Shown here: positions 1 to 64,000 of the stretch, piece by piece
How the letters are laid out: every line of letters starts with the position of its first letter
Position numbering within the stretch: the stretch's first letter is position 1
Assembly: GCA_035540375.1 (NCBI GenBank)
Contig: DATLGO010000008.1
Coordinates: forward strand, 1-64,000
Reading direction: 5' to 3'
From: Candidatus Thermoplasmatota archaeon
Lineage (GTDB): Archaea; Thermoplasmatota; SW-10-69-26; JACQPN01; JAJPHT01
Length of the DNA stretch: 64,000 bases
Program-made: the position numbers and the translations under genes
The notes under the pieces: model-generated
Database searches by the model: none
The model's input: only the letters and a program-made list of their open reading frames with translations
Told to the model about the DNA's origin: nothing

Positions 1-27
1 GGGCAGGGGGGTCCGCCCCGACGACCG

Positions 28-1383
28 TCACACCCCGAGCGCGAGCCGGAGCGTGTTGCGCAGGCCCGGCACGAGGCCGAGCGCGAGGAGGAGGATGCGG
101 AGGAAGCCGACCGCGTTCGCGGCGTTCGGGGTCGTGGCGGACCGCGCGAGCTCGCGCTCGACGACGAGGACGAGGGCGACCGCGACGGCGACCTTCGCGA
201 TCGGGAACAGGATGCCGTCGCCGCCCGCAAGCAGGATGGCCTCGCTCACGGGGTGCTTCTCCAGGTACAGCTGGCCGGACATCTGGCCGAACGGGTCCGA
301 GACGCTGATCCACGTCGCGACGCCGTCCCACGCCTGGCCGAAGACGATCGCGAGGTTCACGGGGTCCGCGACGCGCGCGAGGAGCGGCCCGCCCCACCGC
401 CGCACGGCGAGGCCGACGCCGGCCGTCGCAAGCACCGCGAGGACGAGCACGGTCGCGGCCGGGACGGGGTTCGCGGCGGCGAGGCCGGGCGGCGTCCAGC
501 CGGCCCCGAGCGCGTCGGTCGCCACCAGCGCGAGCGCGGCCGCAAGGGGCGGCATCGTGAGCGCGAAGAGCGCGGGACGCACGCCGCCGTCCGAGGCGGC
601 GCGTCGTGCGAGGCGCGCATAGGCCGCAAGACCGGCCGCGGCGCCGACCAAAAGGCCCGCGACGCCGACCGTCACGAGCGGCGCGACGACGTCCGGCTGG
701 GCGAGGAGGAAGACGAGCGCGAGGAGCGCGACCTCCGCCGCGAGCGCGACCGCGAAGGCGCGCGTCTGCCAGCGGGCGCCGCGCGCGCGGCGGCGCGCGA
801 GGAAGAGCCCGACGCCGATGGGCCCGAAGAAGAGCCACGCGAGCTGGTAGTACGCGAAGGGCGCGATCCAGAGGAACGCGAAGAGGCCCGATTCGCAACC
901 GCCGGGCGCGAGCGTGCCGGGGCGGCAGAAGCCGCCCGCGTCCTCGACGACGCGCATCGTGATGCCGAAGAGGAACGTGGGCGCGTACGCGACGATGAAC
1001 GGGCCGTCGAGCGCCACGTCGAAGCGGCGCACGAACCCGACGTAGACGATCGCGAGGGAGACGAGGCCGGTCGCCGCGACGAGGAGCTCCGCGACGGGCG
1101 TGTAGCCCGCCGCCGCGGCGACGCCCTCGACGCCCACGCAGGCGGGTTCCCCCGCGACGAGCGCGCCGCGCGTGATGGCGCCGTCGGGCGCGAGGCACGC
1201 GGCGGGCCATTGCCGCACGTCCGCGACGGCGCTTCCGACGAGGTGCGGCCACAGGAACCCGTCGTAGGTCGCCCTCGGGGCGAGGGCCATCCCCAGGGCG
1301 ACGGCGAGGGCGAGGAGGGTCGAGAGGAAGGCGGCGACGGTCCAGGGATGGGCAAGGAGCCACGCCGCCGGCCTCCGGAGCAC
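28..1383 (-). CDS. DUF63 family integral membrane protein
   Basis: Polytopic membrane protein of about 451 residues, function unknown. After a short basic N-terminus there is a first membrane segment, then the 'TYDGFLWPHLVGSAVADV' stretch typical of the archaeal DUF63 family, followed by about seven more hydrophobic segments. Two cysteines flank an outside loop (CRPGTLAPGGC). I chose the GTG at 1383 because a GATAAGC box lies about 27 bases upstream; a longer reading would enter the divergent zinc-ribbon gene and is Arg-rich shadow. DUF63 is an almost exclusively euryarchaeal family, which supports an archaeal host. No clear partner is visible beside it. Confidence 0.8.
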   Translation of the reverse strand: MLRRPAAWLLAHPWTVAAFLSTLLALAVALGMALAPRATYDGFLWPHLVGSAVADVRQWPAACLAPDGAITRGALVAGEPACVGVEGVAAAAGYTPVAELLVAATGLVSLAIVYVGFVRRFDVALDGPFIVAYAPTFLFGITMRVVEDAGGFCRPGTLAPGGCESGLFAFLWIAPFAYYQLAWLFFGPIGVGLFLARRRARGARWQTRAFAVALAAEVALLALVFLLAQPDVVAPLVTVGVAGLLVGAAAGLAAYARLARRAASDGGVRPALFALTMPPLAAALALVATDALGAGWTPPGLAAANPVPAATVLVLAVLATAGVGLAVRRWGGPLLARVADPVNLAIVFGQAWDGVATWISVSDPFGQMSGQLYLEKHPVSEAILLAGGDGILFPIAKVAVAVALVLVVERELARSATTPNAANAVGFLRILLLALGLVPGLRNTLRLALGV

Positions 1384-1493
1384 GCCGCGCGATGCGGTCG
1401 CCGGCTGATAAGCGCTTTGAGCCCGTCGGTCCCGCGCTCCTTTCGACGTTTGCCCCGTGAGCTTTGTCCCGTCTCCCGCGGCCGGGTCTTCCG

Positions 1494-1664
1494 ATGACCC
1501 CTCGGAGTCTCTTCGACACCTGCCCCGACTGCGGCGGTTTCGCGCGGGTCGAATCGGCCAATCGGGAGCGCGAGCGCGTGGCGCGCGCCCTCTGCCGCGG
1601 ATGCGGGTGGCGCGGCGTCGTCGCGGCCGGGGCGCATCGACCGGCCCTTCACCCGAAATCCTGA
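1494..1664 (+). CDS. small zinc-ribbon protein
   Basis: Small protein of 56 residues with two CxxC knuckles, CPDCGG near residue 10 and CRGCGW near residue 34, enough to bind one zinc ion. ATG at 1494 lies about 30 bases after an AGCTTTG box, compatible with a leaderless message. It is divergent from the DUF63 gene and just upstream of the unknown gene at 1691. Small zinc ribbons are common in archaea and usually bind nucleic acid or protein; no specific function can be given. The alternative is a chance reading frame, but the well-spaced cysteine pairs argue against it. Confidence 0.6.
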   Translation: MTPRSLFDTCPDCGGFARVESANRERERVARALCRGCGWRGVVAAGAHRPALHPKS

Positions 1665-1690
1665 TACGGATCGCGAACGAGGACACCCTC

Positions 1691-2470
1691 ATGGAATGGG
1701 AAGGGCGCGACCTTCACCCGGACATGATGGGAAATCTCTCCCTCCCGGCCCGAAGGACGCTCGAGAACCTTCTTGTCTACAAAGCGGTTTTCACGGGGGC
1801 CGGCTTCCGCGCTTTCGCCGAATGCATGGCGGACGAGGACGTCGGCGGCAGGCTTGCGAGGATCTCGCGCGACAGCGTGATGGAGGGCGCCGCGGTCGCC
1901 GAGGCCTTGGCCGCGTGGGACCGTCTTCCTGGCGCCGACCGCCGTCTCGACGAGCTTGCGCGCGAGACGCAGACGCGACTCGTGTCGGACCTCATCCGTT
2001 TCAAGAAGGCCGTGACGGAGGCGGGCCTCCACGTCGCGATGGCCGCGCCGACGTCCGAGCTGAGGGATGCGCTCGTCGAGCTCGTCGACCTCGACCGGCG
2101 GCATGCCGACGATCTCAGGACCGTCGTGGGGCAAAAAACGATCTCGGAGCGCGCTTCGGGCATGACGCGCCAGAGCCTCGGGGCGCACGACGGACGCCGG
2201 TCGCGGTCGAGCCTCGGCGCCACGATCGAGGAGACGATCGAGACCCTTCGCTCGGAAGGCGCAAAGCCGACGCGGCTCGTCCTTGCGCCGGATGCCGTGC
2301 GTCACCTCCGCGACGAAGGGGCGATCGGAGCTGACGCGCGCGCGTTCGGCCTATCGGTCGACGTCGATCTCGGATGGAGCGGCGAGGCCTTCGCGATCGT
2401 CACGGAAGCGCGCATCGCCTACGCGGAGATCGTATCCGCGGTGAGGAGCGAGGGTCCGGCGGCGCCGTAA
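1691..2470 (+). CDS. hypothetical protein, helical N-terminal domain
   Basis: Protein of 259 residues that I do not recognise. Residues about 10-140 are rich in helix-forming, charged sequence with E/H/R spacing loosely like a ferritin- or rubrerythrin-like bundle. A Ser/Arg-rich linker follows near 155-170, then an alpha/beta C-terminal domain. There is no signal peptide or membrane segment. ATG 1691 is supported by a CTGATACGG box about 28 bases upstream. The frame is open further upstream, but that part is low-complexity Arg-rich and overlaps the zinc-ribbon gene. It is followed by the histidine kinase with its own promoter. Confidence 0.6.
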   Translation: MEWEGRDLHPDMMGNLSLPARRTLENLLVYKAVFTGAGFRAFAECMADEDVGGRLARISRDSVMEGAAVAEALAAWDRLPGADRRLDELARETQTRLVSDLIRFKKAVTEAGLHVAMAAPTSELRDALVELVDLDRRHADDLRTVVGQKTISERASGMTRQSLGAHDGRRSRSSLGATIEETIETLRSEGAKPTRLVLAPDAVRHLRDEGAIGADARAFGLSVDVDLGWSGEAFAIVTEARIAYAEIVSAVRSEGPAAP

Positions 2471-2557
2471 CGCCAGCGGAAAACGGGGCTGGCCGGGTCC
2501 TCGCCCCCTCGAAAATCGTTCTTCTTTATGCATGAAGGAGACCGGAAGGAATGCCGG

Positions 2558-5092
2558 ATGGGCGACGTCCGGTTCTCCCGCATCTACGACCGCATCGCGA
2601 GCGCGCCCGAACCCGTGCGCGTGCTCTCCTCGCTTTCCGACGACGAGGTCGTCCAGGCGCTCGCGGCCGCCTCGCGCGAGCACGACCCTTATCTCGCGAA
2701 TGTCCTTGGGACCGAGGCGATGAACCGGATGCGCGTCCACGGCGCCGCGCTCACGACCATGAACGAAGGTCTCATCGTGCTCGACGAGACCGGCTGCCTC
2801 ACCTACATGAATCCGGCCGCGGAGGCCATGTTCGGGTGGTCGACCGGGGAGCTCGCCGGACGCCGGCTCCACGACGTCGTCCACGCCTGGGACGTCCACG
2901 GCAGGCCTGTGGACTTCGACGCCTGTCCCATCATGCGCGACGTTTTTGCGCGGCGCCCGGTCAAGGCGCGATCGGACGTCTTCACCCGCAAAGGGGGCGA
3001 GCGCCTGCCGATCGAATACTCGAGTGCCCCCATCGTTCGCGATGGAATCCTTGAAGGGGCCGTGCTCGTCGTCACGGACACGCGCGAACGTCAGCGCGCA
3101 GAGTTCGCGCTGCGCGAAAGCGAGGAACGGTACCGCTCCTTCTTCGCGAACCACCCGGATGCGATCTTCTCGATCGGTCCGGACGCGCGCTTCGTTGCGA
3201 TCAATCCCGCCGCCGAGCGCATCTCCGGATACCCGGCCGAGGAGATGCTCGGAAAGCCGTTCCTCCCGCTTGTCGCCGAGGAGGATCTCGATCGCGTCCT
3301 CGGCGCGTTCGCCCGCGTTCTCACAGGCTCGTCCGAAACGATCGAGTTCGCGATCGTCCGGAAGGACGGGCGCCGCGCGAACGTGGTCGTCACCGGCACC
3401 CCGATGCGCATCGGGGGCGAGATCGCGGGCGTCCACGGCACCGCGAAGGACGTGACCTTCGAGCACGGCGCCAAGGCCGCGCTCGCGTCGCGCGCGCTGC
3501 GTCAACGGTTCCTCGCGCGTCTCGGCGAGGAGGTCCTCGCCGCCGACGACCTCTCGCCCGTCCTCCACCGCGCGATGGCCGAGCTCGCGTCCGTTCTCGG
3601 CGTCGATCTCGCGAAGGTGCTCGAGCTCGAACCCCGGGGCGAGTCCCTCATGCTCCGCGCGGGCCACGGCTGGCGCGACGGCCTCGTGGGAATCGCCACG
3701 GTCGGGACCGGCCTCGATTCGCAGGCCGGCTTCACGCTCGCCGTGGGCGGACCCGTCGTCGTGTACGACCTGCCGACCGAGGCGCGCTTCAGCGGCCCGC
3801 CCCTTTTGCGCGAGCACGACGTCGTGAGCGGCATGAGCGTCGTGATCCGCACCCCGGCTTCCGTCTACGGCGTCCTCGGCGTCCACACGACGCGACCGCG
3901 CGCCTTTTCGACGGAGGACGTGGACTTCCTCGTCTCCGTCGCGAACGTCATCGGCTTCGCGATCGACCGCGAGCGCTCGGACCGCGAGCGCGCCGAGAAC
4001 GATGCGCGCATGCGCATCCTGTTCGACGGCGTCCGCGAACACGCGATCATCCTCGTGGGCCAGGATGGACGCATCGAACGCTGGAACAGCGGCGCCGAGT
4101 CGATCTTCGCCGTCCCCGCCTCCGACGCGGAATCCAAGCCCTTCGTCGAGTTCTTTCCGCCCGAGGCCCGGGCCGCGGTCCGCGACGGAATCGCGGCAGC
4201 CTCCCGAGACGGGCGGCACGTCGCGACCGTGGTCGTTCGGCCGGGGGGAGCGGAAGGCAAGCCCGCGGAGATGACGACGACGGCGCTCCCGGACGGCGAG
4301 GGGCGGCGGGGCTTCGCGATCATCCTTCGCAGGCTCGCGCCCACGGGTGAAGACGCGCTCAAGAGAGCGAAGGCCGACCTCGAGGCCCGGGCCCGCGAGC
4401 GCTCCCGCGAGCTCGCGCTCGCCCACCAGGACCTCGAGGCCTTCAGCTACACCGTCGCCCACGACCTCCGGGCGCCGCTTCGCGGCATCGAGTACTTCAG
4501 CGGCCTCCTGGTCGAGGACCACGCGAAAGAGCTTGGCGAAGAGGGCCGCGAGATCCTCGCGCGCTTGCGTTCGGAGGCGACGAGGGGGTCGCGGCTCGTG
4601 AGCGATCTCCTTGACCTCGCCCAGGTCAAGCGCGCTCCGCTCGTCGTCGAGGACCTCGATTTCTCGACCATGGCGGAGGAGATCGCGCGAGACCTGAGCG
4701 GCCGCGAGCCCGATCGCCGCGTTCGATGGAAGATCGAGCCCGGCCTTCGCGCGCGCGGCGACCCTCAGCTTCTCAGGCAGGTCTTCGACAATCTCATCGG
4801 CAACGCCTGGAAATACACGGCGGGCCGGGACGACGCGACCATCGCGGTCGGCGCCCGCGACGAGGCGGGCACGCGCGTGTACGAGGTCGCCGACAACGGC
4901 GCGGGCTTCGATCCGCGTCGCGCGGCGGAGCTGTTCAAGCCGTTCGCGCGCCTGCACACGCGCTCCGAATTCGAGGGCACGGGCGTGGGCCTCGCGATCG
5001 TGGCGCGCATCGTGGAGCGGCACGGCGGCCGCGTCGCCGCCTCGAGCCCGGGACCGGGCCGCGGCGCGACGATGTCGTTCACGCTCGGTTGA
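2558..5092 (+). CDS. PAS-PAS-GAF-PAS sensor histidine kinase
   Basis: Cytosolic sensor kinase of 844 residues with no membrane segment. Order: PAS about 60-175 (ending VLVVTDTRERQRAE), PAS about 185-300, GAF about 310-475, PAS about 485-600, coiled linker, HisKA with the phospho-acceptor His635 in YTVAHDLRAPLRGIEY, and HATPase with N box DNLIGNAWKYT, G1 DNGAGFD and G2 GTGVGLAI. It should autophosphorylate in response to cytoplasmic ligands. No receiver domain or response regulator is adjacent, so the partner is elsewhere. I prefer ATG 2558 over the in-frame ATG 2528 because the CTTTATGC box at 2522-2530 would be the TATA element for 2558. Confidence 0.88.
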   Translation: MGDVRFSRIYDRIASAPEPVRVLSSLSDDEVVQALAAASREHDPYLANVLGTEAMNRMRVHGAALTTMNEGLIVLDETGCLTYMNPAAEAMFGWSTGELAGRRLHDVVHAWDVHGRPVDFDACPIMRDVFARRPVKARSDVFTRKGGERLPIEYSSAPIVRDGILEGAVLVVTDTRERQRAEFALRESEERYRSFFANHPDAIFSIGPDARFVAINPAAERISGYPAEEMLGKPFLPLVAEEDLDRVLGAFARVLTGSSETIEFAIVRKDGRRANVVVTGTPMRIGGEIAGVHGTAKDVTFEHGAKAALASRALRQRFLARLGEEVLAADDLSPVLHRAMAELASVLGVDLAKVLELEPRGESLMLRAGHGWRDGLVGIATVGTGLDSQAGFTLAVGGPVVVYDLPTEARFSGPPLLREHDVVSGMSVVIRTPASVYGVLGVHTTRPRAFSTEDVDFLVSVANVIGFAIDRERSDRERAENDARMRILFDGVREHAIILVGQDGRIERWNSGAESIFAVPASDAESKPFVEFFPPEARAAVRDGIAAASRDGRHVATVVVRPGGAEGKPAEMTTTALPDGEGRRGFAIILRRLAPTGEDALKRAKADLEARARERSRELALAHQDLEAFSYTVAHDLRAPLRGIEYFSGLLVEDHAKELGEEGREILARLRSEATRGSRLVSDLLDLAQVKRAPLVVEDLDFSTMAEEIARDLSGREPDRRVRWKIEPGLRARGDPQLLRQVFDNLIGNAWKYTAGRDDATIAVGARDEAGTRVYEVADNGAGFDPRRAAELFKPFARLHTRSEFEGTGVGLAIVARIVERHGGRVAASSPGPGRGATMSFTLG

Positions 5093-5095
5093 ACG

Positions 5096-6808
5096 TCATT
5101 CGAGCCGGCCCACGTGGTCGCAGTCGCGGACGGACTCCGGGACGAGGACGCCCGCGGCCTCGTACTGGATCTCCGTCTTATCCGTACAGACCGTGAAGCC
5201 GGTCGGCATCGTCCCCTCGGGGAACCAGAGGTACTCCCCGGCCGTCCAGTGACCGTCCTCGGTGCCGGCCACGACGGTCATCTGGCGGCGGTGCGTCTCG
5301 GTGCCCCGGAGGATGTGCTGCTCCCCGAGATATTCCGTGAGGACGCAATTGTTCGTCGGGAGCCGGATGACGCAGGGCCCCTGGGCGGGGACGCCCGCGG
5401 TGGCGAACACGTACACCCCCGCCTGGCCCCAGGTTCCGTCGGGGGTGACGGTGATGAACTGGGCCGTTCCCCCCGCAGCGTTGCGAGCGTTCCACGGAAC
5501 GAATTCGCCCGCGGGATCGTCGTAGCGTTCCGGCTGGGGACGGTTGCCGCCCTCGTAGGGGTCGGCGCTCGCGACCCCGATGTACCCGTCGCCGTTCAGG
5601 TCCTTCCAGACGCCGGTCCAGAGCTCGAAGGAGACGAGGGTGCCGGGGAGGACGGCGAGGCCTCCGTCCGCCGATTTCCCCGGAAGCGGGTAGTTCTTGC
5701 GGAGCGGAGTCATCGAGGCCGCGCCGAGCGTCATGGAGGGGAGGACGTCGATCCAGGCGTGGTACGCCGCCTGGAATTCGCCGAGGCGTCCAGCGTTCGT
5801 GCTCGCGCGGCGCGGATCGTCCGCGAGCGCGGGGTCGACCTCGCGCTCGTAGCGACCGTAGGCGGCGCCGATCGCGGGCCCCGCGGCGTCCACGGGCGCA
5901 GGCGGGAAGTTGCAGCGACCGGGGCAGGAGCCGAGGCTCGGGCTTGCGAACTCGCGCACGAGGGGCGCGACCGTCGCCTTGTAGATTGACTCGACCGGAC
6001 CCGGCGCCACGGCCGCGTACCGGTCGATGTCGAGGCGCGAGTGCTCGGACACCCGGTACGGTCGGTTGAGGTTCTCGTCGGGAATCAGGGCAACCTGGCC
6101 GACCGATTCGATCGTCCAGGCTTCGAGGAGGGACCCGTCGACCGCGACGATCGAGGTGAAGGAGCGGAACATCCGGTCCGGATTGCTGCCCGGCAGGGCG
6201 TAGACGAGGTCCGGTTGGCTTTCGGCGGGGCGGCCCGTATCCGTGATGGCGGGTCGCGCCCCCGGGGTCACGAACGCGACAAGATGGTCCAGGCGCGTTG
6301 CGCCTTCGTCGGCGGTCGCGAACTCGTTGCCCGGCCTGTAGGCTTCGAAGTCGGAGCCGGTTTGGGGCGATTCGGTCGGGGGACCGGACCGGATGTTGAG
6401 GTCGATGACCCCGTCCTGGTCCGCGTCGAGCCAGTAGCCGTACCACGCGCGGAAGCTGAGTTGACCCGGAACGACGAGGGGCGCCATGGCGCCGCCGGTC
6501 TCGCGGTCCGCGCCCGAGAAATGGGGTTGCGGCGCGCCGTCGTAGAGAAGCATGTTGTGGACGACCGCGCCGGTCCACACCATCGCGTCGAGGATGAGGA
6601 CGCCGCCCGCGGGCTCGAGGACCTTCGCCGGGTTCGTGGGATACCAGGCCTCGCAGCCGGGCGTGGCCGGAGCCACGCACGTGAGCTGGCCCGGCGCCGG
6701 GTTGGACTCCTCGCGCTCGCGCGCCGTCTCTGCGTGACGCGCGAGCGCCGGCGTCGCCGCGAGGAGCGCCGCGACGAGGAGCAGGGTGACCGGGCGGTGG
6801 ATGGACAG
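5096..6808 (-). CDS. secreted protein with calcium-binding-like loops
   Basis: Exported protein of about 570 residues: a basic start, a hydrophobic signal segment (VTLLLVAALLAATPALA), then a long hydrophilic ectodomain. Two DxDxDG-like loops (DADQDGVID near residue 125, DLNGDGYIG near 415) resemble EF-hand or dockerin calcium sites. Several Cys pairs suggest disulfides. The family is unknown to me. The start is unusual: no ATG, GTG or TTG fits between the divergent fdhA promoter and the signal peptide. A GGAGG at 6816-6820 precedes a CTG at 6808, and a GGCTTAAGCC box lies upstream. The CTG start is inference. The gene ends 3 bases from the kinase stop. Confidence 0.72.
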   Translation of the reverse strand: MSIHRPVTLLLVAALLAATPALARHAETAREREESNPAPGQLTCVAPATPGCEAWYPTNPAKVLEPAGGVLILDAMVWTGAVVHNMLLYDGAPQPHFSGADRETGGAMAPLVVPGQLSFRAWYGYWLDADQDGVIDLNIRSGPPTESPQTGSDFEAYRPGNEFATADEGATRLDHLVAFVTPGARPAITDTGRPAESQPDLVYALPGSNPDRMFRSFTSIVAVDGSLLEAWTIESVGQVALIPDENLNRPYRVSEHSRLDIDRYAAVAPGPVESIYKATVAPLVREFASPSLGSCPGRCNFPPAPVDAAGPAIGAAYGRYEREVDPALADDPRRASTNAGRLGEFQAAYHAWIDVLPSMTLGAASMTPLRKNYPLPGKSADGGLAVLPGTLVSFELWTGVWKDLNGDGYIGVASADPYEGGNRPQPERYDDPAGEFVPWNARNAAGGTAQFITVTPDGTWGQAGVYVFATAGVPAQGPCVIRLPTNNCVLTEYLGEQHILRGTETHRRQMTVVAGTEDGHWTAGEYLWFPEGTMPTGFTVCTDKTEIQYEAAGVLVPESVRDCDHVGRLE

Positions 6809-6943
6809 GAAGATGCCTCCACGTCCCGAGCCGGACTGGCACGGCTTAAGCCTTCCCCGCCCCCGTCGACCCGTGAAGGACGCATGGAGGGCGCGCCAGG
6901 CGCTCGCCGCCAACTATTCTCCCTCCCGCGTCGAAGCCCTCCC

Positions 6944-9022
6944 GTGGACGTCCGGACGATCTGTCCCTACTGCGGCGTCGGGTGCGGCCTCGTCCTCCGG
7001 ACGGAGGGCGAGCGTGTCGCCGGGCTGCGCGGCGACGCCCTGAACCCCGTGAGCCGCGGCGCGCTCTGCCCCAAAGGCGCGACCGCGCACGAGTTCGTGC
7101 ACCATCCCGACCGCCTCGCGACCCCGCTCGTCCGCAGGGACGGCGCGCTTTCGCCCGCCTCGTGGGACGAGGCGTACGACGTCGTCGCGGAGGGCTTCGC
7201 GCGCATCCTGCGCGAGCACGGCCCCGACGCGATCGGCGTCGTGTCGAGCGCGCGCGCGACCGTGGAGGAGAACTACCTCGCGCAGAAGTTCGCGCGCGTC
7301 GTCCTCGGCACGAACCAGGTCGACAACTGCTTCCGCGTGTGCCACTCCGCGACCGTCACCGGCCTCATCGATAGCATCGGCTCGGGCGCGATGTCGAACC
7401 CGATCGCCGACCTCGCGCTCGCCCGCGCGTTCCTCCTCGTCGGGAGCAACGCGCCCCGCTCGCACCCGATCATCTGGACGGAGTACATGGAGAAGGCGCT
7501 CGACGCGGGCGCCGCGCTCGTCGTCGTGGACCCGCGCGACACGATCGCCGCGAAGCGCGCCGACGTGCACCTCCCGATCATCCCCGGCACCGAGGTCGCG
7601 CTCTTCCATGCGCTCGCGCGCGAGATCCTCGCGAGCGGGTGGCAGGACGACGCGTTCATCGAGGACCGGGTCGAGGGGCTCGAGCCGCTCCGCGACGCCG
7701 TGGAGCCGTGGACGCCCGAGCGCGCCGGCGCGCTCTGCGGCGTCGCGCCGCGCGACCTCCGCGTCGCGGCGCGGCTCTACGCGACGACGAAACCCGCGTC
7801 GATCGTGTACGGTCTCGGCGTCACGGAGCACCGCACCGGGGTCGACAACGTTCGGGCACTTGCGAACCTCGCGCTCCTCACCGGCAACTTCGGAAAGCCC
7901 GGGACCGGCGTGAACGCGCTTCGCGGCCAGAACGACGTGCAGGGCGCGACCGACATGTGCCGTCCCGAATCCCTCCCGGGCTACCAGCCGTGGAGCGACC
8001 CCGAGGCGGTCGCGCGGTTCGAGCGCGCCTGGGGCGCGGTCCTCCCCCGGCCCGGGCCCGAGGGTTTCCTCTGGTGCTCGCGCTACTGGGAGCTTGCCGC
8101 GGAGGGCGCCCTCAAGGGCGCGTACGTCATCGGATCCGACCCGGCCCTCACCGAGGGCGACCTCGCGCGCGTGCGTCGCGGGCTCGAAAGCCTCGATCTC
8201 CTCGTCGTGCAGGAGGTGTTCCCGAGCGAGACGACGAAGCTCGCCGACGTCGTGCTGCCGAGCGCGAGCTGGGCCGAGAAGGACGGAACGTTCGTGAACT
8301 CGGAGCGCCGCGTGCAGCGCGTGCGCCGCGCGATCCCGCCCATCGGCGCCTCGAAGCCGGACTGGCTGATCCTCCTCGAGCTTGCGGCGAGGATGGGCCG
8401 GCCGCTCGGCGTCGCGGGGCCCGAAGAGGCGTTCGACGAGATGCGTCGTCTCGTGCCCTCGTACGCGGGCCTCACGTGGGCGCGGCTCGACCGCGAGGAA
8501 GGTCTCCCGTGGCCGGTCCCCGACGAGACCCACCCCGGAACGCCGACCCTCCACGTGGACGCCTTCCCGCGCGGCCGCGGCCGCCTCGCCGCGGTCGGGT
8601 TCTTCCCGGCCGCGGAGACCCCGGACGAGGCGTGGCCGCTCGTCCTCACGACGGGGCGCACGTTCCTCCAGTACAACGCCGGAACGATGAGCCGGCGCAC
8701 GCGCATGGAGCGCGGGGAGCCCGCGGCGTTCGTGGAGGTTTCGGCGCCCGACGCGCGCCGCCTCGGGATCGCGGACGGCGACCGCGTCGTCGTCGCCACG
8801 CGGCGCGGCGCCTTGACCACCACGGCGCGCGTGACGGGCATCCGCGAGGGCGTGCTGTGGATGCCCTTCCACTACCGCGAGGCCGCCGCGAACGAGCTCA
8901 CGAGCAACGCGGTCGATCCGGAATGCGGCATCACGGAGCTCAAGGTCGCGGCCGCGCGCCTCGCGCCCGTGGGCGCGCGGCGTCCGGAGCCCGCGGACCA
9001 GGCCGGGTCAAGGATCCGCTGA
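6944..9022 (+). CDS. fdhA: molybdopterin oxidoreductase, formate dehydrogenase alpha-like
   Basis: Molybdenum/tungsten bis-MGD enzyme of 692 residues. The N-terminal [4Fe-4S] site is CPYCGVGC plus CPKGA. The active-site stretch FRVCHSATVTG places Cys133 where Sec140 lies in E. coli FdhF, followed by the conserved His. NALRGQNDVQGATDM matches the formate-binding Arg region of FdhF, and the C-terminal MopB domain holds TGRTFLQYNAGTMSRR. Formate oxidation or CO2 reduction is likely, but no beta subunit, hydrogenase or cofactor gene is near, so the electron partner is unknown. GTG 6944 gives the usual family start; ATG 6884 is possible. There is no Tat signal, so it should be cytoplasmic. Confidence 0.87.
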   Translation: MDVRTICPYCGVGCGLVLRTEGERVAGLRGDALNPVSRGALCPKGATAHEFVHHPDRLATPLVRRDGALSPASWDEAYDVVAEGFARILREHGPDAIGVVSSARATVEENYLAQKFARVVLGTNQVDNCFRVCHSATVTGLIDSIGSGAMSNPIADLALARAFLLVGSNAPRSHPIIWTEYMEKALDAGAALVVVDPRDTIAAKRADVHLPIIPGTEVALFHALAREILASGWQDDAFIEDRVEGLEPLRDAVEPWTPERAGALCGVAPRDLRVAARLYATTKPASIVYGLGVTEHRTGVDNVRALANLALLTGNFGKPGTGVNALRGQNDVQGATDMCRPESLPGYQPWSDPEAVARFERAWGAVLPRPGPEGFLWCSRYWELAAEGALKGAYVIGSDPALTEGDLARVRRGLESLDLLVVQEVFPSETTKLADVVLPSASWAEKDGTFVNSERRVQRVRRAIPPIGASKPDWLILLELAARMGRPLGVAGPEEAFDEMRRLVPSYAGLTWARLDREEGLPWPVPDETHPGTPTLHVDAFPRGRGRLAAVGFFPAAETPDEAWPLVLTTGRTFLQYNAGTMSRRTRMERGEPAAFVEVSAPDARRLGIADGDRVVVATRRGALTTTARVTGIREGVLWMPFHYREAAANELTSNAVDPECGITELKVAAARLAPVGARRPEPADQAGSRIR

Positions 9023-9060
9023 GCGCGCGCTTCAAGTGCGCGGGACGCCTTCACGGCGGC

Positions 9061-9801
9061 GTGCGACCGGACGAGGCCTGGACGCTCCTCAAGCGCGCCT
9101 TCGGCGGACCCGCCCCGCCTCGTCCCGAGGACGCGCCGCGCGCAAGCGGCGTCCTCGTGCCGCTCGTCGACGTCGACGGGCGGGCGCACGTGCTCCTCAC
9201 GCGGCGCAGCGAGGCCCTCGCGAGCCACCCGGGGGAGCTGAGCTTCCCGGGCGGGCGCGCGGAGCGCGGGGAAAGCGCGCTCGAGGCGGCGCTCCGCGAA
9301 ACGGAGGAGGAGGTGGGCGTCGCGCCGTCGGACGTCGAGGTGGCGGGCCACCTCACCGACTACCTGACGTACCGGGGCGTCCACGTCACCGCCTACGTGG
9401 GTCGCCTCGCGCGCGAGCGGCTCCCGCGCGACCCGCGAAGCCCCGCGGAGGTCGCGGAGGTCCTCCTCGTGCCCGTGCACGGCCTCCTCGACGCGCCGCC
9501 CTCGGTGGCCGTGAAACCCGAAAGGCGCGTCCCCGTCGCGCCTCCGCGCTCGCCGGGCCCGCGCGTCTACGGGGTCGGCGCGTACGAGGCCCGGGCGCTC
9601 CCGCGGAGGGGCCGCATCCCCGTCGCGGACGAGGCGGACCTCGACCACGACCGCGTGGTGCACTACTGGAGGCTCGCGCCCGCGACCACGCTCTGGGGCA
9701 TCAGCGGCGAGATCACCGCGCGGTTCCTCGCGCGCGGCTACGGATGGCGACCGCGCGGGCCCGTCGCGCGCATCCGCACGGTCGAGGACTTCGTCCCGTG
9801 A
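9061..9801 (+). CDS. Nudix hydrolase, CoA pyrophosphatase (NudL)-like
   Basis: Nudix protein of 246 residues. The pattern LTRRSEALASHPGELSFPGG followed by AALRETEEEVGV contains both the UPF0035 signature and a full Nudix box (GX5EX7REUXEEXGU) with its metal-binding glutamates, which in characterised relatives hydrolyse CoA to phosphopantetheine and 3',5'-ADP. C-terminal LWGISGEITARFL also fits this group. It is longer than typical NudL by an insert near residues 150-190. GTG 9061 was chosen; the frame is open a little further back into the end of fdhA. It meets the convergent nnr gene exactly at TGATCA. Confidence 0.82.
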   Translation: MRPDEAWTLLKRAFGGPAPPRPEDAPRASGVLVPLVDVDGRAHVLLTRRSEALASHPGELSFPGGRAERGESALEAALRETEEEVGVAPSDVEVAGHLTDYLTYRGVHVTAYVGRLARERLPRDPRSPAEVAEVLLVPVHGLLDAPPSVAVKPERRVPVAPPRSPGPRVYGVGAYEARALPRRGRIPVADEADLDHDRVVHYWRLAPATTLWGISGEITARFLARGYGWRPRGPVARIRTVEDFVP

Positions 9802-11283
9802 TCAGCGCGCGACGGGGGCGCCGCCGAGCGCGTCGCGCAGGACCCCGGGGATCGCCTCGACGACGTCGGTCGCAAGGACGCCGTAGCTCTTCTCCGCGAC
9901 CGCGCGCTCGCCCGCCTTGCCGGAGATCCAGGCCGCGAGGCGGCCCGCGTCGAACGGCGTGAGACCCTTCGCAAGGAGCGCCCCCGCGATGCCCGCGAGC
10001 GCGTCCCCCGTGCCGCCCTTGCTCATCGCGGGATGCCCCGTTCGGTTGAGCTTCACGCGAACGCCGTCCGACACGACATCGACGGGGGCCTTGAGGAGGA
10101 GGGAGGCGTTGAGATCGGCGGCCGCGAGGCGCACGCGCTCGGCGCGCTTGTCGAGGTCGGCGGGGGCGTCCTCGCCCGTGAGGATGCGGAACTCCCGCCC
10201 GTGCGGCGTCACGAGGGCGCCGGGCCACAGGAGGTCGCGGCGGTCCGCGAGCGCGCTGATCGCGTCCGCGTCCACGACGACGCGCACGCTCTCCTCCTGC
10301 GCCCGCTTCATCGCGTGGTGCACCGCGCGCTGCGCGACGCTGAAGAGGCCGAGGCCGGGGCCGACGACGAGGCTCGAGGCCTTCTTGAGCCACATGTTGA
10401 GCGCGACGCGGTTCGCGGGGTCCTCGAAATCGAGATCGTCGCCGTTCAGGGGCCGCACGACGAGGTTCGGCGAATAGCCCGCGACGATGGGCCACGCGCG
10501 CTTCGGCGTGAGGATGATGGCGAGGTCCGCCCCGGCGCGCAGGGCCGCGAGGCCGGCGACGGCCGGCGCGCCCGTATAGGGGCCACCGCCGAGGACGAGC
10601 ACGATGCCGCCCTGGCCCTTGTGCTGGTCGGCGCGCGGGCGGGGGTAGAGCTTCGCCTCGCCGGGGCCCGTGTAGAGGGCGGCCTCGCGCGGGATCCCGA
10701 TGTCCGCGACGACGATGCGGCCCGCGGTCGCGCTCGTGAGGCCCTCCTTCACGTCGTGGAAGGTGATGGTCTCGTCCGCCCGGACCGCAAGCGGCGTCCC
10801 GAGCCCGCTCGGCACGTCGACGGCGAAGACGCGCGCGCCCGCCGCGTTCACGGCCTCGACGAGGCTGCGCGCGGGCTCGCGCAACGCGCCCTCGAGACCC
10901 ACGCCGAGAAGCGCGTCGACGACGACGCCCGCGCCCGCGAGCGCGGCGCGCGCGCCGGTCGCGTCCGCGACGACGACGCGCTCGACCGCCTCGGGGAGCG
11001 CGTCCCACGCGGCGCGCGCAAGCGGCGTCCGGAAGGCCCCGTTCGCGACGGGGGTGACGACGCGGACGCGGTATCCCCGAGCCGCGAGCAGTCGGGCCGC
11101 GACGAGGCCGTCGCCGCCGTTGTTGCCCGGTCCCGCGACGACGGTCAAGGGTCCCTTCGCGACGCGCTCCGCGACCCGGTCGGCGACGGCCCGACCCGCG
11201 TTCTCCATGAGGGCCGCCACCGGGACGCCCAGGGCTTCCGCGTTCGCGTCGAGGACGGCCACGTCGCGGGCCGAGAGAACCAT
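9802..11283 (-). CDS. nnr: bifunctional NAD(P)H-hydrate epimerase/dehydratase
   Basis: Metabolite-repair enzyme of 493 residues that restores NADHX and NADPHX. The N-terminal half is the YjeF_N epimerase, with ALMENAGRAVAD and GPGNNGGDGLVAARLL. The C-terminal half, from about residue 215, is the ribokinase-like ADP-dependent dehydratase with VLVLGGGPYTGAP, VVDADAIS and the nucleotide motif KGGTGDALAG. Full length for the fused family. ATG 11283 opens shortly after the promoter region shared with the divergent NAC gene. The 3' end abuts the Nudix gene with no spacer. Housekeeping role; confident. Confidence 0.93.
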   Translation of the reverse strand: MVLSARDVAVLDANAEALGVPVAALMENAGRAVADRVAERVAKGPLTVVAGPGNNGGDGLVAARLLAARGYRVRVVTPVANGAFRTPLARAAWDALPEAVERVVVADATGARAALAGAGVVVDALLGVGLEGALREPARSLVEAVNAAGARVFAVDVPSGLGTPLAVRADETITFHDVKEGLTSATAGRIVVADIGIPREAALYTGPGEAKLYPRPRADQHKGQGGIVLVLGGGPYTGAPAVAGLAALRAGADLAIILTPKRAWPIVAGYSPNLVVRPLNGDDLDFEDPANRVALNMWLKKASSLVVGPGLGLFSVAQRAVHHAMKRAQEESVRVVVDADAISALADRRDLLWPGALVTPHGREFRILTGEDAPADLDKRAERVRLAAADLNASLLLKAPVDVVSDGVRVKLNRTGHPAMSKGGTGDALAGIAGALLAKGLTPFDAGRLAAWISGKAGERAVAEKSYGVLATDVVEAIPGVLRDALGGAPVAR

Positions 11284-11329
11284 GCGGGACGGATGGGTGA
11301 GCGCGCGTTTCTCGTTTTTCCATCCCGCG

Positions 11330-11341
11330 TCCGTTAAGTAG
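11330..11341 (+). promoter_or_regulatory. TATA-like promoter of nac
   Basis: CCGTTAAGTAGC lies about 25-30 bases before the NAC start codon in a GC-rich setting, the spacing expected for an archaeal TATA box giving a leaderless transcript. It is inference from position and composition. Confidence 0.55.
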
Positions 11342-11361
11342 CGGACCGGGCATCGACGAGC

Positions 11362-11739
11362 ATGTTCCCCGGCGGCCGCGGGATGAACGCGAAGCAGCTC
11401 GCTCGGATGATGAAGCAGATGGGCATCGAGGTCGAGGACCTCGAGGACGTCCAGGAAGTCGTCATCCGGACCGCGGACAAGGAGTACGTGTTCGACTCGG
11501 CCGAGGTCACGATCATGCGGAGCCAGGGCACCGAGACGTGGCAGGTCGTCGGCGAGCCCGAGGAGCGTCCGCGCGGCTCGGCCGCGCCCGCAGCCCCCGC
11601 GAAGCCGGCGTTCACCGAGGAGGACGTGGACCTCGTCGCGTCGCAGGCGGGCGTGGACAAGGCGGCGGCCCGCAAGGCCCTCGAGGCGACGGGCGGCGCG
11701 CCCGCCGAGGCCATCCTGAAGCTCGTGGAAGGAAAGTGA
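11362..11739 (+). CDS. nac: nascent polypeptide-associated complex protein
   Basis: Archaeal NAC of 125 residues, a ribosome-bound chaperone that shields nascent chains. The Gly-rich start MFPGGRGMNAKQLARMMKQM and the NAC beta-barrel (VEDLEDVQEVVIRTADKEYVF) are typical. After an Ala/Pro linker comes a C-terminal UBA domain (about 88-125, FTEEDVDLVASQAGVDKAAA). Length and layout match archaeal homologues, which act as homodimers. A TATA-like box sits 25-30 bases upstream, so the message is probably leaderless. It converges on the small gene at 11740 at a TGATCA junction. Confidence 0.95.
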   Translation: MFPGGRGMNAKQLARMMKQMGIEVEDLEDVQEVVIRTADKEYVFDSAEVTIMRSQGTETWQVVGEPEERPRGSAAPAAPAKPAFTEEDVDLVASQAGVDKAAARKALEATGGAPAEAILKLVEGK

Positions 11740-11940
11740 TCAGGGGCGCAGCTTGCGGAGGAAGTCCGCAAGCCGCGAAGGCTGGACCTCGCGCTTCATG
11801 TCCTTGACGAGAGCCTCGTAATAGGCGACCTGGCGGCTCGCCTTCGTGAGCTCGTCCGCGAGGCTCGCCCGGCGCTTGCGCCAGCGCTCGAGCTCGCCCA
11901 TCGTCGTGAGGATGGCCACGTCGCGGTGGGAAGTCACCAT
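11740..11940 (-). CDS. small coiled-coil protein, unknown
   Basis: Protein of about 66 residues, mostly one charged helix (ELERWRKRRASLADELTK) followed by YYEALVKDMKREVQPSRLADFL, consistent with a short coiled coil. I do not recognise a family. ATG 11940 is preferred over 11964 because a CCTTTAGG box at about 11974-11980 is too close to the latter. The C-terminus runs to the TGATCA shared with nac. Existence is supported by its placement between tightly packed genes; function unknown. Confidence 0.5.
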   Translation of the reverse strand: MVTSHRDVAILTTMGELERWRKRRASLADELTKASRQVAYYEALVKDMKREVQPSRLADFLRKLRP

Positions 11941-11980
11941 GCAGGTCCTCGTCCCGCGAAGCATGACCCGCTCCTAAAGG

Positions 11981-12493
11981 CTATCGGCCACCCCGAGCCC
12001 GATCAAGGACGGGTCCACGTCGCGCTGCGTGGACAAGGAGGACGGCGAGGGCGAGGGCCCCGAGCGCGAGGACCAGGCGACCCCCCGCGGGGAACGGGCC
12101 GCGCGCGAGGGCCCCCGAGGCGGCGAGGGCGCCGGCGGCGAGGATTGGGACGCGACGCGTCGTGGCGGCCCCGGAGCCGGCGACCGCGAGGCCCGCGTAG
12201 ACGAGCGCCGCGCCGGCGTCGCGCGCGGCGGGCGCGACGCCGTAGTGGCCCGCGAGCGCGACGGCGAAGCCGGCGAGCACGACGAGGGGCGCGGGGAGGC
12301 GTTGCCGGGCGCCGGCGAGGGCCGCGTAGGCGACGACGGAGACGACGCCCGCGGCCCCCGCGGCGAGACGCCCCGCGCGGAGCGACTCGAGGCCCGCCGC
12401 CTCCGCGAGGGCGAGGATTGCGAAGACGCCGGGGGCGAACGCGAGGAGCGCGAGGCCGAGCCGTCGGAGACGGTCACCCTTCGGTTGCGTCAT
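11981..12493 (-). CDS. multi-pass membrane protein, unknown
   Basis: Membrane protein of 170 residues with about six hydrophobic segments separated by short Arg-containing loops (LGLALLAFAPGVFAILALAE is the first). No known motif is visible. Its ATG overlaps the stop of the DsbA-like gene as ATGA, so the two are probably co-translated and may work together, for example in redox or envelope biology. It could also be an unrelated small membrane protein; the start is well supported by the overlap. Confidence 0.65.
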   Translation of the reverse strand: MTQPKGDRLRRLGLALLAFAPGVFAILALAEAAGLESLRAGRLAAGAAGVVSVVAYAALAGARQRLPAPLVVLAGFAVALAGHYGVAPAARDAGAALVYAGLAVAGSGAATTRRVPILAAGALAASGALARGPFPAGGRLVLALGALALAVLLVHAARRGPVLDRARGGR

Positions 12494-13383
12494 CGCGGCT
12501 TCGACCACACGTCGCCGCCCGGGTGGCGCTCGCGAACGAGCGCGCCCGCGCGCTCGTGCCCGACGAGCTCCTCGAAGGTCTGCTCGAGGCTGCGGCCCAC
12601 GGCCTCGGCCACCTCGCGCGTCGCGACGCGCTCCCCGGGCGGGACGACGTCGAGCGCCGCGGGCGGCGTGGCGCGCGCGGGGTGGAGCCGGCCCGTCACC
12701 GTCTCGATGATGGCGAGGAGGGCGGGGAGCGTCTGGAAGCCCTCGACGCGCGCGGCCTTGGAGGCGGTGCGGATGGTGTACGTCGGGTACGCGTGGAGGC
12801 CCTCCGCGTGCGCGGCGGCGAGGGCCTGCGCGAACTCGCGCTCGGCCTCGCCCGAGCCCAGCGCCTCGCGGAACTCGGCAAGGGTGACGCCCACGCCCTC
12901 CGCGACCGTGGCCGCGACGTCGGGGTCGCTCGCGTCCAGGCCGTCCAGATACACGGCTTCGCGCAGGCGCCGCAGGTAGAGCCGCTCCTTCGACGGGTCG
13001 ACGAGTCGAACGGCGTGCGCGTGGATGCAGGCCGGGAACGTGCTTTTCGGTCGGCGGCGGGTCGCGACATCGAGGCGGATCGGCATCCCCGTGGTCCGCT
13101 GGACGACGGCGAAGAAGCGGGCGACTTCGAACTCCATCTCTTCGGGGTCCGGCAGGCGCTCGAACATCCCGCCGAGCCGGTGCTCGAACTCGATCGTCGG
13201 ATACCGGGCCTCGAGCGCGCGGCGAACGGGCTCGAAGCCCCAGCACCACACGCTCCACGGGTCCGTGAGGAGCTCGACGCGCGCCTTGCCCGTCGAGACG
13301 GGATCGCCCGCGCCCGAAAGCTCGCGCGCGTGGCTGAGCGCCCACGCGGAAACCGCGTGCTCCGTCGGCTTTTCTTCGTCCAC
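12490..13383 (-). CDS. DsbA/FrnE-like thioredoxin-fold protein, single cysteine
   Basis: Protein of 297 residues with a DsbA-family thioredoxin fold and helical insert. The motif DPWSVWCWGFEPVRRALEARYP matches the DPMCSWCWGF region of FrnE/YjbH-type DsbA proteins, but the first Cys of CxxC is Ser, leaving one Cys. Typical family features follow (YLRRLREAVYLDGLD, then EFAQALAAAHAEGLHAYPTY with the cis-Pro-like YPT). Without the first cysteine it may act as a reductase, adaptor or glutathione-linked enzyme, not an oxidase. GTG 13383 fits a GGCTTATGC box about 28 bases upstream; ATG 13410 is the alternative. No signal peptide. Confidence 0.72.
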   Translation of the reverse strand: MDEEKPTEHAVSAWALSHARELSGAGDPVSTGKARVELLTDPWSVWCWGFEPVRRALEARYPTIEFEHRLGGMFERLPDPEEMEFEVARFFAVVQRTTGMPIRLDVATRRRPKSTFPACIHAHAVRLVDPSKERLYLRRLREAVYLDGLDASDPDVAATVAEGVGVTLAEFREALGSGEAEREFAQALAAAHAEGLHAYPTYTIRTASKAARVEGFQTLPALLAIIETVTGRLHPARATPPAALDVVPPGERVATREVAEAVGRSLEQTFEELVGHERAGALVRERHPGGDVWSKPR

Positions 13384-13518
13384 GCTTCGCCATGCGCGGT
13401 CGATCCGCATAAGCCCGCGCGTCGTTTCATCGCGGACAATTCCCTGCCGACGCATCGCACGTTTCGGGTGGAACCTCTCGAAATCGCCCGAAAACGGCCT
13501 GTTTTCGTGGGTTTCGAA

Positions 13519-13540
13519 GCGCAGGTTCAAATGCCTGCGC
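13519..13540 (+). promoter_or_regulatory. palindrome enclosing a TATA-like core upstream of the HU gene
   Basis: GCGCAGG and CCTGCGC form perfect 7-base arms around TTCAAATG, the only AT-rich run before the HU gene. The start codon is about 50 bases downstream, leaving a leader of roughly 25-30 bases that carries GGGAGTG as a likely ribosome-binding site. A repressor on the palindrome would block TFB/TBP. Operator function is inference. Confidence 0.5.
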
Positions 13541-13584
13541 GTCCATCCGCGCCTCGAACCCCCGCATCATGGGAGTGCAAAAAC

Positions 13585-13896
13585 ATGGCCAAGGCAAAGA
13601 CGTACACGATGTCCGACCTCGCCGAGTACGTGTCGAAGAAGGGCGGCGTCTCCACGAAGGACGCCCGCAAGATCATCAAGCTCACGTTCGAGGGCGTCGC
13701 GACCGGCCTCAAGAAGAACGACCGCGTCGCCATCACGGGCATGGGCTCCTTCTCGAAGAAGACCAAGCCCGCCCAGCGCGGCGGCAAGAAGGCGAAGAAC
13801 CCCTTCACGGGCGAGGAGTACATCACCAAGCCCAAGCCCGCCTCGACGAAGGTCAAGTTCCGCCCCGCGGGCGCCTTCAAGGGCCTCGTCGGCTGA
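13585..13896 (+). CDS. HU-family DNA-binding protein
   Basis: Bacterial-type HU/IHF protein of 103 residues. N-terminal MAKAKTYTMSDLAEYVSKKG, helical dimerisation region, the conserved ITGMGSF turn, and Lys/Arg-rich arms (KKTKPAQRGGKKAKNPFTGE) that bend DNA. Presumably a major chromatin protein, as HU is in Thermoplasmata, which lack typical archaeal histones. It has a leader with a plausible Shine-Dalgarno, unlike most neighbours, which fits high expression. A strong GC hairpin with a pyrimidine tract follows the stop. Confidence 0.93.
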   Translation: MAKAKTYTMSDLAEYVSKKGGVSTKDARKIIKLTFEGVATGLKKNDRVAITGMGSFSKKTKPAQRGGKKAKNPFTGEEYITKPKPASTKVKFRPAGAFKGLVG

Positions 13897-13905
13897 ACCC
13901 CTTCC

Positions 13906-13938
13906 GCCCGGCCCCCGGGCCGGGCGCTCTCTTCCTTT
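13906..13938 (+). terminator. hairpin plus pyrimidine tract after the HU gene
   Basis: GCCCGGCCC and GGGCCGGGC form 9-base arms with a two-base loop, followed by CTCTCTTCCTTTCC. This is the expected transcription end of the HU message between convergent genes. Confidence 0.65.
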
Positions 13939-13953
13939 CCGCTCTTCTCGACC

Positions 13954-14286
13954 TCACGGTCGCCACGCGTATTCGGCGTAGCGGAAGCGCCCGCGCGCGT
14001 CCACCGGGACCCCCTCCCGCCGCAGGCGACGGATCTGCTCCGCGCGCAGCGACGGGTCGCGGATGCGCACCTCGCCGCCGGCCCCCACGACCCGGTGCCA
14101 CGGCACGTCCGTCGAGCCCGTGAACCGGAGGGCCGCCGCGACGGCGCGCGCGGCGCGGGCGCGGCCCGCGAGAAGGCCCACGTCCCCGTAGCTCAGGACG
14201 CGCCCGGGAGGGATCGCCCGCACGGCGTTCCACACCGCGACCGGGAACGGAACGTCGGGATCGAATCGGGCCCGGCGGCGCGTCAT
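13954..14286 (-). CDS. alkyltransferase-like (ATL) DNA-damage recognition protein
   Basis: MGMT-family protein of 110 residues. It keeps the helix-turn-helix region (RVLSYGDVGLLAG) and the active-site loop, but the catalytic PCHR is VPWHRVV, with Trp in place of Cys. That is the hallmark of ATL proteins, which bind O6-alkylguanine, cannot transfer the alkyl group, and hand the lesion to nucleotide excision repair. Length fits ATL1-type proteins. ATG 14286 has a GAAGCTACAATGG box about 28 bases upstream. Convergent with the HU gene. Confidence 0.88.
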   Translation of the reverse strand: MTRRRARFDPDVPFPVAVWNAVRAIPPGRVLSYGDVGLLAGRARAARAVAAALRFTGSTDVPWHRVVGAGGEVRIRDPSLRAEQIRRLRREGVPVDARGRFRYAEYAWRP

Positions 14287-14363
14287 GGCTGGGCGAACGT
14301 CCGCGCCGCCATTGTAGCTTCCGCCGGGCGCATGCTCATGAGCCCCGCCGCGCCTCGCCGCGC

Positions 14364-15287
14364 GTGCAACCGCGACGGTGGCTGGGCGCCGACGGCGCGA
14401 CGAACCTCGCGCTCCTCGTGCTCCTCGGAGCCGTGTGGGGCGTCTCGTTCATGGTCATCACGATGGGGTTCGCGAGCTTCAGCCCCCTCCTTCTCGCGGC
14501 GATCCGGTTCGACCTCGCGGGCGCGCTCCTCCTCGCCGTGGCCGCGGCGTGGCGGCCCGGCGCGCTCGTCCCGCGGGGCCGCCGCGCGTGGATGGCGGTC
14601 GCCTTCGCCTCCCTGCTGAACGTCGCGGCCTATCACGGCTTCCTCTTCTGGGGCCAGCAATACACGCTCGAGGCCGTCGCCGCCGTCATCGTCGGACTCA
14701 ATCCGCTCCTCACGACGGCCTTCAGCCGGTGGCTCCTCGAGGACGAGCGCGTGGGCCCGAGCGGGTTCGTCGGGCTTGCGCTGGGCTTCGCGGGCATCGG
14801 CGTCCTCGCCCTCCTCAAGCCTGGGGCAACCTTCGACGCCGTCGGCCTCGGCCAGCTCGCGGTGCTCGCGGCCGTCGCGAGCTGGGCTCTCGGGAGCGTG
14901 CTCGTGCGGCGCCAGCGGGTCGATCTGCATCCGATCGTCCTCACGGCCTGGCAGTGCCTCCTCGGGGCGGTCGTCCTCCACGCCGCGAGCCTCGCGACGG
15001 AAGGCGGCGGGCGCGCGGTCTTCGACGCGAACGGCCTTTTCGCGCTCTTCTATCTCGCGGTCGTCTCGACCGCCTTCGGCCTCGCGCTCTATTTCACGCT
15101 CCACCGCCGCGTCGGTCCCATCCGCGTGAACCTCGTGAGCCACATCGTGCCCGTGTTCGCGACCCTTTCGGGGTTCCTCGTGCTCGGCACGCCCATCGAG
15201 GCGCGGACGATCCTCGCGTTCGTTCTCATCGTCGCGGGATTCGCGCTCGTCCTTCGCCCGGTCCATCGAAGGCAGGACCACAAGTGA
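14364..15287 (+). CDS. EamA/DMT-family transporter
   Basis: Drug/metabolite transporter of 307 residues with ten predicted membrane helices arranged as two EamA repeats (first about 15-145, beginning NLALLVLLGAVWGVSFMVI; second about 155-295). The end of each repeat shows typical sequence such as VVSTAFGLALYFTLHRRVGP. It likely exports or imports a small metabolite; the substrate cannot be told. GTG 14364 is the first in-frame start before the first helix. The stop overlaps the start of the next membrane gene as GTGA. Confidence 0.85.
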   Translation: MQPRRWLGADGATNLALLVLLGAVWGVSFMVITMGFASFSPLLLAAIRFDLAGALLLAVAAAWRPGALVPRGRRAWMAVAFASLLNVAAYHGFLFWGQQYTLEAVAAVIVGLNPLLTTAFSRWLLEDERVGPSGFVGLALGFAGIGVLALLKPGATFDAVGLGQLAVLAAVASWALGSVLVRRQRVDLHPIVLTAWQCLLGAVVLHAASLATEGGGRAVFDANGLFALFYLAVVSTAFGLALYFTLHRRVGPIRVNLVSHIVPVFATLSGFLVLGTPIEARTILAFVLIVAGFALVLRPVHRRQDHK

Positions 15288-15757
15288 CGGACCTTGCGGG
15301 CGACGAAGCCATGCCCATGCCCGACTACCCCGAGTACCGGCCGGGACCCCCGCCGGGCGACCGGCCCATGGAGCCCCGCGAAAGCATGTTCCAGAACCCC
15401 GTCTACGAACCCCCCAGGCAAGGCGGCTACGCCCCCGGGATGCGCGGAGAGCAGATGACGCGCCAGGCCTTCGGGACGCGCGGCCTCTACTGGGCCGTGA
15501 TCCTCGCCGCGGGCGCGCTCGCGATCACGCTGCTCCTCAGCGTGTTCGTCGACACCGCCGGCGGGCTGAGGGCGCTCCGCTTCTTCGCGGGCCTCGCGAT
15601 CCTCGGCCTCGCGGTCGTGCTCGTGGGAGGCGCGTTCTTCGGCGAGATCGCGCCTGACATCGTCCGCGCGGGCATGCTCGTCGCGGGCGCCATCCTGCTC
15701 ACGTCGTTCATCTCGACGATGCTGAGCGTCGGCACGGTCACGGGCTTCTTCCCGTGA
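15284..15757 (+). CDS. small membrane protein with Pro-rich N-terminus
   Basis: Protein of 157 residues: a hydrophilic Pro/Met/Tyr-rich N-terminal tail of about 60 residues, then three hydrophobic segments (YWAVILAAGALAITLLLSVF is the first). No known family recognised. It starts by GTGA overlap with the EamA gene, so the two are coupled; ATG 15311 is an alternative start. Its last 20 bases overlap the 3' end of the convergent thermosome gene, a rare true convergent overlap here. Confidence 0.65.
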   Translation: MTDLAGDEAMPMPDYPEYRPGPPPGDRPMEPRESMFQNPVYEPPRQGGYAPGMRGEQMTRQAFGTRGLYWAVILAAGALAITLLLSVFVDTAGGLRALRFFAGLAILGLAVVLVGGAFFGEIAPDIVRAGMLVAGAILLTSFISTMLSVGTVTGFFP

Positions 15758-17369
15758 GGTCCTCCCGCCGCGCGGTCGCGATGACGTCGTCGATCCTGAG
15801 GATCAGGGTCGCGACCTCCGCGGCCGTCGCGACGGACTGGACCTTGACCCTCAAGGGCTCCACCACGCCCGCGGACCACGCGTCGAACGTCCCGCCCGTC
15901 GCGACCTCGACGCCGTGGTCCCGCCGACCCGCCGCGTGCGCGGCTCGCACGGCGGTCACGGCCTCGAGCGGATCCCGCCCCGCATTCTCCGCGAGCGCGC
16001 GGGGGATCTCCTCGAGCGCGGCGGCGAACGCCTCGTAGACGAGCGCGCGACGCGCGTCGAGCCTGCCGGCCTCGTCGCGCACGGCGCGCGCGGCCTCCGC
16101 TTCAGCCGCTCCCGCCCCGGGGACGATCGGGTCGTCCGCGAGCGCCGTCCGCGCGACGCCGAGCGCGTCCTCGAGCGTTCGCGCCACCTCCTCGACGGAT
16201 TCCTCCGACGCGCCGCGGACGCGGAGGGTCACCGATCGGGCGCCCCCGCCCCCCGTGACGAGCACCTCGGGCGCGCCGCCCTCCCGCGCCTCCTCGACGA
16301 GCGACGCGCGGCCGAGATCGGCCTCGCCAACCTCCCGCGGATTCGCGACCGGCCTCGCGCCCGTCGCGCGCGCGAGGGCGGAAAGCGTCTCGCCGCCCAC
16401 GCCCGCGACGAGGAGGATGCCCGAGCGCGCGAGGAGGTCGATCGCCCGATCGTCCACCCTTTTCTCGACGAAGATCGCGGTGGCCCCGCTCGACGCGAGC
16501 GAGGAGACCGCGCGCGCGACGCGCGTCTCCTCCTCCGCGACGAAGGCCTCGTGGGCGCGCGGGTCCGCGAGGCGGAGGGTCGCCGCGCGCGCGGGCTTCG
16601 CGGCCGTAAGCGCGCCCTCGACGAGCGCGACGCGGGCCTCCGCGACGAACCGCGGCATCGCCTCGCTGGCCCGGGCCTTGTCGAGGACGACGCCCTCGAC
16701 GAGGTCGGTCGCGGCGAGCGCTCGACCCGCGAGCTTCGCGAGGCGGACGTGCGAGAGGTCCGCGCGGCGGCCGTCGGCAACGGCGAGGACCGCCCGGACG
16801 GCGAGGTCGGCGAGCCGCGTCGCCTCCGGCGCGGCGGCCTTCGAGGCCATCGCGGTGGCGGCGACGCGCCGCAGCGCCTCCTCGCGGCCCCCGGGGGCCT
16901 CCCGCGCGAGGCCTTCGAGCGCGCGCGTCGCGACGGCGGCCGCGTCGCGGAAACCCTCGGCGAGCGCTGTCGCGTGGAGGTCGTCCGCGAGCGTCTCGGC
17001 GTGTCGGAGGAGCTCGCCCGCGAGGACGACGGCCGTCGTCGTGCCGTCGCCCAGTTCGCGCTCGAGCGTCGCCGCGGCCTCGACCACCATCCGCGCGGCG
17101 GGATCCGAGACGTCCATCCCGCGGAGGATGGTCGCGCCATCGTTCGTGACGCTCACCTCGCCCGCGCCGTCGACGAGCATCTTGTCGAGGCCCTTCGGGC
17201 CGAGCGTGGAGCGCACGGCGTCGGCGACGGCCCGCGCGGCCATGACGTTCGCGGCCCGGGCGTCGCGCCCGCGCGGTCGCCCGACCCCGTCCGCCCGGAA
17301 GGATGCGTCGCGCATCATGGTGGTCCGCGCGCGATCGCCTCGCGCGTGCATCACGATGTCGCCCATCAG
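15738..17369 (-). CDS. thermosome (group II chaperonin) subunit, divergent
   Basis: Chaperonin subunit of 543 residues. Conserved: [38 protein letters not shown], and the ATP-binding [15 protein letters not shown] near residue 95. The apical and intermediate regions are unusually Ala/Arg-rich and diverged, and the C-terminus ([28 protein letters not shown]) is family-typical. It should form double rings that fold proteins with ATP. ATG 17369 overlaps the stop of the Nudix-like gene (TGATG). A second, more canonical subunit probably exists elsewhere in the genome; that is inference. Confidence 0.9.
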
Positions 17370-17791
17370 GGCCGGAGACGGGCCTGCTCGCGGAGGCGCG
17401 TCACGGCGTCGCGGACGCGGGGCGTCGAGGCGCGGGCCTTCGCCTCGTAGTGGACGAGCCATTCGCCCTCGCGCGCCGGCGCGCCCGGCGCGGCCTCGAA
17501 GGCGTAGAGGCGCTCGATCCAGGCGCCCGCCGCCGGGCCCGACCGCACGGCGTACCGGGCTTCGAGGTCGAGGTCGACCGGCGCGTCGCGCGCGAGGTCG
17601 GTCGCGTCGCGCGCGAGGCGCCGCGCCGTCGTCTCGAAGGTTTCGCCGGGCGCGACCTCGGCGGACAGGGGCTCCCAGCCGCTCCTCGCGCGGCTCGGGC
17701 TCGCGCGGAAGAGCAGCTCGTCGGGCGGTCCCCGGCGGATCACGAGGACGGTCGATTTGCGCCGCGTCGGGAGCTTCGCCACGCGGCGCAA
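17366..17791 (-). CDS. degenerate Nudix-fold protein
   Basis: Protein of 141 residues that looks like a Nudix fold: [18 protein letters not shown], then [20 protein letters not shown] where the Nudix box should be. The REUXEE residues that bind the catalytic metal are replaced (RRLARDATD), so hydrolase activity is doubtful. Late strand and aromatic features ([25 protein letters not shown]) resemble (di)nucleoside-polyphosphate Nudix proteins. It precedes the thermosome gene with a TGATG overlap, suggesting coupled expression. It might act as a ligand-binding regulator. Confidence 0.6.
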
Positions 17792-17807
17792 GCGCCGGCC
17801 GCCCTCC

Positions 17808-18674
17808 TCAAGCTTGCGTCGCCGGCCGCGTCGCCATCGTCCGCCATTGGCGATCCTGGAATTGGGACTTCACGTTCGCGAGGACGCCCGCGAGCGCCTC
17901 GGAGACGACGAGGTTGAATTCGGGGCTCTTGAGGAAGTCCGCGATGGCCTGCGCGGTGGTTTCGCTGAACCGCGTCACCGCGGCGCTTGCGGGCGGGAGG
18001 GCGACGAGGTGCCTGAGGGACCCGTTGCGCTCGAGCGCGTCGAGGACGGCCTTCCCGAGCTCGGCGCGGCGCGCCTCGAGCGCGAGGCCGATCGCCTCCG
18101 CGTACTTCGCCTTCACGAGGTTCGCCTCCACCTGGGCGATCACGGAGAGGACCACGCGGTCGCTCACCTCCTCGATGAGCGCCGCGCGGTACTTCTTGAA
18201 AAGCATCTCCGCGGCGCGATCGCCCACGATGGCGTTGTACGCGCGCACGAAGCGCGCGAGGGCGGCGCCGAGCCGGATCACGCGGATGAGCCGGAACGCC
18301 CGGAGGAACGCGAACTGCGGAAGCGATTCGAGGGCCTCGAGCAGGATGAGGGGTACCATCCCGAGAAGCTCGAACCAGTTCTTGAACAGGAATCGCGTGG
18401 GCGGTCGCGCCTGGGTGAGCCGCCAGATGTACTCCGCGACGAAGATGAGCACGATGACGAGGTCGAGGATGACCACCTCGTCGTGCCACTGCGGTCCGAT
18501 CACGTTGAACTCGTCGACCGCGAGCAGGACGAGGGACGCGATCGCGAGGAGGACCATGAGCAGGTCGGCGGTCGCGAGCCGCGCGAGGCGGCGGAGCTCG
18601 CCCTCGTCGCGCGGGCTGGATGACATGCGCTCGCCCGCCGAGCGGACGTCGTGGACGGCGTCGTTCGTCGACAT
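17808..18674 (-). CDS. voltage-sensor-like ion transport protein without visible pore
   Basis: Membrane protein of 288 residues. Residues about 30-150 hold four hydrophobic segments resembling S1-S4 of voltage-gated channels, with S3-like [16 protein letters not shown] and S4-like [21 protein letters not shown] see no S5-P-S6 pore or TVGYG-type filter afterwards; instead a soluble helical tail of about 130 residues follows. It may be a voltage-sensor-only protein, a proton channel-like protein or a regulatory subunit. ATG 18674 chosen; ATG 18626 is possible. Confidence 0.65.
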
Positions 18675-18771
18675 GGAAGTCTCCGTGAAGCCGCATGGGC
18701 GCGTCCCCCCTTCACCTTCGCGCCTTGCGTCGACGAGGGATTGATGCAGGTCGGCGTCCGTCGTCCTCGGC

Positions 18772-20118
18772 ATGCCGTCCTTCGACGTGGTGGTCGTGGG
18801 GTCGGGCGCGGCGGGCCTCACCGTCGCTTCCGCGTGCCGCGAGGCCGGACGGTCCGTCGCCGTCGTCGACAAGCGTCCCTTCGGAGGCACGTGCGCGCTG
18901 CGCGGGTGCGACCCGAAGAAGGTCCTCGTCGCGGCCACCTCCGCGGTCGACGCCGCGCGGCGCCTCGAGGGCCGCGGCGTGGACCCCGGCGGCGTCGTCG
19001 TCGACTGGCCGGCCCTCGCCGCCTCGAAGCGCGCGTTCACGGACCCCGTCCCCGAGGCCCGCGCACGGTCCTTCGAGGAGCAGGGCATCGCGGCCTACCG
19101 CGGCGTCGCCCGCTTCGTGGGTCCGCGCGCGCTCGCGGTGGACGACGAGCGGCTCGACGCGTCCCACGTCGTGGTCGCGGCGGGCGCAATGCCGAGGCCC
19201 CTCGGGATCCCCGGGGAGGCGCTCGTCTCGACGAGCGAGGATTTCCTGGCCCTCGATCGCCTCCCCGGGCGCATCGTCTTCATCGGGGGCGGCTACGTCT
19301 CGTTCGAGTTCGCGCACGTCGCCGCGGTCGCGGGCGCCCGCGCGACCATCCTGCACCGGGGGGAGCGACCGCTCGAGGGCTTCGACCCGGACCTCGTGGA
19401 CGCGCTCTCGGACGCGACGCGGCAAGCCGGCGTGGACCTGAGGGTGCGTTCGCCCGTGGTCGCGGTCGAGCGGGCCGGCGACGCCCTCAGGGTCCGCGTC
19501 GGCGGCGATCGCGGCGGTGCGATCGAGGCGGACATGGTGGTGCACGGGGCCGGCCGGGTGCCGGACCTCGACGACCTCGATCTCGGGCGCGGGAGCGTCG
19601 AGCGCGCGTCGCGGGGCGTCGCCGTGACGCGTCATCTTCAGAGCGTGTCCAATCCCGCGGTGTACGCGGCGGGCGACGCCGCCGCGGCCGACGGCGCGCC
19701 CCTCACGCCGGTCGCGACGATCGAGGGCGAGGCCGCGGCGCGCAACCTCCTCGAGGGCAACGTCGTGGTGCCCGACTACCGGGGTCTTCCGAGCGTCGCG
19801 TTCGCGAACCCGCCCATCGCGCGCGTCGGCCTTCTCGAGTCGGAGGCGCGCGAGCGCAGCCTGCGTTTCGAGGTCAAGAAGGGCGAAAGCGGCTCCTGGG
19901 CCTCTTCGCGCCGCATCGCCGAGCGCGCGTCCGGCTTCAAGGTGCTCGTGGAGGAACGGAGCGGCCGCATCCTCGGCGCGCACCTCCTGGGTCACGGCGC
20001 GGAGGAGGTCGTGAACCTCTTCGCGCTCGCGATCCGTCACGGCCTCACGGCCGCGGACCTCCGGGAGGGACTCTACGCGTACCCGACCCATGCCTCGGAC
20101 GTCCGTTACATGCTCTGA
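18772..20118 (+). CDS. FAD-dependent pyridine nucleotide-disulfide oxidoreductase
   Basis: Flavoprotein of 448 residues in the glutathione reductase/mercuric reductase/lipoamide dehydrogenase family. N-terminal VVVVGSGAAGLTVASACREAG binds FAD. Redox-active GGTCALRGCDPKK has the CxxxxC pair, central VFIGGGYVSFEFAHVA binds NAD(P)H, and the AAGDAAAADGAPLTPVA segment contacts FAD. The C-terminal interface domain is present, but the usual His-Pro-Glu near the end reads YAYPTHASD, so the dimer His context is altered. Substrate unknown: a low-molecular-weight disulfide or metal is possible. Confidence 0.86.
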   Translation: MPSFDVVVVGSGAAGLTVASACREAGRSVAVVDKRPFGGTCALRGCDPKKVLVAATSAVDAARRLEGRGVDPGGVVVDWPALAASKRAFTDPVPEARARSFEEQGIAAYRGVARFVGPRALAVDDERLDASHVVVAAGAMPRPLGIPGEALVSTSEDFLALDRLPGRIVFIGGGYVSFEFAHVAAVAGARATILHRGERPLEGFDPDLVDALSDATRQAGVDLRVRSPVVAVERAGDALRVRVGGDRGGAIEADMVVHGAGRVPDLDDLDLGRGSVERASRGVAVTRHLQSVSNPAVYAAGDAAAADGAPLTPVATIEGEAAARNLLEGNVVVPDYRGLPSVAFANPPIARVGLLESEARERSLRFEVKKGESGSWASSRRIAERASGFKVLVEERSGRILGAHLLGHGAEEVVNLFALAIRHGLTAADLREGLYAYPTHASDVRYML

Positions 20119-20186
20119 AGGACCGCCGGTTCCGAACGCTTCAAGACCCCGCGGGTCCGAAAGGGACCGGGACCGGCCCGATCCGC

Positions 20187-20819
20187 ATGGGAACCGACGC
20201 GCCCCGCGCCGCCTCCGGGCGGCTCCGATCGACCGATGCGAGCCCCGCCCAGGGGGACCTCCGCGCGGCCGTCGAGCGGGCCCATCCCCTCACGCTCCGT
20301 TTCGCGGGTCCGATGACCCTCGACGCGTGGCTCGCGTCCGCCTCCGGGCGTTCCTTCGCGGACTGGATCGCCGAGCGCTCGGCCGCGGTTCCCGCGGATC
20401 CGGACGCGGCGGCGGTGCTCGACCTTGCGCGCTACGAGGCCGCCGTGCGACGCCTCGAGGAGGGGCCCGCGCCCGAGCGTCCCGCGGCGGGCGCAAGCGA
20501 CGTCGATCCGGAGGACCTCGTGACCCTCGGCCGCGGTCACGCCGTGCTCGCGGTCGCGACGAACCTCGCGGAGCAGGTGGAGGCGCTCGCGCGCCGCGCG
20601 CGCGCGCCCGTGCGGCGCGAGCGCGGCGTCGTGCTCCTGGCGCGCGCCGGCGACGAGGTGGTCTCGGCCGAGCTCGACGTCCTCGAGGCCGACCTCGTCC
20701 TCGTCGCCGAACGCCCCGTCCACGCGCGTTTCGCGGTCGAGACGAGCCGCGATCCCTGGCGGGCCCGCGTCCTGCTCCGCGACCTCCTCGCGACGGGCGT
20801 TCTCGAACGATTGGCTTGA
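20187..20819 (+). CDS. hypothetical soluble protein, faint DUF2063/HvfC-like region
   Basis: Protein of 210 residues, soluble, no signal peptide. Residues about 33-95 read HPLTLRFAGPMTLDAWLASA, then AAVLDLARYEAAVRRLEEG, which faintly resembles the DNA-binding domain of HvfC (DUF2063), whose sequences contain a DLARLEWA stretch. The C-terminal half has strands and an acidic run. The resemblance is weak and needs a profile search. ATG 20187 follows the disulfide reductase by 68 bases and may be in its operon. Confidence 0.5.
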   Translation: MGTDAPRAASGRLRSTDASPAQGDLRAAVERAHPLTLRFAGPMTLDAWLASASGRSFADWIAERSAAVPADPDAAAVLDLARYEAAVRRLEEGPAPERPAAGASDVDPEDLVTLGRGHAVLAVATNLAEQVEALARRARAPVRRERGVVLLARAGDEVVSAELDVLEADLVLVAERPVHARFAVETSRDPWRARVLLRDLLATGVLERLA

Positions 20820-20839
20820 TATCGAAGCCATCCAGGTTT

Positions 20840-20873
20840 GGGACCGCGGGGTCCCACCACAATATTTCTATAT
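20840..20873 (+). promoter_or_regulatory. palindrome plus TATA box upstream of the small membrane gene
   Basis: GGGACC-GCGG-GGTCCC (20840-20855) is a perfect inverted repeat. An AT-rich run (AATATTTCTATATC) follows and ends about 24 bases before the GTG at 20897. The TATA run is among the most AT-rich spots in the window. The palindrome could be an operator or the terminator of the upstream gene. Confidence 0.55.
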
Positions 20874-20896
20874 CAGACGCACGGGAGACCTGACCG

Positions 20897-21157
20897 GTGT
20901 GCGGCGCAGGCTTCCCCTGGGACTGGTTCATCCTGGACTTCGCCTACGTCCTCGTGCTCCTCGGCGGGGCCATGACGCTCCGCGCGAAGGGCGCGATGCC
21001 CGTCACCTGGGTCCTCTTCGGCGTCCTCGCCATCTCGGTGGGCGCCGGCCTCGTGACGGGCACCTACATCACGCAGCGCGCGTTCCAGGACGCGGTCCTC
21101 GCGGCGAAGGAGGGCGGCGCCTTCGCGACCGCCCAGGGCCTCGCGGCCTGCGGGTGA
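20897..21157 (+). CDS. small two-helix membrane protein
   Basis: Protein of 86 residues with two hydrophobic segments (WFILDFAYVLVLLGGAMTL and VTWVLFGVLAISVGAGLVTG) and a short hydrophilic tail. N-terminal CGAGFPW and C-terminal AACG each carry a Cys. No family recognised. The GTG start is placed by the strong TATA-like box upstream (leaderless). It ends at the TGATCA junction shared with the LVIVD gene. Confidence 0.65.
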   Translation: MCGAGFPWDWFILDFAYVLVLLGGAMTLRAKGAMPVTWVLFGVLAISVGAGLVTGTYITQRAFQDAVLAAKEGGAFATAQGLAACG

Positions 21158-22420
21158 TCAGACCTTCGCCCTGAACTCGAGCACGTCGAGGCCGCGGGCG
21201 AGGTCGCCCGTGAACATGTAGCCGTTCAGGATCTTGACGTCCCACACGTTCGCGCCCGTCGACCACTGGTCGACGATGACGGGCCGCTTCGCGTCGGAAT
21301 AGTCGATGAGCACGACGCCCGCGCGGTAGAAGCCCCACACCAGCATGTCGTGGCCCGGCACGAAGCTCCCGAAATGGCTCGTGCACGAGAGCGCACCGAT
21401 GACCCCGAAGGGCGACGGGGGCTTCGAGGGGTCGACGCCCCCGACGATGCCCGTCGCGTACTCGCCGACGGGCGCCGAGGGCGCGATGTTCGAGAGCAGG
21501 ACGGGCTTCTTCTCGTCCGTGACGTCGTAGAACCAGAGCGACCCGAGGAACGTCGAGCCCGCGGGCGTGTTCGCGCCGCAGCCGGGCCCGGATCCGCCCC
21601 ACGTCTCGTCGCCGATGATGAGGAGCGTGCCGTTGCGGGTCGCGTACGCCGAGTGGTGGAGGCCGAGGCCGTACGACTTCGCGGCGTCGTTCTCGATCGT
21701 CACGATAAGCGTGGGCTTGAGCGGATCCGCGAGGTCCCAGATCTCGGTGACGTCGACGCCCGCGCAGTAGAGGCGCTCCTTCTCGGGGCTCGTGTGGAAC
21801 GTGATGTCGTGGCAGCCGTGCGTGCCGAAGGCCCCGAGCACCTTCGGGTCGTCGGGGTTCGACAGGTCCACGACGTCCACTTGTCCGCCCTTCCCCGTCG
21901 AGGCGCTGTTGTAGACGAGCGGCAGCGTCGGGTGGACGGCAAGGTTATGGTTCGGCTTCACGTCGATGGTCGCGATGTACCGGGGCGTCTCGGGCGCGGT
22001 CACGTCGACGACGTGGAGGCCCTGGCCCTGGCCCGCGAGCACGAGGATGGTGCGGTCGCCCACGTGCGCGACGTCCGCGTCGCGCGCGTAGAGACTCGTT
22101 CCGCCGCCCACGTCCTTGAGCGTCGCGACGACGCGCGGCTTCGCGGGGTCGCTCACGTTCACGACCGTGAGGCCCTCACGCAGGCTCGAGACGTACGCGT
22201 GGTCGCCGTCGACCCAGAGGCCCGCGCCGATCGGCACCTCGAGGGCGCGCGCGACCGGCTTCAGACCCGCGATCGCTTCGGGGATCGGGACGCCCCACGC
22301 GGGACCGGATCGTGCCGGGACGTCCGACGAGGCGGGATCCGCGTCCGCTCCGGGGGCCGAGATGCAGCCGGAAAGCGCGGCGAAGGAGAGCGTGGCGACG
22401 AGAAGGAGGGCTCCTCGCAT
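21158..22420 (-). CDS. secreted lipoprotein with LVIVD-type beta-propeller repeats
   Basis: Exported protein of 420 residues. Signal peptide with lipobox-like LSGCIS, so probably lipid-anchored outside the cell. The rest consists of repeated blades of the type LTVVNVSDPAKPRVVATL, LHVVDVTAPETPRYIATI and VDVVDLSNPDDPKVLGAF, the LVIVD propeller pattern. Acidic and Thr-rich, as for surface proteins. Possible ligand binding or adhesion; no catalytic motif seen. ATG 22420 gives the signal peptide exactly; longer frames enter the divergent promoter. Confidence 0.82.
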   Translation of the reverse strand: MRGALLLVATLSFAALSGCISAPGADADPASSDVPARSGPAWGVPIPEAIAGLKPVARALEVPIGAGLWVDGDHAYVSSLREGLTVVNVSDPAKPRVVATLKDVGGGTSLYARDADVAHVGDRTILVLAGQGQGLHVVDVTAPETPRYIATIDVKPNHNLAVHPTLPLVYNSASTGKGGQVDVVDLSNPDDPKVLGAFGTHGCHDITFHTSPEKERLYCAGVDVTEIWDLADPLKPTLIVTIENDAAKSYGLGLHHSAYATRNGTLLIIGDETWGGSGPGCGANTPAGSTFLGSLWFYDVTDEKKPVLLSNIAPSAPVGEYATGIVGGVDPSKPPSPFGVIGALSCTSHFGSFVPGHDMLVWGFYRAGVVLIDYSDAKRPVIVDQWSTGANVWDVKILNGYMFTGDLARGLDVLEFRAKV

Positions 22421-22512
22421 GCCCCTTCGACCGCGAGGGGGGCTCAAGAAGGTTGTTGCTCGAACCGCCCCCCAGGCAACACCCTTTTCCGGGCCTCGGA
22501 CCACCCCGGGGC

Positions 22513-23229
22513 GTGGCGGACGAGGCGGAACGCAACGTGCGGCAGATCCGCCGCGACATCGGCCTCTCCGCGCTCGCGCTCGTGAGCGTCGCGATCGGGG
22601 TCCACGACTTCCTCCGTCCCCGCGCCGACCCCGCCTTCACGCTGCTCGACGCCGTCGACCTCGGGATCGTCGTGTACTTCGTCATCGACTTCGCGGCGAA
22701 GGCGCGCGCGAGCGGCCGCCCGGCGGCCTACACGCGGTCGCACTGGTGGGAGCTTCCGAGCCTCATCCCGGTCACGGGCGGGATCGTGGCGGGCCTCGAA
22801 GGCGTGAGCGTGCTGCGGGCCCTGCGGCTCGTCCGCCTTCTCCGCGTCGCCCGTCTCCTGCGCGTCGCGGGGACCGTCGCGCGCATCCGCGGCCTCCGTC
22901 GCTACGTCGCGCGCGTCGCGCGTCGCGCGCAGGTCGTGGGGCTGTTCGTCGCGGGGCTGCTCATCGTCGTCGCGGGGGGCCTCGGCGCGAACGTGGTCGA
23001 GGGGCAGGTCAACCCGCGTCTCGCCCGCCTCGAGGACGCGCTCTGGTGGAGCCTCAACCTCTTCACGACGACGAGCTACGTGGATTTCCAGCCGCGGACA
23101 TCCGGAGGGCGCATCCTCGCGGGGATCCTGCAGGTGCTCGGCGTCGCCTTCGTCGGCGTCTTCGCCGCGAGCCTCGCGTCCGCGATCCTCAAGGAGCCCG
23201 AGGCGGGCCCCGAGGACGAGCGCGCGTGA
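22513..23229 (+). CDS. ion channel with S1-S4-like region and atypical pore
   Basis: Membrane protein of 238 residues built like a voltage-gated channel: S1-S3, an Arg-rich S4 (LRALRLVRLLRVARLLRVAG), S5, a pore helix and S6. The pore reads ALWWSLNLFTTTSYVDFQP, where K+ channels have ALWW...TVGYGD..P. Both filter glycines are gone, so K+ selectivity is unlikely. GTG 22513 gives VADEAERNVRQ; the frame is open further back, but that part is antisense to the LVIVD signal peptide. Ends at TGATCA with the lipoprotein gene. Confidence 0.8.
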   Translation: MADEAERNVRQIRRDIGLSALALVSVAIGVHDFLRPRADPAFTLLDAVDLGIVVYFVIDFAAKARASGRPAAYTRSHWWELPSLIPVTGGIVAGLEGVSVLRALRLVRLLRVARLLRVAGTVARIRGLRRYVARVARRAQVVGLFVAGLLIVVAGGLGANVVEGQVNPRLARLEDALWWSLNLFTTTSYVDFQPRTSGGRILAGILQVLGVAFVGVFAASLASAILKEPEAGPEDERA

Positions 23230-23811
23230 TCACGCGTTCTGGCTGCAGACGATCGTCGCGTAGATGGGATCCTCGGTCGAGGCGTAGAGGAGCACGAGAT
23301 CCAGGTTCACGCGGAGGTCGCGGATGACCGCGTTCTCGCCAACGGGAGCCTGGATGAGGACGCGGGGGCTCGAGCGGTTCGTGAAGTCCGCCGCGGGGAT
23401 CTCCAGGGTGATCGGTGAGGGCCCGACCACCTTCGCGGTGGGCTTCGACGCGTTCGTCGAGTCGTAGAACCGGGCCTCGAGCTTCTGCGAGAACTGGTCT
23501 GCCGAGGTCCACGTGAAGACGGCGCTACCGCCGACGAAGGTCGCGTTCTGGTCGAACGAGATATCGAGGCAGTTCTTCGATCCTGTCGTGAGGGACACGC
23601 TCGCGAGGCGCGTATGCGCGAGCGTGAGCGTGAAGGACTCCTTGGATTCGAGGACGGTGAGGTTTTCCGTCCCGTTCGCGACCGGAGGCGTCGGGAGGGT
23701 CGGCTTCGACGGGCCCGTCGTGCCCGGCGCCACGGGCTCGGACCCGGCCCCGATGCAGCCGGCGAGGACGACCGCGAGCGCGAGCGGGAGGACGAGAAGA
23801 CGCTTGGTCAT
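23230..23811 (-). CDS. putative surface lipoprotein, unknown
   Basis: Exported protein of 193 residues: MTKRLLVLPLALAVVLAGCI gives a signal peptide with lipobox (LAGC), followed by a Pro/Thr/Gly-rich spacer of about 25 residues and a beta-rich domain with NxT/NxS sites (GTENLTVLES, DQNATF, FTNRSS). Two pairs of Cys may form disulfides. No family recognised. Shares the TGATCA end with the channel gene. Probably a cell-surface protein exposed beyond the S-layer base. Confidence 0.7.
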   Translation of the reverse strand: MTKRLLVLPLALAVVLAGCIGAGSEPVAPGTTGPSKPTLPTPPVANGTENLTVLESKESFTLTLAHTRLASVSLTTGSKNCLDISFDQNATFVGGSAVFTWTSADQFSQKLEARFYDSTNASKPTAKVVGPSPITLEIPAADFTNRSSPRVLIQAPVGENAVIRDLRVNLDLVLLYASTEDPIYATIVCSQNA

Positions 23812-23930
23812 GGAGGGGATCCGGGGGCGATGAGCCATGGCCGCAACATGAAGCTTCTTGCGCGACGCATGGCCGTCCGACAATGGCCGCGACGATAGGC
23901 CCTTTAAGGAGCGGACCCTTCGGAGGGCCG

Positions 23931-24752
23931 TTGATCGTCGACTGCCACGTCCACCTCAACGACTACACGAACGACCGGGTGCCGACCGAGGAAAGCCTGC
24001 AGAAGCTCCTCGCCGACATGAAGTCGAACGGCGTGGCGAAGGCCTTCATCCTCACGTCCTACCTCGCGAACGAGCAGCGCCCCCGCATCGATCGCGTCCT
24101 CGACCTTGTCAAGCCCCACCCTGAGCTTTTCGTGGTCGAGGGGATCTCGCTCTCGGGGGGCGCGCCCTTCGACCTGCGCGCGACGGAGGAGCGATTGAGG
24201 CAGGGGCTCACCATCGGGCTCAAGCTCTACCCCGGCTACGAGCACTATTATCCGACGGACCGCCTGTGCGAGCCGATCTACGACCTCGCCGCGAAATACC
24301 GCGTGCCGGTCATGTTCCACACGGGCGACACGTTCACGAAGATCGGGAAGCTGAAGTACAGCCACCCGCTCCACCTCGACGACGTCGCGGTCGACCACCC
24401 GGACCTCAAGATCGTGATCTGCCACCTCGGAAACCCGTGGTTCAGGGACACGGCGGAGCTCATCTACAAGAACGACAACGTCCGCGCCGACATCTCCGGC
24501 CTTATCCTCGGCAACTTCGAGGCGCGCTTCGAGCGCTGGCTTGCCGACCAGGTGCGCGACCTCATCCTCTACGCGGGCGACCCCGAGGATCTGCTGTTCG
24601 GGACCGATTGGCCGCTCGTCGCGATGTCGCCGTACATCCGCTTCGTGCGCTCGCTCGACCTCGACGAGGACGAGGAGCGGCGATTGCTCTCGGGCAACGC
24701 GATCGAGTGGTTCGACCTCGACCGGCACGAGAAGCGGAGGGCGAGCCGGTGA
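23931..24752 (+). CDS. amidohydrolase family 2 (TIM-barrel) metal-dependent hydrolase
   Basis: Hydrolase of 273 residues. LIVDCHVHLNDYTND gives the N-terminal HxH metal site. Further metal ligands are likely in VPVMFHTGDT, KIVICHLGNPWF and the terminal LLFGTDWPLV Asp, the amidohydrolase_2 layout (as in aminocarboxymuconate decarboxylase-like enzymes). It could hydrolyse or decarboxylate an unknown small carboxylate. A CCTTTAAGGA box at 23901-23910 makes TTG 23931 the likely leaderless start; ATG 23883 lies upstream of that box. GTGA overlap with the GNAT gene suggests joint function. Confidence 0.84.
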   Translation: MIVDCHVHLNDYTNDRVPTEESLQKLLADMKSNGVAKAFILTSYLANEQRPRIDRVLDLVKPHPELFVVEGISLSGGAPFDLRATEERLRQGLTIGLKLYPGYEHYYPTDRLCEPIYDLAAKYRVPVMFHTGDTFTKIGKLKYSHPLHLDDVAVDHPDLKIVICHLGNPWFRDTAELIYKNDNVRADISGLILGNFEARFERWLADQVRDLILYAGDPEDLLFGTDWPLVAMSPYIRFVRSLDLDEDEERRLLSGNAIEWFDLDRHEKRRASR

Positions 24753-25465
24753 CGAAGTCGCCCGTCCGCTACCGGGCGATGCGCAAGGAGGACGTGCCCG
24801 AGCTCATCCGTCTCGAGGCCGCGAGCTTTCCCGGCATTCCGCCCGAGCGGCACTGGATCCCGGCGATGCTCGAGGCTCACGTCGACAAATTCCCCGAAGG
24901 CCAGTTCGTCGCCGAGATCGACGGCCGGCTCGTGGGCAGCGCGACCACGCTGCTCGTCCCGCTCGCCGCGGCCCTGACCCCCCACAAGTGGCGCGAGATC
25001 ACGGGGGGCGGCTACCTGACGACGCACGATCCCTCGGGCGACGCCCTCTACGGCACGGAGGTCATGGTCCATCCGGATGCGCGGCGTCGCGGCATCGGCA
25101 GGCACCTCTACGAGCTGCGCAAGGACCTGATCCGGCGCCGCAACCTCCGGGCCTTCGTGACGGGCGGGCGTATCCCCGAATACGTGAAGCACGCGGGCGA
25201 GATGTCGGCGAGCGCGTACGTGCGGAGCGTGCTGCGCGGCGAGCGCACCGACCGCACGCTCACCCCGCAGCTGAGGAGCGGCATGACCGTCGCGGGCGTC
25301 ATGCCGGCCTACATCACCGACCCCAACTCGCGCAACTGGGCGACGCTCCTCGTGTGGTGGAACCTCGATTACGAGGCCCCGACGTCGCTTACGCCCGCGG
25401 CCCCCTCGGCGCGCGCGGGCGACAGCGCGACCGCGAAGGCGCAGCGCGCGGGTCACGACCGCTGA
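24749..25465 (+). CDS. GNAT-family N-acetyltransferase
   Basis: Acetyltransferase of 238 residues. The early RYRAMRKEDVPELIRLEAASFP, central TEVMVHPDARRRGIGRHLYE (acetyl-CoA pyrophosphate loop R/Q-x-x-G-x-G/A) and later aromatic core match GNAT proteins. It is longer than minimal GNATs, with a C-terminal extension (about 150-238) including AYITDPNSRNWATLLVWWN and a low-complexity tail. Start GTG overlaps the hydrolase stop. A concerted acetyl/acyl metabolism with the amidohydrolase is plausible but unproven. Confidence 0.84.
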   Translation: MTKSPVRYRAMRKEDVPELIRLEAASFPGIPPERHWIPAMLEAHVDKFPEGQFVAEIDGRLVGSATTLLVPLAAALTPHKWREITGGGYLTTHDPSGDALYGTEVMVHPDARRRGIGRHLYELRKDLIRRRNLRAFVTGGRIPEYVKHAGEMSASAYVRSVLRGERTDRTLTPQLRSGMTVAGVMPAYITDPNSRNWATLLVWWNLDYEAPTSLTPAAPSARAGDSATAKAQRAGHDR

Positions 25466-25526
25466 GCCGCGACAAGCGACGCGTCAGCGGCTGCGCTTGA
25501 TCGAACGAGCGCGCGCGACGCGGCCG

Positions 25527-25946
25527 TCAGTCGCGCCACTGCGCCTTGATCCAGCCATCGACGAAGCTCCGCGCGATCTCGGGCTCCGCGTACGCGATGT
25601 CGGTCGCGGACACGAGTCCCCTCACCTCCCCGTCGAGGCAGACGACGAGACGCTTCACGCCGAGCTGCTTCATGCGCATCGCGGCCTCCTCGATCGAGGC
25701 GGCGGGATCGACCGTCGCGACCGGCGCGCTCATCACGTCCGCGACGCGGGTCCCGTCGGGGTCGCGACCTTCCGCAAGCACGCGGAACGCGAGGTCGCGC
25801 TCGGTCACGACGCCGAGCGGCGCCCCGCCGTCGACCACGACGAGGCAGCCGATCGCCTTCGCGCGCATGAGGCGCGAGGCCTCGCGGGCGGAGGCGCGCG
25901 GGGCGATCGTCACGACCTTCCGGGTCATGACGGAATCGACGATCAT
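25527..25946 (-). CDS. CBS-domain-pair protein
   Basis: Stand-alone pair of CBS domains, 139 residues. First CBS: DSVMTRKVVTIAPRASAREA to GVVTERDL; second: VADVMSAPVATVDPAASIEE to GLVSATDI. Such proteins bind adenosine nucleotides and act as energy or ligand sensors. There is no fused effector, and no obvious partner nearby apart from the divergent pump region. ATG 25946 fits the family start, with a GGCTATGCC box upstream. Confidence 0.88.
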   Translation of the reverse strand: MIVDSVMTRKVVTIAPRASAREASRLMRAKAIGCLVVVDGGAPLGVVTERDLAFRVLAEGRDPDGTRVADVMSAPVATVDPAASIEEAAMRMKQLGVKRLVVCLDGEVRGLVSATDIAYAEPEIARSFVDGWIKAQWRD

Positions 25947-26037
25947 GCGTATCGTTCGGTCGTGGTGGCGGCATAGCCTTTCCGGTGGGCGACGGGCTTG
26001 AGCGTGGCGTGCGCGATCCGGCGGCGATCCTTTTGGA

Positions 26038-26413
26038 TTGCGAAGCCTGGGGACCGGCCCCGACCGTCGGACCGCCCTCGCCGCCCTCGGCGACTCCCGT
26101 CTCCGCGCGGCGCACGTCTTGCGGCGCGACCGCCTCACACGCCATCATCGTCGAGACGGGCCGGTAACGGTCTTTGCGCATCGCGCGCGGCGCGGCGGAC
26201 GTGGTGGTCGGCGACTGGGTCGCGCCCGCGCCCGCGCGCGGCGCCGTTCCCCCGACGATCGTCGCGATCCTCCCGCGGCGAGGCGTCATCGCGCGCAAGG
26301 CGAGCGGCGCGACGCACGCGGCCCAGACGCTCGCCGCCAACATGGACGTCGCCCTGCGAGCGAGCGCCGGGAGGAGACCGAGCGCCGCCTCGGACGCGCG
26401 GGCTCGAGGATGA
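26038..26413 (+). pseudogene. truncated, frameshifted remnant of an RsgA-type GTPase
   Basis: Conceptual reading across frames gives LRSLGTGPDRRTALAALGDS, LRAAHVLRRDR, then after a frameshift near 26125 SHAIIVETG, an in-frame TAA at 26165-26167, and in the same frame RIARGAADVVVGDWVAPAPA, TIVAILPRRGVIARKASGAT and LAANMDVAL. This is the N-terminal OB-fold of ribosome-assembly GTPase RsgA, including the usual GDWV, VLPRR and AANVD landmarks. The GTPase domain is absent: the frame runs into low-complexity sequence, and the pump promoter follows at 26485. Frameshift, stop and truncation together indicate a dead gene. The two frames that carry the matches, 26038 and 26174, could be misread as small genes. 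Confidence 0.65.
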
Positions 26414-26484
26414 TCCGCGGGGCGAAGGAATACAAGCGCTCGCGGCGCGAGGGGTAGCGAATCCGACGCGCGCCGCGCGACGGC

Positions 26485-26510
26485 TTGAAATAGGGCGAGC
26501 GTCGCTCGCC
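26485..26510 (+). promoter_or_regulatory. TATA box and perfect palindrome in front of the ABC pump
   Basis: TTGAAATAG (26485-26493) lies about 27 bases before GTG 26516. Immediately after it is GGCGAGCGTCGCTCGCC (26494-26510), a perfect palindrome of 8-base arms around one T. It would cover the transcription start, the classic position for a repressor operator. The regulator is not identified. Confidence 0.62.
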
Positions 26511-26515
26511 GACGT

Positions 26516-27469
26516 GTGGCAGAACCCGTCATCGTCGCCCGCGACATCCGCAAGGCGTACGGCAGGACCGAGGCCCTGAAGGGCGTCGACCTCGAGGTCC
26601 GCGAGGGCACCATCCTGGGGCTCCTCGGCCCGAACGGCGCCGGCAAGACGACGCTCGTCCGCATCCTTGCGACGCTCCTCCGCGCCGACGGCGGCGTCGC
26701 CACGGTCGCGGGCCTGGACGTCGCGCGCGAAGCGTCCGCGCTCCGCCGCGTCATCGGCCTCGCGGGACAGTACGCGGCCGTCGACGAGTCGCTCACGGGC
26801 CGCGAGAACGTCGTCCTCGCGGCGCGCCTCCACCACCTCCCGAAGGCCGAGGCGCGCCGCCGCGCCGACGACCTCCTCGCGCGATTCGATCTCCTCGAGG
26901 CGGCCGACCGCCCCGCGCGGACGTACTCGGGAGGCATGCGCCGCCGGCTCGACCTCGCGGCGAGCCTCGTCGGCGACCCGACCGTGCTCTTCCTCGACGA
27001 GCCGACGACGGGCCTCGACCCGCGCTCGCGCCTCGCGCTCTGGTCCATCATCGACGGGCTGCGCCGCGAAGGAAAGACGATCCTCCTCACGACGCAGTAC
27101 CTCGAGGAGGCGGACCGGCTTGCGGACCGCATCGCCGTCGTGGACCGCGGCGTCATCATCGCGGAAGGCACCGCGAGCGAGCTCAAGCGGAAGGTCGGCG
27201 GCGACGTGGTCGAGGTGCACCTCTCGGACCCGGCGCAGGCCGAGGCCGCGCAAGTCGCGCTCGCCCCGCTCGGCGCCACGGTCGACGCGGCGCGCCTGAG
27301 GGCGCACCTTCCCGCGACGGAGGGCACGCGGACGCTTGCGGCCGCCGTGCGCGCGCTCGACGAGGCGAAGATCGAGACGACGGACATCGCGCTGAGGCGC
27401 CCGAGCCTCGACGACGTCTTCCTCGCGATCACGGGCCGCGCGGCCGAGGCCGAGGAGGGGTCCGCGTGA
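26516..27469 (+). CDS. ABC transporter ATPase, DrrA-like
   Basis: ABC ATPase of 317 residues. Walker A GLLGPNGAGKTTLVR, Q-loop region GLAGQYAAVDESLTG, signature YSGGMRRRLDLAASL, Walker B VLFLDEPTTGLDPRSR and H-loop ILLTTQYLEEA (Gln at the switch position, as in DrrA). The C-terminal extension after residue 215 also matches DrrA, the ATPase of the daunorubicin resistance pump. GTG 26516 follows the palindromic promoter. It overlaps the permease gene by GTGA. It should energise export of drugs or lipids. Confidence 0.93.
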   Translation: MAEPVIVARDIRKAYGRTEALKGVDLEVREGTILGLLGPNGAGKTTLVRILATLLRADGGVATVAGLDVAREASALRRVIGLAGQYAAVDESLTGRENVVLAARLHHLPKAEARRRADDLLARFDLLEAADRPARTYSGGMRRRLDLAASLVGDPTVLFLDEPTTGLDPRSRLALWSIIDGLRREGKTILLTTQYLEEADRLADRIAVVDRGVIIAEGTASELKRKVGGDVVEVHLSDPAQAEAAQVALAPLGATVDAARLRAHLPATEGTRTLAAAVRALDEAKIETTDIALRRPSLDDVFLAITGRAAEAEEGSA

Positions 27470-28257
27470 ACGTCGGGTCCCCCGGCCTCGGCCAGCGCGC
27501 CCGATGGGCCGTCTCCGACACGATGCTGCTCACGTGGCGGAACCTCATGCATTACGTGCGCATCCCGCAGCTCATCGTCTTCGCGATCATCCAGCCGATC
27601 ATGTTCACGGTGCTTTTCGCGTACGTCTTCGGGGGCGCCATCTCGACGCCCGGCGGATCGTACGTGGACTTCCTCATCCCCGGCATCATCGTGCAGACGG
27701 TCGTCTTCGGCTCGCTCATGAGCGGCATCAGCATCGTCGAGGACGTCCAGAAGGGCGTCATGGACCGCTTCCGCTCCCTCCCGATCGCGCGCGGGACCGT
27801 CCTCGCCGCGAGGACGCTGAGCGACACCCTGCGCAACACGCTCTCCGTGTTCATCATGGCGGGCGTCGGCTACCTCATCGGCTACCGCTTCCACGGCACG
27901 GTCGGAGACGCGGTCCTCGGTCTCGCGATCACGGTCGCGGTCGGGCTCGCGTTCTCGTGGATCGCCGCGACGATCGGGCTTCTCGTGCGCGACACGCAGA
28001 CCGCCGAGATCGCGGGCTTCACGTGGGCGTTTCCGCTCGTCTTCGCGTCGAGCATCTTCGTCCCGATCGACACGATGCCCGCGTGGCTCAGGGCCTTCGC
28101 CGAGCAGAGCCCCATCACCCTCGCGGCCGACGCCGTGCGGGCGGCCTCCTTCGGTACCCCCATGGGCGACGCGGGTTGGTTGACGCTCCTCTGGTGCGCG
28201 GGGATCACGGCCGTCTTCGGGTTCCTCGCGGTGCGGCGCTTCTCGCGGCTCACCTGA
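27466..28257 (+). CDS. ABC-2 type permease, DrrB-like
   Basis: Permease of 263 residues with six membrane segments. The signature MFTVLFAYVFGGAISTPGGS, the VDFLIPGIIVQTVVFGS motif and DVQKGVMDRFRSLPIARGTV are typical of DrrB. C-terminal FAEQSPITLAADAVRA is likewise family-like. Starts by GTGA overlap with the ATPase, so the two form one pump, presumably for hydrophobic compounds. No substrate-specific gene is adjacent. Confidence 0.92.
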   Translation: MNVGSPGLGQRARWAVSDTMLLTWRNLMHYVRIPQLIVFAIIQPIMFTVLFAYVFGGAISTPGGSYVDFLIPGIIVQTVVFGSLMSGISIVEDVQKGVMDRFRSLPIARGTVLAARTLSDTLRNTLSVFIMAGVGYLIGYRFHGTVGDAVLGLAITVAVGLAFSWIAATIGLLVRDTQTAEIAGFTWAFPLVFASSIFVPIDTMPAWLRAFAEQSPITLAADAVRAASFGTPMGDAGWLTLLWCAGITAVFGFLAVRRFSRLT

Positions 28258-28334
28258 GCGGGATCGACGCCCCGCCCGGCGTCGGAGGCCGCGAAGCGGA
28301 AGCGTTCAAACCCTCCCGGAACCCTTGCCTTCCC

Positions 28335-28646
28335 ATGGAGCCTCTTCCCGCATCGGGGCTCGAGGACGAACTCGTCGCCTGGGGCGCGCTCGAGCGCGCG
28401 GGCGACGGCTACGCGTGGACGCGCCGGTTCCGGGGCTTCGTGATGCGGGAGGCCGCGCGCCTCGCCGGCGAGGAGCGCGCGGGCCGCGCGCCCGCGGGCG
28501 GCGCGCTCGCGAACGCCGTCGTGGGCGCGCTCGAGGCCTTCCCCCATCCCGACGGCGCGGCCTACGGCGAGCTTCACGCGCGCCGCCTCGTCGAGATCGA
28601 GCTCGCGGCCCTCCCCGAGGAGCTCCGCCGCGCGCTCGGCGCGTGA
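28335..28646 (+). CDS. small soluble protein, unknown
   Basis: Protein of 103 residues, helical and Ala-rich. The start LEDELVAWGALERAGDGYAW reads like part of a winged-helix domain, and the C-terminus is helical (RRLVEIELAALPEELRRALG). I do not recognise the family. ATG 28335 is preceded about 28 bases upstream by GCGTTCAAACCC, a plausible TATA element, so it has its own promoter after the pump genes. Confidence 0.55.
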   Translation: MEPLPASGLEDELVAWGALERAGDGYAWTRRFRGFVMREAARLAGEERAGRAPAGGALANAVVGALEAFPHPDGAAYGELHARRLVEIELAALPEELRRALGA

Positions 28647-28698
28647 CGTCCTCCGCGGCCCGCGGCGCGCGCGGCGAGAGCGCGGACCGCTCCGGCGT

Positions 28699-29082
28699 TC
28701 ACGGCGCCGGGAGCGGCCGGTCCCGCTCGATGAGCAGGAACTCGTTGCCGCTCGGGTCCGCGACCGTCGCGTAGGTGGGCCCCCAAGGCGCCTTCCAGGG
28801 GCCTTCGAGCACGTCGGCGCCGCGGCCGCGCAGCGCCTCGACGGCCTTCGCGCAGTCGTCGACCCCGAACATGAGCCCGCTCACCGTGCCGGCGGGGCGG
28901 CCCGGTTCGCCGGGCTCCTGCACGTGCATCGAGAGGCGCGCGCCCCCCGGAAGCGCGAAGACGAGGAGGCCTTGCGCGAAGACGAGCTCGCGAAACCCCA
29001 TGACGTCGCGGTAGAACCGGCGCGAGGCCTCGAGGTCGGTCACGTGGAGCGTGATGCAGTCGAGTTCCCGGACGATGGACAT
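28699..29082 (-). CDS. VOC-superfamily (glyoxalase-like) protein
   Basis: Protein of 127 residues with two beta-alpha-beta-beta-beta modules. ELDCITLHVTDLEASRRFYR starts the first, MFGVDDCAKAVEALRGRGAD the second, and ATVADPSGNEFLLIE ends it with the usual metal-side Glu. It could bind a metal and an unknown metabolite or act as a fosfomycin/bleomycin resistance-like protein. ATG 29082 gives the standard start. Divergent from the ATP-grasp operon. Confidence 0.8.
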   Translation of the reverse strand: MSIVRELDCITLHVTDLEASRRFYRDVMGFRELVFAQGLLVFALPGGARLSMHVQEPGEPGRPAGTVSGLMFGVDDCAKAVEALRGRGADVLEGPWKAPWGPTYATVADPSGNEFLLIERDRPLPAP

Positions 29083-29190
29083 GCGTCCGCGAGCGCGGGC
29101 GGGCGGCAAATCGCTGTCGCCCGCCCTCGGCCCCGGGTCCATGGATACATATGACCCGAGTCCCATCGGCGGGGATACGGAGAGGTCGCT

Positions 29191-30627
29191 CTGAGGCTCG
29201 GCGCCTACGACACGGAAGGATTCTACGACGAGACGTTCGCCCCCGACGGCACGCCGCGGCCCGGGAACGCCTTCCTCGTCGAGGCCTTCTCGGGTTTCTC
29301 GGAGGCCGAGCTCGCCCGGCGGCAACGCGCGGCCGACATCGCGTTCCTCAACCAGGGCATCACGTTCACGGTGTACGGCGACAAGGCCGGGCGAGAGAAG
29401 ATCTTCCCCTTCGACATCGTGCCGCGCATCGTGCGCTGGCAGGAATGGACCCACGTCGCGCGCGGCCTCGAGCAGCGCATCCGGGCGCTCAACGCCTTCG
29501 TCGCGGACGTGTACGGCGAAGGGCGCATCCTCAAGGCGGGCATCGTGCCCGAGGACCTCGTGCGATCGAGCCGCGGGTTCAGGCCCCGACTCGTCGGCGT
29601 GCGGCCGCCCCGCGACGTGTGGTGCCACGTGAGCGGCATCGACCTCGTGCGCCACGGCGACGGCGCGCTCTACGTGCTCGAGGACAACATCCGCACGCCC
29701 TCGGGCGTCTCGTACGTGCTCGAGAACCGGGAGATCATGAAGAAGGTCCTGCCGGAGCTCTTCGAGCGCGCGAACGTGCAACCGGTCGCGAACTATCCGA
29801 ACCTGCTCCTCGAAACGCTGACGCAGCTCTCCGATCGTCGCGATCCGACCGTGGTCGTGCTCACCCCCGGCATGTACAACAGCGCCTACTTCGAGCATTC
29901 GTATCTCGCGCAGAAGATGGGCATCGAGCTCGTGGAAGGCAGCGACCTCGTGGTGGACGGGGACGAGGTCAAGATGCGGACGACGCGCGGCCTCCGGCGC
30001 GTGGACGTCATCTATCGGCGCATCGACGACGACTTCCTCGACCCGAAGGCCTTCCGCGAGGACAGCCTCCTCGGCGTCGCGGGCCTCATCGACGTGTTCG
30101 AGAAGGGGAACGTCGCGCTCGCGAACGCCCCCGGCACGGGCGTCGCGGACGACAAGGCCGTCTACCCCTACGTCCCGAAGATGATCCGATTCTACCTCGG
30201 CGAAACGCCTGTCCTCCCGAACGTTCCGACGCTCGTGTGCTGGGACGACAAGGAGCGCGCCGAGGTCCTCGCGAACCTCGACAAGCTTGTCGTGAAGGCC
30301 GCGAACGAATCGGGCGGCTACGGAATGCTCGTCGGGCCGCACGCGACGCCGGACGAGCGCGAAGCGTTCGCCAAGCGCATCGAGGAGAATCCGCGCAACT
30401 ACATCGCCCAGCCGACGCTCGCGCTCTCGCGCGTTCCCACTCGGGTGGGGGGCACGTTCGAGGGGCGCCACGTCGATCTCCGCCCGTACGTGCTCCACGG
30501 CCGCGAGATCAAGGTCGTCCCCGGCGGCCTCACGCGCGTCGCGCTCAGGAAGGGCTCGCTCGTCGTGAACTCCAGCCAGGGAGGCGGGAGCAAGGACACG
30601 TGGGTCCTCGGCCCGGAGGGCGCCTGA
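29191..30627 (+). CDS. circularly permuted ATP-grasp protein
   Basis: Protein of about 478 residues of the circularly permuted type-2 ATP-grasp family (DUF404/DUF407). Landmarks: YDTEGFYDETFAPDGTPRPG, RQRAADIAFLNQGITFTVYG, YVLEDNIRTPSGVSYVLENR, ITVLTPGMYNSAYFEHSYLA-type middle (here VVVLTPGMYNSAYFEHSYLA) and KAANESGGYGMLVGP. It is predicted to form an amide or peptide bond using ATP. The start seems to be CTG 29191, four bases after GGAGAGGT; no ATG or GTG keeps the conserved N-terminus. A TACATATG box lies at about 29144-29151. First gene of a three-gene operon with TGATG overlap. Confidence 0.86.
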   Translation: MRLGAYDTEGFYDETFAPDGTPRPGNAFLVEAFSGFSEAELARRQRAADIAFLNQGITFTVYGDKAGREKIFPFDIVPRIVRWQEWTHVARGLEQRIRALNAFVADVYGEGRILKAGIVPEDLVRSSRGFRPRLVGVRPPRDVWCHVSGIDLVRHGDGALYVLEDNIRTPSGVSYVLENREIMKKVLPELFERANVQPVANYPNLLLETLTQLSDRRDPTVVVLTPGMYNSAYFEHSYLAQKMGIELVEGSDLVVDGDEVKMRTTRGLRRVDVIYRRIDDDFLDPKAFREDSLLGVAGLIDVFEKGNVALANAPGTGVADDKAVYPYVPKMIRFYLGETPVLPNVPTLVCWDDKERAEVLANLDKLVVKAANESGGYGMLVGPHATPDEREAFAKRIEENPRNYIAQPTLALSRVPTRVGGTFEGRHVDLRPYVLHGREIKVVPGGLTRVALRKGSLVVNSSQGGGSKDTWVLGPEGA

Positions 30628-31607
30628 TGCTCTCCCGCGTCGCGAGCCAGGTGCACTGGCTCAACCGCTACATCGAGCGCGCGGAGAACGTCGCGCGCTT
30701 CATCGACGTGAACCTCAACCTGATGCTCGAGATGGACGCCGCGCACCAGCAATGGATGCCGCTCGTCGCGACCGCGGGCGACGAGGCGGCGTTCGCGGCG
30801 CGCTACAAGGAGCCGTCGAAGGCGAACGTCATCCGCTTCCTCACGTTCGACGCGTCGAACCCGAACTCGATCCTCTCCTGCCTCCGCATGGCGCGAGAGA
30901 ACGCGCGAAGCGTCCGGGAGATCATCTCGAGCGAGATGTGGACCCAGGTGAACGTGAGCTACCTCGCGGTCGAGGAGGCGGTCGCGAAGGGGAACGTGCT
31001 CGACGACCCTCGAGACTTCTTCGCGCGGGTGAAGATGGACAGCCACCTCTTCGGCGGCATCATGGACGCGACGATGTCGCACGGCGAGGCGTGGCATTTC
31101 GGCCGCCTCGGCAGGCTGCTCGAGCGCGCGGACAAGACGGCGCGCATCCTCGACGTGAAGTACTACGTTCTCCTCCCGAGCCTCGAGGACGTCGGGAGCC
31201 CCTTCGACGACCTGCAGTGGCAGGCGGTCCTCAAATCCGCAAGCGCCCTCGAGATGTACCGCAAGGAGCGGCGCCGCCGGATCACGCCGCGCGACGTCGC
31301 AGACTTCCTCATCCTGTCGCGCGACTTCCCCCGCTCCATCCGAAGCTCGCTTGCGACCGCCGAGGAATCGCTCCATCGCATCACGGGAACCCCGGGCCAC
31401 GCCTTCCGCAACGCGGCGGAGAAGCGGCTCGGCCGCCTGAGGAGCGAATTCGACTATCTGGAGATCGAGGACGTGTTCGCGGTCGGGCTCCACGAATTCC
31501 TCCAGCGCGTCCTGAGCGAGATCCGCTACGTGGGCGACGGCATCCACGAGAGCTTCTTCGCGCCGCGGGCGATCCCGGCCGCGACGCGCCGGGAGGCCCC
31601 GCAATGA
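30627..31607 (+). CDS. alpha-E domain protein (DUF403)
   Basis: All-alpha protein of 326 residues. LSRVASQVHWLNRYIERAEN is the classic alpha-E N-terminus, then repeated Glu-rich helices (ARENARSVREIISSEMWTQV, LGRLLERADKTARILDVKYY). Function unknown in the literature; it nearly always accompanies the permuted ATP-grasp protein and a transglutaminase, implying a shared peptide-making or modifying pathway. ATG overlaps the ATP-grasp stop (TGATG); the stop overlaps the next gene as ATGA. Confidence 0.9.
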   Translation: MLSRVASQVHWLNRYIERAENVARFIDVNLNLMLEMDAAHQQWMPLVATAGDEAAFAARYKEPSKANVIRFLTFDASNPNSILSCLRMARENARSVREIISSEMWTQVNVSYLAVEEAVAKGNVLDDPRDFFARVKMDSHLFGGIMDATMSHGEAWHFGRLGRLLERADKTARILDVKYYVLLPSLEDVGSPFDDLQWQAVLKSASALEMYRKERRRRITPRDVADFLILSRDFPRSIRSSLATAEESLHRITGTPGHAFRNAAEKRLGRLRSEFDYLEIEDVFAVGLHEFLQRVLSEIRYVGDGIHESFFAPRAIPAATRREAPQ

Positions 31608-32431
31608 GGATCCGGATCGCCCACCGCACGGCCTACAGCTACTCGGCGCCGGTGCGCCTCGATCCCCAGGTCGTGCGGCTCAAGCCCGCGACCGACGCCC
31701 GCCAACGCCTCCTTTCCTGGGCCCTCGCGGTCGATCCCGCCGACGCCAAGGTCGCGGAGGCCCTCGATGCCTCGGGCTTCTGGGCGACGACCCTCGCGAC
31801 CGAGGCCGGGCTCGAGCGATTCGTCCTCGAAACGGAATCCCTCGTCGAGACGATGCCCCTTCCCCCCATCGATTCCGCGCCGCGTCTGCCGTGGCGGGAC
31901 CCCGCGCTCCTTCCAGAAGGCGCCCGCGCCTGGCGCCTGCCGCGCGACGAGGACCCCGAGGTCGTGCGGTTCGCCCTCGACGTCGCCCAGGGGGCCTCCT
32001 GGGAGACGCTCCCCTTCCTCGGCGACCTCGCGAGGCGCATCCACACCACGCACCAGCACCGGGTCCGCCACGAAGGATCGCCGTGGACGCCGCGCGCGAC
32101 GCTCGACGCTCGGGAGGGCGCCTGCCGCGATTTCGCCGTCCTCTTCGTGGCCGCCTGTCGCCTCTTGGGCGTTCCCGCGAGATTCGTGAGCGGATATCGC
32201 GTGATCGAGGCCACGCGCCAGGGCCAGGAGCTGCACGCGTGGGCCGAAGCCTGGATTCCCGGGCACGGTTGGCGGGGGTTCGATCCCACGGATGGACGCC
32301 CCGTCGAGGACCGCCACGTCGCCGTCGCGGCAGGCTCCGTGGCCGAGGCCGCGCCCGTGACGGGAACGTTCTGGGGGCCCGCGGGCGTCGTCTCCCGCCT
32401 CGAGACGCGCGTCGACGCGCGGATCGAGTGA
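31604..32431 (+). CDS. transglutaminase-like cysteine protease-fold protein
   Basis: Protein of 275 residues with an N-terminal beta domain (MRIRIAHRTAYSYSAPVRLD) and a transglutaminase core. The catalytic triad is Cys174 in EGACRDFAVLF, His211 in ELHAWAEAW and Asp227 in FDPTDG, all intact. It may hydrolyse or cross-link amide bonds of a peptide produced by the ATP-grasp partner. Starts by ATGA overlap with the alpha-E gene. There is no signal peptide, so it acts in the cytoplasm. Confidence 0.9.
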   Translation: MRIRIAHRTAYSYSAPVRLDPQVVRLKPATDARQRLLSWALAVDPADAKVAEALDASGFWATTLATEAGLERFVLETESLVETMPLPPIDSAPRLPWRDPALLPEGARAWRLPRDEDPEVVRFALDVAQGASWETLPFLGDLARRIHTTHQHRVRHEGSPWTPRATLDAREGACRDFAVLFVAACRLLGVPARFVSGYRVIEATRQGQELHAWAEAWIPGHGWRGFDPTDGRPVEDRHVAVAAGSVAEAAPVTGTFWGPAGVVSRLETRVDARIE

Positions 32432-32438
32432 AGCCCCT

Positions 32439-34811
32439 TCACCCCGACCGCGCGCCCGCGACCTCGCGCGCCCGACGCTTCGCGGCGGCCGCGGCCCCCG
32501 CGTGCCCGCACGCCTCCTCCGCCGCGGCGAGCGAGGTCCATGCGAAGGCGAGATACGGCGGCGTCTCGACGACCGCCGACTCGAACGTCGCGGTCGCGGC
32601 CGCGATCGCGTCGCGGCCCTCGGGCGCGCGGCCCGTCGCGACGCACGCATCCGCGAACCCCGAGGCGGCTCCAAGCTCGAGATACGGGCTTGCGACAAGC
32701 CGGGCCGCCTCGATCCCCTCCTTGCCCGCGGCCAGGGCTTCGTCGTGATGTCCCGACCTCGTGGCGAGGATCGCGACGTCGCAGAGCGCGCAGGCCAGAA
32801 GCCACGTGTCGCCGAGGCGGCGCGCGACCGCGAGCGTCTCGCGCGCGTGGAGAAGCCCTAACGCGGCCTCCCCGGGACCGCCGCGGATCACGGCCCTCTC
32901 GGTGAGCGCCGTGCGCGCGAGGACCTCTCCGCGCAGGTTGCGCGCGACGCGCGCGAGCCTCAGCGCCTCCTCGGCCCAGGCCCGGCCGTCCCCGCCCCGT
33001 TGCGTTTCGGCGCGCGCCGCGCCGCTGTAGGCGAACGAGATGAGCCTCGGATCGTCGGTCTGCTCCGCGGCCTCGAGCGCGCGCTCGTGGGCCTCTCGCG
33101 CGCGACCGCCATCCGTCTCCTCCAGAAGCAGCGCGCGCGCAAGCAGCGCGTCGGCCGTGAGATTGGGGGATGTCGACTCGGCGGCCGCGCGATCGTAGAG
33201 GGCGAGCGCGCGCGGGGGATCCCCCGCGCGACGGGCCTCTTCGGCGCTCTCGATCAGGAAACGCGCCGCGAGGGGGCCCCGGGAGGGCGCGAAGGGTTCG
33301 GCCCGCGCAAGGAGGGCGGCGCTGTCGCCTCCGTCCCGCCGAGCGAGGTTCGCCCGCTCGATGAGCGCCGCCGCGCGGATCTCCTTGGATGCAACGGTCT
33401 CAGAGGCCTCGAGAAGGAGCCGGGCATACGCGTCCCCGAAGCCGTGCTCCACGAAGCGGTACGTCCGCTCCACGGCCTCCCGCACGACGACCGCGCCTGC
33501 GGCCTTCGGATCCTCCCCGGCAAGCGCGAGCCGCAAGGCCTCCAGGCCCCGCGCGGGATCGCGGTCGTCCATGAGCATCTTCGCGGCGCGCGACCGAGCC
33601 GAACGGGGGGCGAGCGGCGAGAGGACGCTGCGCACGAGGTCGTGCACCATCCATCCATCGGGCGTGCGCGTGGCCAGTCCGCGCGCGGCGAGGCGCAGGA
33701 GGAGGTCGTGCCCGCGCGCGACTTCCGCGACGTCTTCGGCCTCCTTCTCGGAGAACGGGACCTCGAGGACGGCGAGCGCGAGGACGGCGTCCCGATCGGT
33801 TGCGGGCAGGGCCGCGAGGACATCGTCGGTCAGGAAGGCCCGCACGTCGTCCCCCAGGAAGAACGGGTCGTCCGAATCCGACGCGAGCCGATCCCGGCTG
33901 AGCAGGAGCGAGAGCGGATGACCCGCCGACCGGGCGTGGAGCCGATCGGCCCGCTCCGCCTCCGCGCCGGTCGCGCCGAGAAGCCGCCGCGCGTCCTCCC
34001 GGGTGAGCCCCCCGAGCTCGAAGGATGCGAAGTCGCGGGGAAGGGCGCGCGGAAAGGCGCGGGCGGCCACGATGGCGGCGCCCCCGCGCAGGCGGCGCGC
34101 GACGTCCGCGAAGGCGTCGACGGCGCCGTCCGTCGCCACTTCGGCGCGGTCGAGCACGAGGAGGGCCCCCTGCGCGGAGGCGGCGTGCGCCACAGCGTGG
34201 ACGAGCGTCGTGTCGTCCTCGTCGTCGAGACCTTCGACGGGCGCCTTCCGTCGCAGCGCGGAGGCGAGCCGGGCAAGGAGCAGCGGCGCCGATTCGCCCG
34301 GCGCCGCCGTCCGCCACGCGACCGGCCCGGGCCACCGCGCGGCGAAGGCGGCAAGCAGGGTCGTCTTCCCGATGCCGCCCAGCCCGTGGAGGCAGACGGC
34401 GCGACGATCCATGGCGAGGCCCGAAAGCGCCTCGAGCTCGACCTCGCGCCCGACGATGGAGGCGACGGCCGGCGGCGATTCGGACAGGAAGGCGGGCATT
34501 GGATCCCCATCGATGCCTTCGATGCTCAGCCCATCTCCGGTGAGGTTGACCACCAGGCTCTTGCGGACAAGGCGATAGAGCCGCACCGTGCGGCCCACGT
34601 TCGCCCATTCCGCCGCGAGGACGCCGAGTCGCTCGAACGACCGCAGGCGACGGGACGTCTCCTCCTCGGAGAGGCCCACGAGCTCCGCAAGACGCCGCGT
34701 GTAGAGCGGCTCGACCGCGAGGTGCGCGAGGATCGCCCGGTTGGTCGGGTTCGAGAGCAGCTGGAGGAGGTCGTCCCCGGGCACCTTCCCGCATCGTTTC
34801 GCGCGAGGCAT
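32439..34811 (-). CDS. winged-helix STAND NTPase with TPR repeats
   Basis: Large regulator of 790 residues. Residues about 12-85 form an ArsR-like winged helix (LLQLLSNPTNRAILAHLAVE, LVGLSEEETSRRLRSFERLG). Walker A is HGLGGIGKTTLL near 142, Walker B about 205-215 (ALLVLDRAE), with a STAND helical domain to about 400, then helical TPR-like repeats to the end (AGDPPRALALYDRAAAES). The architecture resembles MalT-like signal-transducing ATPases: ligand on TPR, ATP switch, DNA-binding output. The 3' end is 7 bases from the transglutaminase stop. ATG 34811 lies near an inverted repeat, so autoregulation is likely. Confidence 0.82.
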   Translation of the reverse strand: MPRAKRCGKVPGDDLLQLLSNPTNRAILAHLAVEPLYTRRLAELVGLSEEETSRRLRSFERLGVLAAEWANVGRTVRLYRLVRKSLVVNLTGDGLSIEGIDGDPMPAFLSESPPAVASIVGREVELEALSGLAMDRRAVCLHGLGGIGKTTLLAAFAARWPGPVAWRTAAPGESAPLLLARLASALRRKAPVEGLDDEDDTTLVHAVAHAASAQGALLVLDRAEVATDGAVDAFADVARRLRGGAAIVAARAFPRALPRDFASFELGGLTREDARRLLGATGAEAERADRLHARSAGHPLSLLLSRDRLASDSDDPFFLGDDVRAFLTDDVLAALPATDRDAVLALAVLEVPFSEKEAEDVAEVARGHDLLLRLAARGLATRTPDGWMVHDLVRSVLSPLAPRSARSRAAKMLMDDRDPARGLEALRLALAGEDPKAAGAVVVREAVERTYRFVEHGFGDAYARLLLEASETVASKEIRAAALIERANLARRDGGDSAALLARAEPFAPSRGPLAARFLIESAEEARRAGDPPRALALYDRAAAESTSPNLTADALLARALLLEETDGGRAREAHERALEAAEQTDDPRLISFAYSGAARAETQRGGDGRAWAEEALRLARVARNLRGEVLARTALTERAVIRGGPGEAALGLLHARETLAVARRLGDTWLLACALCDVAILATRSGHHDEALAAGKEGIEAARLVASPYLELGAASGFADACVATGRAPEGRDAIAAATATFESAVVETPPYLAFAWTSLAAAEEACGHAGAAAAAKRRAREVAGARSG

Positions 34812-34822
34812 GTAGCTTCCGC

Positions 34823-34848
34823 CGGTCTGCGGTCGCCCCCGCAGACCG
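34823..34848. promoter_or_regulatory. 10-base-arm inverted repeat between STAND regulator and cupin
   Basis: CGGTCTGCGG and CCGCAGACCG are perfect complements separated by six bases (TCGCCC). The repeat lies 12 bases before the regulator's start codon and 56 before the cupin start, an ideal place for the regulator to control both genes. It could alternatively form an RNA hairpin in the regulator's leader. Confidence 0.6.
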
Positions 34849-34903
34849 CGAGACCATGTCCTTCGCGGGCCTGTGTCCCTTGCCGACAAGGCGACGTGAG
34901 ACC

Positions 34904-35305
34904 ATGACGACCACGAAATTCCGGAACGAGATCGCGATCGCGCTGAACGAACGCGGCGTCGAGGTGCGGGCCGACCAGATGGGCGACCTGCTTCTCGCCT
35001 TCGAGCGCTGGCCGAAGGGCGACTGGAGGCCCGTCTTCGACGGCCTCGCGGACGGGGGCTGCCAGGCCGAACACTGGGGCTACTGCCTCAAGGGCGCGGG
35101 CCGCGTCCACAACAAGGACGGGAGCGTGAGCGAGATCCGGGCCGGCCAGGTGTACCACGTTCCGCCGGGCCACACGTTCGAGACGCTCGAGGACATGGAC
35201 GTCGTCGAATGGACGCGTCCGCACGCGGCGTACGAGAAGGACGTCGAAGTCATGATGGCGAACTTCCACGGCATGAAGGCGGTCGCGCCGCCTTCCCGGC
35301 GCTGA
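34904..35305 (+). CDS. cupin-domain protein
   Basis: Small single-domain cupin of 133 residues. The sequence FDGLADGGCQAEHWGYCLKG has cupin motif 1 (G..H....), and RAGQVYHVPPGHTFETLED has motif 2 (G......P.GH). An acidic/aromatic tail follows (YEKDVEVMMANFHG). Probably a metal or small-ligand binding protein; a dioxygenase or sensor role is possible. ATG 34904 is chosen; the frame upstream crosses the operator. It has a strong terminator. Confidence 0.8.
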   Translation: MTTTKFRNEIAIALNERGVEVRADQMGDLLLAFERWPKGDWRPVFDGLADGGCQAEHWGYCLKGAGRVHNKDGSVSEIRAGQVYHVPPGHTFETLEDMDVVEWTRPHAAYEKDVEVMMANFHGMKAVAPPSRR

Positions 35306-35312
35306 ACGGGCC

Positions 35313-35344
35313 CGGGCGGCGCGAACGCCGCCCGACACTTTTTT
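35313..35344 (+). terminator. hairpin with T-run after the cupin gene
   Basis: CGGGCGGCG and CGCCGCCCG make a 9-base stem with a CGAA loop, followed by ACACTTTTTT. This is the best terminator-like structure in the window. The same T-run lies 25-30 bases before the NYN gene start and may double as its promoter element. Confidence 0.75.
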
Positions 35345-35368
35345 CCGGCCCCGCGCGCTGGGCCCCGC

Positions 35369-35980
35369 GTGAGCGGCGGACGCGTCGACGAGCACCGCGC
35401 GTTCCTCGCGACGGGCGCCGTGCCGGGCCTCCCCTCGCCGACCTTCGAGGACCGGCTCGCCTATGCGCGCGCCGGCCTCAAGGACGCCTCGTTCAAGAAG
35501 CTCGCGTGGCCGCACTTCGCGTGCTTCGTCGACGCCTCGAACGTGGCCCGATGGGACCCGCCACCGACGGCGAAGGTGAACGAGCCGAAGGCGAAGCTCT
35601 GGCGGCTCGTCGCGTGCGAGAACGCGCTGCGCAAGCTCGGGTACGTCCCCATCATGGTGAGCGACGGGAACCTATTCCACCTCATGGACGAGCCCTACGA
35701 GTACCAGAAGCGGTATACGCAGTATCCCCACTCGGTCGCGAAGGGCTTCCAGGCCGACCGCATCGTCCTGAGGGCGCTCCGCGACCTCCCCGAGGCGGCC
35801 GTCGTCTCGCGCGACCGCTTCGACAAGCCTTCGGACGTCAAGGATTTCGCGGACGTCCTCGTCGATCGGCGCGCCTTCTTCGCGTTCCGCTTCGACGAAC
35901 ACGACGCGATCCACTTGTTCCGCGGCTCGGAGCCGATGCCCCGGGCGACGGCGAGGCTCGCGGCGCGTTGGAATCCGTGA
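35369..35980 (+). CDS. NYN/Zc3h12a-like PIN-fold ribonuclease
   Basis: Protein of 203 residues with the Zc3h12a-like NYN fold. CFVDASNVAR gives the first Asp and Asn, LGYVPIMVSDGNLFHLMDEP the second acidic site, FQADRIVLRA a third, and AVVSRDRFD the fourth. This acidic quartet binds Mg2+ in PIN nucleases. Likely cleaves RNA as a single-stranded endonuclease. GTG 35369 follows the T-run. No antitoxin-like partner is adjacent, so it is more likely a housekeeping RNase than a toxin. Confidence 0.78.
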   Translation: MSGGRVDEHRAFLATGAVPGLPSPTFEDRLAYARAGLKDASFKKLAWPHFACFVDASNVARWDPPPTAKVNEPKAKLWRLVACENALRKLGYVPIMVSDGNLFHLMDEPYEYQKRYTQYPHSVAKGFQADRIVLRALRDLPEAAVVSRDRFDKPSDVKDFADVLVDRRAFFAFRFDEHDAIHLFRGSEPMPRATARLAARWNP

Positions 35981-35986
35981 GGAGCG

Positions 35987-36814
35987 CTAAGCGCGGCCCG
36001 TCGCGACGTGCGCCTCGCCCCACATCTCGATGGCCCCGTCGGGGCGCGCGAAGCGGGCGCTCGCCTCGAGGACCGCGACGCGCAGCCGCTCCACCTCGCC
36101 CGGCGAGAGACCGGTCAAGAATGCGGGGACGACCGGATTCGTCGTGGTGAGCGTCGGCCACTCCTCGGAAAGCGACGGCACGATCCACGGGTGGCGGACG
36201 GTCTCCACCCGGACGTCGACGAACCCCGCGTCCTCCATCTCCCGCCTCAGGCGACCGGGATCGGACAAGCTGAAGACCGCGGGCGGCGAGGGCGGCGGGG
36301 GGTGGTCCGGGAAGGTACGCTTCATGGCGGCTCCGAAGGCCGCGAACCAGTCGAGCCGGTCCGGGGTCGACCATGCGACGACCGCACATCGGCCGCCGGG
36401 TTTGAGCGCGCGCCTCATTCCCCGGAATCCGGCGGCGCGGTCGGGGAAGAAGATGAGCCCGAAGACCGAATAGGCGGCGTCGAAGCTCGCGGGGTCGACC
36501 GCGAGGGCCTGGCCATCCATCACGCGCGTCTCGACGTCGACCTTCTCGCGCCTCGCGCGCGCCTCGAGCTGCGCGATCATCTCGGGCGCGAAATCCGTGG
36601 CGAGGACGCGCGCGCCGCGGCGGGCGGCCTCGATCGAGAGCGCGCCGGTGCCTGCCGCCACGTCGAGAACGCGCTCGCCGGCCGCAAGACCGGTGAGACG
36701 CAGCGCATCCTTCGCGAACTGGACGAAGACCGGGGTGACGCGCGCGTCGTAGGCCTCGGCGACGCGCCCCCAGCCCGAAGGCGTGCGGTCCGGAGGAAGG
36801 GGTTGTGCGGTCAT
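35987..36814 (-). CDS. class I SAM-dependent methyltransferase
   Basis: Methyltransferase of 275 residues. VLDVAAGTGALSIEAARRGA is SAM motif I, VLATDFAPEMIAQLE motif II, and FDAAYSVFGLIFFPDRAAGF with RALKPGGRCAVVAW the later motifs. UbiE/COQ5-like layout, but with no pathway neighbours the substrate is open. ATG 36814 has AGCGATAACC about 26 bases upstream. Ends seven bases from the NYN gene. Confidence 0.88.
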   Translation of the reverse strand: MTAQPLPPDRTPSGWGRVAEAYDARVTPVFVQFAKDALRLTGLAAGERVLDVAAGTGALSIEAARRGARVLATDFAPEMIAQLEARARREKVDVETRVMDGQALAVDPASFDAAYSVFGLIFFPDRAAGFRGMRRALKPGGRCAVVAWSTPDRLDWFAAFGAAMKRTFPDHPPPPSPPAVFSLSDPGRLRREMEDAGFVDVRVETVRHPWIVPSLSEEWPTLTTTNPVVPAFLTGLSPGEVERLRVAVLEASARFARPDGAIEMWGEAHVATGRA

Positions 36815-36904
36815 GGAGCGAGAACGCGCTCTCCGCGGTTATCGCTTGCGACGGGCGAGCCCGCCTCCGGAAACGTTCATGGGCGATGAGCGGGCTCGGC
36901 GTTC

Positions 36905-37249
36905 GTGCGCGACACGCCACCCCCCGTCGTCCTCGCGGCCGCCGGCGCCGCGCTCCTCGTCGCGCTCCTCGACGTCGCCGACACGGCCATCCTCGCGACG
37001 ACGGGCGCGCCGACGGGCCCCGTCGTCGGCACGTTCGTGCGCGACGCCGTTCTCGTGGTCGCGGCCGTCTTCCTGCTGCGCCGCGCGCGCTGGGCGCTCT
37101 GGACGCTCGTCGCCCTCCTCGCGCTCGGACTTCTCCGCACATTCTCCGCCGACGAGCCGCTCGAGTACGCTGGCGTCATCGTCGCGCTCGCAGGCCTCGC
37201 ATCGGCGCTCATGCCCGAGACGCGGGCATGGGTCGCCCGCCCCGCTTGA
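36905..37249 (+). CDS. small four-helix membrane protein, unknown
   Basis: Membrane protein of 114 residues with four hydrophobic segments (VVLAAAGAALLVALLDVADT, AVLVVAAVFLLRRA, WALWTLVALLALGLL, VIVALAGLASALM). No known motif. GTG 36905 is the first start before the first helix. Function unknown. The following 200 bases up to the EthD gene contain no convincing gene. Confidence 0.6.
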   Translation: MRDTPPPVVLAAAGAALLVALLDVADTAILATTGAPTGPVVGTFVRDAVLVVAAVFLLRRARWALWTLVALLALGLLRTFSADEPLEYAGVIVALAGLASALMPETRAWVARPA

Positions 37250-37459
37250 CGTCACGGTGGAAGCGCCAGCCACGCCCGGCGCTCCCAGCGGGATTCTCGA
37301 TCGCGAAGTCAACCTCGACCGCGGCCTGCGCGCCATGCCTGCCGGGGAAGCGAAGGAGGCGATTCTTCCGCGACCTTTCAGCCAGCGCCTGCGTGGATGG
37401 CGATGGCGCGCGAAGCCCCTCGGTGTCGTCGCGGCCGCCCTCCCCGGTCCGGCGTGCGA

Positions 37460-37774
37460 TCAGGCGAGGATGTCGTTGATCTGGATGATCGCCTCGAGGT
37501 CGGTATAGTTCGGCACGTCCGCCATGAGTTCCGCGCCGTGGGTCGCGAAACCCTTCTGGAACCCATCGACATTCTTGAACACGTAGCTCGCGATGGCCGC
37601 GTATTTCGGAGGCGCGCCCGGCTCGACGCCGCCGACGCCCCTCTCGAGGTGGGCGCTCACGAGGCCGAAGCCCGAGAGGCGTTTCTGGACGAGCGGGATG
37701 TGGCTCTTCGCGTAATAATCGAAGTCGAATCGACCGCCGGGTCTCTGCCCGTAGAATGCGAGGACACGGATCAT
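37460..37774 (-). CDS. EthD-family dimeric ferredoxin-like-fold protein
   Basis: Protein of 104 residues. MIRVLAFYGQRPGGRFDFDY, the YYAKSHIPLVQKRL (usual YY..H.P) and KYAAIASYVFKNVDGFQKGF match the EthD alpha+beta barrel family, whose members aid degradation or detoxification of ethers and other xenobiotics. ATG 37774 has GGTTATGC about 30 bases upstream. Several other ferredoxin-like small proteins lie nearby (DUF1428, DUF1330, YdhR). Confidence 0.85.
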   Translation of the reverse strand: MIRVLAFYGQRPGGRFDFDYYAKSHIPLVQKRLSGFGLVSAHLERGVGGVEPGAPPKYAAIASYVFKNVDGFQKGFATHGAELMADVPNYTDLEAIIQINDILA

Positions 37775-37971
37775 GCTATCAGGCAGGCCAGGCGGTCAAC
37801 GTGCATAACCTTGCGCGTCGTCCTGCTCGCGCCCGTCGGACGCTCACGCCCATACGGTGATGCGCGACGCTCATGAGGCGCCGCGATATCCCGCGTTCAT
37901 CGAGGAGTTGCACGCGAGCCCGTCTGCGGCGCGTTGGGTGCGCCATCCGAGCTTGCCGGGCACGTCTCCAG

Positions 37972-38346
37972 TCACGCGTCGATCAGGACCTCGAATCCGC
38001 CGTACGTGAACCGGCCCATGTCGTAGATCGGCTTTCCGCCCATGATCTTGCCCATCCGCGGGTCGGCCATGACCTTGGCGTTCACGCGGTCGCGGTGCGC
38101 GCGCGATCGGAAGGTGATCTGCGCGATGACGAGGGTCTCGCTCCTTCCGAGACCCGCGAGCGCGGCATAGGCCCGCATCGGCATCCCGCCCATGTCTGGG
38201 GTCAGGTCTTCGCCCACGCATTCGCGGTATCGGAGCGCGCCGTGGTCGCGCCAGACGCGCGCGGCCCGCTTGGCCATTTTCTTGTAGGCGAGGACGTTCT
38301 TTTTCGCGATCGGGATGAATGCGATGTCGACGTACTTCGCGGCCAT
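37972..38346 (-). CDS. DUF1428 family protein
   Basis: Protein of 124 residues of the DUF1428 dimeric alpha-beta barrel family: YVDIAFIPIAKKNVLAYKKM, RVWRDHGALRYRECVGEDL and FRSRAHRDRVNAKVMADPR are close to the family pattern. The function of the family is unknown. ATG 38346 was chosen because MAAKYVD is the usual beginning; the frame is open further but is Arg/Pro-rich. Divergent from the secreted metalloprotease-like gene. Confidence 0.85.
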   Translation of the reverse strand: MAAKYVDIAFIPIAKKNVLAYKKMAKRAARVWRDHGALRYRECVGEDLTPDMGGMPMRAYAALAGLGRSETLVIAQITFRSRAHRDRVNAKVMADPRMGKIMGGKPIYDMGRFTYGGFEVLIDA

Positions 38347-38486
38347 CGCGATCTCGTACGTATCCGCTTCGCATGAAGGCGGCGTCGATCCTCGCGGCGG
38401 GATCGACCGATGCCTGCCGGAGCGTGGAGGGTCTCGGATGCGCGACACCTTCAAGCGAGCGTAGCGGGCTTGTCCGCGCGACCTCC

Positions 38487-40904
38487 ATGCCGCGCCTCCT
38501 CCTCCTCCTCATCGTGGTTCTCTGCGCTCCGGCCGCCCTCCCGCTGGCGGCCGCCTCGGACAATCTCCAAGTCCACGAGATCCGCGCCGTGCTCCAACCG
38601 CCCTTCACCCACTACGAGATCGAGGCCATCTCCCCCGACTTGCAGCCGCTCACCTACCGGTGGACGCTCGCGCAGTCCGGCGCCTGCGACGATTTCGAGC
38701 CGTTCGGCTCCACGGCGCGCTGGCGGCACGACCACGAGACGCGCTGCCCGCACGACGCCGCCGCCCATCCGGGGACGATCTCGGTCGTCGTCTCCGACGG
38801 ACGGACCGAGGTCACGCGAACCTACGCGGGCGGGTCCGCCGCCTTCGACCCGGGGCCTCCCGCGTGGACCCGCGGCGAGGGCCCGGGCCCCTTCATCGGC
38901 GGCAACGAGAATGGGGACGACCCGCGCGACGTCCCCCCGCCCGCGATCTTCGGCGAGGCGCTCGAATGCGGCGGAACCGCGAAGGGAGCCTTCGAGCCCG
39001 TCCAGGCCGTGTGGCAGGACGAGAATCCGGAGATCTTTCCCGACCTCGCCGGGAAGCAGCTCACGGTGCTCGATGACAGGCGACTCCGCGCGGAACTCGA
39101 CATGGTGGTCGGGAAGCTCACGCAGCTCTTCGGCGTGCGCGGCTCGCGGGATCGCATCCTGTTCGAGGGAACCGTGACGGGCAGCGTCGCCGCGCCCGCG
39201 GTCGTTCGATGGACGCTCCGGGACGGGGCCGGTGCCAACGTGCTCGGGGAGATCGCGGTCGGCGACCTTCCGATCCTGGGCGCCTGCGGTGCGCCGCGCG
39301 CGTTCAAGGCCGCGCTCGACACATCAAAGGGTCTCGCGATCCCGCACTTCCTCCCGAAGGCGGCCGGGGGTTACACGATCACGATGGAGCTCGCCCGCAA
39401 GGGCGGCGAGCGCATCCCCGGAACGCAGATCGTGGTCGAGGGCGCGGCGACGAAGGTCCGCGAGCCCCTCGTCTACTTCGTCGGCGTCACGATGCGCCCG
39501 GAGGCCTCCGCGCAAGGCATCGCTGCGGCCGCGCGACGGATCGCCGACGAGAGCGCCGCGAACATCCCCGATTATTTCCCGCTCCCCCCGGGCGGGTTCC
39601 ACGTCGTGACGAGACCCGTCGTGCGCGACCTTCGCGCCGTCACCGCGCTCGCCGCGACCGACTGCGCGCACCCCGAAGGGATCGGCGCGTTCGATTGGTG
39701 CTTCGTCGAGCGCGTCCGTGCGGGCGTCGAGACGCACTTCGCGGCCGGGTCGTGGCAGCTCGGCACCGGGGCGACCGGCGCGACGCCGGACCGCATCGCG
39801 ATCGTCGTCACGAAGGCCGAGATGGATTGGCTCTACCCGCCCGTCGGGACCGCGGCCGGCTTTGCCGCGAGCACGAAGGTCTTCTTCGTCGCGGACGACA
39901 CGGGCCACCGGGTCGTCGCGCACGAGTTCGCGCACACGACCCCCGCCTACGCGTGGCTCCACGAGGCGCCGGCATGCACGGTCGACTACCACAACAAAAG
40001 GGTTTCCTACGGACACGGGTTCCAGGTGAGCGCTGGCACGAAGCCCGCCCGCGTCCCGAGACCCGTCCAGGGCGGCGTCATGAGCGGGACGGCGCCGCAT
40101 TGGATCGAGCAGTGCACCTACTGGCACCTCCTCAAGCAGATTCCCGCGCTCACCGACCCGACGCTCGTCGGGATCCGCGGCTGGATCGCGAAGGACGGCG
40201 CGTTCCTGGCGGCCGCGTTCGAGCCCGGATTCACGTTCGAAGGCATCCCGGACCGGGAGCCCGGCGTGGAGGGAACGTACCGCGTCGTGCTGCGCGACGC
40301 CGGGGGCGCCGCGATCGCGACGTACGCCTTCGACCACCCGTTCGCCGACACGGTGGGACAGCCGCGTCACCTGATCCCGTTCTCGATGGCGGTCGAGCGC
40401 CCCGCGGGCCTCGCGCGGATCGACCTCGAAGGCCCTGCCGGCCCGCTCGCGACACGCAACGTCACGGCCCATGCGCCCGTCCTCGTGGTCACGACGCCCC
40501 CACCCGGGGCGGCGGTCGGAAGCGGCCCGCTCCCGGTCGCGTGGACCGCGACGGACGCCGACGGCGACGCGCTGCGCTACGGCGTCGCCATGAGTCCCGA
40601 CGGCGGCGCCACGTGGCACGACGTCGCCTTCGACCTCGCAACGCCGGCCGTCACGATCGATCCCGCCTTCTTCGCCGGCGCTGAAGCGCCGCGCCTGCGC
40701 GTCACCGCGACCGACGGGGTGAACAGCCACACCGTGGAGGTCGCGCTCGCGGAGAGCGGGGTGCCGTCGAAGGGCGACACGCCCTCGACGCCGCCCACGG
40801 GCGGGACGATCGGGACGCCGACCCAGGCCACGCCCGGCGCCGCGCTCGCGCTGGTCGCGGGCGCGCTCGGCGTCGCGGCGCTCGCGGCGAGACGGCGAGC
40901 CTGA
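38487..40904 (+). CDS. secreted HExxH metalloprotease-like protein with CTERM-type anchor
   Basis: Exported protein of 805 residues. Signal peptide (LLLLLIVVLCAPAALPLAAA), N-terminal beta-rich region, then HEFAH at 479-483 with nearby WLHEAP that may give a third zinc ligand, suggesting a zincin protease. Ig-like or Fn3-like strands follow (SPDGGATWHDVAFDL). The C-terminus has a Thr/Pro linker and TPGAALALVAGALGVAALAA ending in RRRA, like archaeal PGF-CTERM sorting tails. ATG 38487 starts the signal peptide. Catalysis is inference; no exact family recognised. Confidence 0.72.
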   Translation: MPRLLLLLIVVLCAPAALPLAAASDNLQVHEIRAVLQPPFTHYEIEAISPDLQPLTYRWTLAQSGACDDFEPFGSTARWRHDHETRCPHDAAAHPGTISVVVSDGRTEVTRTYAGGSAAFDPGPPAWTRGEGPGPFIGGNENGDDPRDVPPPAIFGEALECGGTAKGAFEPVQAVWQDENPEIFPDLAGKQLTVLDDRRLRAELDMVVGKLTQLFGVRGSRDRILFEGTVTGSVAAPAVVRWTLRDGAGANVLGEIAVGDLPILGACGAPRAFKAALDTSKGLAIPHFLPKAAGGYTITMELARKGGERIPGTQIVVEGAATKVREPLVYFVGVTMRPEASAQGIAAAARRIADESAANIPDYFPLPPGGFHVVTRPVVRDLRAVTALAATDCAHPEGIGAFDWCFVERVRAGVETHFAAGSWQLGTGATGATPDRIAIVVTKAEMDWLYPPVGTAAGFAASTKVFFVADDTGHRVVAHEFAHTTPAYAWLHEAPACTVDYHNKRVSYGHGFQVSAGTKPARVPRPVQGGVMSGTAPHWIEQCTYWHLLKQIPALTDPTLVGIRGWIAKDGAFLAAAFEPGFTFEGIPDREPGVEGTYRVVLRDAGGAAIATYAFDHPFADTVGQPRHLIPFSMAVERPAGLARIDLEGPAGPLATRNVTAHAPVLVVTTPPPGAAVGSGPLPVAWTATDADGDALRYGVAMSPDGGATWHDVAFDLATPAVTIDPAFFAGAEAPRLRVTATDGVNSHTVEVALAESGVPSKGDTPSTPPTGGTIGTPTQATPGAALALVAGALGVAALAARRRA

Positions 40905-40926
40905 GACCCCCCCGGGCGCGCGTCCG

Positions 40927-41187
40927 TCACCGCGCGCGCGGAAGCGCGTTCGTGGTGCGCCGTGCCGGCGACGCGTGGACGCGCGGCGGACCGTCCTCGA
41001 CCGTCCGCGCGGCGCGGGGCGCGTGCATGGCGCGCGCGACGTCCATCGCACGAAGCCACTTGCGGCACACGGCGCAGGCGATCCCGCCGGCCCGGCTGAG
41101 GGCGATGAGATTCGTGGCGTTCGCGCCCGCGCAAGCGGGACACACGAACGAGACGGTCACGGGAATGCGCGTCGCGGAAGTCTGCAC
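40927..41187 (-). CDS. zinc-ribbon protein
   Basis: Protein of 86 residues. CPAC near residue 16 and CAVC near residue 38 form a four-Cys zinc ribbon. The rest is basic (RAMDVARAMHAPRAARTVED), which suits nucleic-acid binding. GTG 41187 is placed by a strong CTTTTTATGG box (about 41214-41223) roughly 30 bases upstream, and it lies inside an inverted repeat that overlaps the start. Confidence 0.62.
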   Translation of the reverse strand: MQTSATRIPVTVSFVCPACAGANATNLIALSRAGGIACAVCRKWLRAMDVARAMHAPRAARTVEDGPPRVHASPARRTTNALPRAR

Positions 41188-41224
41188 ACCTAGTGCAGCC
41201 GCCGCGACGCTCCCACCATAAAAA
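41182..41224 (-). promoter_or_regulatory. TATA box and start-overlapping inverted repeat of the zinc-ribbon gene
   Basis: CTTTTTATGG on the minus strand (about 41214-41223) is a strong TATA candidate. CTGCAC and GTGCAG (41182-41187 and 41193-41198) form a palindrome with a five-base spacer that covers the predicted transcription and translation start. It could be the operator of the gene itself. Confidence 0.55.
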
Positions 41225-41250
41225 GGGAGAGGGCCGCGTTGACACGGCCG

Positions 41251-42897
41251 TCAACCGTAGAGCGTCGAGCGCGCCGCATGGATCGTTTCCATGTGGAGCT
41301 TCGCGGCCGCGGGCTTCTCAGGGGCGACGCGCGTCTTGAGCAGGTGCGCGATCGCGTCTTCGGCGACGGCGCCGTCGAAGAAGCCCCATCCCCACTGGAG
41401 CCACGGAGCGGCCGGGTTGACGGGGATCTGGTTCGCGGGGTCGATCCAGACGTGCCGGGCCTTCGGGGTGTAGGTCGCGGTGCGGTTCATCGCGTCGCGG
41501 AGGTCGCCCGCCTTGATCCCCAGGCGGGGATCCACGTAGCCGTCCGCGGTCAGGCCGCCGTCGTAGCCGCTCGCGCGGCGGACCTCGAGGATGACCTTGC
41601 TCAGTGCGCCGGCAATCGTCGGCGTCGCGAAGCTCGTGCCTCCCCAGGACCCCGGAGCGTGGACGTTCGCGACAGAATCGCGGGCGGCCCATGGAGGCAT
41701 CATGTAGCTCTCGACGTCCACCACGTTCGCGGAGAGGACGTGATGCGTCGGGGGCGAAGGGAAGCCGCCGCCGGCTGCGATGACGTGGGAGGCGCCCGTC
41801 TGGCAATCGGTCGGCACGGCGCGCGCGTCGTTGCCGGCCGCCTTGACGAAGACGGGGGCGTGGCGCTGCGCGCGGCACGGGAGCGTTTCCCGGGCCGCCG
41901 CCGGATACGGCATGGGCGTGCCCGAACCCCAGCTGTGGCTCACGACGTCGACGGGAATGCCCGAGGCCGCGAAGACCGTCGGGTCGTAGCCCTCGTTGAA
42001 GGCGACGAGGACGTCGGGATTTTCCCAGACGGCGATGCTCACCGTGCCAGTGCCGTGGCCGGCCCACCAGCCGTCGCCCTCGTCGAGGAGGCACACGTCG
42101 CCGAAGAGCGAGCCGAACGCGGAGGACGACTCGTACACGCGGTCACACCGGACCGCGACGAACACCGTTTGCGGAATCCAGTAGATGGTCTCCCGCGCAA
42201 TCGACTTCCAGACGGCCTCGTCGGCCGCGACGGCCTCCTTCCAGTTGTCGCCGCCGACCGTGAGGTTGAGCGCGGGGATGTCGCACGAAAAGTCGCGGAT
42301 GTACGTGCACGGGTGCGCCGTGAGGTGCGGGCGGTAGAAGGCGCGGTGGTAGGGGTTCACGCCCGTGTCGGTGAGCGCGAGGATGACGTGCGGCCCGAAG
42401 CCCGCGGGCGCCGTCGCGTTCGGGGGGCCTTCGGGACGGGGGAGAGGCCCGAAGTCCACCTCGAGGCGATAGCCGACGGAGGCCATGACGCGCAGCGTGT
42501 AGTCGCCCGGCGCGTCGAGGCCCCAGCGGAGGGACAGGTTGGTCGACGGGGCTCCGCGCGCGATGAACGCGTCGGTCACGATCCGATCGCCCTCCAAAAG
42601 ATGGAGGGTCATGCGCGCGCCCGGCTCGCTCCACCTGAGCCGCGCGTCGACGACGCCGGGGCCCTCGAGCTTGATCGGATAGTCGAAGCAGGCGCGCGTC
42701 GAGTACGACACACACGCGACCGTGAGCCCACCCGCGAGATCGGTCACGGCCTTCGCGTCGCGGATGGGGGTCGGGAACACGGGCGCGACGCCCGCCGCGT
42801 CGACCGCGCCCGCTTCGAGCGGCAGGTCGGGGGCGCCGAGGCAGCCGGCGAGGGCGAGGGCGGCGACGACGAAACAGGGACCCGGGCGGGCGTGCAC
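41251..42897 (-). CDS. secreted S8 (subtilisin-like) serine protease
   Basis: Exported protease of 548 residues. Signal with lipobox-like LALAGCLGAP suggests lipid anchoring. A beta-rich N-terminal domain (about 40-165) precedes the catalytic domain, in which Asp177 (ALTDTGVNPYH), His281 (AGHGTGTVSIA), the oxyanion Asn (KAAGNDA) and Ser422 (GTSFATPTIAG) are all present. Cys pairs may form disulfides. It probably degrades extracellular protein. GTG 42897 gives the signal peptide directly. Divergent from the DUF1330 gene over an AT-rich spot. Confidence 0.88.
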   Translation of the reverse strand: MHARPGPCFVVAALALAGCLGAPDLPLEAGAVDAAGVAPVFPTPIRDAKAVTDLAGGLTVACVSYSTRACFDYPIKLEGPGVVDARLRWSEPGARMTLHLLEGDRIVTDAFIARGAPSTNLSLRWGLDAPGDYTLRVMASVGYRLEVDFGPLPRPEGPPNATAPAGFGPHVILALTDTGVNPYHRAFYRPHLTAHPCTYIRDFSCDIPALNLTVGGDNWKEAVAADEAVWKSIARETIYWIPQTVFVAVRCDRVYESSSAFGSLFGDVCLLDEGDGWWAGHGTGTVSIAVWENPDVLVAFNEGYDPTVFAASGIPVDVVSHSWGSGTPMPYPAAARETLPCRAQRHAPVFVKAAGNDARAVPTDCQTGASHVIAAGGGFPSPPTHHVLSANVVDVESYMMPPWAARDSVANVHAPGSWGGTSFATPTIAGALSKVILEVRRASGYDGGLTADGYVDPRLGIKAGDLRDAMNRTATYTPKARHVWIDPANQIPVNPAAPWLQWGWGFFDGAVAEDAIAHLLKTRVAPEKPAAAKLHMETIHAARSTLYG

Positions 42898-42973
42898 GGG
42901 GACGAGGAGACCCGGGATGCCATCAATCTTTTCGCGCCGGAGGGTCCATGGCCCCGGAGGCGGATGGGGCCGC

Positions 42974-43276
42974 GTGCCCGCCTACGTCGTCGCGCTCATC
43001 GAGGCCGTCACGGATCCGGAAGCCTACCGGGCCTACGTCGCCCGGGTGGAGCCCACGCTCGCGCCGTTCGGCGGGCGGTTCCTCGCGCGCGTCCCCGGCC
43101 CCGCGCTCCTCGAAGGCGGCCCCGCGCCCGCGCGCGCCGTGATCCTGGAGTTCCCGAGCGACGCGCAGGCCCGCGCGTGGCACGCGTCGCCCGGCTACAA
43201 GCCCGTGATGGACCTCCGTCAGCGCGCCTCGAAAGGCACGCTCCTCCTGCTTCCGGGCTACGTTCCGTCCGCGTGA
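42974..43276 (+). CDS. DUF1330 family protein
   Basis: Protein of 100 residues: YVVALIEAVTDPEAYRAYVA, FGGRFLARVPGPALLEGG and AVILEFPSDAQARAWHASPG match the DUF1330 dimeric ferredoxin-like fold. The function of the family is unknown. GTG 42974 was chosen as the family start. It neighbours VOC and DUF1801 genes in a run of small soluble proteins. Confidence 0.83.
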   Translation: MPAYVVALIEAVTDPEAYRAYVARVEPTLAPFGGRFLARVPGPALLEGGPAPARAVILEFPSDAQARAWHASPGYKPVMDLRQRASKGTLLLLPGYVPSA

Positions 43277-43295
43277 CGCGTGTAACGTTCTTGCG

Positions 43296-43679
43296 TCAGT
43301 AGGACTCCCAGCAGGCAAGCGGCGGGGAGCCCTCGACCTCGAACCAGAAGAACCGGCCCATGTCCGGCACCTCCGTGACCGGGAGCACGATGCGCGCGCC
43401 CGCCCGCCGGCAGGCGTCCTGCACGCCTTCGATGTCCTTCACGTTGATGTACGGCGTCACCCCGACCGGCTGCTCCTCCCTCGTCCTCACGACGCCGCCG
43501 CCCGTCCCGCCCGGCGTGCGGAACATGTGGTAATCGCCCTGCGTCGTCTCGAACGTCCAGTCGAACTGCTCGGCGAGGAAGGCCTTGAGCAGCTCCGGAT
43601 TCTTGGTCGCGATCTCGATGTGCTGCACCGCGTGCGGGATCTCCTGCGGCTCGCGCTGCGTCTCGCGTTGTTCGGCCAT
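43296..43679 (-). CDS. VOC-superfamily protein
   Basis: Protein of 127 residues. PHAVQHIEIATKNPELLKAF starts module one and GVTPYINVKDIEGVQDACRR module two, ending in FFWFEVEGSPPLACWE with the usual final Glu. It resembles the small VOC proteins annotated as hydroxylase-like or glyoxalase-like. Acts on or binds an unknown metabolite. The gene is compact and convergent with the DUF1330 gene. Confidence 0.85.
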   Translation of the reverse strand: MAEQRETQREPQEIPHAVQHIEIATKNPELLKAFLAEQFDWTFETTQGDYHMFRTPGGTGGGVVRTREEQPVGVTPYINVKDIEGVQDACRRAGARIVLPVTEVPDMGRFFWFEVEGSPPLACWESY

Positions 43680-43739
43680 GCCTCGCGCGTTCGCGCGCGG
43701 GAACCAAGATCGTTCTGGCGTTTCCCGCGGCAGGCGCGT

Positions 43740-44240
43740 TCACGAGCCCCAGCCGGGGAGCCTCGCCGCCTGCCGGACCCAGTCCGCGAGCTGACCCTCG
43801 TCGAGGTCCGCGAGCGTCGCGTAGTTCACGCTGCGGCCTTGCTTGCCGCCGCCTTCCGGGGGAACCGGTTCCATCACGGCGCCCTGGAAGAAGCGCACCG
43901 CGCGGTGCTTCGTGAACGACGCGAAGGCCGCGAACCAGCCGCGGCCTTCGACGCCGTAAAACGGCATGCTCCACTTCACGGCCCGCTTCACGCCGGGGAT
44001 TTCCCGCGCGATGATCGCGTCGACGGCCTCCGCGATGGCGCGGTGCTCCGGCGAGAGCGCGGCGATGTACGCGGCGACCGGCGCGTCGCCTTCCGCCTTC
44101 CCCGCGGTGCCCGCGCGGCCGAACGGGGGCTTCGCGGCCTTCGGCGTCGCGGTGGGCCGCTTGACCTTGGTCGCTGCGCGCTTCGCGGCCAGCTTCTTCG
44201 TTGCGCGCTTCACGGGCGCCTTCCGCTTCGCGACGGGCAT
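43740..44240 (-). CDS. DUF1801 (YdhG-like) protein with histone-like Lys/Ala tail
   Basis: Protein of 166 residues. C-terminal part is DUF1801: AYIAALSPEHRAIAEAVDAI, VKRAVKWSMPFYGVEGRGWF and the terminal ARLPGWG. The N-terminal 45 residues are a basic Lys/Ala/Pro tail (KRKAPVKRATKKLAAKRAAT) like histone H1-type tails. Such tails bind nucleic acid, which is not typical of this fold, so a nucleic-acid-linked role is possible. Confidence 0.8.
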   Translation of the reverse strand: MPVAKRKAPVKRATKKLAAKRAATKVKRPTATPKAAKPPFGRAGTAGKAEGDAPVAAYIAALSPEHRAIAEAVDAIIAREIPGVKRAVKWSMPFYGVEGRGWFAAFASFTKHRAVRFFQGAVMEPVPPEGGGKQGRSVNYATLADLDEGQLADWVRQAARLPGWGS

Positions 44241-44276
44241 GATGGGGCATCACGGGCGCGGCCCATCAAGATGACG

Positions 44277-45209
44277 TCATGCGAAGCCGTCGCGCCACGA
44301 CCGCTTCGCGCGCCACCCGACCGCGCCCTCGGCCTTGCCGCTTGCGGCGGCCTGCTCGCGCGCGAGCCACGCGGCAAGACCGCGGCCCACGGCGAGGGCC
44401 GCGACCCATTCGGGGATGCGCCGCGGCGGCGGCGCGCCGATCGCGCGCGCAAGCGCCGGCATCCACGCGTCCGCGCGCGCGGCCTCGCCGGCGACGTTGT
44501 AGGCGCCGGGCGCGCCCGCCTCGACGAATCGCGCCGTCGCTTCCGCGGCGTCTTCGACGTGCACGAACGGGCTCAACGCGGCGCCAGACCCGACGATCGG
44601 GAGCATCCGGCGGCGGAGCGCGGTGGCGAAGCCGCCGTCGGGCGCGACGGCCGTACCGGGCCCGAACAGGACGCCATACCGGAGCGCGACCCCCTCGAGG
44701 CGGTCCGAGGCCAGGAGCGCGCGCTCGGCCTCGGCCATCGTCCGCACCGCCGCGCCGACCGGATCCGGGAGGTCCGTCCACCAGCGCGCCTCCTCGCTTT
44801 TCGGCGCGTCGGTCCCGTCGGGCGCGTACCAGAAGGCGCTGCTTTGCGCAACGAGGCGGCGGACGCCGACGCGCCGGCTCGCCTCGAGGACGTTCGCGTA
44901 GCCGACGCGGCGGATGCGGTCGTTCGCCGCGTAGGCGTCCCGGATGCCGCGGCGACCGTCCGCAGAGGCGAGGCCCGAGAGGCTCGTGAGCTCGTTCACC
45001 ACGACCTCCGGTCGGGCGGCCTCGAAGGCCCGGACCACCGAGTCGCGGTCGAGCGCGTCCGCCGCGACGACGCTCGCTCCGGCCTTCCGGAGCGCCTCGC
45101 CCTTCGCGGGGTCGCGCGCAAGGAGGCTCACGTCGTGGCCGCGTTCCAGGAGGATCGGGACGAGTCGCCGACCGATCGCGCCGGTTGCGCCCGCGACAAG
45201 GACATTCAT
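44277..45209 (-). CDS. NAD(P)-dependent epimerase/dehydratase (extended SDR)
   Basis: Protein of 310 residues. MNVLVAGATGAIGRRLVPIL has the GxxGxxG nucleotide site, and VAADALDRDSVVRAFEA the Asp-rich adenine contact. The usual YxxxK is not seen in its standard form; the region reads FWYAPDGTDAPKSE, so the active site is altered. It looks like the atypical SDR / NmrA-like group. Substrate unknown. Its start lies next to a TGACC-TTTC-GGTCA repeat. Confidence 0.82.
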   Translation of the reverse strand: MNVLVAGATGAIGRRLVPILLERGHDVSLLARDPAKGEALRKAGASVVAADALDRDSVVRAFEAARPEVVVNELTSLSGLASADGRRGIRDAYAANDRIRRVGYANVLEASRRVGVRRLVAQSSAFWYAPDGTDAPKSEEARWWTDLPDPVGAAVRTMAEAERALLASDRLEGVALRYGVLFGPGTAVAPDGGFATALRRRMLPIVGSGAALSPFVHVEDAAEATARFVEAGAPGAYNVAGEAARADAWMPALARAIGAPPPRRIPEWVAALAVGRGLAAWLAREQAAASGKAEGAVGWRAKRSWRDGFA

Positions 45210-45299
45210 GTGAACGAAGCGTCGGAGGCGCTCCTGACCTTTCGGTCATTACAATGCCCGATCCGTCGGATTCATGCGTTCCGGCAACGTGCCGCGACC

Positions 45300-46244
45300 A
45301 TGCCTCGCCCGGGCGGATGGGGAGGACACGGCCGCGATGCTTTCGGACGCCGATCGCACCCGCCGCGGGTCGCGACGCGCCTCCTCGCGGCCCTCGCCCT
45401 CGCCGTCGTCCTCGCGCCCGCCGCGCGCGCCCACCCCGATTTCGCGCTGGCGGACGGGCCCGTGACGCTCGCGCCGGGCGAGAAGGCGGCATGGACGTTC
45501 GAGAACCACTATCATCGCGTCCTCGGCCTCGTCAAGGCGCCCGCGGGCGCCTCGCTCACGGTGCGTGTGGAAGGCGCCGAGGGACCCGAGGCCGGGCCGG
45601 GCCACGACCTCCGCGTCGACGCCCTCCTCGCCTGCTGCAAGGGCACCTTCTCGGCCCCGCGCACGGTCGTCGTCGAGAACGTCGGCGCATCCGCCGTCAC
45701 GGCCCAGGTCCGCCTCGCGGCGGTCCACGACGGCTTCGCGGTCACGAACGACGACGCGGAGCCCGGCGCGCTCGCATCCACGGCCGGATTCGGTCTCCTC
45801 GCCGCGTTCCTCGCGGGGCGCGCGCGGCGTCGCGACGTGCCCGGGGCACACCCGCGGACCGCGGTCACGGGGCTCGTCGCGCTCTGGACGGTATCCGCGC
45901 TCCTCGCGCTCGCGGGGATGCACCTCTACGGCGTCGGCCCGCTCGTCGGGACCCTTGCCGCGACGGCCCACCTCCCGGCCACGGGCCACGCGATCATGAC
46001 GACGCACGCGATCATCCTCCTCGTCCTTGCGGCAGCGTGGATCGCGTGCGCCGCGCTCTGGGGGCGGCTCCGCGGCCGCGCCGCGGTCGCCTACGGTTTC
46101 GCGATCGGCCTCGGGGCCTTCGTCGCTTGCGTCGCGTGGGCTCTCGAGTACGGGGCGATCCTCGCGCCCGCGGTGACCTTCGCGGCCTCGGGCGTGTACC
46201 CGCTCGTCGCGGCCGTCCGTGAGGCTCGCGGCCCGAGCGGGTGA
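45300..46244 (+). CDS. membrane protein with an exported beta domain
   Basis: Protein of 314 residues. A short basic start and hydrophobic segment (LLAALALAVVLAPAARAHPD) form a signal, then an external domain of about 110 residues (LAPGEKAAWTFENHYHRVLG, ACCKGTFSAPRTVVVENVG), then about five membrane helices (VTGLVALWTVSALLALAGMH). Family unknown. Paired Cys near residue 120 (ACCKG) could bind metal. ATG 45300 chosen; a CATTACAATG box lies further upstream, leaving a short leader. Confidence 0.66.
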   Translation: MPRPGGWGGHGRDAFGRRSHPPRVATRLLAALALAVVLAPAARAHPDFALADGPVTLAPGEKAAWTFENHYHRVLGLVKAPAGASLTVRVEGAEGPEAGPGHDLRVDALLACCKGTFSAPRTVVVENVGASAVTAQVRLAAVHDGFAVTNDDAEPGALASTAGFGLLAAFLAGRARRRDVPGAHPRTAVTGLVALWTVSALLALAGMHLYGVGPLVGTLAATAHLPATGHAIMTTHAIILLVLAAAWIACAALWGRLRGRAAVAYGFAIGLGAFVACVAWALEYGAILAPAVTFAASGVYPLVAAVREARGPSG

Positions 46245-46250
46245 ATGCCG

Positions 46251-47159
46251 TCACCGGTGGAGCCGCGCCAGGTCCTCGACGAGGGCGGCGGCTTTCGTCT
46301 CCGAGATGCCGCGGGCCGCCAGGAGCGCGCGCGCCTTCTCGGCATCCGGCGCCGAGAAGCGCGGCGCGTAGCCGACGTCCACGGGATGTTCGAGGAAAAT
46401 GCTTCGCACCTCCGCAGCCTCGGGCATCGACGCGCCGAGCGCGCGGAGCGCGGCCTCGAGCGAGCCATGTTTCTTCACGAGCTTCACGGCCTTCACGGGC
46501 CCGATGCCTTGGAGGCCCTCGTTGTAGTCGGTGCCGATGAGGATGGCCGCGTCGACGAGCTGTTCCCTCGTGAGGGCCGCGGCAGCAAGCGAACCGGCGA
46601 GGTCGAGGATCTCCGGCGCGCGCGTCTTCGATCCCGAGAGGTTGCGGAGCGCGCGCGGCGCGCCGAAAAGCGCGATGTCCCAATCCTGCGTGACGGCAGC
46701 CCAGGCCTTCCCGTCCGCAACGAGGCGTGCGCACTGCGCGTCCGATTCGCCGGGCGCGACCATCGCCGGGATGCCGAGCGCGGCGAGCAACGCGCGGCAC
46801 TCCGCGAGGTCGTCCGCCGTGACCTCGATTGCGGCCTGCGCATCGCCTGCGACCCGCGCGGCCTCGATGCGCTCGGCGCGCGCGACGAGCGTCGCCTCCT
46901 TGAGGCCGGGCTGCGCGCCGTCGAAGATCCAGACGCTCCGCGCGCCCCATTGCGCGTAGAGCCGCAGCCGCGCGACGAGGCCTTGAAGGTGCGCGTTCGA
47001 CCGCCCGTCGGGACCGGTCGTCCAGTTGCCGGTCGCGGCGAGGGCGGTCGCGAAGCTCCAGACGAGGTTGTCAGCGTCGACGGCGACCGTGCGGCCCGCA
47101 AGCGTCGCGGGGTTGAACGGCTGCGGAGCGAGGATCTTGCGGAGCGCGGAGAGGCCCAC
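46251..47159 (-). CDS. FEN1/XPG-family flap endonuclease, short form
   Basis: Structure-specific nuclease of 302 residues. GRTVAVDADNLVWSFATAL and WIFDGAQP give N-region Asps, APGESDAQCARLV is the I-region (usual EGEAQ, here ESDAQ), TQDWDIALFG and GTDYNEGLQGIGPVKAVKLV complete the metal site and H3TH motif. It should process 5' flaps in replication and repair. It ends soon after the H3TH domain, without a PCNA-binding box (QxxLxxFF). GTG 47159 gives MGLSALRKILAP. Shorter than typical archaeal FEN1 (about 340). Confidence 0.85.
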   Translation of the reverse strand: MGLSALRKILAPQPFNPATLAGRTVAVDADNLVWSFATALAATGNWTTGPDGRSNAHLQGLVARLRLYAQWGARSVWIFDGAQPGLKEATLVARAERIEAARVAGDAQAAIEVTADDLAECRALLAALGIPAMVAPGESDAQCARLVADGKAWAAVTQDWDIALFGAPRALRNLSGSKTRAPEILDLAGSLAAAALTREQLVDAAILIGTDYNEGLQGIGPVKAVKLVKKHGSLEAALRALGASMPEAAEVRSIFLEHPVDVGYAPRFSAPDAEKARALLAARGISETKAAALVEDLARLHR

Positions 47160-47200
47160 GCGGGGCGCACGCGGTGCCGCGGGATGGAGCTTGCGTTCCG

Positions 47201-47665
47201 TCAGAAGCGGTTGAGGTCGCCCGCGAGGCACTCGAGAGACGTGTCCACGGCGATCGTGACGACGATCTCTTCCACGCGCGCCCGCATGGAGCACGAGCCG
47301 CGGTGGACCTTGCCGTCGGTCGTCCTCATGACCTCGACCTCGGCGCCGGGCGCACCTTGAGGTCGAGCTTCCTGCGCGACCGCCTCGTTCGTGACATGGG
47401 TGAGCGGGTGGCCCTGCGCCAAGCAGACCCATGCGGGCGAGGCGCCGGTGCTTTCCCCCGTGCGTTCCACGACCGGGTGGCCGGGCGCAATCCAACCGTC
47501 TCGACGGCGCCCTCCACGCACGCAAGCGCCAAGCGGTCCTTCACGCTGCCCGTCGGGTTCGCGCCCTCGACCTTCTAGAGGATCCGCGCGCCGCCTTCGG
47601 GGCGACCCTTCGCGTGCTCGACGATGGGCGTGCTGCCGATGGACGCCGCGGGCCACGGGGCGCGC
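47201..47665 (-). pseudogene. decayed cysteine synthase (PLP fold type II) gene
   Basis: Conceptual minus-strand reading gives IGSTPIVEHAKGRPEGGARI L, a TAG stop at 47575-47577, KVEGANPTGSVKDRLALACV with the PLP Lys in the NPTGSVKD motif, then after a frameshift near 47485 VVERTGESTGASPAWVCLAQ where SGNTG-type and GYRLT motifs belong, and GAEVEVM. The rest is unlike cysteine synthase and stops at 47201, so only about half the protein remains. Stop, frameshift and truncation show a dead gene. The 40 bases between it and the flap nuclease hold nothing else. Confidence 0.7.
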
Positions 47666-47709
47666 AAGGCGCGCGGCGCGGGATCAGCGATCCGCCGGCC
47701 TCGCGCGGG

Positions 47710-47883
47710 TCAAGCGCCGACCATCTTGAGAAGCTCGTACACGAGGATACCGGGCCAGACGATGGCTTTCAGGAAACCCACGAGCCCGTCCCAGAGATTT
47801 TCCGCCGTTTGGATGTAATACACGACCGCGCCGATGAACCCCAGGCCGTAGATGGCTCCGCCGCCCGCGCCGCTCGATCCCAT
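47710..47883 (-). CDS. small conserved-looking membrane protein
   Basis: Protein of 57 residues: Gly-rich start (SSGAGGGAIYGLGFIGAVVY), then YIQTAENLWDGLVGFLKAIV and WPGILVYELLKMV. Similar short proteins are common beside membrane genes in bacteria, with the pattern YGLGFIGA...FLKALVWP..LVYE. ATG 47883 is preferred over a longer, Arg-rich frame; a GGTTGAAACC box lies about 28 bases upstream. Function unknown. Confidence 0.75.
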   Translation of the reverse strand: MGSSGAGGGAIYGLGFIGAVVYYIQTAENLWDGLVGFLKAIVWPGILVYELLKMVGA

Positions 47884-47968
47884 GCGTGCCGGGACGCCCC
47901 GGCGAGGTTTCAACCGCGCGCCTTGCCGCCTGGGTGAAGGCTTTTGTCCCGGACACCCTTCGCGGCTC

Positions 47969-48910
47969 GTGGACGGCCTCGACATCCGCATTCTCCGGGC
48001 GATGGGCCCCGTGCCCTACGTCGCCCGCGAAATCGGGGTCGACGCCGTGCGCCCGGCACACCTCGCGCGCATCCTCGGCGTCACCGCCGAGACGGTGCGC
48101 GACCGCATCGCGCGGATGGAATCGTCGGGCGTCATCGCGGGCTACGACGTCATCCCGAACCTCCGGCACTTCGGCCTCGAGGCGACCGCCTACCTCGTGC
48201 GGCCGCCGGACGAATCGCACCGTGAACTCATCCGGGCCGCGGTCGGCCACGTCGAGGGCCTCCTCGAGGTGACGTACTTCCTCGGACCCGAGTTTTGCGT
48301 GGACCTATCGTACCAATCGGCAGCGCAGCGCGATCGCCGGATGCGCGCCATCGCCGAAGCGGCGGGCGACCCCCGACCGGTTCCCTTCATGGGCTGGATG
48401 ATGCCGCCCGTTGCGCGCAAGCTCACCGCGCTCGACTGGCGGATCATCCGCGCGTTGCGCGGCCGCGCGAAGCGCTCGCTCGTCGATGTCTCCGAAGAGC
48501 TCGGCGTCGGATATCGGACGGCGAAACGGCACCACGACCGCATGGTCGAGGAGGGGTCCCTTTTCGTGAAGCCGAAGCTCGACCCCGGCGCGGAGCCCGG
48601 TCTCGTGCCGTTCGCCCTCCTCGTCTTCTTCACGCCCGAGGCGGACAGCGAGACGGCCGCGCGCGTACGCCGCGAACTGGACGACCACTTCCTTTTCGCG
48701 CAGGTTCCCCTCTCCCCGCAGTACGGCCACCTGTCCGCGATGGTCTTCGCGAACGCGGTGCGCCACGTCGAGGACCTGCGCCAGCGCTGCGACCGCGTGC
48801 CCGGCGTGGACCGCGTGCAGGCGCTCGTCCTGTCCGAGATCGAGGCCCGGACCGACTGGGTCGATGACCTGATCGAGACCATGATCAAGGACACGACCCC
48901 CGCGTTTTGA
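47969..48910 (+). CDS. double winged-helix regulator, Lrp/AsnC-like, paralog 1
   Basis: Transcription regulator of 313 residues with two winged helices. First about 1-60 (DIRILRAMGPVPYV, ILGVTAETVRDRIARMESSG); second about 155-215 (LTALDWRIIRALRGRAKRSL, GVGYRTAKRHHDRM). Each is followed by a ligand-binding-like alpha/beta region (PVPFMGWMMPPV between). Strongly similar in layout to the protein at 52249-53202. GTG 47969 has an AAGGCTTTTG box about 27 bases upstream. It may control its own neighbourhood; ligand unknown. Confidence 0.82.
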   Translation: MDGLDIRILRAMGPVPYVAREIGVDAVRPAHLARILGVTAETVRDRIARMESSGVIAGYDVIPNLRHFGLEATAYLVRPPDESHRELIRAAVGHVEGLLEVTYFLGPEFCVDLSYQSAAQRDRRMRAIAEAAGDPRPVPFMGWMMPPVARKLTALDWRIIRALRGRAKRSLVDVSEELGVGYRTAKRHHDRMVEEGSLFVKPKLDPGAEPGLVPFALLVFFTPEADSETAARVRRELDDHFLFAQVPLSPQYGHLSAMVFANAVRHVEDLRQRCDRVPGVDRVQALVLSEIEARTDWVDDLIETMIKDTTPAF

Positions 48911-48986
48911 CATCCAGGCCGCTTCCGGCGTCAAGGTCAAGGATCGTCGCTTCCAGCGAGAAAGAAGCCCTCCCGCGTCCTTCCGG

Positions 48987-49011
48987 TCCTGGGCCCCCCG
49001 CGGGCCCAGGA
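48987..49011 (+). other. 10-base-pair hairpin just before the rhodanese gene
   Basis: TCCTGGGCCC and GGGCCCAGGA pair perfectly around CCCGC, ending seven bases before TTG 49019. In RNA this would hide the start region; it could also be the terminator of the upstream regulator. An overlapping ATG AAT CGT TGA mini-frame spans the junction. Confidence 0.55.
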
Positions 49012-49018
49012 TGAATCG

Positions 49019-49426
49019 TTGACGCAACCCGCAACCCCGACGAAGACGGTCGCCGCGATGGTCCAGGCCGCGAAGGCCGCGATCGAGAACCTCGATCCCG
49101 AACAGGTCGCGAAGGAGATGGAGCGCGGCGCCGTCGTGGTCGACCTCCGCGAGCCCGCCGAGCGCAGGCAGAACGGCGCGATCCCGGGCGCGATCCACGC
49201 CACGCGCGGCATGCTCGAGTTCCACGCCGACCCCGCCGCGCCGTACCACATCCCGGCGCTGCAGCCGAACAAGCGCACGGTCCTCTACTGCGCCGCGGGT
49301 GGTCGCTCAGCCCTCGGCGTGCGCGCGCTCAAGGACCTCGGCTACACGAACGTCGCGCACCTCGACGGCGGCTTCAAGGCGTGGGCGGGCGCGGGGAAGC
49401 CGGTCGAAGAGGTCAAGGAGCCGTGA
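49019..49426 (+). CDS. rhodanese-like sulfurtransferase
   Basis: Protein of 135 residues. GAVVVDLREPAERRQNGAIP and the active-site YCAAGGRSALG (Cys91) are the rhodanese signatures, with an N-terminal helical extension of about 35 residues. It probably carries sulfane sulfur. TTG 49019 is the first start; ATG 49058 (MVQAAKAAIENLD) is an alternative that would place the hairpin further upstream. Confidence 0.86.
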   Translation: MTQPATPTKTVAAMVQAAKAAIENLDPEQVAKEMERGAVVVDLREPAERRQNGAIPGAIHATRGMLEFHADPAAPYHIPALQPNKRTVLYCAAGGRSALGVRALKDLGYTNVAHLDGGFKAWAGAGKPVEEVKEP

Positions 49427-49474
49427 GGTCCGACCCCGGCGTCTTCCCCCTGCGAGCGGGGAAGGCGTCGCGGA

Positions 49475-49945
49475 TCACGCCTTGCCCGCGCGCTTCGTGT
49501 GGAGCATCGTTTCGAGCTTGTTGAAGCACGACCCGAAGCCGCCCTTCGCCATCTCGATCGGGAAGTCGCCGGGGAGATCGGTCTCGAAGTGGACCTTCGT
49601 CTTCGAGGGCCCGACCGCTTCGAAGCGGCCCTTCATGCGCTGGGGCTCGCCCTCGAACACGTCGCCGCGGCCCTCGTTCGCCGAGAACGTGACGATCTCG
49701 TGGGGCTTCCGCACGACCTCGTACTCGCCGACCTCCTCGGGGTAGCGCTTGCCCGTCGCGTCGATCATCGTGAATCGGAGCCGACCGCCCACGCGGACGT
49801 CCATCTCGTGGATCTCCGCGTCGATGCCGGGAAACGGCGTGATCCATCGCTTGAACAGCTCCGGGTCCGTCCACGCGGCCCACATCTCGTCGAGGGTGCA
49901 GTCGAACACGCGCTCCATCTTCAGGACTTGCTTCTTCGTCGTCAT
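49475..49945 (-). CDS. SRPBCC/AHSA1-like domain protein
   Basis: Protein of 156 residues with a START-like fold: MERVFDCTLDEMWAAWTDPE, RWITPFPGIDAEIHEMDVRV, GGRLRFTMID and the terminal GGFGSCFNKLETMLHTKR match AHSA1/SRPBCC proteins. Such proteins are often encoded with an ArsR regulator, as here (five-base gap). Binds a hydrophobic ligand or assists Hsp90-like proteins; function unknown. ATG 49945. Confidence 0.88.
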   Translation of the reverse strand: MTTKKQVLKMERVFDCTLDEMWAAWTDPELFKRWITPFPGIDAEIHEMDVRVGGRLRFTMIDATGKRYPEEVGEYEVVRKPHEIVTFSANEGRGDVFEGEPQRMKGRFEAVGPSKTKVHFETDLPGDFPIEMAKGGFGSCFNKLETMLHTKRAGKA

Positions 49946-49950
49946 GTCGG

Positions 49951-50307
49951 TCACTTCCGCTTGCGCTCGAGGACGTCCGCGAGGCGGTCGAACCGGCCCT
50001 CCCAGAGGAGTCGGTACCGGACGAGCCACGAGAACGCCTCGCTGAGCGGCGCCGCCTGGAGCGCGCATCGGCGCACGCGGCCGTCGGGCGTCTGCTCGAG
50101 CAGGCCCGCCTCCTCGAGCACCCGGAGGTGCTTGGAGATGGCGGGGAGGCTCACGTCGTGCGGCTCGGCGAGGTCCCCCACCGCGCACTCCCCTTCCGCG
50201 AGACGCTCGATGATGGAGCGCCGGATGGGGTGGGCGAGGGCGGCGAAGATCGCATCGAGATCCGCGGGACGCTTAACCACAAGGTTCAGTATGCGCTGGG
50301 CCACCAT
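49951..50307 (-). CDS. ArsR-family transcriptional regulator
   Basis: Regulator of 118 residues. AIFAALAHPIRRSIIERLAE and HDVSLPAISKHLRVLEEAGL are the winged-helix, with the metal-binding ELCV(C/G)D-type helix replaced by GECAVGDLAEP. Downstream it reads LWEGRFDRLADVLERKRK. It forms an operon with the SRPBCC gene, a common ArsR/AHSA1 pairing in which the regulator senses a ligand and represses both. ATG 50307 lies inside a perfect palindrome. Confidence 0.88.
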   Translation of the reverse strand: MVAQRILNLVVKRPADLDAIFAALAHPIRRSIIERLAEGECAVGDLAEPHDVSLPAISKHLRVLEEAGLLEQTPDGRVRRCALQAAPLSEAFSWLVRYRLLWEGRFDRLADVLERKRK

Positions 50308-50323
50308 TAACCTATCGGTTAAT
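50306..50323. promoter_or_regulatory. palindromic operator at the ArsR start
   Basis: ATTAACC-TATC-GGTTAAT is a perfect inverted repeat with 7-base arms that includes the A of the ArsR ATG. It is AT-rich in a GC-rich setting and typical of an ArsR-type self-operator. It lies about 61 bases before the decarboxylase start. Confidence 0.65.
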
Positions 50324-50383
50324 CGAGGCGAAGGACGCCCCCGGACCGGCAAAGGCTTAGGGTTCCGAACCGATGGCCTCGCG

Positions 50384-51853
50384 ATGCCCGGGAAGGACCG
50401 CGCGACGGAGACGCTCGACCCCGAGGATTGGGAGGTCTTCTCCCGAGCGGCGCACGCGCTGCTCGACGAGCTCATCGCCTACCAGCGCGACGTGCGCGAG
50501 CGGCCCGTCTGGCGTCCCGTCCCCGCGGACGTGGCGAAGGACCTCGCCCGGCCGCTTCCGGCGACGGGCGCGCCCGTCGAGGAGGTCCTCGACGACGTTC
50601 GTCGCTTGATCCTGCCTTACCCGCTCGGAAACCCCCACCCCCGGTTCTGGGGATGGGTCATGGGCAACGGAACCCCGGATGCCGTGCTCGCCGACGCGAT
50701 CGTCGCGACGATGAACCCCAACATGGGCGGCGCGGACCACGTCGCGCACCGCGTCGAGCAGGTCGCGCTGCGGTGGCTCCGCGAGATGCTCGGCTGGCCC
50801 GCGGACGCGAGCGGCCTCTTCGTGAGCGGCGGGTCCCTCGCGAACCTCACCGGCATGGCGGTCGCGCGCCACGCGAAGGCTGGATGGGATGTCCGCGCGG
50901 AGGGGCTCGCCGGACACGCTCCGCTTGCGGCGTACGTCTCCGAGGAGGCGCACAGCTCCAACGAGCGCGCGCTCGAGATCCTGGGGATCGGCGCGCGCCA
51001 CGTCCGCAGGATCCCCGCGGACGAGACCTTCGCCATGGATATGGGCGCGCTCCGGGCCGCGATCCGCGAGGACCGCGCGCGGGGGCTCTCGCCTTTCCTC
51101 GTCGTCGGTACGGCGGGCACGACGAACACGGGCGCGATCGACCCGCTGGACGCGATCGCGGACGTCGCGCGCGACGAGGCCCTCTGGTTCCACGTGGACG
51201 GCGCCTTCGGCGCGCTCGCGTGGCTCGATCCCGAATTCAGGCCCCGCCTCGCGGGGCTCTCGCGCGCGGACTACCTCGCCTTCGATCTCCACAAGTGGGG
51301 ATGGCTTCCGTTCGACTGCGGCGTCATCTTCGTGAAGGACGCGGCGAGCCACCTCGCGTCGTTCACCGTTCATCCTCCCTACCTTCATCACGAGCCGCGC
51401 GGCGCCGCGGCGCAACACGGCGACGTTCCGTGGTGCGGCGACCTCGGCATCGAGCTTTCGCGGAGCTTCCGCGGCCTCAAGGCGTACGTGGCCTTGCGCA
51501 CGCACGGAACGGAGAAGTGGGGGCGCATCGTCGCGCGCAACGTGGCGCAGGCGCGGCGCCTCGCGGCGCGCGTGGACGCGACGCCCGGCCTCGAACTCCT
51601 CGCGCCCGCGACGCTCAACATCGTCTGTTTCCGGGTCCGCCCGGCCGGCCTCAGCGAGAAAGCCCTGGATGCGCTCAACGAGGAGATCGTCCTGCGCATC
51701 CAGGAGTCGGGCTTCGCCGTGCCCACCGGGACCCGTGTGCGGGGACGCTACGCCATCCGGTGCAGCTTCACGAACCACCGCACGACCGACGAGGACGTGG
51801 ATGCCTTCGTGGAGACCGTGAAGCGGACGGCGCAGGCGATCCCCGTGCCGTGA
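50384..51853 (+). CDS. aromatic-L-amino-acid decarboxylase-like PLP enzyme
   Basis: Group II decarboxylase of 489 residues. The PLP Lys is K304 in AFDLHKWGWLPFDCG. Upstream are NPHPRFWGWVMGNGTPDAVL, FVSGGSLANLTGMAVARHAK, AHSSNERALEILGIG and VGTAGTTNTGAIDPLD. C-terminal CSFTNHRTTDEDVDAFVETV is also typical. It could decarboxylate Trp, Tyr, Phe or a related acid to an amine. ATG 50384 has GGCTTAGGG about 26 bases upstream. Not the short archaeal MfnA form; bacterial-like length. Confidence 0.9.
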   Translation: MPGKDRATETLDPEDWEVFSRAAHALLDELIAYQRDVRERPVWRPVPADVAKDLARPLPATGAPVEEVLDDVRRLILPYPLGNPHPRFWGWVMGNGTPDAVLADAIVATMNPNMGGADHVAHRVEQVALRWLREMLGWPADASGLFVSGGSLANLTGMAVARHAKAGWDVRAEGLAGHAPLAAYVSEEAHSSNERALEILGIGARHVRRIPADETFAMDMGALRAAIREDRARGLSPFLVVGTAGTTNTGAIDPLDAIADVARDEALWFHVDGAFGALAWLDPEFRPRLAGLSRADYLAFDLHKWGWLPFDCGVIFVKDAASHLASFTVHPPYLHHEPRGAAAQHGDVPWCGDLGIELSRSFRGLKAYVALRTHGTEKWGRIVARNVAQARRLAARVDATPGLELLAPATLNIVCFRVRPAGLSEKALDALNEEIVLRIQESGFAVPTGTRVRGRYAIRCSFTNHRTTDEDVDAFVETVKRTAQAIPVP

Positions 51854-51859
51854 CTCAAG

Positions 51860-52183
51860 TCAGCGCGCGACGGGAGCCCGCGTGACCCGGCTCAGCGATT
51901 CGAGGACCGCGTGGGTCGAGACCTGCACGTCGCTCAGGTTCGGATCCTTGCGGAGGCCCTCGATGATGTCTCCACGCGCGAAGCGGTCGGCGCTCGCGGG
52001 ATTCTCGAAGAGATAGACGCTCTGGAACTCGCGGATGGACTCCTCGAAAGCCCAGATCTTCCACCGCATGCCCGGAAGCTCCGCGATCGCAGGGGCATCC
52101 GGCATGAAGGATTCCTCAAGTTCGCGCCGCGAGAAGGTCACCCGGAAACGCACCGTGACGATCGTGGGATTGTGGGCCGTCAT
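51860..52183 (-). CDS. YdhR-like monooxygenase-fold protein
   Basis: Protein of 107 residues. TIVTVRFRVTFSRRELEESF, IAELPGMRWKIWAFEESIRE, YLFENPASADRFARGDIIEG and LSDVQVSTHAVLESLSRVTR match the YdhR dimeric alpha-beta barrel family, which may act as a monooxygenase or binding protein. ATG 52183 gives the family start. Convergent with the decarboxylase (six-base gap). Confidence 0.8.
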   Translation of the reverse strand: MTAHNPTIVTVRFRVTFSRRELEESFMPDAPAIAELPGMRWKIWAFEESIREFQSVYLFENPASADRFARGDIIEGLRKDPNLSDVQVSTHAVLESLSRVTRAPVAR

Positions 52184-52248
52184 GATCCCCAGAGACCCTC
52201 GCGGAGGCATGGCCTTGACGCAAGCCGGGTTTGCGCCCTTGGACAAGG

Positions 52249-53202
52249 TCAGCGTCCGAGACGCTCGGCCATCGCGCGGTCGAGCCAGTCGCTCTCCACC
52301 CGCGCGCCGGTGTAAAGGAGGGTCTCGACCTCAGCGACCCCGGGAACCTTGAGGGCCCGGTCACGCATCTCCTCCACTTCGCCGGGGGTCCGGGCATAGA
52401 GGCTCATGTCGTAGTGCCCGAGCGAGGCGGACCAGGGGACCCAGGCCGCGATCGTCCGGTCGTCGAAGAGGTCGAGGAGCGCGGCCGCGGTCGCGCGCCC
52501 GCCCTCGGGCGTGAAATGGAACAGGAAGGCGAAGGGGATGGGATAGGGTGATCGCTCGAGGGCGACGTTGGCCGTGACGTCGAAGGCGCGCTCCGCCGTC
52601 ATGCGGGCCACGCGACGCTTCACAGTCCGCACGCTCACGCCCGCCTCGCGGGCGACGCCCTCGAGAGGTCGGCGCGCGTCATGCCGCAGCGCCGCGAGGA
52701 TGCGCCAATCGAGGGTCGTCAGGGGCTCCCGGACCGGTGGCATCTCGCGGGCCCAGAGCGTGGCCGGACGCCCGCCGCCGACGGCCTCCGTCACGCGGGC
52801 GAGGGTCCGGGCGCGGTCCTCCGGATTCCTCGATTGGATCGCGACGCAGAGGTCCGGACCGAGGAAGGAGAACACCGCCACGATGCCGTCGGCGAGCGGC
52901 AGCGAACCGTACGCCGAAGCCTTCCGCGCGGGGTCGGGAACCTTCCAATGATGGATCTCCCACGTGAGTCCGAGGTGGCGAAGGTTCGGCCACACCTGAT
53001 AGCCCTGGAGGACGCCCAGCTCCGAGAGGCGCGCGAGCCGCGCCTCGACCGTCTGTCGCGTCGTTCCCACACGCTCGGCGAGCCGCGCGGGCTTGATGGC
53101 GTCGAGCGAGCGCGCCCCGTAGGCGAAGGGGGTCGTCCCCATCGCGCGCAAGAGACGCATGTCGAGCGCGTCCACGGGCGGGGGAGGCTTGTACGGCCGC
53201 AT
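52249..53202 (-). CDS. double winged-helix regulator, Lrp/AsnC-like, paralog 2
   Basis: Regulator of 317 residues with the same plan as the protein at 47969: ALDMRLLRAMGTTPFAYGAR, VGTTRQTVEARLARLSELGV, PNLRHLGLTWEIHHWKVPD, MPPVREPLTTLDWRILAALR and GVSVRTVKRRVARMTAERAF align position by position. It likely arose by duplication. Ligand and targets are unknown. ATG 53202 is used; GTG 53175 (VDALDMRLLRAM) would match paralog 1 better. Confidence 0.8.
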   Translation of the reverse strand: MRPYKPPPPVDALDMRLLRAMGTTPFAYGARSLDAIKPARLAERVGTTRQTVEARLARLSELGVLQGYQVWPNLRHLGLTWEIHHWKVPDPARKASAYGSLPLADGIVAVFSFLGPDLCVAIQSRNPEDRARTLARVTEAVGGGRPATLWAREMPPVREPLTTLDWRILAALRHDARRPLEGVAREAGVSVRTVKRRVARMTAERAFDVTANVALERSPYPIPFAFLFHFTPEGGRATAAALLDLFDDRTIAAWVPWSASLGHYDMSLYARTPGEVEEMRDRALKVPGVAEVETLLYTGARVESDWLDRAMAERLGR

Positions 53203-53205
53203 CAA

Positions 53206-53436
53206 CGTGCCGTCGCGCGCGCAGCCCCCCGCGCGCGTCGACGGATGCTTCTTGGAAAGGGCCCCCTCCGCTCCCGCGTGTTCCGCGGCCGTGGTCGACC
53301 CTGGCGCCGACGCTTCTCCCGTGGAATCAATCGATTAAGCCACCTTCGACGAAAGGCATCGGGGAGGCCGAACGGGGCCGCGCGCTCCCGGTCGGGGCAA
53401 TCCATTCCGCGGCATCGGCGCTCGAGGTTCAGTCGC
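53206..53436. other. gene-poor stretch, no gene seen
   Basis: Upstream of paralog 2 there is no convincing reading frame. The patch contains an AT-richer spot (GGAATCAATCGATTAAGCC at about 53321) that could hold a promoter element reading rightwards towards the remnant at 53437. Nothing else recognised. Confidence 0.4.
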
Positions 53437-53665
53437 CACACGACCGCCGAGGGCCCTGTCGAGCTCCGGTACGACAGCGCCAAATCCAACGACGCGGCCC
53501 CCGTCGCCTTCACGGTTGACCCGCCCAAGCGGACGCGGCACGCGTTCCTCGTCCTGCGCGGCACCTTCCGGATGACCGGCCCCGCCGGGGAATGGAACCG
53601 CGGCCGGCTCGGGGCTCCTCTTCAGCACGCTCCCGCGCGACACGTTCAACGACGTCGTCGCGTGA
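53437..53665 (+). pseudogene. frameshifted remnant of an exported-type protein
   Basis: One frame gives GPVELRYDSAKSNDAAPVAF, TVDPPKRTRHAFLVLRGTFR and MTGPAGEWN, which read like a natural beta-rich secreted domain. After a +1 shift near 53580 the sense continues as LLFSTLPRDTFNDVVA and a TGA at 53663-53665. No start codon or signal peptide is found upstream, so both the beginning and one base are lost. The family is unknown. Alternatively it is a sequencing error in a short gene. Confidence 0.4.
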
Positions 53666-53836
53666 GGCCGAGCGCATCACCGCGCCGCCACCGCCCGAGA
53701 TACCGCTCCCCGGCGTCGCCGCCGAAAGGGACCGCGGGGCCACCCGTCGGAATGGCGTCTGCCACCCGAGTTGCAATGAGAGGAGGGTTCAATAGCGGAT
53801 TATCCCTTCGAGTGGTCATGAGACGCCGCCTCGCCC

Positions 53837-54655
53837 TTGCCGCCTTTGCTCGCCACCATCGCCCTCGTCGCTCCGACGGTGACACCGGGGGCCGGCGCGG
53901 CGCCTACGGTCACCGGATCCATCCATCTCGTTACGGTCCAGCGACTCGTGGACAACCTTCTCGCGGTTCAGCAGGTCCGTGATTCCTTCAAGGACGGCGA
54001 GACTCTGATCGTCCGCTTCACCGACATCACATCCCCAACACTCCATCGATTCGAATTCTTCGGAACGCTCAGGGACGGGGGCGCGAGGATGGAGACCATC
54101 GGCCGATACCGGGATAACGCGGCCACTCACATCATCACGATCAACGAGGCGGCCGCAATCTCGCTCGCCAACGCGTTCGACCCCAGCAATACGGGGATGC
54201 TCATCCTCACCGGCGGGCACGCGAGCCTGACGAGCCAGGATCTTGCGACCCAGGCCGGGTTCAACGCGATCCTGAAGACCCCGGCAAAGTCCGGCCTCAG
54301 CGTCTACATGCCGACGGTCGGCCGCAACATCACGTACGCAGGCTGCAGCGGCACGCTTGCGGCGAGCCAGACCGAAGGTTACCTCGTCGTGCCCTTGTGC
54401 GGCGCCGACTACGTCGTCAACGCGCTCGGCGGCGTCAATGGACGAATCCCCAACAAGAAGCTCGACGATTACATCTGCCGCGTGACTCGTTCGGAGTTTT
54501 GCGATTCGGTGCTCGTCACCGTGGCCGCACTCAAGGCCGTGAAGGACGCTTGCAAGGCGGGAATCGGGCCCAAACCCGGCCCCCGTGCGGAGGGCATGGC
54601 GTGGATGAAGCGGTACAACGACTGCCTGCGTAGTTCCAATGAGGTGGCTTCGTGA
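53837..54655 (+). CDS. secreted protein, unknown, start uncertain
   Basis: Protein of about 272 residues. PPLLATIALVAPTVTPGAGA looks like the hydrophobic core of a signal peptide, but the only start in frame is TTG 53837, without a basic n-region. ATG 53818 in another frame supplies MRRRLALAA, so one base may have been lost or gained. The mature part (VQRLVDNLLAVQQVRDSFKD, LVTVAALKAVKDACKAG) has four Cys in its C-terminal half. It uses more A/T and Asn/Ile codons than neighbours, hinting at recent transfer. Stop overlaps the next gene (GTGA). Confidence 0.6.
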   Translation: MPPLLATIALVAPTVTPGAGAAPTVTGSIHLVTVQRLVDNLLAVQQVRDSFKDGETLIVRFTDITSPTLHRFEFFGTLRDGGARMETIGRYRDNAATHIITINEAAAISLANAFDPSNTGMLILTGGHASLTSQDLATQAGFNAILKTPAKSGLSVYMPTVGRNITYAGCSGTLAASQTEGYLVVPLCGADYVVNALGGVNGRIPNKKLDDYICRVTRSEFCDSVLVTVAALKAVKDACKAGIGPKPGPRAEGMAWMKRYNDCLRSSNEVAS

Positions 54656-55104
54656 AGCGCGGCCTCCTCATCGCGGGCGGCATCGTCGTCGGAATCCTTC
54701 TCGTGGTGGGGCTCGGCGCCGCCTGGCTCCTCGCGCCCGCCGAAGTGAAGGCCTTCCACGAGCCCGGCCCCTCCTTCGAGGCGCGCCACCGCGGAGGCCT
54801 CGTGGAAGCGGGGCTGGAACTCGTGGGCGTGACCGATGTCCTCTACGCCGAAAGCGACGGGCTGGCCTACGTGGGTTACAATGTTCCCGCGAACGCGACC
54901 GCGACCGTCGACGAAATGCAGACGGCCGCCCTCGTCGCCCTCGCGAGCGCGAACCCGGACGCGAAGACCGGCATCGCGGTGCTCCACGAGTCCGACGTCG
55001 CGAAGCTCGAGTGGAAGGCCGACCTCGACGCGCTGCGCGCGGCCGTCGAGGACGCAACGAAACTCGAAGCGTGGCTCGCGAGCATCGAGAAGAAGACGAT
55101 CTGA
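54652..55104 (+). CDS. membrane-anchored protein, unknown
   Basis: Protein of 150 residues: an N-terminal anchor (KRGLLIAGGIVVGILLVVGL GAAW) and a soluble outside domain (VGVTDVLYAESDGLAYVGYN, ATVDEMQTAALVALASANPD) of alpha/beta character ending in a Lys-rich helix. Starts by GTGA overlap with the secreted protein gene, so the two probably function together at the cell surface. Not recognised. Confidence 0.7.
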   Translation: MKRGLLIAGGIVVGILLVVGLGAAWLLAPAEVKAFHEPGPSFEARHRGGLVEAGLELVGVTDVLYAESDGLAYVGYNVPANATATVDEMQTAALVALASANPDAKTGIAVLHESDVAKLEWKADLDALRAAVEDATKLEAWLASIEKKTI

Positions 55105-55163
55105 ACGCCGGTTCCGGGCGCGGTCCCAGCACCGCGTCCCGGAACGCGCCTGCAACGCCCGGT

Positions 55164-55883
55164 ATGGTCGGTCGGCGCAATCCCTTTCCGTGCGACCCGC
55201 GCTCGGCCCTCGTGGACCGCCCCTTCCTCGCCGGCGTGCGCGCGATGCTGCCGGTCACGTTCGCGATGCTCCCGTTCGCGATCCTCCTCGGCGTCACGGC
55301 CGCGAACCTCGGGTGGCCGTGGTGGCGGGTCCTGCTCCAGTCCGTCTTCATCGTCGCGGGCGCGGCGCAGCTCGCGATGGTGCGCCTCCTCGACGAGGGC
55401 GCGCCCGCGATCGTCGTCATCGCGACCGCCGCGCTCATCAACCTCCGCTTCGCGATGTACGGCGCCGCCCTGCGCCCGTGGTTCGCCGGCGCGCCGCGGC
55501 GCCTGCGCGCGCTTGTGGCCTACGTCCTCACGGACCAGGCCTTCGCCGTCGGCACGCGCGACATGCCCGCGCTCGAGGCGAAGGACCGCTGGCCGTTCTA
55601 CCTCGGAAGCGCCCTCACGCTTCCCGTCATGTGGTTCACGGTCACGACCGCGAGCGCCATCGTCGGCGCGCGCCTCCCCGCCGCGTGGCCGCTCGAATTC
55701 GCGGTCCCCCTCACGTTCCTCGCGCTGCTTGCGCCCGCGCTCAGGACGCGCGGCGCCTGGATCGCCGCGGGCGCCGCGGGCGCGATTGCGACCGCGGCGG
55801 CCGTCCTCCCGTACAACGTGAACCTCCTCCTCGGCGCCCTCGCGGGCATCGGGCTCGGCGCCGCCTTCGAGGTGAAGCGGTGA
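55164..55883 (+). CDS. azlC: AzlC-type branched-chain amino acid exporter subunit
   Basis: Large subunit of the AzlCD/LIV-E family, 239 residues, about seven membrane segments. GVRAMLPVTFAMLPFAILLG, LINLRFAMYGAALRPWF and VLTDQAFAVGTRDMP are typical (the LRH..YG..L signature reads LRFAMYGAAL). It exports branched-chain amino acids or analogues. ATG 55164. The next gene azlD starts within its stop codon (GTGA). Confidence 0.9.
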   Translation: MVGRRNPFPCDPRSALVDRPFLAGVRAMLPVTFAMLPFAILLGVTAANLGWPWWRVLLQSVFIVAGAAQLAMVRLLDEGAPAIVVIATAALINLRFAMYGAALRPWFAGAPRRLRALVAYVLTDQAFAVGTRDMPALEAKDRWPFYLGSALTLPVMWFTVTTASAIVGARLPAAWPLEFAVPLTFLALLAPALRTRGAWIAAGAAGAIATAAAVLPYNVNLLLGALAGIGLGAAFEVKR

Positions 55884-56197
55884 ACGAGGCCGACTTCTGG
55901 ATCGTGCTCGTCGGCGCGGCCGTCGCGACGTACGCCGCGCGCGCCGTCTTCCTCGTGCCCGACGCGACGAAGCCGCCCGCGCGCTTCGAGCCCGCGCTCC
56001 GGCTCGTCGGCCCCGCCGTGCTCGCGGCCCTCGCGATCCCCGCGATCCTCCGGGCGCCCGGGACCGGGTCCTTGGACCTCGCGCGCGTCGTCTCAGGGGC
56101 GATCGCTTTCGGCGTCGCCTGGCGGACCAAGAGCGTCGCGTGGACGATCGTGGCGGGCTTCGCGGCGCTCGTCGCGGCGAGCGCCGCTTGGCCTTGA
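55880..56197 (+). CDS. azlD: AzlD-type small subunit
   Basis: Small membrane subunit of 105 residues: WIVLVGAAVATYAARAVFLV, ALRLVGPAVLAALAIPAILR and a final hydrophobic segment fit AzlD (TY..R..P pattern altered to TYAARAVFLV). Acts with AzlC as one exporter. GTG start overlaps the azlC stop. The last gene on this strand before the hairpin region. Confidence 0.88.
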   Translation: MNEADFWIVLVGAAVATYAARAVFLVPDATKPPARFEPALRLVGPAVLAALAIPAILRAPGTGSLDLARVVSGAIAFGVAWRTKSVAWTIVAGFAALVAASAAWP

Positions 56198-56212
56198 CGC
56201 GGTCCAGCTTCC

Positions 56213-56314
56213 GCCCGAAGCCCTGCGGGCTTCGGGCTCGACTCGACATGGACGAGGCCTTTGATCGCGCTGTCGCGCGATCAAAGGTTGCTCACCGTGC
56301 CTGCGGGCACGGTG
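56213..56314. other. three consecutive strong hairpins between azlD and tfb
   Basis: Three perfect inverted repeats in about 100 bases. First: GCCCGAAGCCC / GGGCTTCGGGC, 11-base arms, loop TGC (56213-56237). Second: CCTTTGATCGCGC / GCGCGATCAAAGG, 13-base arms, loop TGTC (56258-56287). Third: CACCGTGCC / GGCACGGTG, 9-base arms, loop TGCG (56293-56314). They may be bidirectional terminators for the convergent azlCD and tfb transcripts, or one structured RNA. No long reading frame crosses them. Confidence 0.65.
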
Positions 56315-56338
56315 GCCATCTAGTGCCGCCTCCAGGCG

Positions 56339-57286
56339 TCACAAGATGATGTCGATGTCCAGCTTCTCCGCGAGTTCCTTGTACCGGTTGCGGATCGTGA
56401 CCTCGGTCACGCCCGCCACGTCGGCGACCTCGCGCTGCGTGCGGCGCTCGCCGCAGAGGATCGACGAGATGTAGAGCGCGGCCGCCGCGACGCCCGTGGG
56501 GCCGCGACCGGACGTGAGCTCCTTGTCCGCCGCCTGCTTGAGAATCTCGACCGCCTTGGCCTGGATCTCGCCCGAGAGCTTGAGCTCCGAGCAGAAGCGG
56601 GGGATGTAGTCGATCGGGCTCGTCGGCATGAGCTTCAGCTTGAGCTCGCGCGCGATGAAGCGGTACGTGCGGCCGATCTCCTTGCGGGAGACGCGGCTCG
56701 CGTCGGCGATCTCGTCGAGCGTGCGGGGCACGTTGCACTGGCGGCACGCCGCGTAGAGCGAGGCCGCGGCGACGCCCTCGATGGAGCGGCCGCGGATGAG
56801 GTTCTTCTGGACCGCGCGGCGGTAGACCATGGCCGCGGTCTCACGCACGTTCCTCGGGAGACCCATGCGGCTCGCCATGCGGTCGAGCTCGCTCAGGGCG
56901 AAGGCGAGGTTGCGCTCGGTCGCGTTCGAGACGCGGATGCGGCGCTGCCACTTGCGGAGACGGTAGAGCTGGGCGCGGGACTTCGTCGGGATGTTCTTGC
57001 CGTACGAGTCCTTGTTGCGCCACCCGATCTCGGTCGAGAGACCCTTGTCGTGGATCGTGTAGGTCATCGGGGCACCGACACGGGCGCGCTTCTCGCGCTG
57101 CTCGTGGTCGAAGGCGCGCCACTCCGGGCCCTGGTCGATGAAGTGCTCGTCCAGCACGAGGCCGCAGCTCGAGCACACGAGCTCGCCGCGCTCGTAGTCG
57201 CGGGCGAGGTGCTTCGAGCCGCACTCGGGGCACTGGCTGATCTCCTCGACCTGCTCTTCGGGGTTCTTCGCCTTGGTGTCAGCCAC
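56339..57286 (-). CDS. tfb: transcription initiation factor TFB
   Basis: Archaeal TFIIB homologue of 315 residues. Zinc ribbon [20 protein letters not shown] with CSSCG, B-finger region ([20 protein letters not shown]), then two cyclin folds with the helix-turn-helix [20 protein letters not shown] near the end. It recruits RNA polymerase to TBP-bound promoters. GTG 57286 has AAGGAGATGAC as a likely Shine-Dalgarno. It directly follows gar1, the conserved euryarchaeal gar1-tfb order. Confidence 0.97.
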
Positions 57287-57309
57287 GATGTCATCTCCTT
57301 GAACGGGAA

Positions 57310-57582
57310 TCAGCGGCGGCCGCGCGGCGGGGGGCCGCGGGGGCCGGACCGCTCCGAGGGGAAGAGCGCCTTCCCGACGAGGCGGTGGAACTTCGCGCCC
57401 TTCGCGGGCGCGACGACCAGGTACGGGGCCTTGACGGGGCCGATGACGTCCGCGACGCGCCCCACGGGCTCGCGGCGCTGGTCCACGAGGAACGTGCCGA
57501 CCGGCACGAGGGCGGGCGCCTTCACGATGAGGGAGCCGCGCGCCGTCACGTGGAGGACTTCGCCGGCGGATGTCGTGGCCAT
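57310..57582 (-). CDS. gar1: H/ACA RNA-protein complex subunit Gar1
   Basis: Protein of 90 residues. [40 protein letters not shown] and APYLVVAP match the archaeal Gar1 beta barrel that works with Cbf5, Nop10 and L7Ae in RNA-guided pseudouridylation. The C-terminal Gly/Arg-rich tail (RGPPPRGRR) is typical. Its promoter is the strong TATATAAA element about 80 bases upstream. Precedes tfb by 23 bases. Confidence 0.93.
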
Positions 57583-57952
57583 GGTCCGACCTGATCGACC
57601 GGGTCACGCCCGGCCTCAGCCTACCAAAGCATGAGCAACGATATAGGGTTTGCCCCTGCGTTTATATACTTCCGCGCCTCGCGGAGCATAAACAATGGCG
57701 TTCGCCATCACCTCGAAAGGGAAAAAAGGGTTCCGTTCCGCTCGCGACGGCATCGCCTTGAACGTGAGGGTCGCGCGAGGATGAACCCTTCGGCGGGGGC
57801 GCGGGCCCGGCAGGAATGCAGGCGGCGGCACGGCGACGGACGGCCCGGAGCGGAGGCTGGCGCGCAGCCCCGCCCGCCCGTCCTGCAGCCGAGAAGCGAA
57901 GCGCGGCCCGACACGGGCGGCGCGGCGCGGGGCGCGGGGCCCCGGGGACGCC
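57583..57952 (-). promoter_or_regulatory. gar1-tfb promoter region and 3' end of ahcY
   Basis: A 370-base gap. On the minus strand GGAAGTATATAAAC (57659-57672) is the most convincing BRE/TATA pair in the window, with a second CTATATCG near 57640-57648; together they would drive gar1-tfb with a leader of about 30-60 bases. CCTTTTTTCCC (57717-57728) on the same strand suits termination of ahcY. The remaining 57780-57950 is GC-rich, without a gene I can support; a small RNA is possible but no family fits. Confidence 0.65.
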
Positions 57953-59215
<1,263 letters not shown>

Positions 59216-59381
59216 GGGGATCGACCCCGGGACGCCCCTCCCCCCGTATCTAGCTAACTCCCGGAACGCCGCGGGAACCGGCGGTCGCCGCCCGACCCGG
59301 GCGCGCCCTTCGCGTCCCGGACGCTCTCATGGGTCGGCCGGACCGGGTCGCTCAGCGGAGGCGGGCGGAGCCGGCCACCCA

Positions 59382-59573
59382 TCAGGCCTTCGTCTCGTGC
59401 ATCTCGGGCGGGAGCAGGTTGGGGATCCCGCCCGCGATGGGGTAATGGAAGTCGCACCGCGCGCAGTAGAGGTCGCCTTCGAGGATCTCCTCGGCGTTCT
59501 CCTCCTTCGCGGTGAGCGCGAGGTCCGTCTTGTGGACCGGGCAGCAGAGGATGTCCATGAGGTCGCGCTTCAT
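59382..59573 (-). CDS. Trm112-like (UPF0434) zinc-binding protein
   Basis: Protein of 63 residues. MDILCCPVHKTDLALTAKEE, DLYCARCDFHYPIAGGIPNL LPPE is the Trm112/UPF0434 pattern with CCPxxx and CARC zinc ligands. Trm112 proteins activate several rRNA, tRNA and protein methyltransferases, consistent with its closeness to ahcY. ATG 59573 has GGCTTTTCAATCC about 30 bases upstream. Nothing is seen in 59216-59381. Confidence 0.88.
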   Translation of the reverse strand: MKRDLMDILCCPVHKTDLALTAKEENAEEILEGDLYCARCDFHYPIAGGIPNLLPPEMHETKA

Positions 59574-59610
59574 GCGATCGTCAAGCTGGACGGGATTGAA
59601 AAGCCTTCGC

Positions 59611-60153
59611 TCACGAGCCCCTGGCGTGCCGCGGACCGGACGCGGCGCGCCCGCGCGCGACGTCCCGGCCGCTTCGAACGAGGCCCCACCCGGCGATCGC
59701 GAGGATCGCGCCGAAAGCCAGGAAGGCGAGGTCCCAGACGAGCGCGCCGCCGGGGCCGGACGGATGGACGTGGTGGATCCCGAGGAGATGATGGTTCACG
59801 AGCCCTTCGACGAGGTTGAAGAGACCCCACCCCGCAAGGAGGCTGCCGGTCAGCACGCGGCCGCTCGGGGGCACGTCGCCGCGGCGCCAGGCGCGATGGA
59901 GCATGAAAAGCCCGATCGCGACCAGGATCCACGTCGCCGCGTGGAAGACCCCGTCGAGCAGGGTATTCACGGACAGGTTCTGCGCGATCGCCGGATCGGG
60001 ATGGCTCGACGCCATGTGGTGCCATTGGAGGATCTGGTGGAGGAGGATGCCGTCGACGAACCCGCCGAGGCCGAATCCGAGGACGAGGCCCGCCGCGACG
60101 AGCGGCCGGGTCGCGGGCGGCGCCGGCCGGGGCGCGGGGCGCGCCGGTTCCAT
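59611..60153 (-). CDS. DUF2243 family membrane protein
   Basis: Membrane protein of 180 residues. LVLGFGLGGFVDGILLHQIL, QWHHMASSHP, then FNLVEGLVNHHLLGIHHVHP are the DUF2243 signature, rich in His that lie near membrane borders and could bind heme or metal. Four membrane segments. Function unknown. ATG 60153 has GGCTCAAACGG about 28 bases upstream. Confidence 0.9.
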   Translation of the reverse strand: MEPARPAPRPAPPATRPLVAAGLVLGFGLGGFVDGILLHQILQWHHMASSHPDPAIAQNLSVNTLLDGVFHAATWILVAIGLFMLHRAWRRGDVPPSGRVLTGSLLAGWGLFNLVEGLVNHHLLGIHHVHPSGPGGALVWDLAFLAFGAILAIAGWGLVRSGRDVARGRAASGPRHARGS

Positions 60154-60257
60154 GCGGCGTCGTCCGTGCGCCCCCCGTTTGAGCCTCGTCGCGCGATCAT
60201 CTGTGGCGTCGAAACCGTGCGCGATCCTTTTTGCACGCCTCCGATGCTCCCGGATGG

Positions 60258-61316
60258 ATGACGGAGGGCGGGACCGCGCGCCGCAGGTGGACGGTCCGGG
60301 TCGTTTCCGGCGTCGCCGGGCTGCTGCTTTTCATCCTCGCGCTCCAGCTCATGCGTCGCGGCGCGGGCGGCCTCGAGCCGTTCGTCCGCGACCTCCTGGG
60401 CGTCGACGACGCCGCCTCCGCGCTCGGTTTCGGGTGGGCTGCCGCCTACCTCGTCATGAGCGGTTCGCCCGTCGCCGCGATCTCCCTCACGCTGTTCGTG
60501 AGCGGCATCCTCGACGACATCCAGACCTTCGTCATGATCGCGGGATCGCGGCTCGGGGCTTCGCTCATCGTCCTCGTCGTGGGCTTTCTCTACGCCCTGC
60601 GCGGCCGCGACCGCGGCGCGAGCCTGCAGATGGGGCTCCTGTCGCTGCTCGTCACGTACACCATCTACGTTCCAGCGATCGTCATCGGCATCCTTCTCCT
60701 CGAATCGGGCACGTTCGACGCCGTCCGCCTCGCTCCCCCGGCGGGTCTTGTCGACGCGATCGGACTCGTCTACGATCCGATCGTCGAGCTGCTCGCGCGA
60801 CGCCTTCCGTTCTGGGCGCTCTTCATCGCGGGCGCCGCGGCCGTCGTCGCCGCGCTCCAGGTCTTCGACCGCGCGCTTCCCGACTTCGAGAAGCGCTCGC
60901 CGGTCCGCGGCGTGGGCGTGCAGATCTACCGCCCGGCCGTCATGTTCGCGCTCGGGTTCGTCGTGACGCTCTTCACGCTCTCGGTCTCCGTCTCGCTCGG
61001 CATCCTCGTGCCGCTCAGCGCGAAGGGGCTCGTGCGCCGGGAGAACGTCATACCGTACATCATGGGCGCCAACGTGAGCACGTTCATCGACACCCTCTTC
61101 GCGGCGCTCCTCCTCGACGCGCCGCGGGCCTTCACCATCGTGCTCGTGGAGATGGTCGCCGTGGCCCTCGTCTCCGTGGCCGTCCTCGTCTTCTCCTACG
61201 ACCGCTACCAGAAGACGATGCTCGACATCCTCGATCGCATCCTGCGATCGCGCGCGACGCTCGCGGTCTTCCTCGCAGTCATCCTCGTGCTGCCCTTCGT
61301 GCTCCTCAGGACGTGA
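60258..61316 (+). CDS. Na/Pi symporter-like membrane protein
   Basis: Membrane protein of 352 residues with about eight to nine segments. AYLVMSGSPVAAISLTLFVS and IMGANVSTFIDTLFAALLLD are the paired repeat motifs of the haloarchaeal sodium/phosphate symporter group (usual SGSP and GAN..T.). Likely moves phosphate or another anion with Na+. ATG 60258 has ATCCTTTTTGC about 28 bases upstream; the longer frame overlaps that box. Followed by a UspA gene in the same operon. Confidence 0.78.
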   Translation: MTEGGTARRRWTVRVVSGVAGLLLFILALQLMRRGAGGLEPFVRDLLGVDDAASALGFGWAAAYLVMSGSPVAAISLTLFVSGILDDIQTFVMIAGSRLGASLIVLVVGFLYALRGRDRGASLQMGLLSLLVTYTIYVPAIVIGILLLESGTFDAVRLAPPAGLVDAIGLVYDPIVELLARRLPFWALFIAGAAAVVAALQVFDRALPDFEKRSPVRGVGVQIYRPAVMFALGFVVTLFTLSVSVSLGILVPLSAKGLVRRENVIPYIMGANVSTFIDTLFAALLLDAPRAFTIVLVEMVAVALVSVAVLVFSYDRYQKTMLDILDRILRSRATLAVFLAVILVLPFVLLRT

Positions 61317-61353
61317 ACAAGATGACGAACGAACCGACCTTGGAGGTCTCGGC

Positions 61354-62157
61354 GTGAAGGTCCTGTTCGCGATCGATGCGACCGACCACTGGCACGCGGC
61401 GGCGAAGGCCGTCGGCCGGTTCGTGGCGGCCGCCGGAGGCGAGGTCGCGATCCTCGCCGCGGTCCGCCGCGAGAAGGCCCGCAGGACCGCGCTCGAAGCC
61501 GCCCGTCGCCTCCTCGACCTTTCCGAAGGCGCGCTTTCGACGAAGATCCGCCGAGGCTTCCTCGAGACCGCGCTTGCGGAGGCCGCCCGCGAGGAGACGT
61601 TCGACCTCGTCGTCGTGCCGCCGCTCGGAATGCGCGACACCCTCACGGGCGGCCACCTGAGGAGCACGATCGCGCGGCGCGTCCACGCTTCGACCCTGCT
61701 TTTGCGCAGGGGTCGTGGACACCCGCGGCGGATCCTCGTCTGCACGCAGGGCCCGCTCCACGGCCTCGACAACCTCGAAGCCGCCTCGACGCTCGCGCGC
61801 GTCTTCGAGGCCGAGATCACGGTGCTCCACGTCGCAAGCGCGTTTCCGCTCACGGCGGAGGCGACGGCCGAGATGGAGCGTCTCACGGAGCATTTCCTCG
61901 AGACCGACACCCCCGAGGCGCGGCACCTTCGCGAGGTCGAGCAATCGCTTGCGCGGCGGGGGCTCGCGGGCCGGCTCAAGGTCCGCTTCGGCGTCGTCGT
62001 CGACGAGATCCTCGACGAGGTGGTCGAGGGGAAGCACGACCTCCTCGTCGTGGGGGCGCACCACCCGACGCGGGACGACTATCTCCTCGCGGACGTCACG
62101 GGGAACGTCGTTCGGGACAGCCCCGTCTCGACGCTCGTCGTGCGCAAGCGCGCGTGA
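61354..62157 (+). CDS. tandem universal stress protein (UspA)
   Basis: Two Usp domains in 267 residues. First about 1-120 (MKVLFAIDATDHWHAAAKAV); second about 125-267 (RRILVCTQGPLHGLDNLEAA), ending in the ATP-site loop VVGAHHPTRDDYLLADVTGN and STLVVRKRA. Usp domains bind ATP and often regulate transporters. The gene starts with GTG behind GGAGGT at a six-base distance, a clear Shine-Dalgarno, and follows the symporter by 37 bases. Ends at TGATCA. Confidence 0.9.
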   Translation: MKVLFAIDATDHWHAAAKAVGRFVAAAGGEVAILAAVRREKARRTALEAARRLLDLSEGALSTKIRRGFLETALAEAAREETFDLVVVPPLGMRDTLTGGHLRSTIARRVHASTLLLRRGRGHPRRILVCTQGPLHGLDNLEAASTLARVFEAEITVLHVASAFPLTAEATAEMERLTEHFLETDTPEARHLREVEQSLARRGLAGRLKVRFGVVVDEILDEVVEGKHDLLVVGAHHPTRDDYLLADVTGNVVRDSPVSTLVVRKRA

Positions 62158-63342
62158 TCACGCGCGGCGGCGGGCGACGGCCGCGACGACCGCGAGGGCG
62201 GCGAGCGCCGCGACGGCCTCGAGGCCCGGGAGGCCCGTCTTCTTGTCGCCGTCGGGCTTGGGCGTCGGCTCCGTGGGACCCGTCGAGGGCTGCTTCGTGG
62301 GGTCCGTCGGAGGCGTCACGACCGGGGCCGACTTCACGACGATGACCCCGAACTCGACCTTGTCCATGCGGTCGCAGCCCGCGGTGCACTTCATCGTGTA
62401 CGTGCCGGCCGCGCTGAAGGTGACCTGCCGGACGACCCACTCGGCCGGGTAGAGGTTCTCGCGGAACTCGAGGCCGCCGACGTCCATCGAGACGGCGTAC
62501 GGATCCTTGAGGCCGCCCGTGCCGTCCTCGTGGACCTGGCCCGAGGCCTCGTCGTCGTGGCTCATGAAGCGGAAGGTGATCGGGAGGAAGCCCGAGGGGG
62601 GAAGCTCGACGACGCGCTGGAACGCCTCGAAGCCGGAGTCCGGCATCTGCATGACGTCGATCGAGACGGCATTCGCGGGCGCGGCGGGGATGGCCGTCGC
62701 GGGCCAGCCGTAGGTCGCGGAGGCGGCGTGCAGGACGCCGAGGCTCTCCTTGCCGGAGAGGGTCGCGTTGACCTTGAGGACGCTCGGCGCCTTCGTGCTG
62801 CCGACGAGGTAGACGAGGGAGCCGCTTTGCGCCTGCGGCCACGTGAAGCGGAGCGCGACGCCGATCTGGTCGCCCGAGGCGGCCGTCACGTTCGCGCCCG
62901 AGAGGGGGACCGTGAACGCGACCGGGGTGGCGCCGGGCATGTAGTTGCCGATCGACGCGGTGCCCGACATGTTGGCGACGATCTGGCCGTTCTTCGTGAT
63001 GTTGGCCTGGAAGGGCGCCGAGTTCGGAATGCCGATGAGGGGAAGGGCGCCCTTGTTCAGGGCCGTGACCGAGAGCGCGGCCGAGCCGAAGGTGAACGCG
63101 CGCGCGGCCGTGAAATTCCAGTGGACCGCGCCGTTCGCGGGGGCCGTGATCTCGGTCGAGTTGCTGGCCGTCGGCGCGACCGGGCTCGTGGCGCCCGCGG
63201 CTCCGAGGTAGTACGTGAGGGTGGGCGTGAACGGGTCGTAGAGCGGGCCGGCACCGTGACCCTCGTGGCCGCCGTCGGCGGCGGCGAGGGGGGCGATCAG
63301 GAGCGCGATCGACAGGAGGAGCGCTGAGCGGGGTCCGCGCAT
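62158..63342 (-). CDS. secreted cell-surface protein with CTERM-type C-terminus
   Basis: Exported protein of 394 residues. MRGPRSALLLSIALLIAPLA is the signal. The body is beta-rich with many NxT/NxS sites. Near residue 320 RQVTFSAAGTYTMKCTAGCD RMDKVEFGVIVV looks like a cupredoxin-type final strand and loop (C...M). A Pro/Thr linker leads to TGLPGLEAVAALAALAVVAA and a final Arg run, like PGF-CTERM anchors processed by archaeosortase. ATG 63342 chosen. Confidence 0.8.
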   Translation of the reverse strand: MRGPRSALLLSIALLIAPLAAADGGHEGHGAGPLYDPFTPTLTYYLGAAGATSPVAPTASNSTEITAPANGAVHWNFTAARAFTFGSAALSVTALNKGALPLIGIPNSAPFQANITKNGQIVANMSGTASIGNYMPGATPVAFTVPLSGANVTAASGDQIGVALRFTWPQAQSGSLVYLVGSTKAPSVLKVNATLSGKESLGVLHAASATYGWPATAIPAAPANAVSIDVMQMPDSGFEAFQRVVELPPSGFLPITFRFMSHDDEASGQVHEDGTGGLKDPYAVSMDVGGLEFRENLYPAEWVVRQVTFSAAGTYTMKCTAGCDRMDKVEFGVIVVKSAPVVTPPTDPTKQPSTGPTEPTPKPDGDKKTGLPGLEAVAALAALAVVAAVARRRA

Positions 63343-63409
63343 GGCAACCACCCGGACAGCCGGCTCCCTCCCGTATGAACCTTCGCGTTTTGCTGTCGCG
63401 CCGATCACG

Positions 63410-64000
63410 TCAGGCGAAGCGGCTCAGGTCCGCGAAGGCCCGGATGCGCGCCTCGAGGTCCTTCGTCGCGACGCGGGCCAGACGGCCGACGCCGAACTCC
63501 TCGACGGCGAACGACGCGAGGGCGCTCCCGACGATGACCGCGCGGCGCAGGTCCTCGGGCTCCGCGCGGTTGACGCGCGCGAGGTGGCCGATGAAGCCGC
63601 CCGCGAAGGCGTCCCCCGCGCCTGTGGGGTCGTAGACCTCCTCGAGCGGATAGGCCGGGGCCGAGAACACCTGGTCGCGGTGGAAGAGGAGCGCGCCGTG
63701 CTCGCCCTTCTTGATGACCACGGTCTCGGGGCCGAGCTTCTGGACCGCGCGCGCGGCCTTCACGAGGTTCGCCTGGCCCGTGAGCTGGCGCGCCTCGGCG
63801 TCGTTGACGATGAAGGCGTCGACGTGCGTGAGGACACGCTCGAGGTCCGCGCGGCGACCTTCGATCCAGAAGTTCATCGTGTCGAGCACGGTGAAGCGAG
63901 GCCGCTCGACCTGCCGGAGCACCGAAGCCTGGAGCGCGGGGTCCACGTTCGCGAGGAAGACGAACGGCGTCGTCCGGAAGGGAAGCGGGACCTTCGGGTC
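63410..64000 (-). CDS. PfkB-family carbohydrate kinase, partial (N-terminus outside window)
   Basis: The last 196 residues of a ribokinase-like sugar or nucleoside kinase. It runs off the right edge of the window. FTVLDTMNFWIEGRRADLER, VDAFIVNDAEARQLTGQANL and the ATP/active-site motif DPTGAGDAFAGGFIGHLARV with the catalytic Asp are present. The substrate cannot be told from this half. It is 67 bases from the start of the divergent-side surface protein gene on the same strand. Confidence 0.88.
   Translation of the reverse strand, partial: DPKVPLPFRTTPFVFLANVDPALQASVLRQVERPRFTVLDTMNFWIEGRRADLERVLTHVDAFIVNDAEARQLTGQANLVKAARAVQKLGPETVVIKKGEHGALLFHRDQVFSAPAYPLEEVYDPTGAGDAFAGGFIGHLARVNRAEPEDLRRAVIVGSALASFAVEEFGVGRLARVATKDLEARIRAFADLSRFA

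Follow-up and report, generated by a model that had tools for sequence, protein, structure and literature searches.

The 141-bp gap between azlD and the convergent tfb gene of a Candidatus Thermoplasmatota archaeon contains three tandem perfect hairpins, which probably constitute a diverged, stand-alone array in the 3' untranslated region of azlCD, acting as RNA through transcription termination, 3'-end protection, or both. Elsewhere in this genome, hairpins are enriched at the 3' ends of genes, show a loop preference with a strand bias relative to the upstream gene, and form composite arrays with covarying modules; hairpin 1 of the azlD trio fits one of the repeated modules.

Three perfect hairpins between azlD and tfb

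The genome (labeled G000 here) comprises 3.13 Mb in 110 contigs, is 97% complete, and has a G+C content of 72%. The window, i.e., the whole 64,000-nucleotide stretch analyzed here, is part of its contig 8 (77.8 kb). The closest named relatives of its transcription factor B (TFB) are Thermoplasmatota MAGs, with Thermoplasmatales archaeon SW_10_69_26 among the top TFB identities. The features of the locus are as follows.

azlC, 55164..55883, + strand: branched-chain amino acid export, large subunit (Pfam AzlC, 2.5e-31); gene model with an unsettled start codon
azlD, 55880..56197, + strand: final gene ahead of the hairpins, overlapping azlC by 4 bp (Pfam AzlD, 1.2e-15)
module H, 56210..56239, + strand: hairpin 1 plus its flanks TCC..TC, from a pattern search
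hairpin 1, 56213-56237, + strand: perfect, 11-bp arms, loop TGC within a CCTGCGGG core
hairpin 2, 56258-56287, + strand: perfect, 13-bp arms, loop TGTC, without the family loop or flanks
hairpin 3, 56293-56314, + strand: perfect, 9-bp arms, loop C(TGCG)G in the sense orientation of azlD
tfb (transcription factor B), 56339..57286, - strand: convergent with azlD (Pfam TFIIB, 9.7e-53; Zn_Ribbon_TF, 1.3e-20)
Gar1/Naf1-like gene, 57310..57582, - strand: on the tfb strand, upstream of tfb (Pfam Gar1, 2.8e-07)

The original prediction of three tandem perfect hairpins between azlD and tfb was reproduced in coordinates, arm lengths and loops, and Pfam supports the AzlC, AzlD and TFIIB/Zn-ribbon assignments of the neighboring genes. 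The stop codons of azlD (56195-56197, + strand) and tfb (56339-56341, - strand) bracket the trio and bound the gap at 56198-56338. The array begins 15 nt and ends 117 nt downstream of the azlD stop codon, with 20 nt between hairpins 1 and 2 and 5 nt between hairpins 2 and 3. The core said to be common to the first and third hairpins is indeed present in both, as CCTGCGGGC at 56222-56230 and 56300-56308.

Could such a trio arise as chance palindromes in a genome of 72% G+C? This base composition does lift the background, and Markov sequence yields ~6 to 17 hairpins with arms of at least 9 bp per 64 kb. However, when the 141-bp gap was shuffled 6,000 times with its dinucleotide counts kept exact, 47 shuffles gave one perfect hairpin (arm of at least 9 bp, loop of 3 to 8) and none gave two or more. 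The gap is also the sole one with three such hairpins among the 402 intergenic regions of 30 to 700 bp in 0.92 Mb of the genome sampled without selection. The fold of a 151-nt stretch is also far more stable than those of its shuffles (z = -6.2 on the + strand and -7.7 on the - strand). Since perfect hairpins of this genome are, moreover, concentrated at 3' ends relative to coding sequence and share loop and flanks, chance is an extremely improbable source; the trio as a whole is no chance product, although hairpin 3 by itself, with its 9 bp, could be. A fourth perfect hairpin, with 10-bp arms, lies at 56162-56187 within the coding end of azlD; it was left out of the array because coding sequence has 0.12 perfect hairpins (arm of at least 9 bp) per kb in the unselected sample.

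Hairpins at gene 3' ends and their loop preference

Our survey covered ~1.6 Mb of the 3.13-Mb genome: the ~0.92-Mb unselected sample and ~0.68 Mb partly picked for BLAST matches. Perfect hairpins (arm of at least 9 bp) in this genome are concentrated at gene 3' ends. The unselected sample has 16 in convergent gaps and 32 in tandem gaps, compared to 1.6 and 4.2 in first-order shuffles, and 5 in divergent gaps compared to 1.9. Hairpins are commoner in convergent gaps of the sister genus (G001) too, with 4 versus 0.1 in shuffles, though these numbers are small.

The genome has dozens of dispersed composite arrays, which strongly prefer one loop. In the first sample, hairpins with a loop of either C(TGCG)G or C(CGCA)G and an arm of at least 8 bp numbered 12 in intergenic regions, none in coding sequence, and none in a third-order Markov control. 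Across the 1.6 Mb, 45 C(TGCG)G hairpins with such arms were found, none of them within called genes. The strand that reads TGCG is the strand of the nearest upstream gene in 38 of 42 scorable cases, compared to ~41% for arbitrary intergenic regions. Repeated copies are not independent, so that this count overstates the sample, and the fairer count of distinct sequences (arm of at least 7 bp) gives 22 sense versus 5 antisense. Strand counts were made on the models of a second gene caller; the first had missed a membrane protein gene beside an array. C(UGCG)G is a member of the UNCG class of stable RNA tetraloops. One copy of a dispersed module termed V has C(UUCG)G instead, so the UNCG class is retained. 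A preference for the UGCG loop was not found among hairpins of the sister genus, where numbers are small.

Dispersed composite arrays

A BLAST search with one array (L108, 8440-8680) gave 67 matches in this genome, 5 in the sister genus and 2 in G003. On the strand of the upstream gene, the module order is CACTCC-[stem]-TCCGTG, then CCAGAGGAGGGG..CCCCTCCTCTGG, more hairpins, and CCAGGGG..CCCCTGG. Often CCCGCGTT comes next and then a T/C-rich tract; CGCGTTTTTTTCTC is an example of the tracts found behind some composite arrays.

These modules covary clearly. Six pairs of the V module are changed on both sides, and 99% of cells are paired, compared to 25 to 46% once the partners are slid. In a second module, P, covariation is seen both in an outer stem of ~10 bp and in an inner stem, while the UUUCACA bulge and the UGCG loop are invariant. 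Covariation of this kind is a prediction of selection on the RNA fold, although template switching within a palindrome could also keep the arms perfect. The earlier suggestion of a structured RNA is supported in a modified form, with the covariation signal in the dispersed modules. An Rfam scan of six loci that include composite arrays returned the SRP RNA and two tRNAs, with no match to an array. A covariance model, R1, found 27 to 44 matches in this genome and 5 to 6 in the sister genus, with at most single weak matches elsewhere in a phylum-wide search. The best R1 match in G005 resembles coding sequence.

Genes ahead of arrays that were identified by Pfam encode enolase, PdxS, malate dehydrogenase, glutamine synthetase, uL11 and aIF2-beta; others encode an IF5B-like factor, a proteasomal-type AAA ATPase and a transketolase-type subunit, and some arrays sit behind genes without a Pfam match. 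One array starts 24 nt past the SRP RNA gene, and in the sister genus one lies downstream of a tRNA. Our impression that many host genes are housekeeping genes comes from the genes identified, not from a comparison with a background set.

Relation of the azlD trio to the dispersed set

The pattern TCCGCMCGAAN{3,20}TTCGKGCTC, which describes module H, has 6 matches in this genome including the window copy; because it was designed with that copy in sight, the independent part is the other five matches. It has none in a reversed control and none in 292 other genomes of the phylum. A BLAST search of this genome and 40 relatives with the 156-bp region of the trio returned the self-match only and no second whole trio. 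Searching for the units elsewhere in the genome, as had been proposed, therefore succeeded for the module and failed for the trio, and the idea of a repeat family is supported in a modified form: the module of hairpin 1 recurs five more times, and hairpins 1 and 3 contain the TGCG loop sequence typical of the 3'-end hairpins across the genome.

The three hairpins differ in how well they fit. Hairpin 1 contains the CCTGCGGG core, although the loop of its fold is the triloop TGC. Hairpin 3 has the features of the set, namely, an intergenic location and a perfect stem whose C(TGCG)G loop reads in the sense of the upstream gene. Hairpin 2 falls outside it, with UGUC as its loop in RNA. Neither the CACTCC..TCCGTG linkers nor the terminal CCAGGGG/CCAGAGGAGGGG modules of composite arrays were found in 56198-56338, and R1 has no match at the window array at an E value of 0.1 or below. 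We read the trio as a diverged, stand-alone member of the set, which is well supported for hairpin 1 and moderately for hairpin 3, with position as the sole argument for hairpin 2. Hairpins 2 and 3 may have a common origin with hairpin 1.

The locus in relatives

Among the relatives examined, tfb is conserved. No hairpins of such a kind follow it in G001 to G004, i.e., at 4 of the 5 TFB orthologue loci examined, and G005 has its own array downstream of tfb, whose sequence bears no relation to that of the window trio. No close relative of azlC occurs in the genomes examined, and the azlD-tfb junction is not conserved there. The trio is therefore young or fast changing. The array of G005 (L003, 4916-5320; same place in L087, G005:C22) has four or more long hairpins in tandem, joined by GAA/GA linkers, and adjoins a second copy of the tfb 3' end.

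Proposed role and alternative explanations

No terminator-like site of the bacterial type, a stem with a T-run, was found on either strand of 55800-56500, and on the azlD strand no T-run in 56198-56338 exceeds 3, short of the 4 or more T's of an archaeal U-tract. The U-tract signal at gene 3' ends is weak across this genome, with TTTT at 1.81 per kb sense versus 0.94 antisense. Archaeal terminators are usually U-tracts, linked to aCPSF1, with no hairpin requirement (PMC8716108). A hairpin in Haloferax led to termination of 59% of transcripts in vivo (PMC7237163), and bacterial hairpin clusters without poly-U have been reported to terminate (PMC8355165).

We propose that the azlC-azlD mRNA would include the trio as its 3' untranslated end, where it would act as RNA. 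Three stable hairpins would fold in succession past the stop codon and might cause RNA polymerase to pause or be released, whether or not the archaeal 3'-end ribonuclease aCPSF1/FttA takes part, and the resulting transcript 3' end would be shielded against 3'-to-5' exonucleases. The trio would then belong to a lineage-specific, dispersed set of 3'-end arrays, many other copies of which have TCC linkers and covarying stems.

A different role on the same RNA level is a bidirectional terminator, in which RNA of either strand folds into the hairpins and transcription of both azlCD and tfb halts, as had been offered in the original prediction. The high hairpin density of convergent gaps agrees with it, as do the perfect hairpins on both strands and a minus-strand fold that is at least equally strong. 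However, the TGCG orientation fits the azlD strand alone, like the rest of the set, and no T-run follows any stem on either strand; this one-stranded loop orientation and the lack of a terminator-like T-run make a symmetric bidirectional terminator less likely, and so do the 4 TFB orthologue loci without such hairpins after tfb. We regard it as unlikely, though worth weighing. A structured RNA specific to azlCD or tfb, sensing a metabolite or acting in trans, would explain the strong local structure. It is very improbable, as no Rfam family matched in the window, the ends of unrelated genes bear similar hairpins, and the array lies downstream of both neighbors and is absent from relatives' tfb loci.

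The trio might instead be mobile DNA, a REP/BIME-like repeat with palindromes that a transposase or template switching copies to gene ends and that have no role of their own. Template switching at replication forks can maintain perfect arms without selection. The dispersed near-identical copies behind the 67 BLAST matches, the mosaic order of modules, the several copies at contig ends and the partial duplication of tRNA pieces beside hairpins all point in this direction. On the other hand, the Y1 transposase (PF01797) has no match in the 97%-complete genome, versus matches in 5 of 14 control genomes, and the gene-relative strand bias, the strand-specific UNCG loops and the bulge are expected under RNA-level selection. 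Mobile DNA without a role is accordingly a rather improbable account of the trio, and a 3'-untranslated-region array acting as RNA is the reading that we retain.

Comparison with known systems

Bacterial REP/BIME elements are short extragenic palindromes in mosaic clusters, for which mRNA stabilization and termination have been proposed (PMC3733652, PMC2817692). The dispersed set resembles them as short, clustered extragenic palindromes in many copies, a likeness that extends to the window copy only through hairpin 1. It differs in its archaeal host, in a fixed UNCG-type loop on the gene sense strand with freely varying arms, and in the TCC linkers of the modules read, in place of GTAG/CGTC tags. 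No such tag stands at the foot of the three window stems, and array flanks show, by eye, TCC / TC(G) and CACTCC..TCCGTG. As the tag was not seen in the flanks read and no Y1/RAYT transposase was found in this genome, we do not class the set as RAYT-linked REP.

Bacterial hairpin-cluster terminators (PMC8355165) are likewise clusters of hairpins soon after a stop codon that do not require poly-U, and they have been proposed to stop RNA polymerase. They were described for the bacterial enzyme, whereas the stems here are longer and perfect and come from an archaeal set that is repeated and covaries. Archaeal U-tract/aCPSF1 (FttA) termination also forms 3' ends past stop codons, and the Haloferax hairpin terminates (PMC8716108, PMC7237163); its usual signal, however, is a U-tract without a hairpin, while the window array has no U-tract. 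No description of such an element was found in the literature searched, the coverage of which is incomplete.

A broader possibility, which we put forward tentatively, is that a Thermoplasmatota lineage ends many genes, housekeeping genes included, with a modular, dispersed RNA element that has UNCG-capped covarying stems, a UUUCACA bulge and TCC linkers and would be bound by a dedicated protein. Such an element might form or protect mRNA 3' ends as an undescribed archaeal 3'-end system, of which the window trio would be a reduced copy. Covarying, strand-oriented hairpin arrays after genes in a G+C-rich archaeon would show that archaea, too, can use structured 3' ends, and the UGCG loop and UUUCACA bulge offer a concrete motif for seeking a binding protein. 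How a BIME-like repeat spreads when its genome has no detectable Y1 transposase is a further question raised here.

Other features of the array loci

Array copies lie at the ends of G000 contigs C11, C34, C53, C57, C58, C77, C86 and C104; the repeats therefore probably break the assembly and lead to an underestimated copy number. Long composite arrays that look near-identical occur in G003:C20 (L157, L161) and in G000:C104 and C109 (L184, L183). Their likeness in two genomes of different families suggests a recent transfer or a contaminated bin. Several composite arrays have degenerate GGGACCGGGTCC-type repeats on the gene-distal side, as at 8060-8370 of L108. Within 15560-15990 of L112, an intact tRNA gene (15694-15767, - strand) has repeats of parts of itself on either side, and each of these pieces holds an inserted hairpin (NACGAATC..GATTCGTN) at the identical point of the tRNA sequence. 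By eye, TGCG-loop hairpins also adjoin inverted or repeated 3' ends of neighboring tRNA genes in L202 (8650-9150) and L207 (2400-2750).
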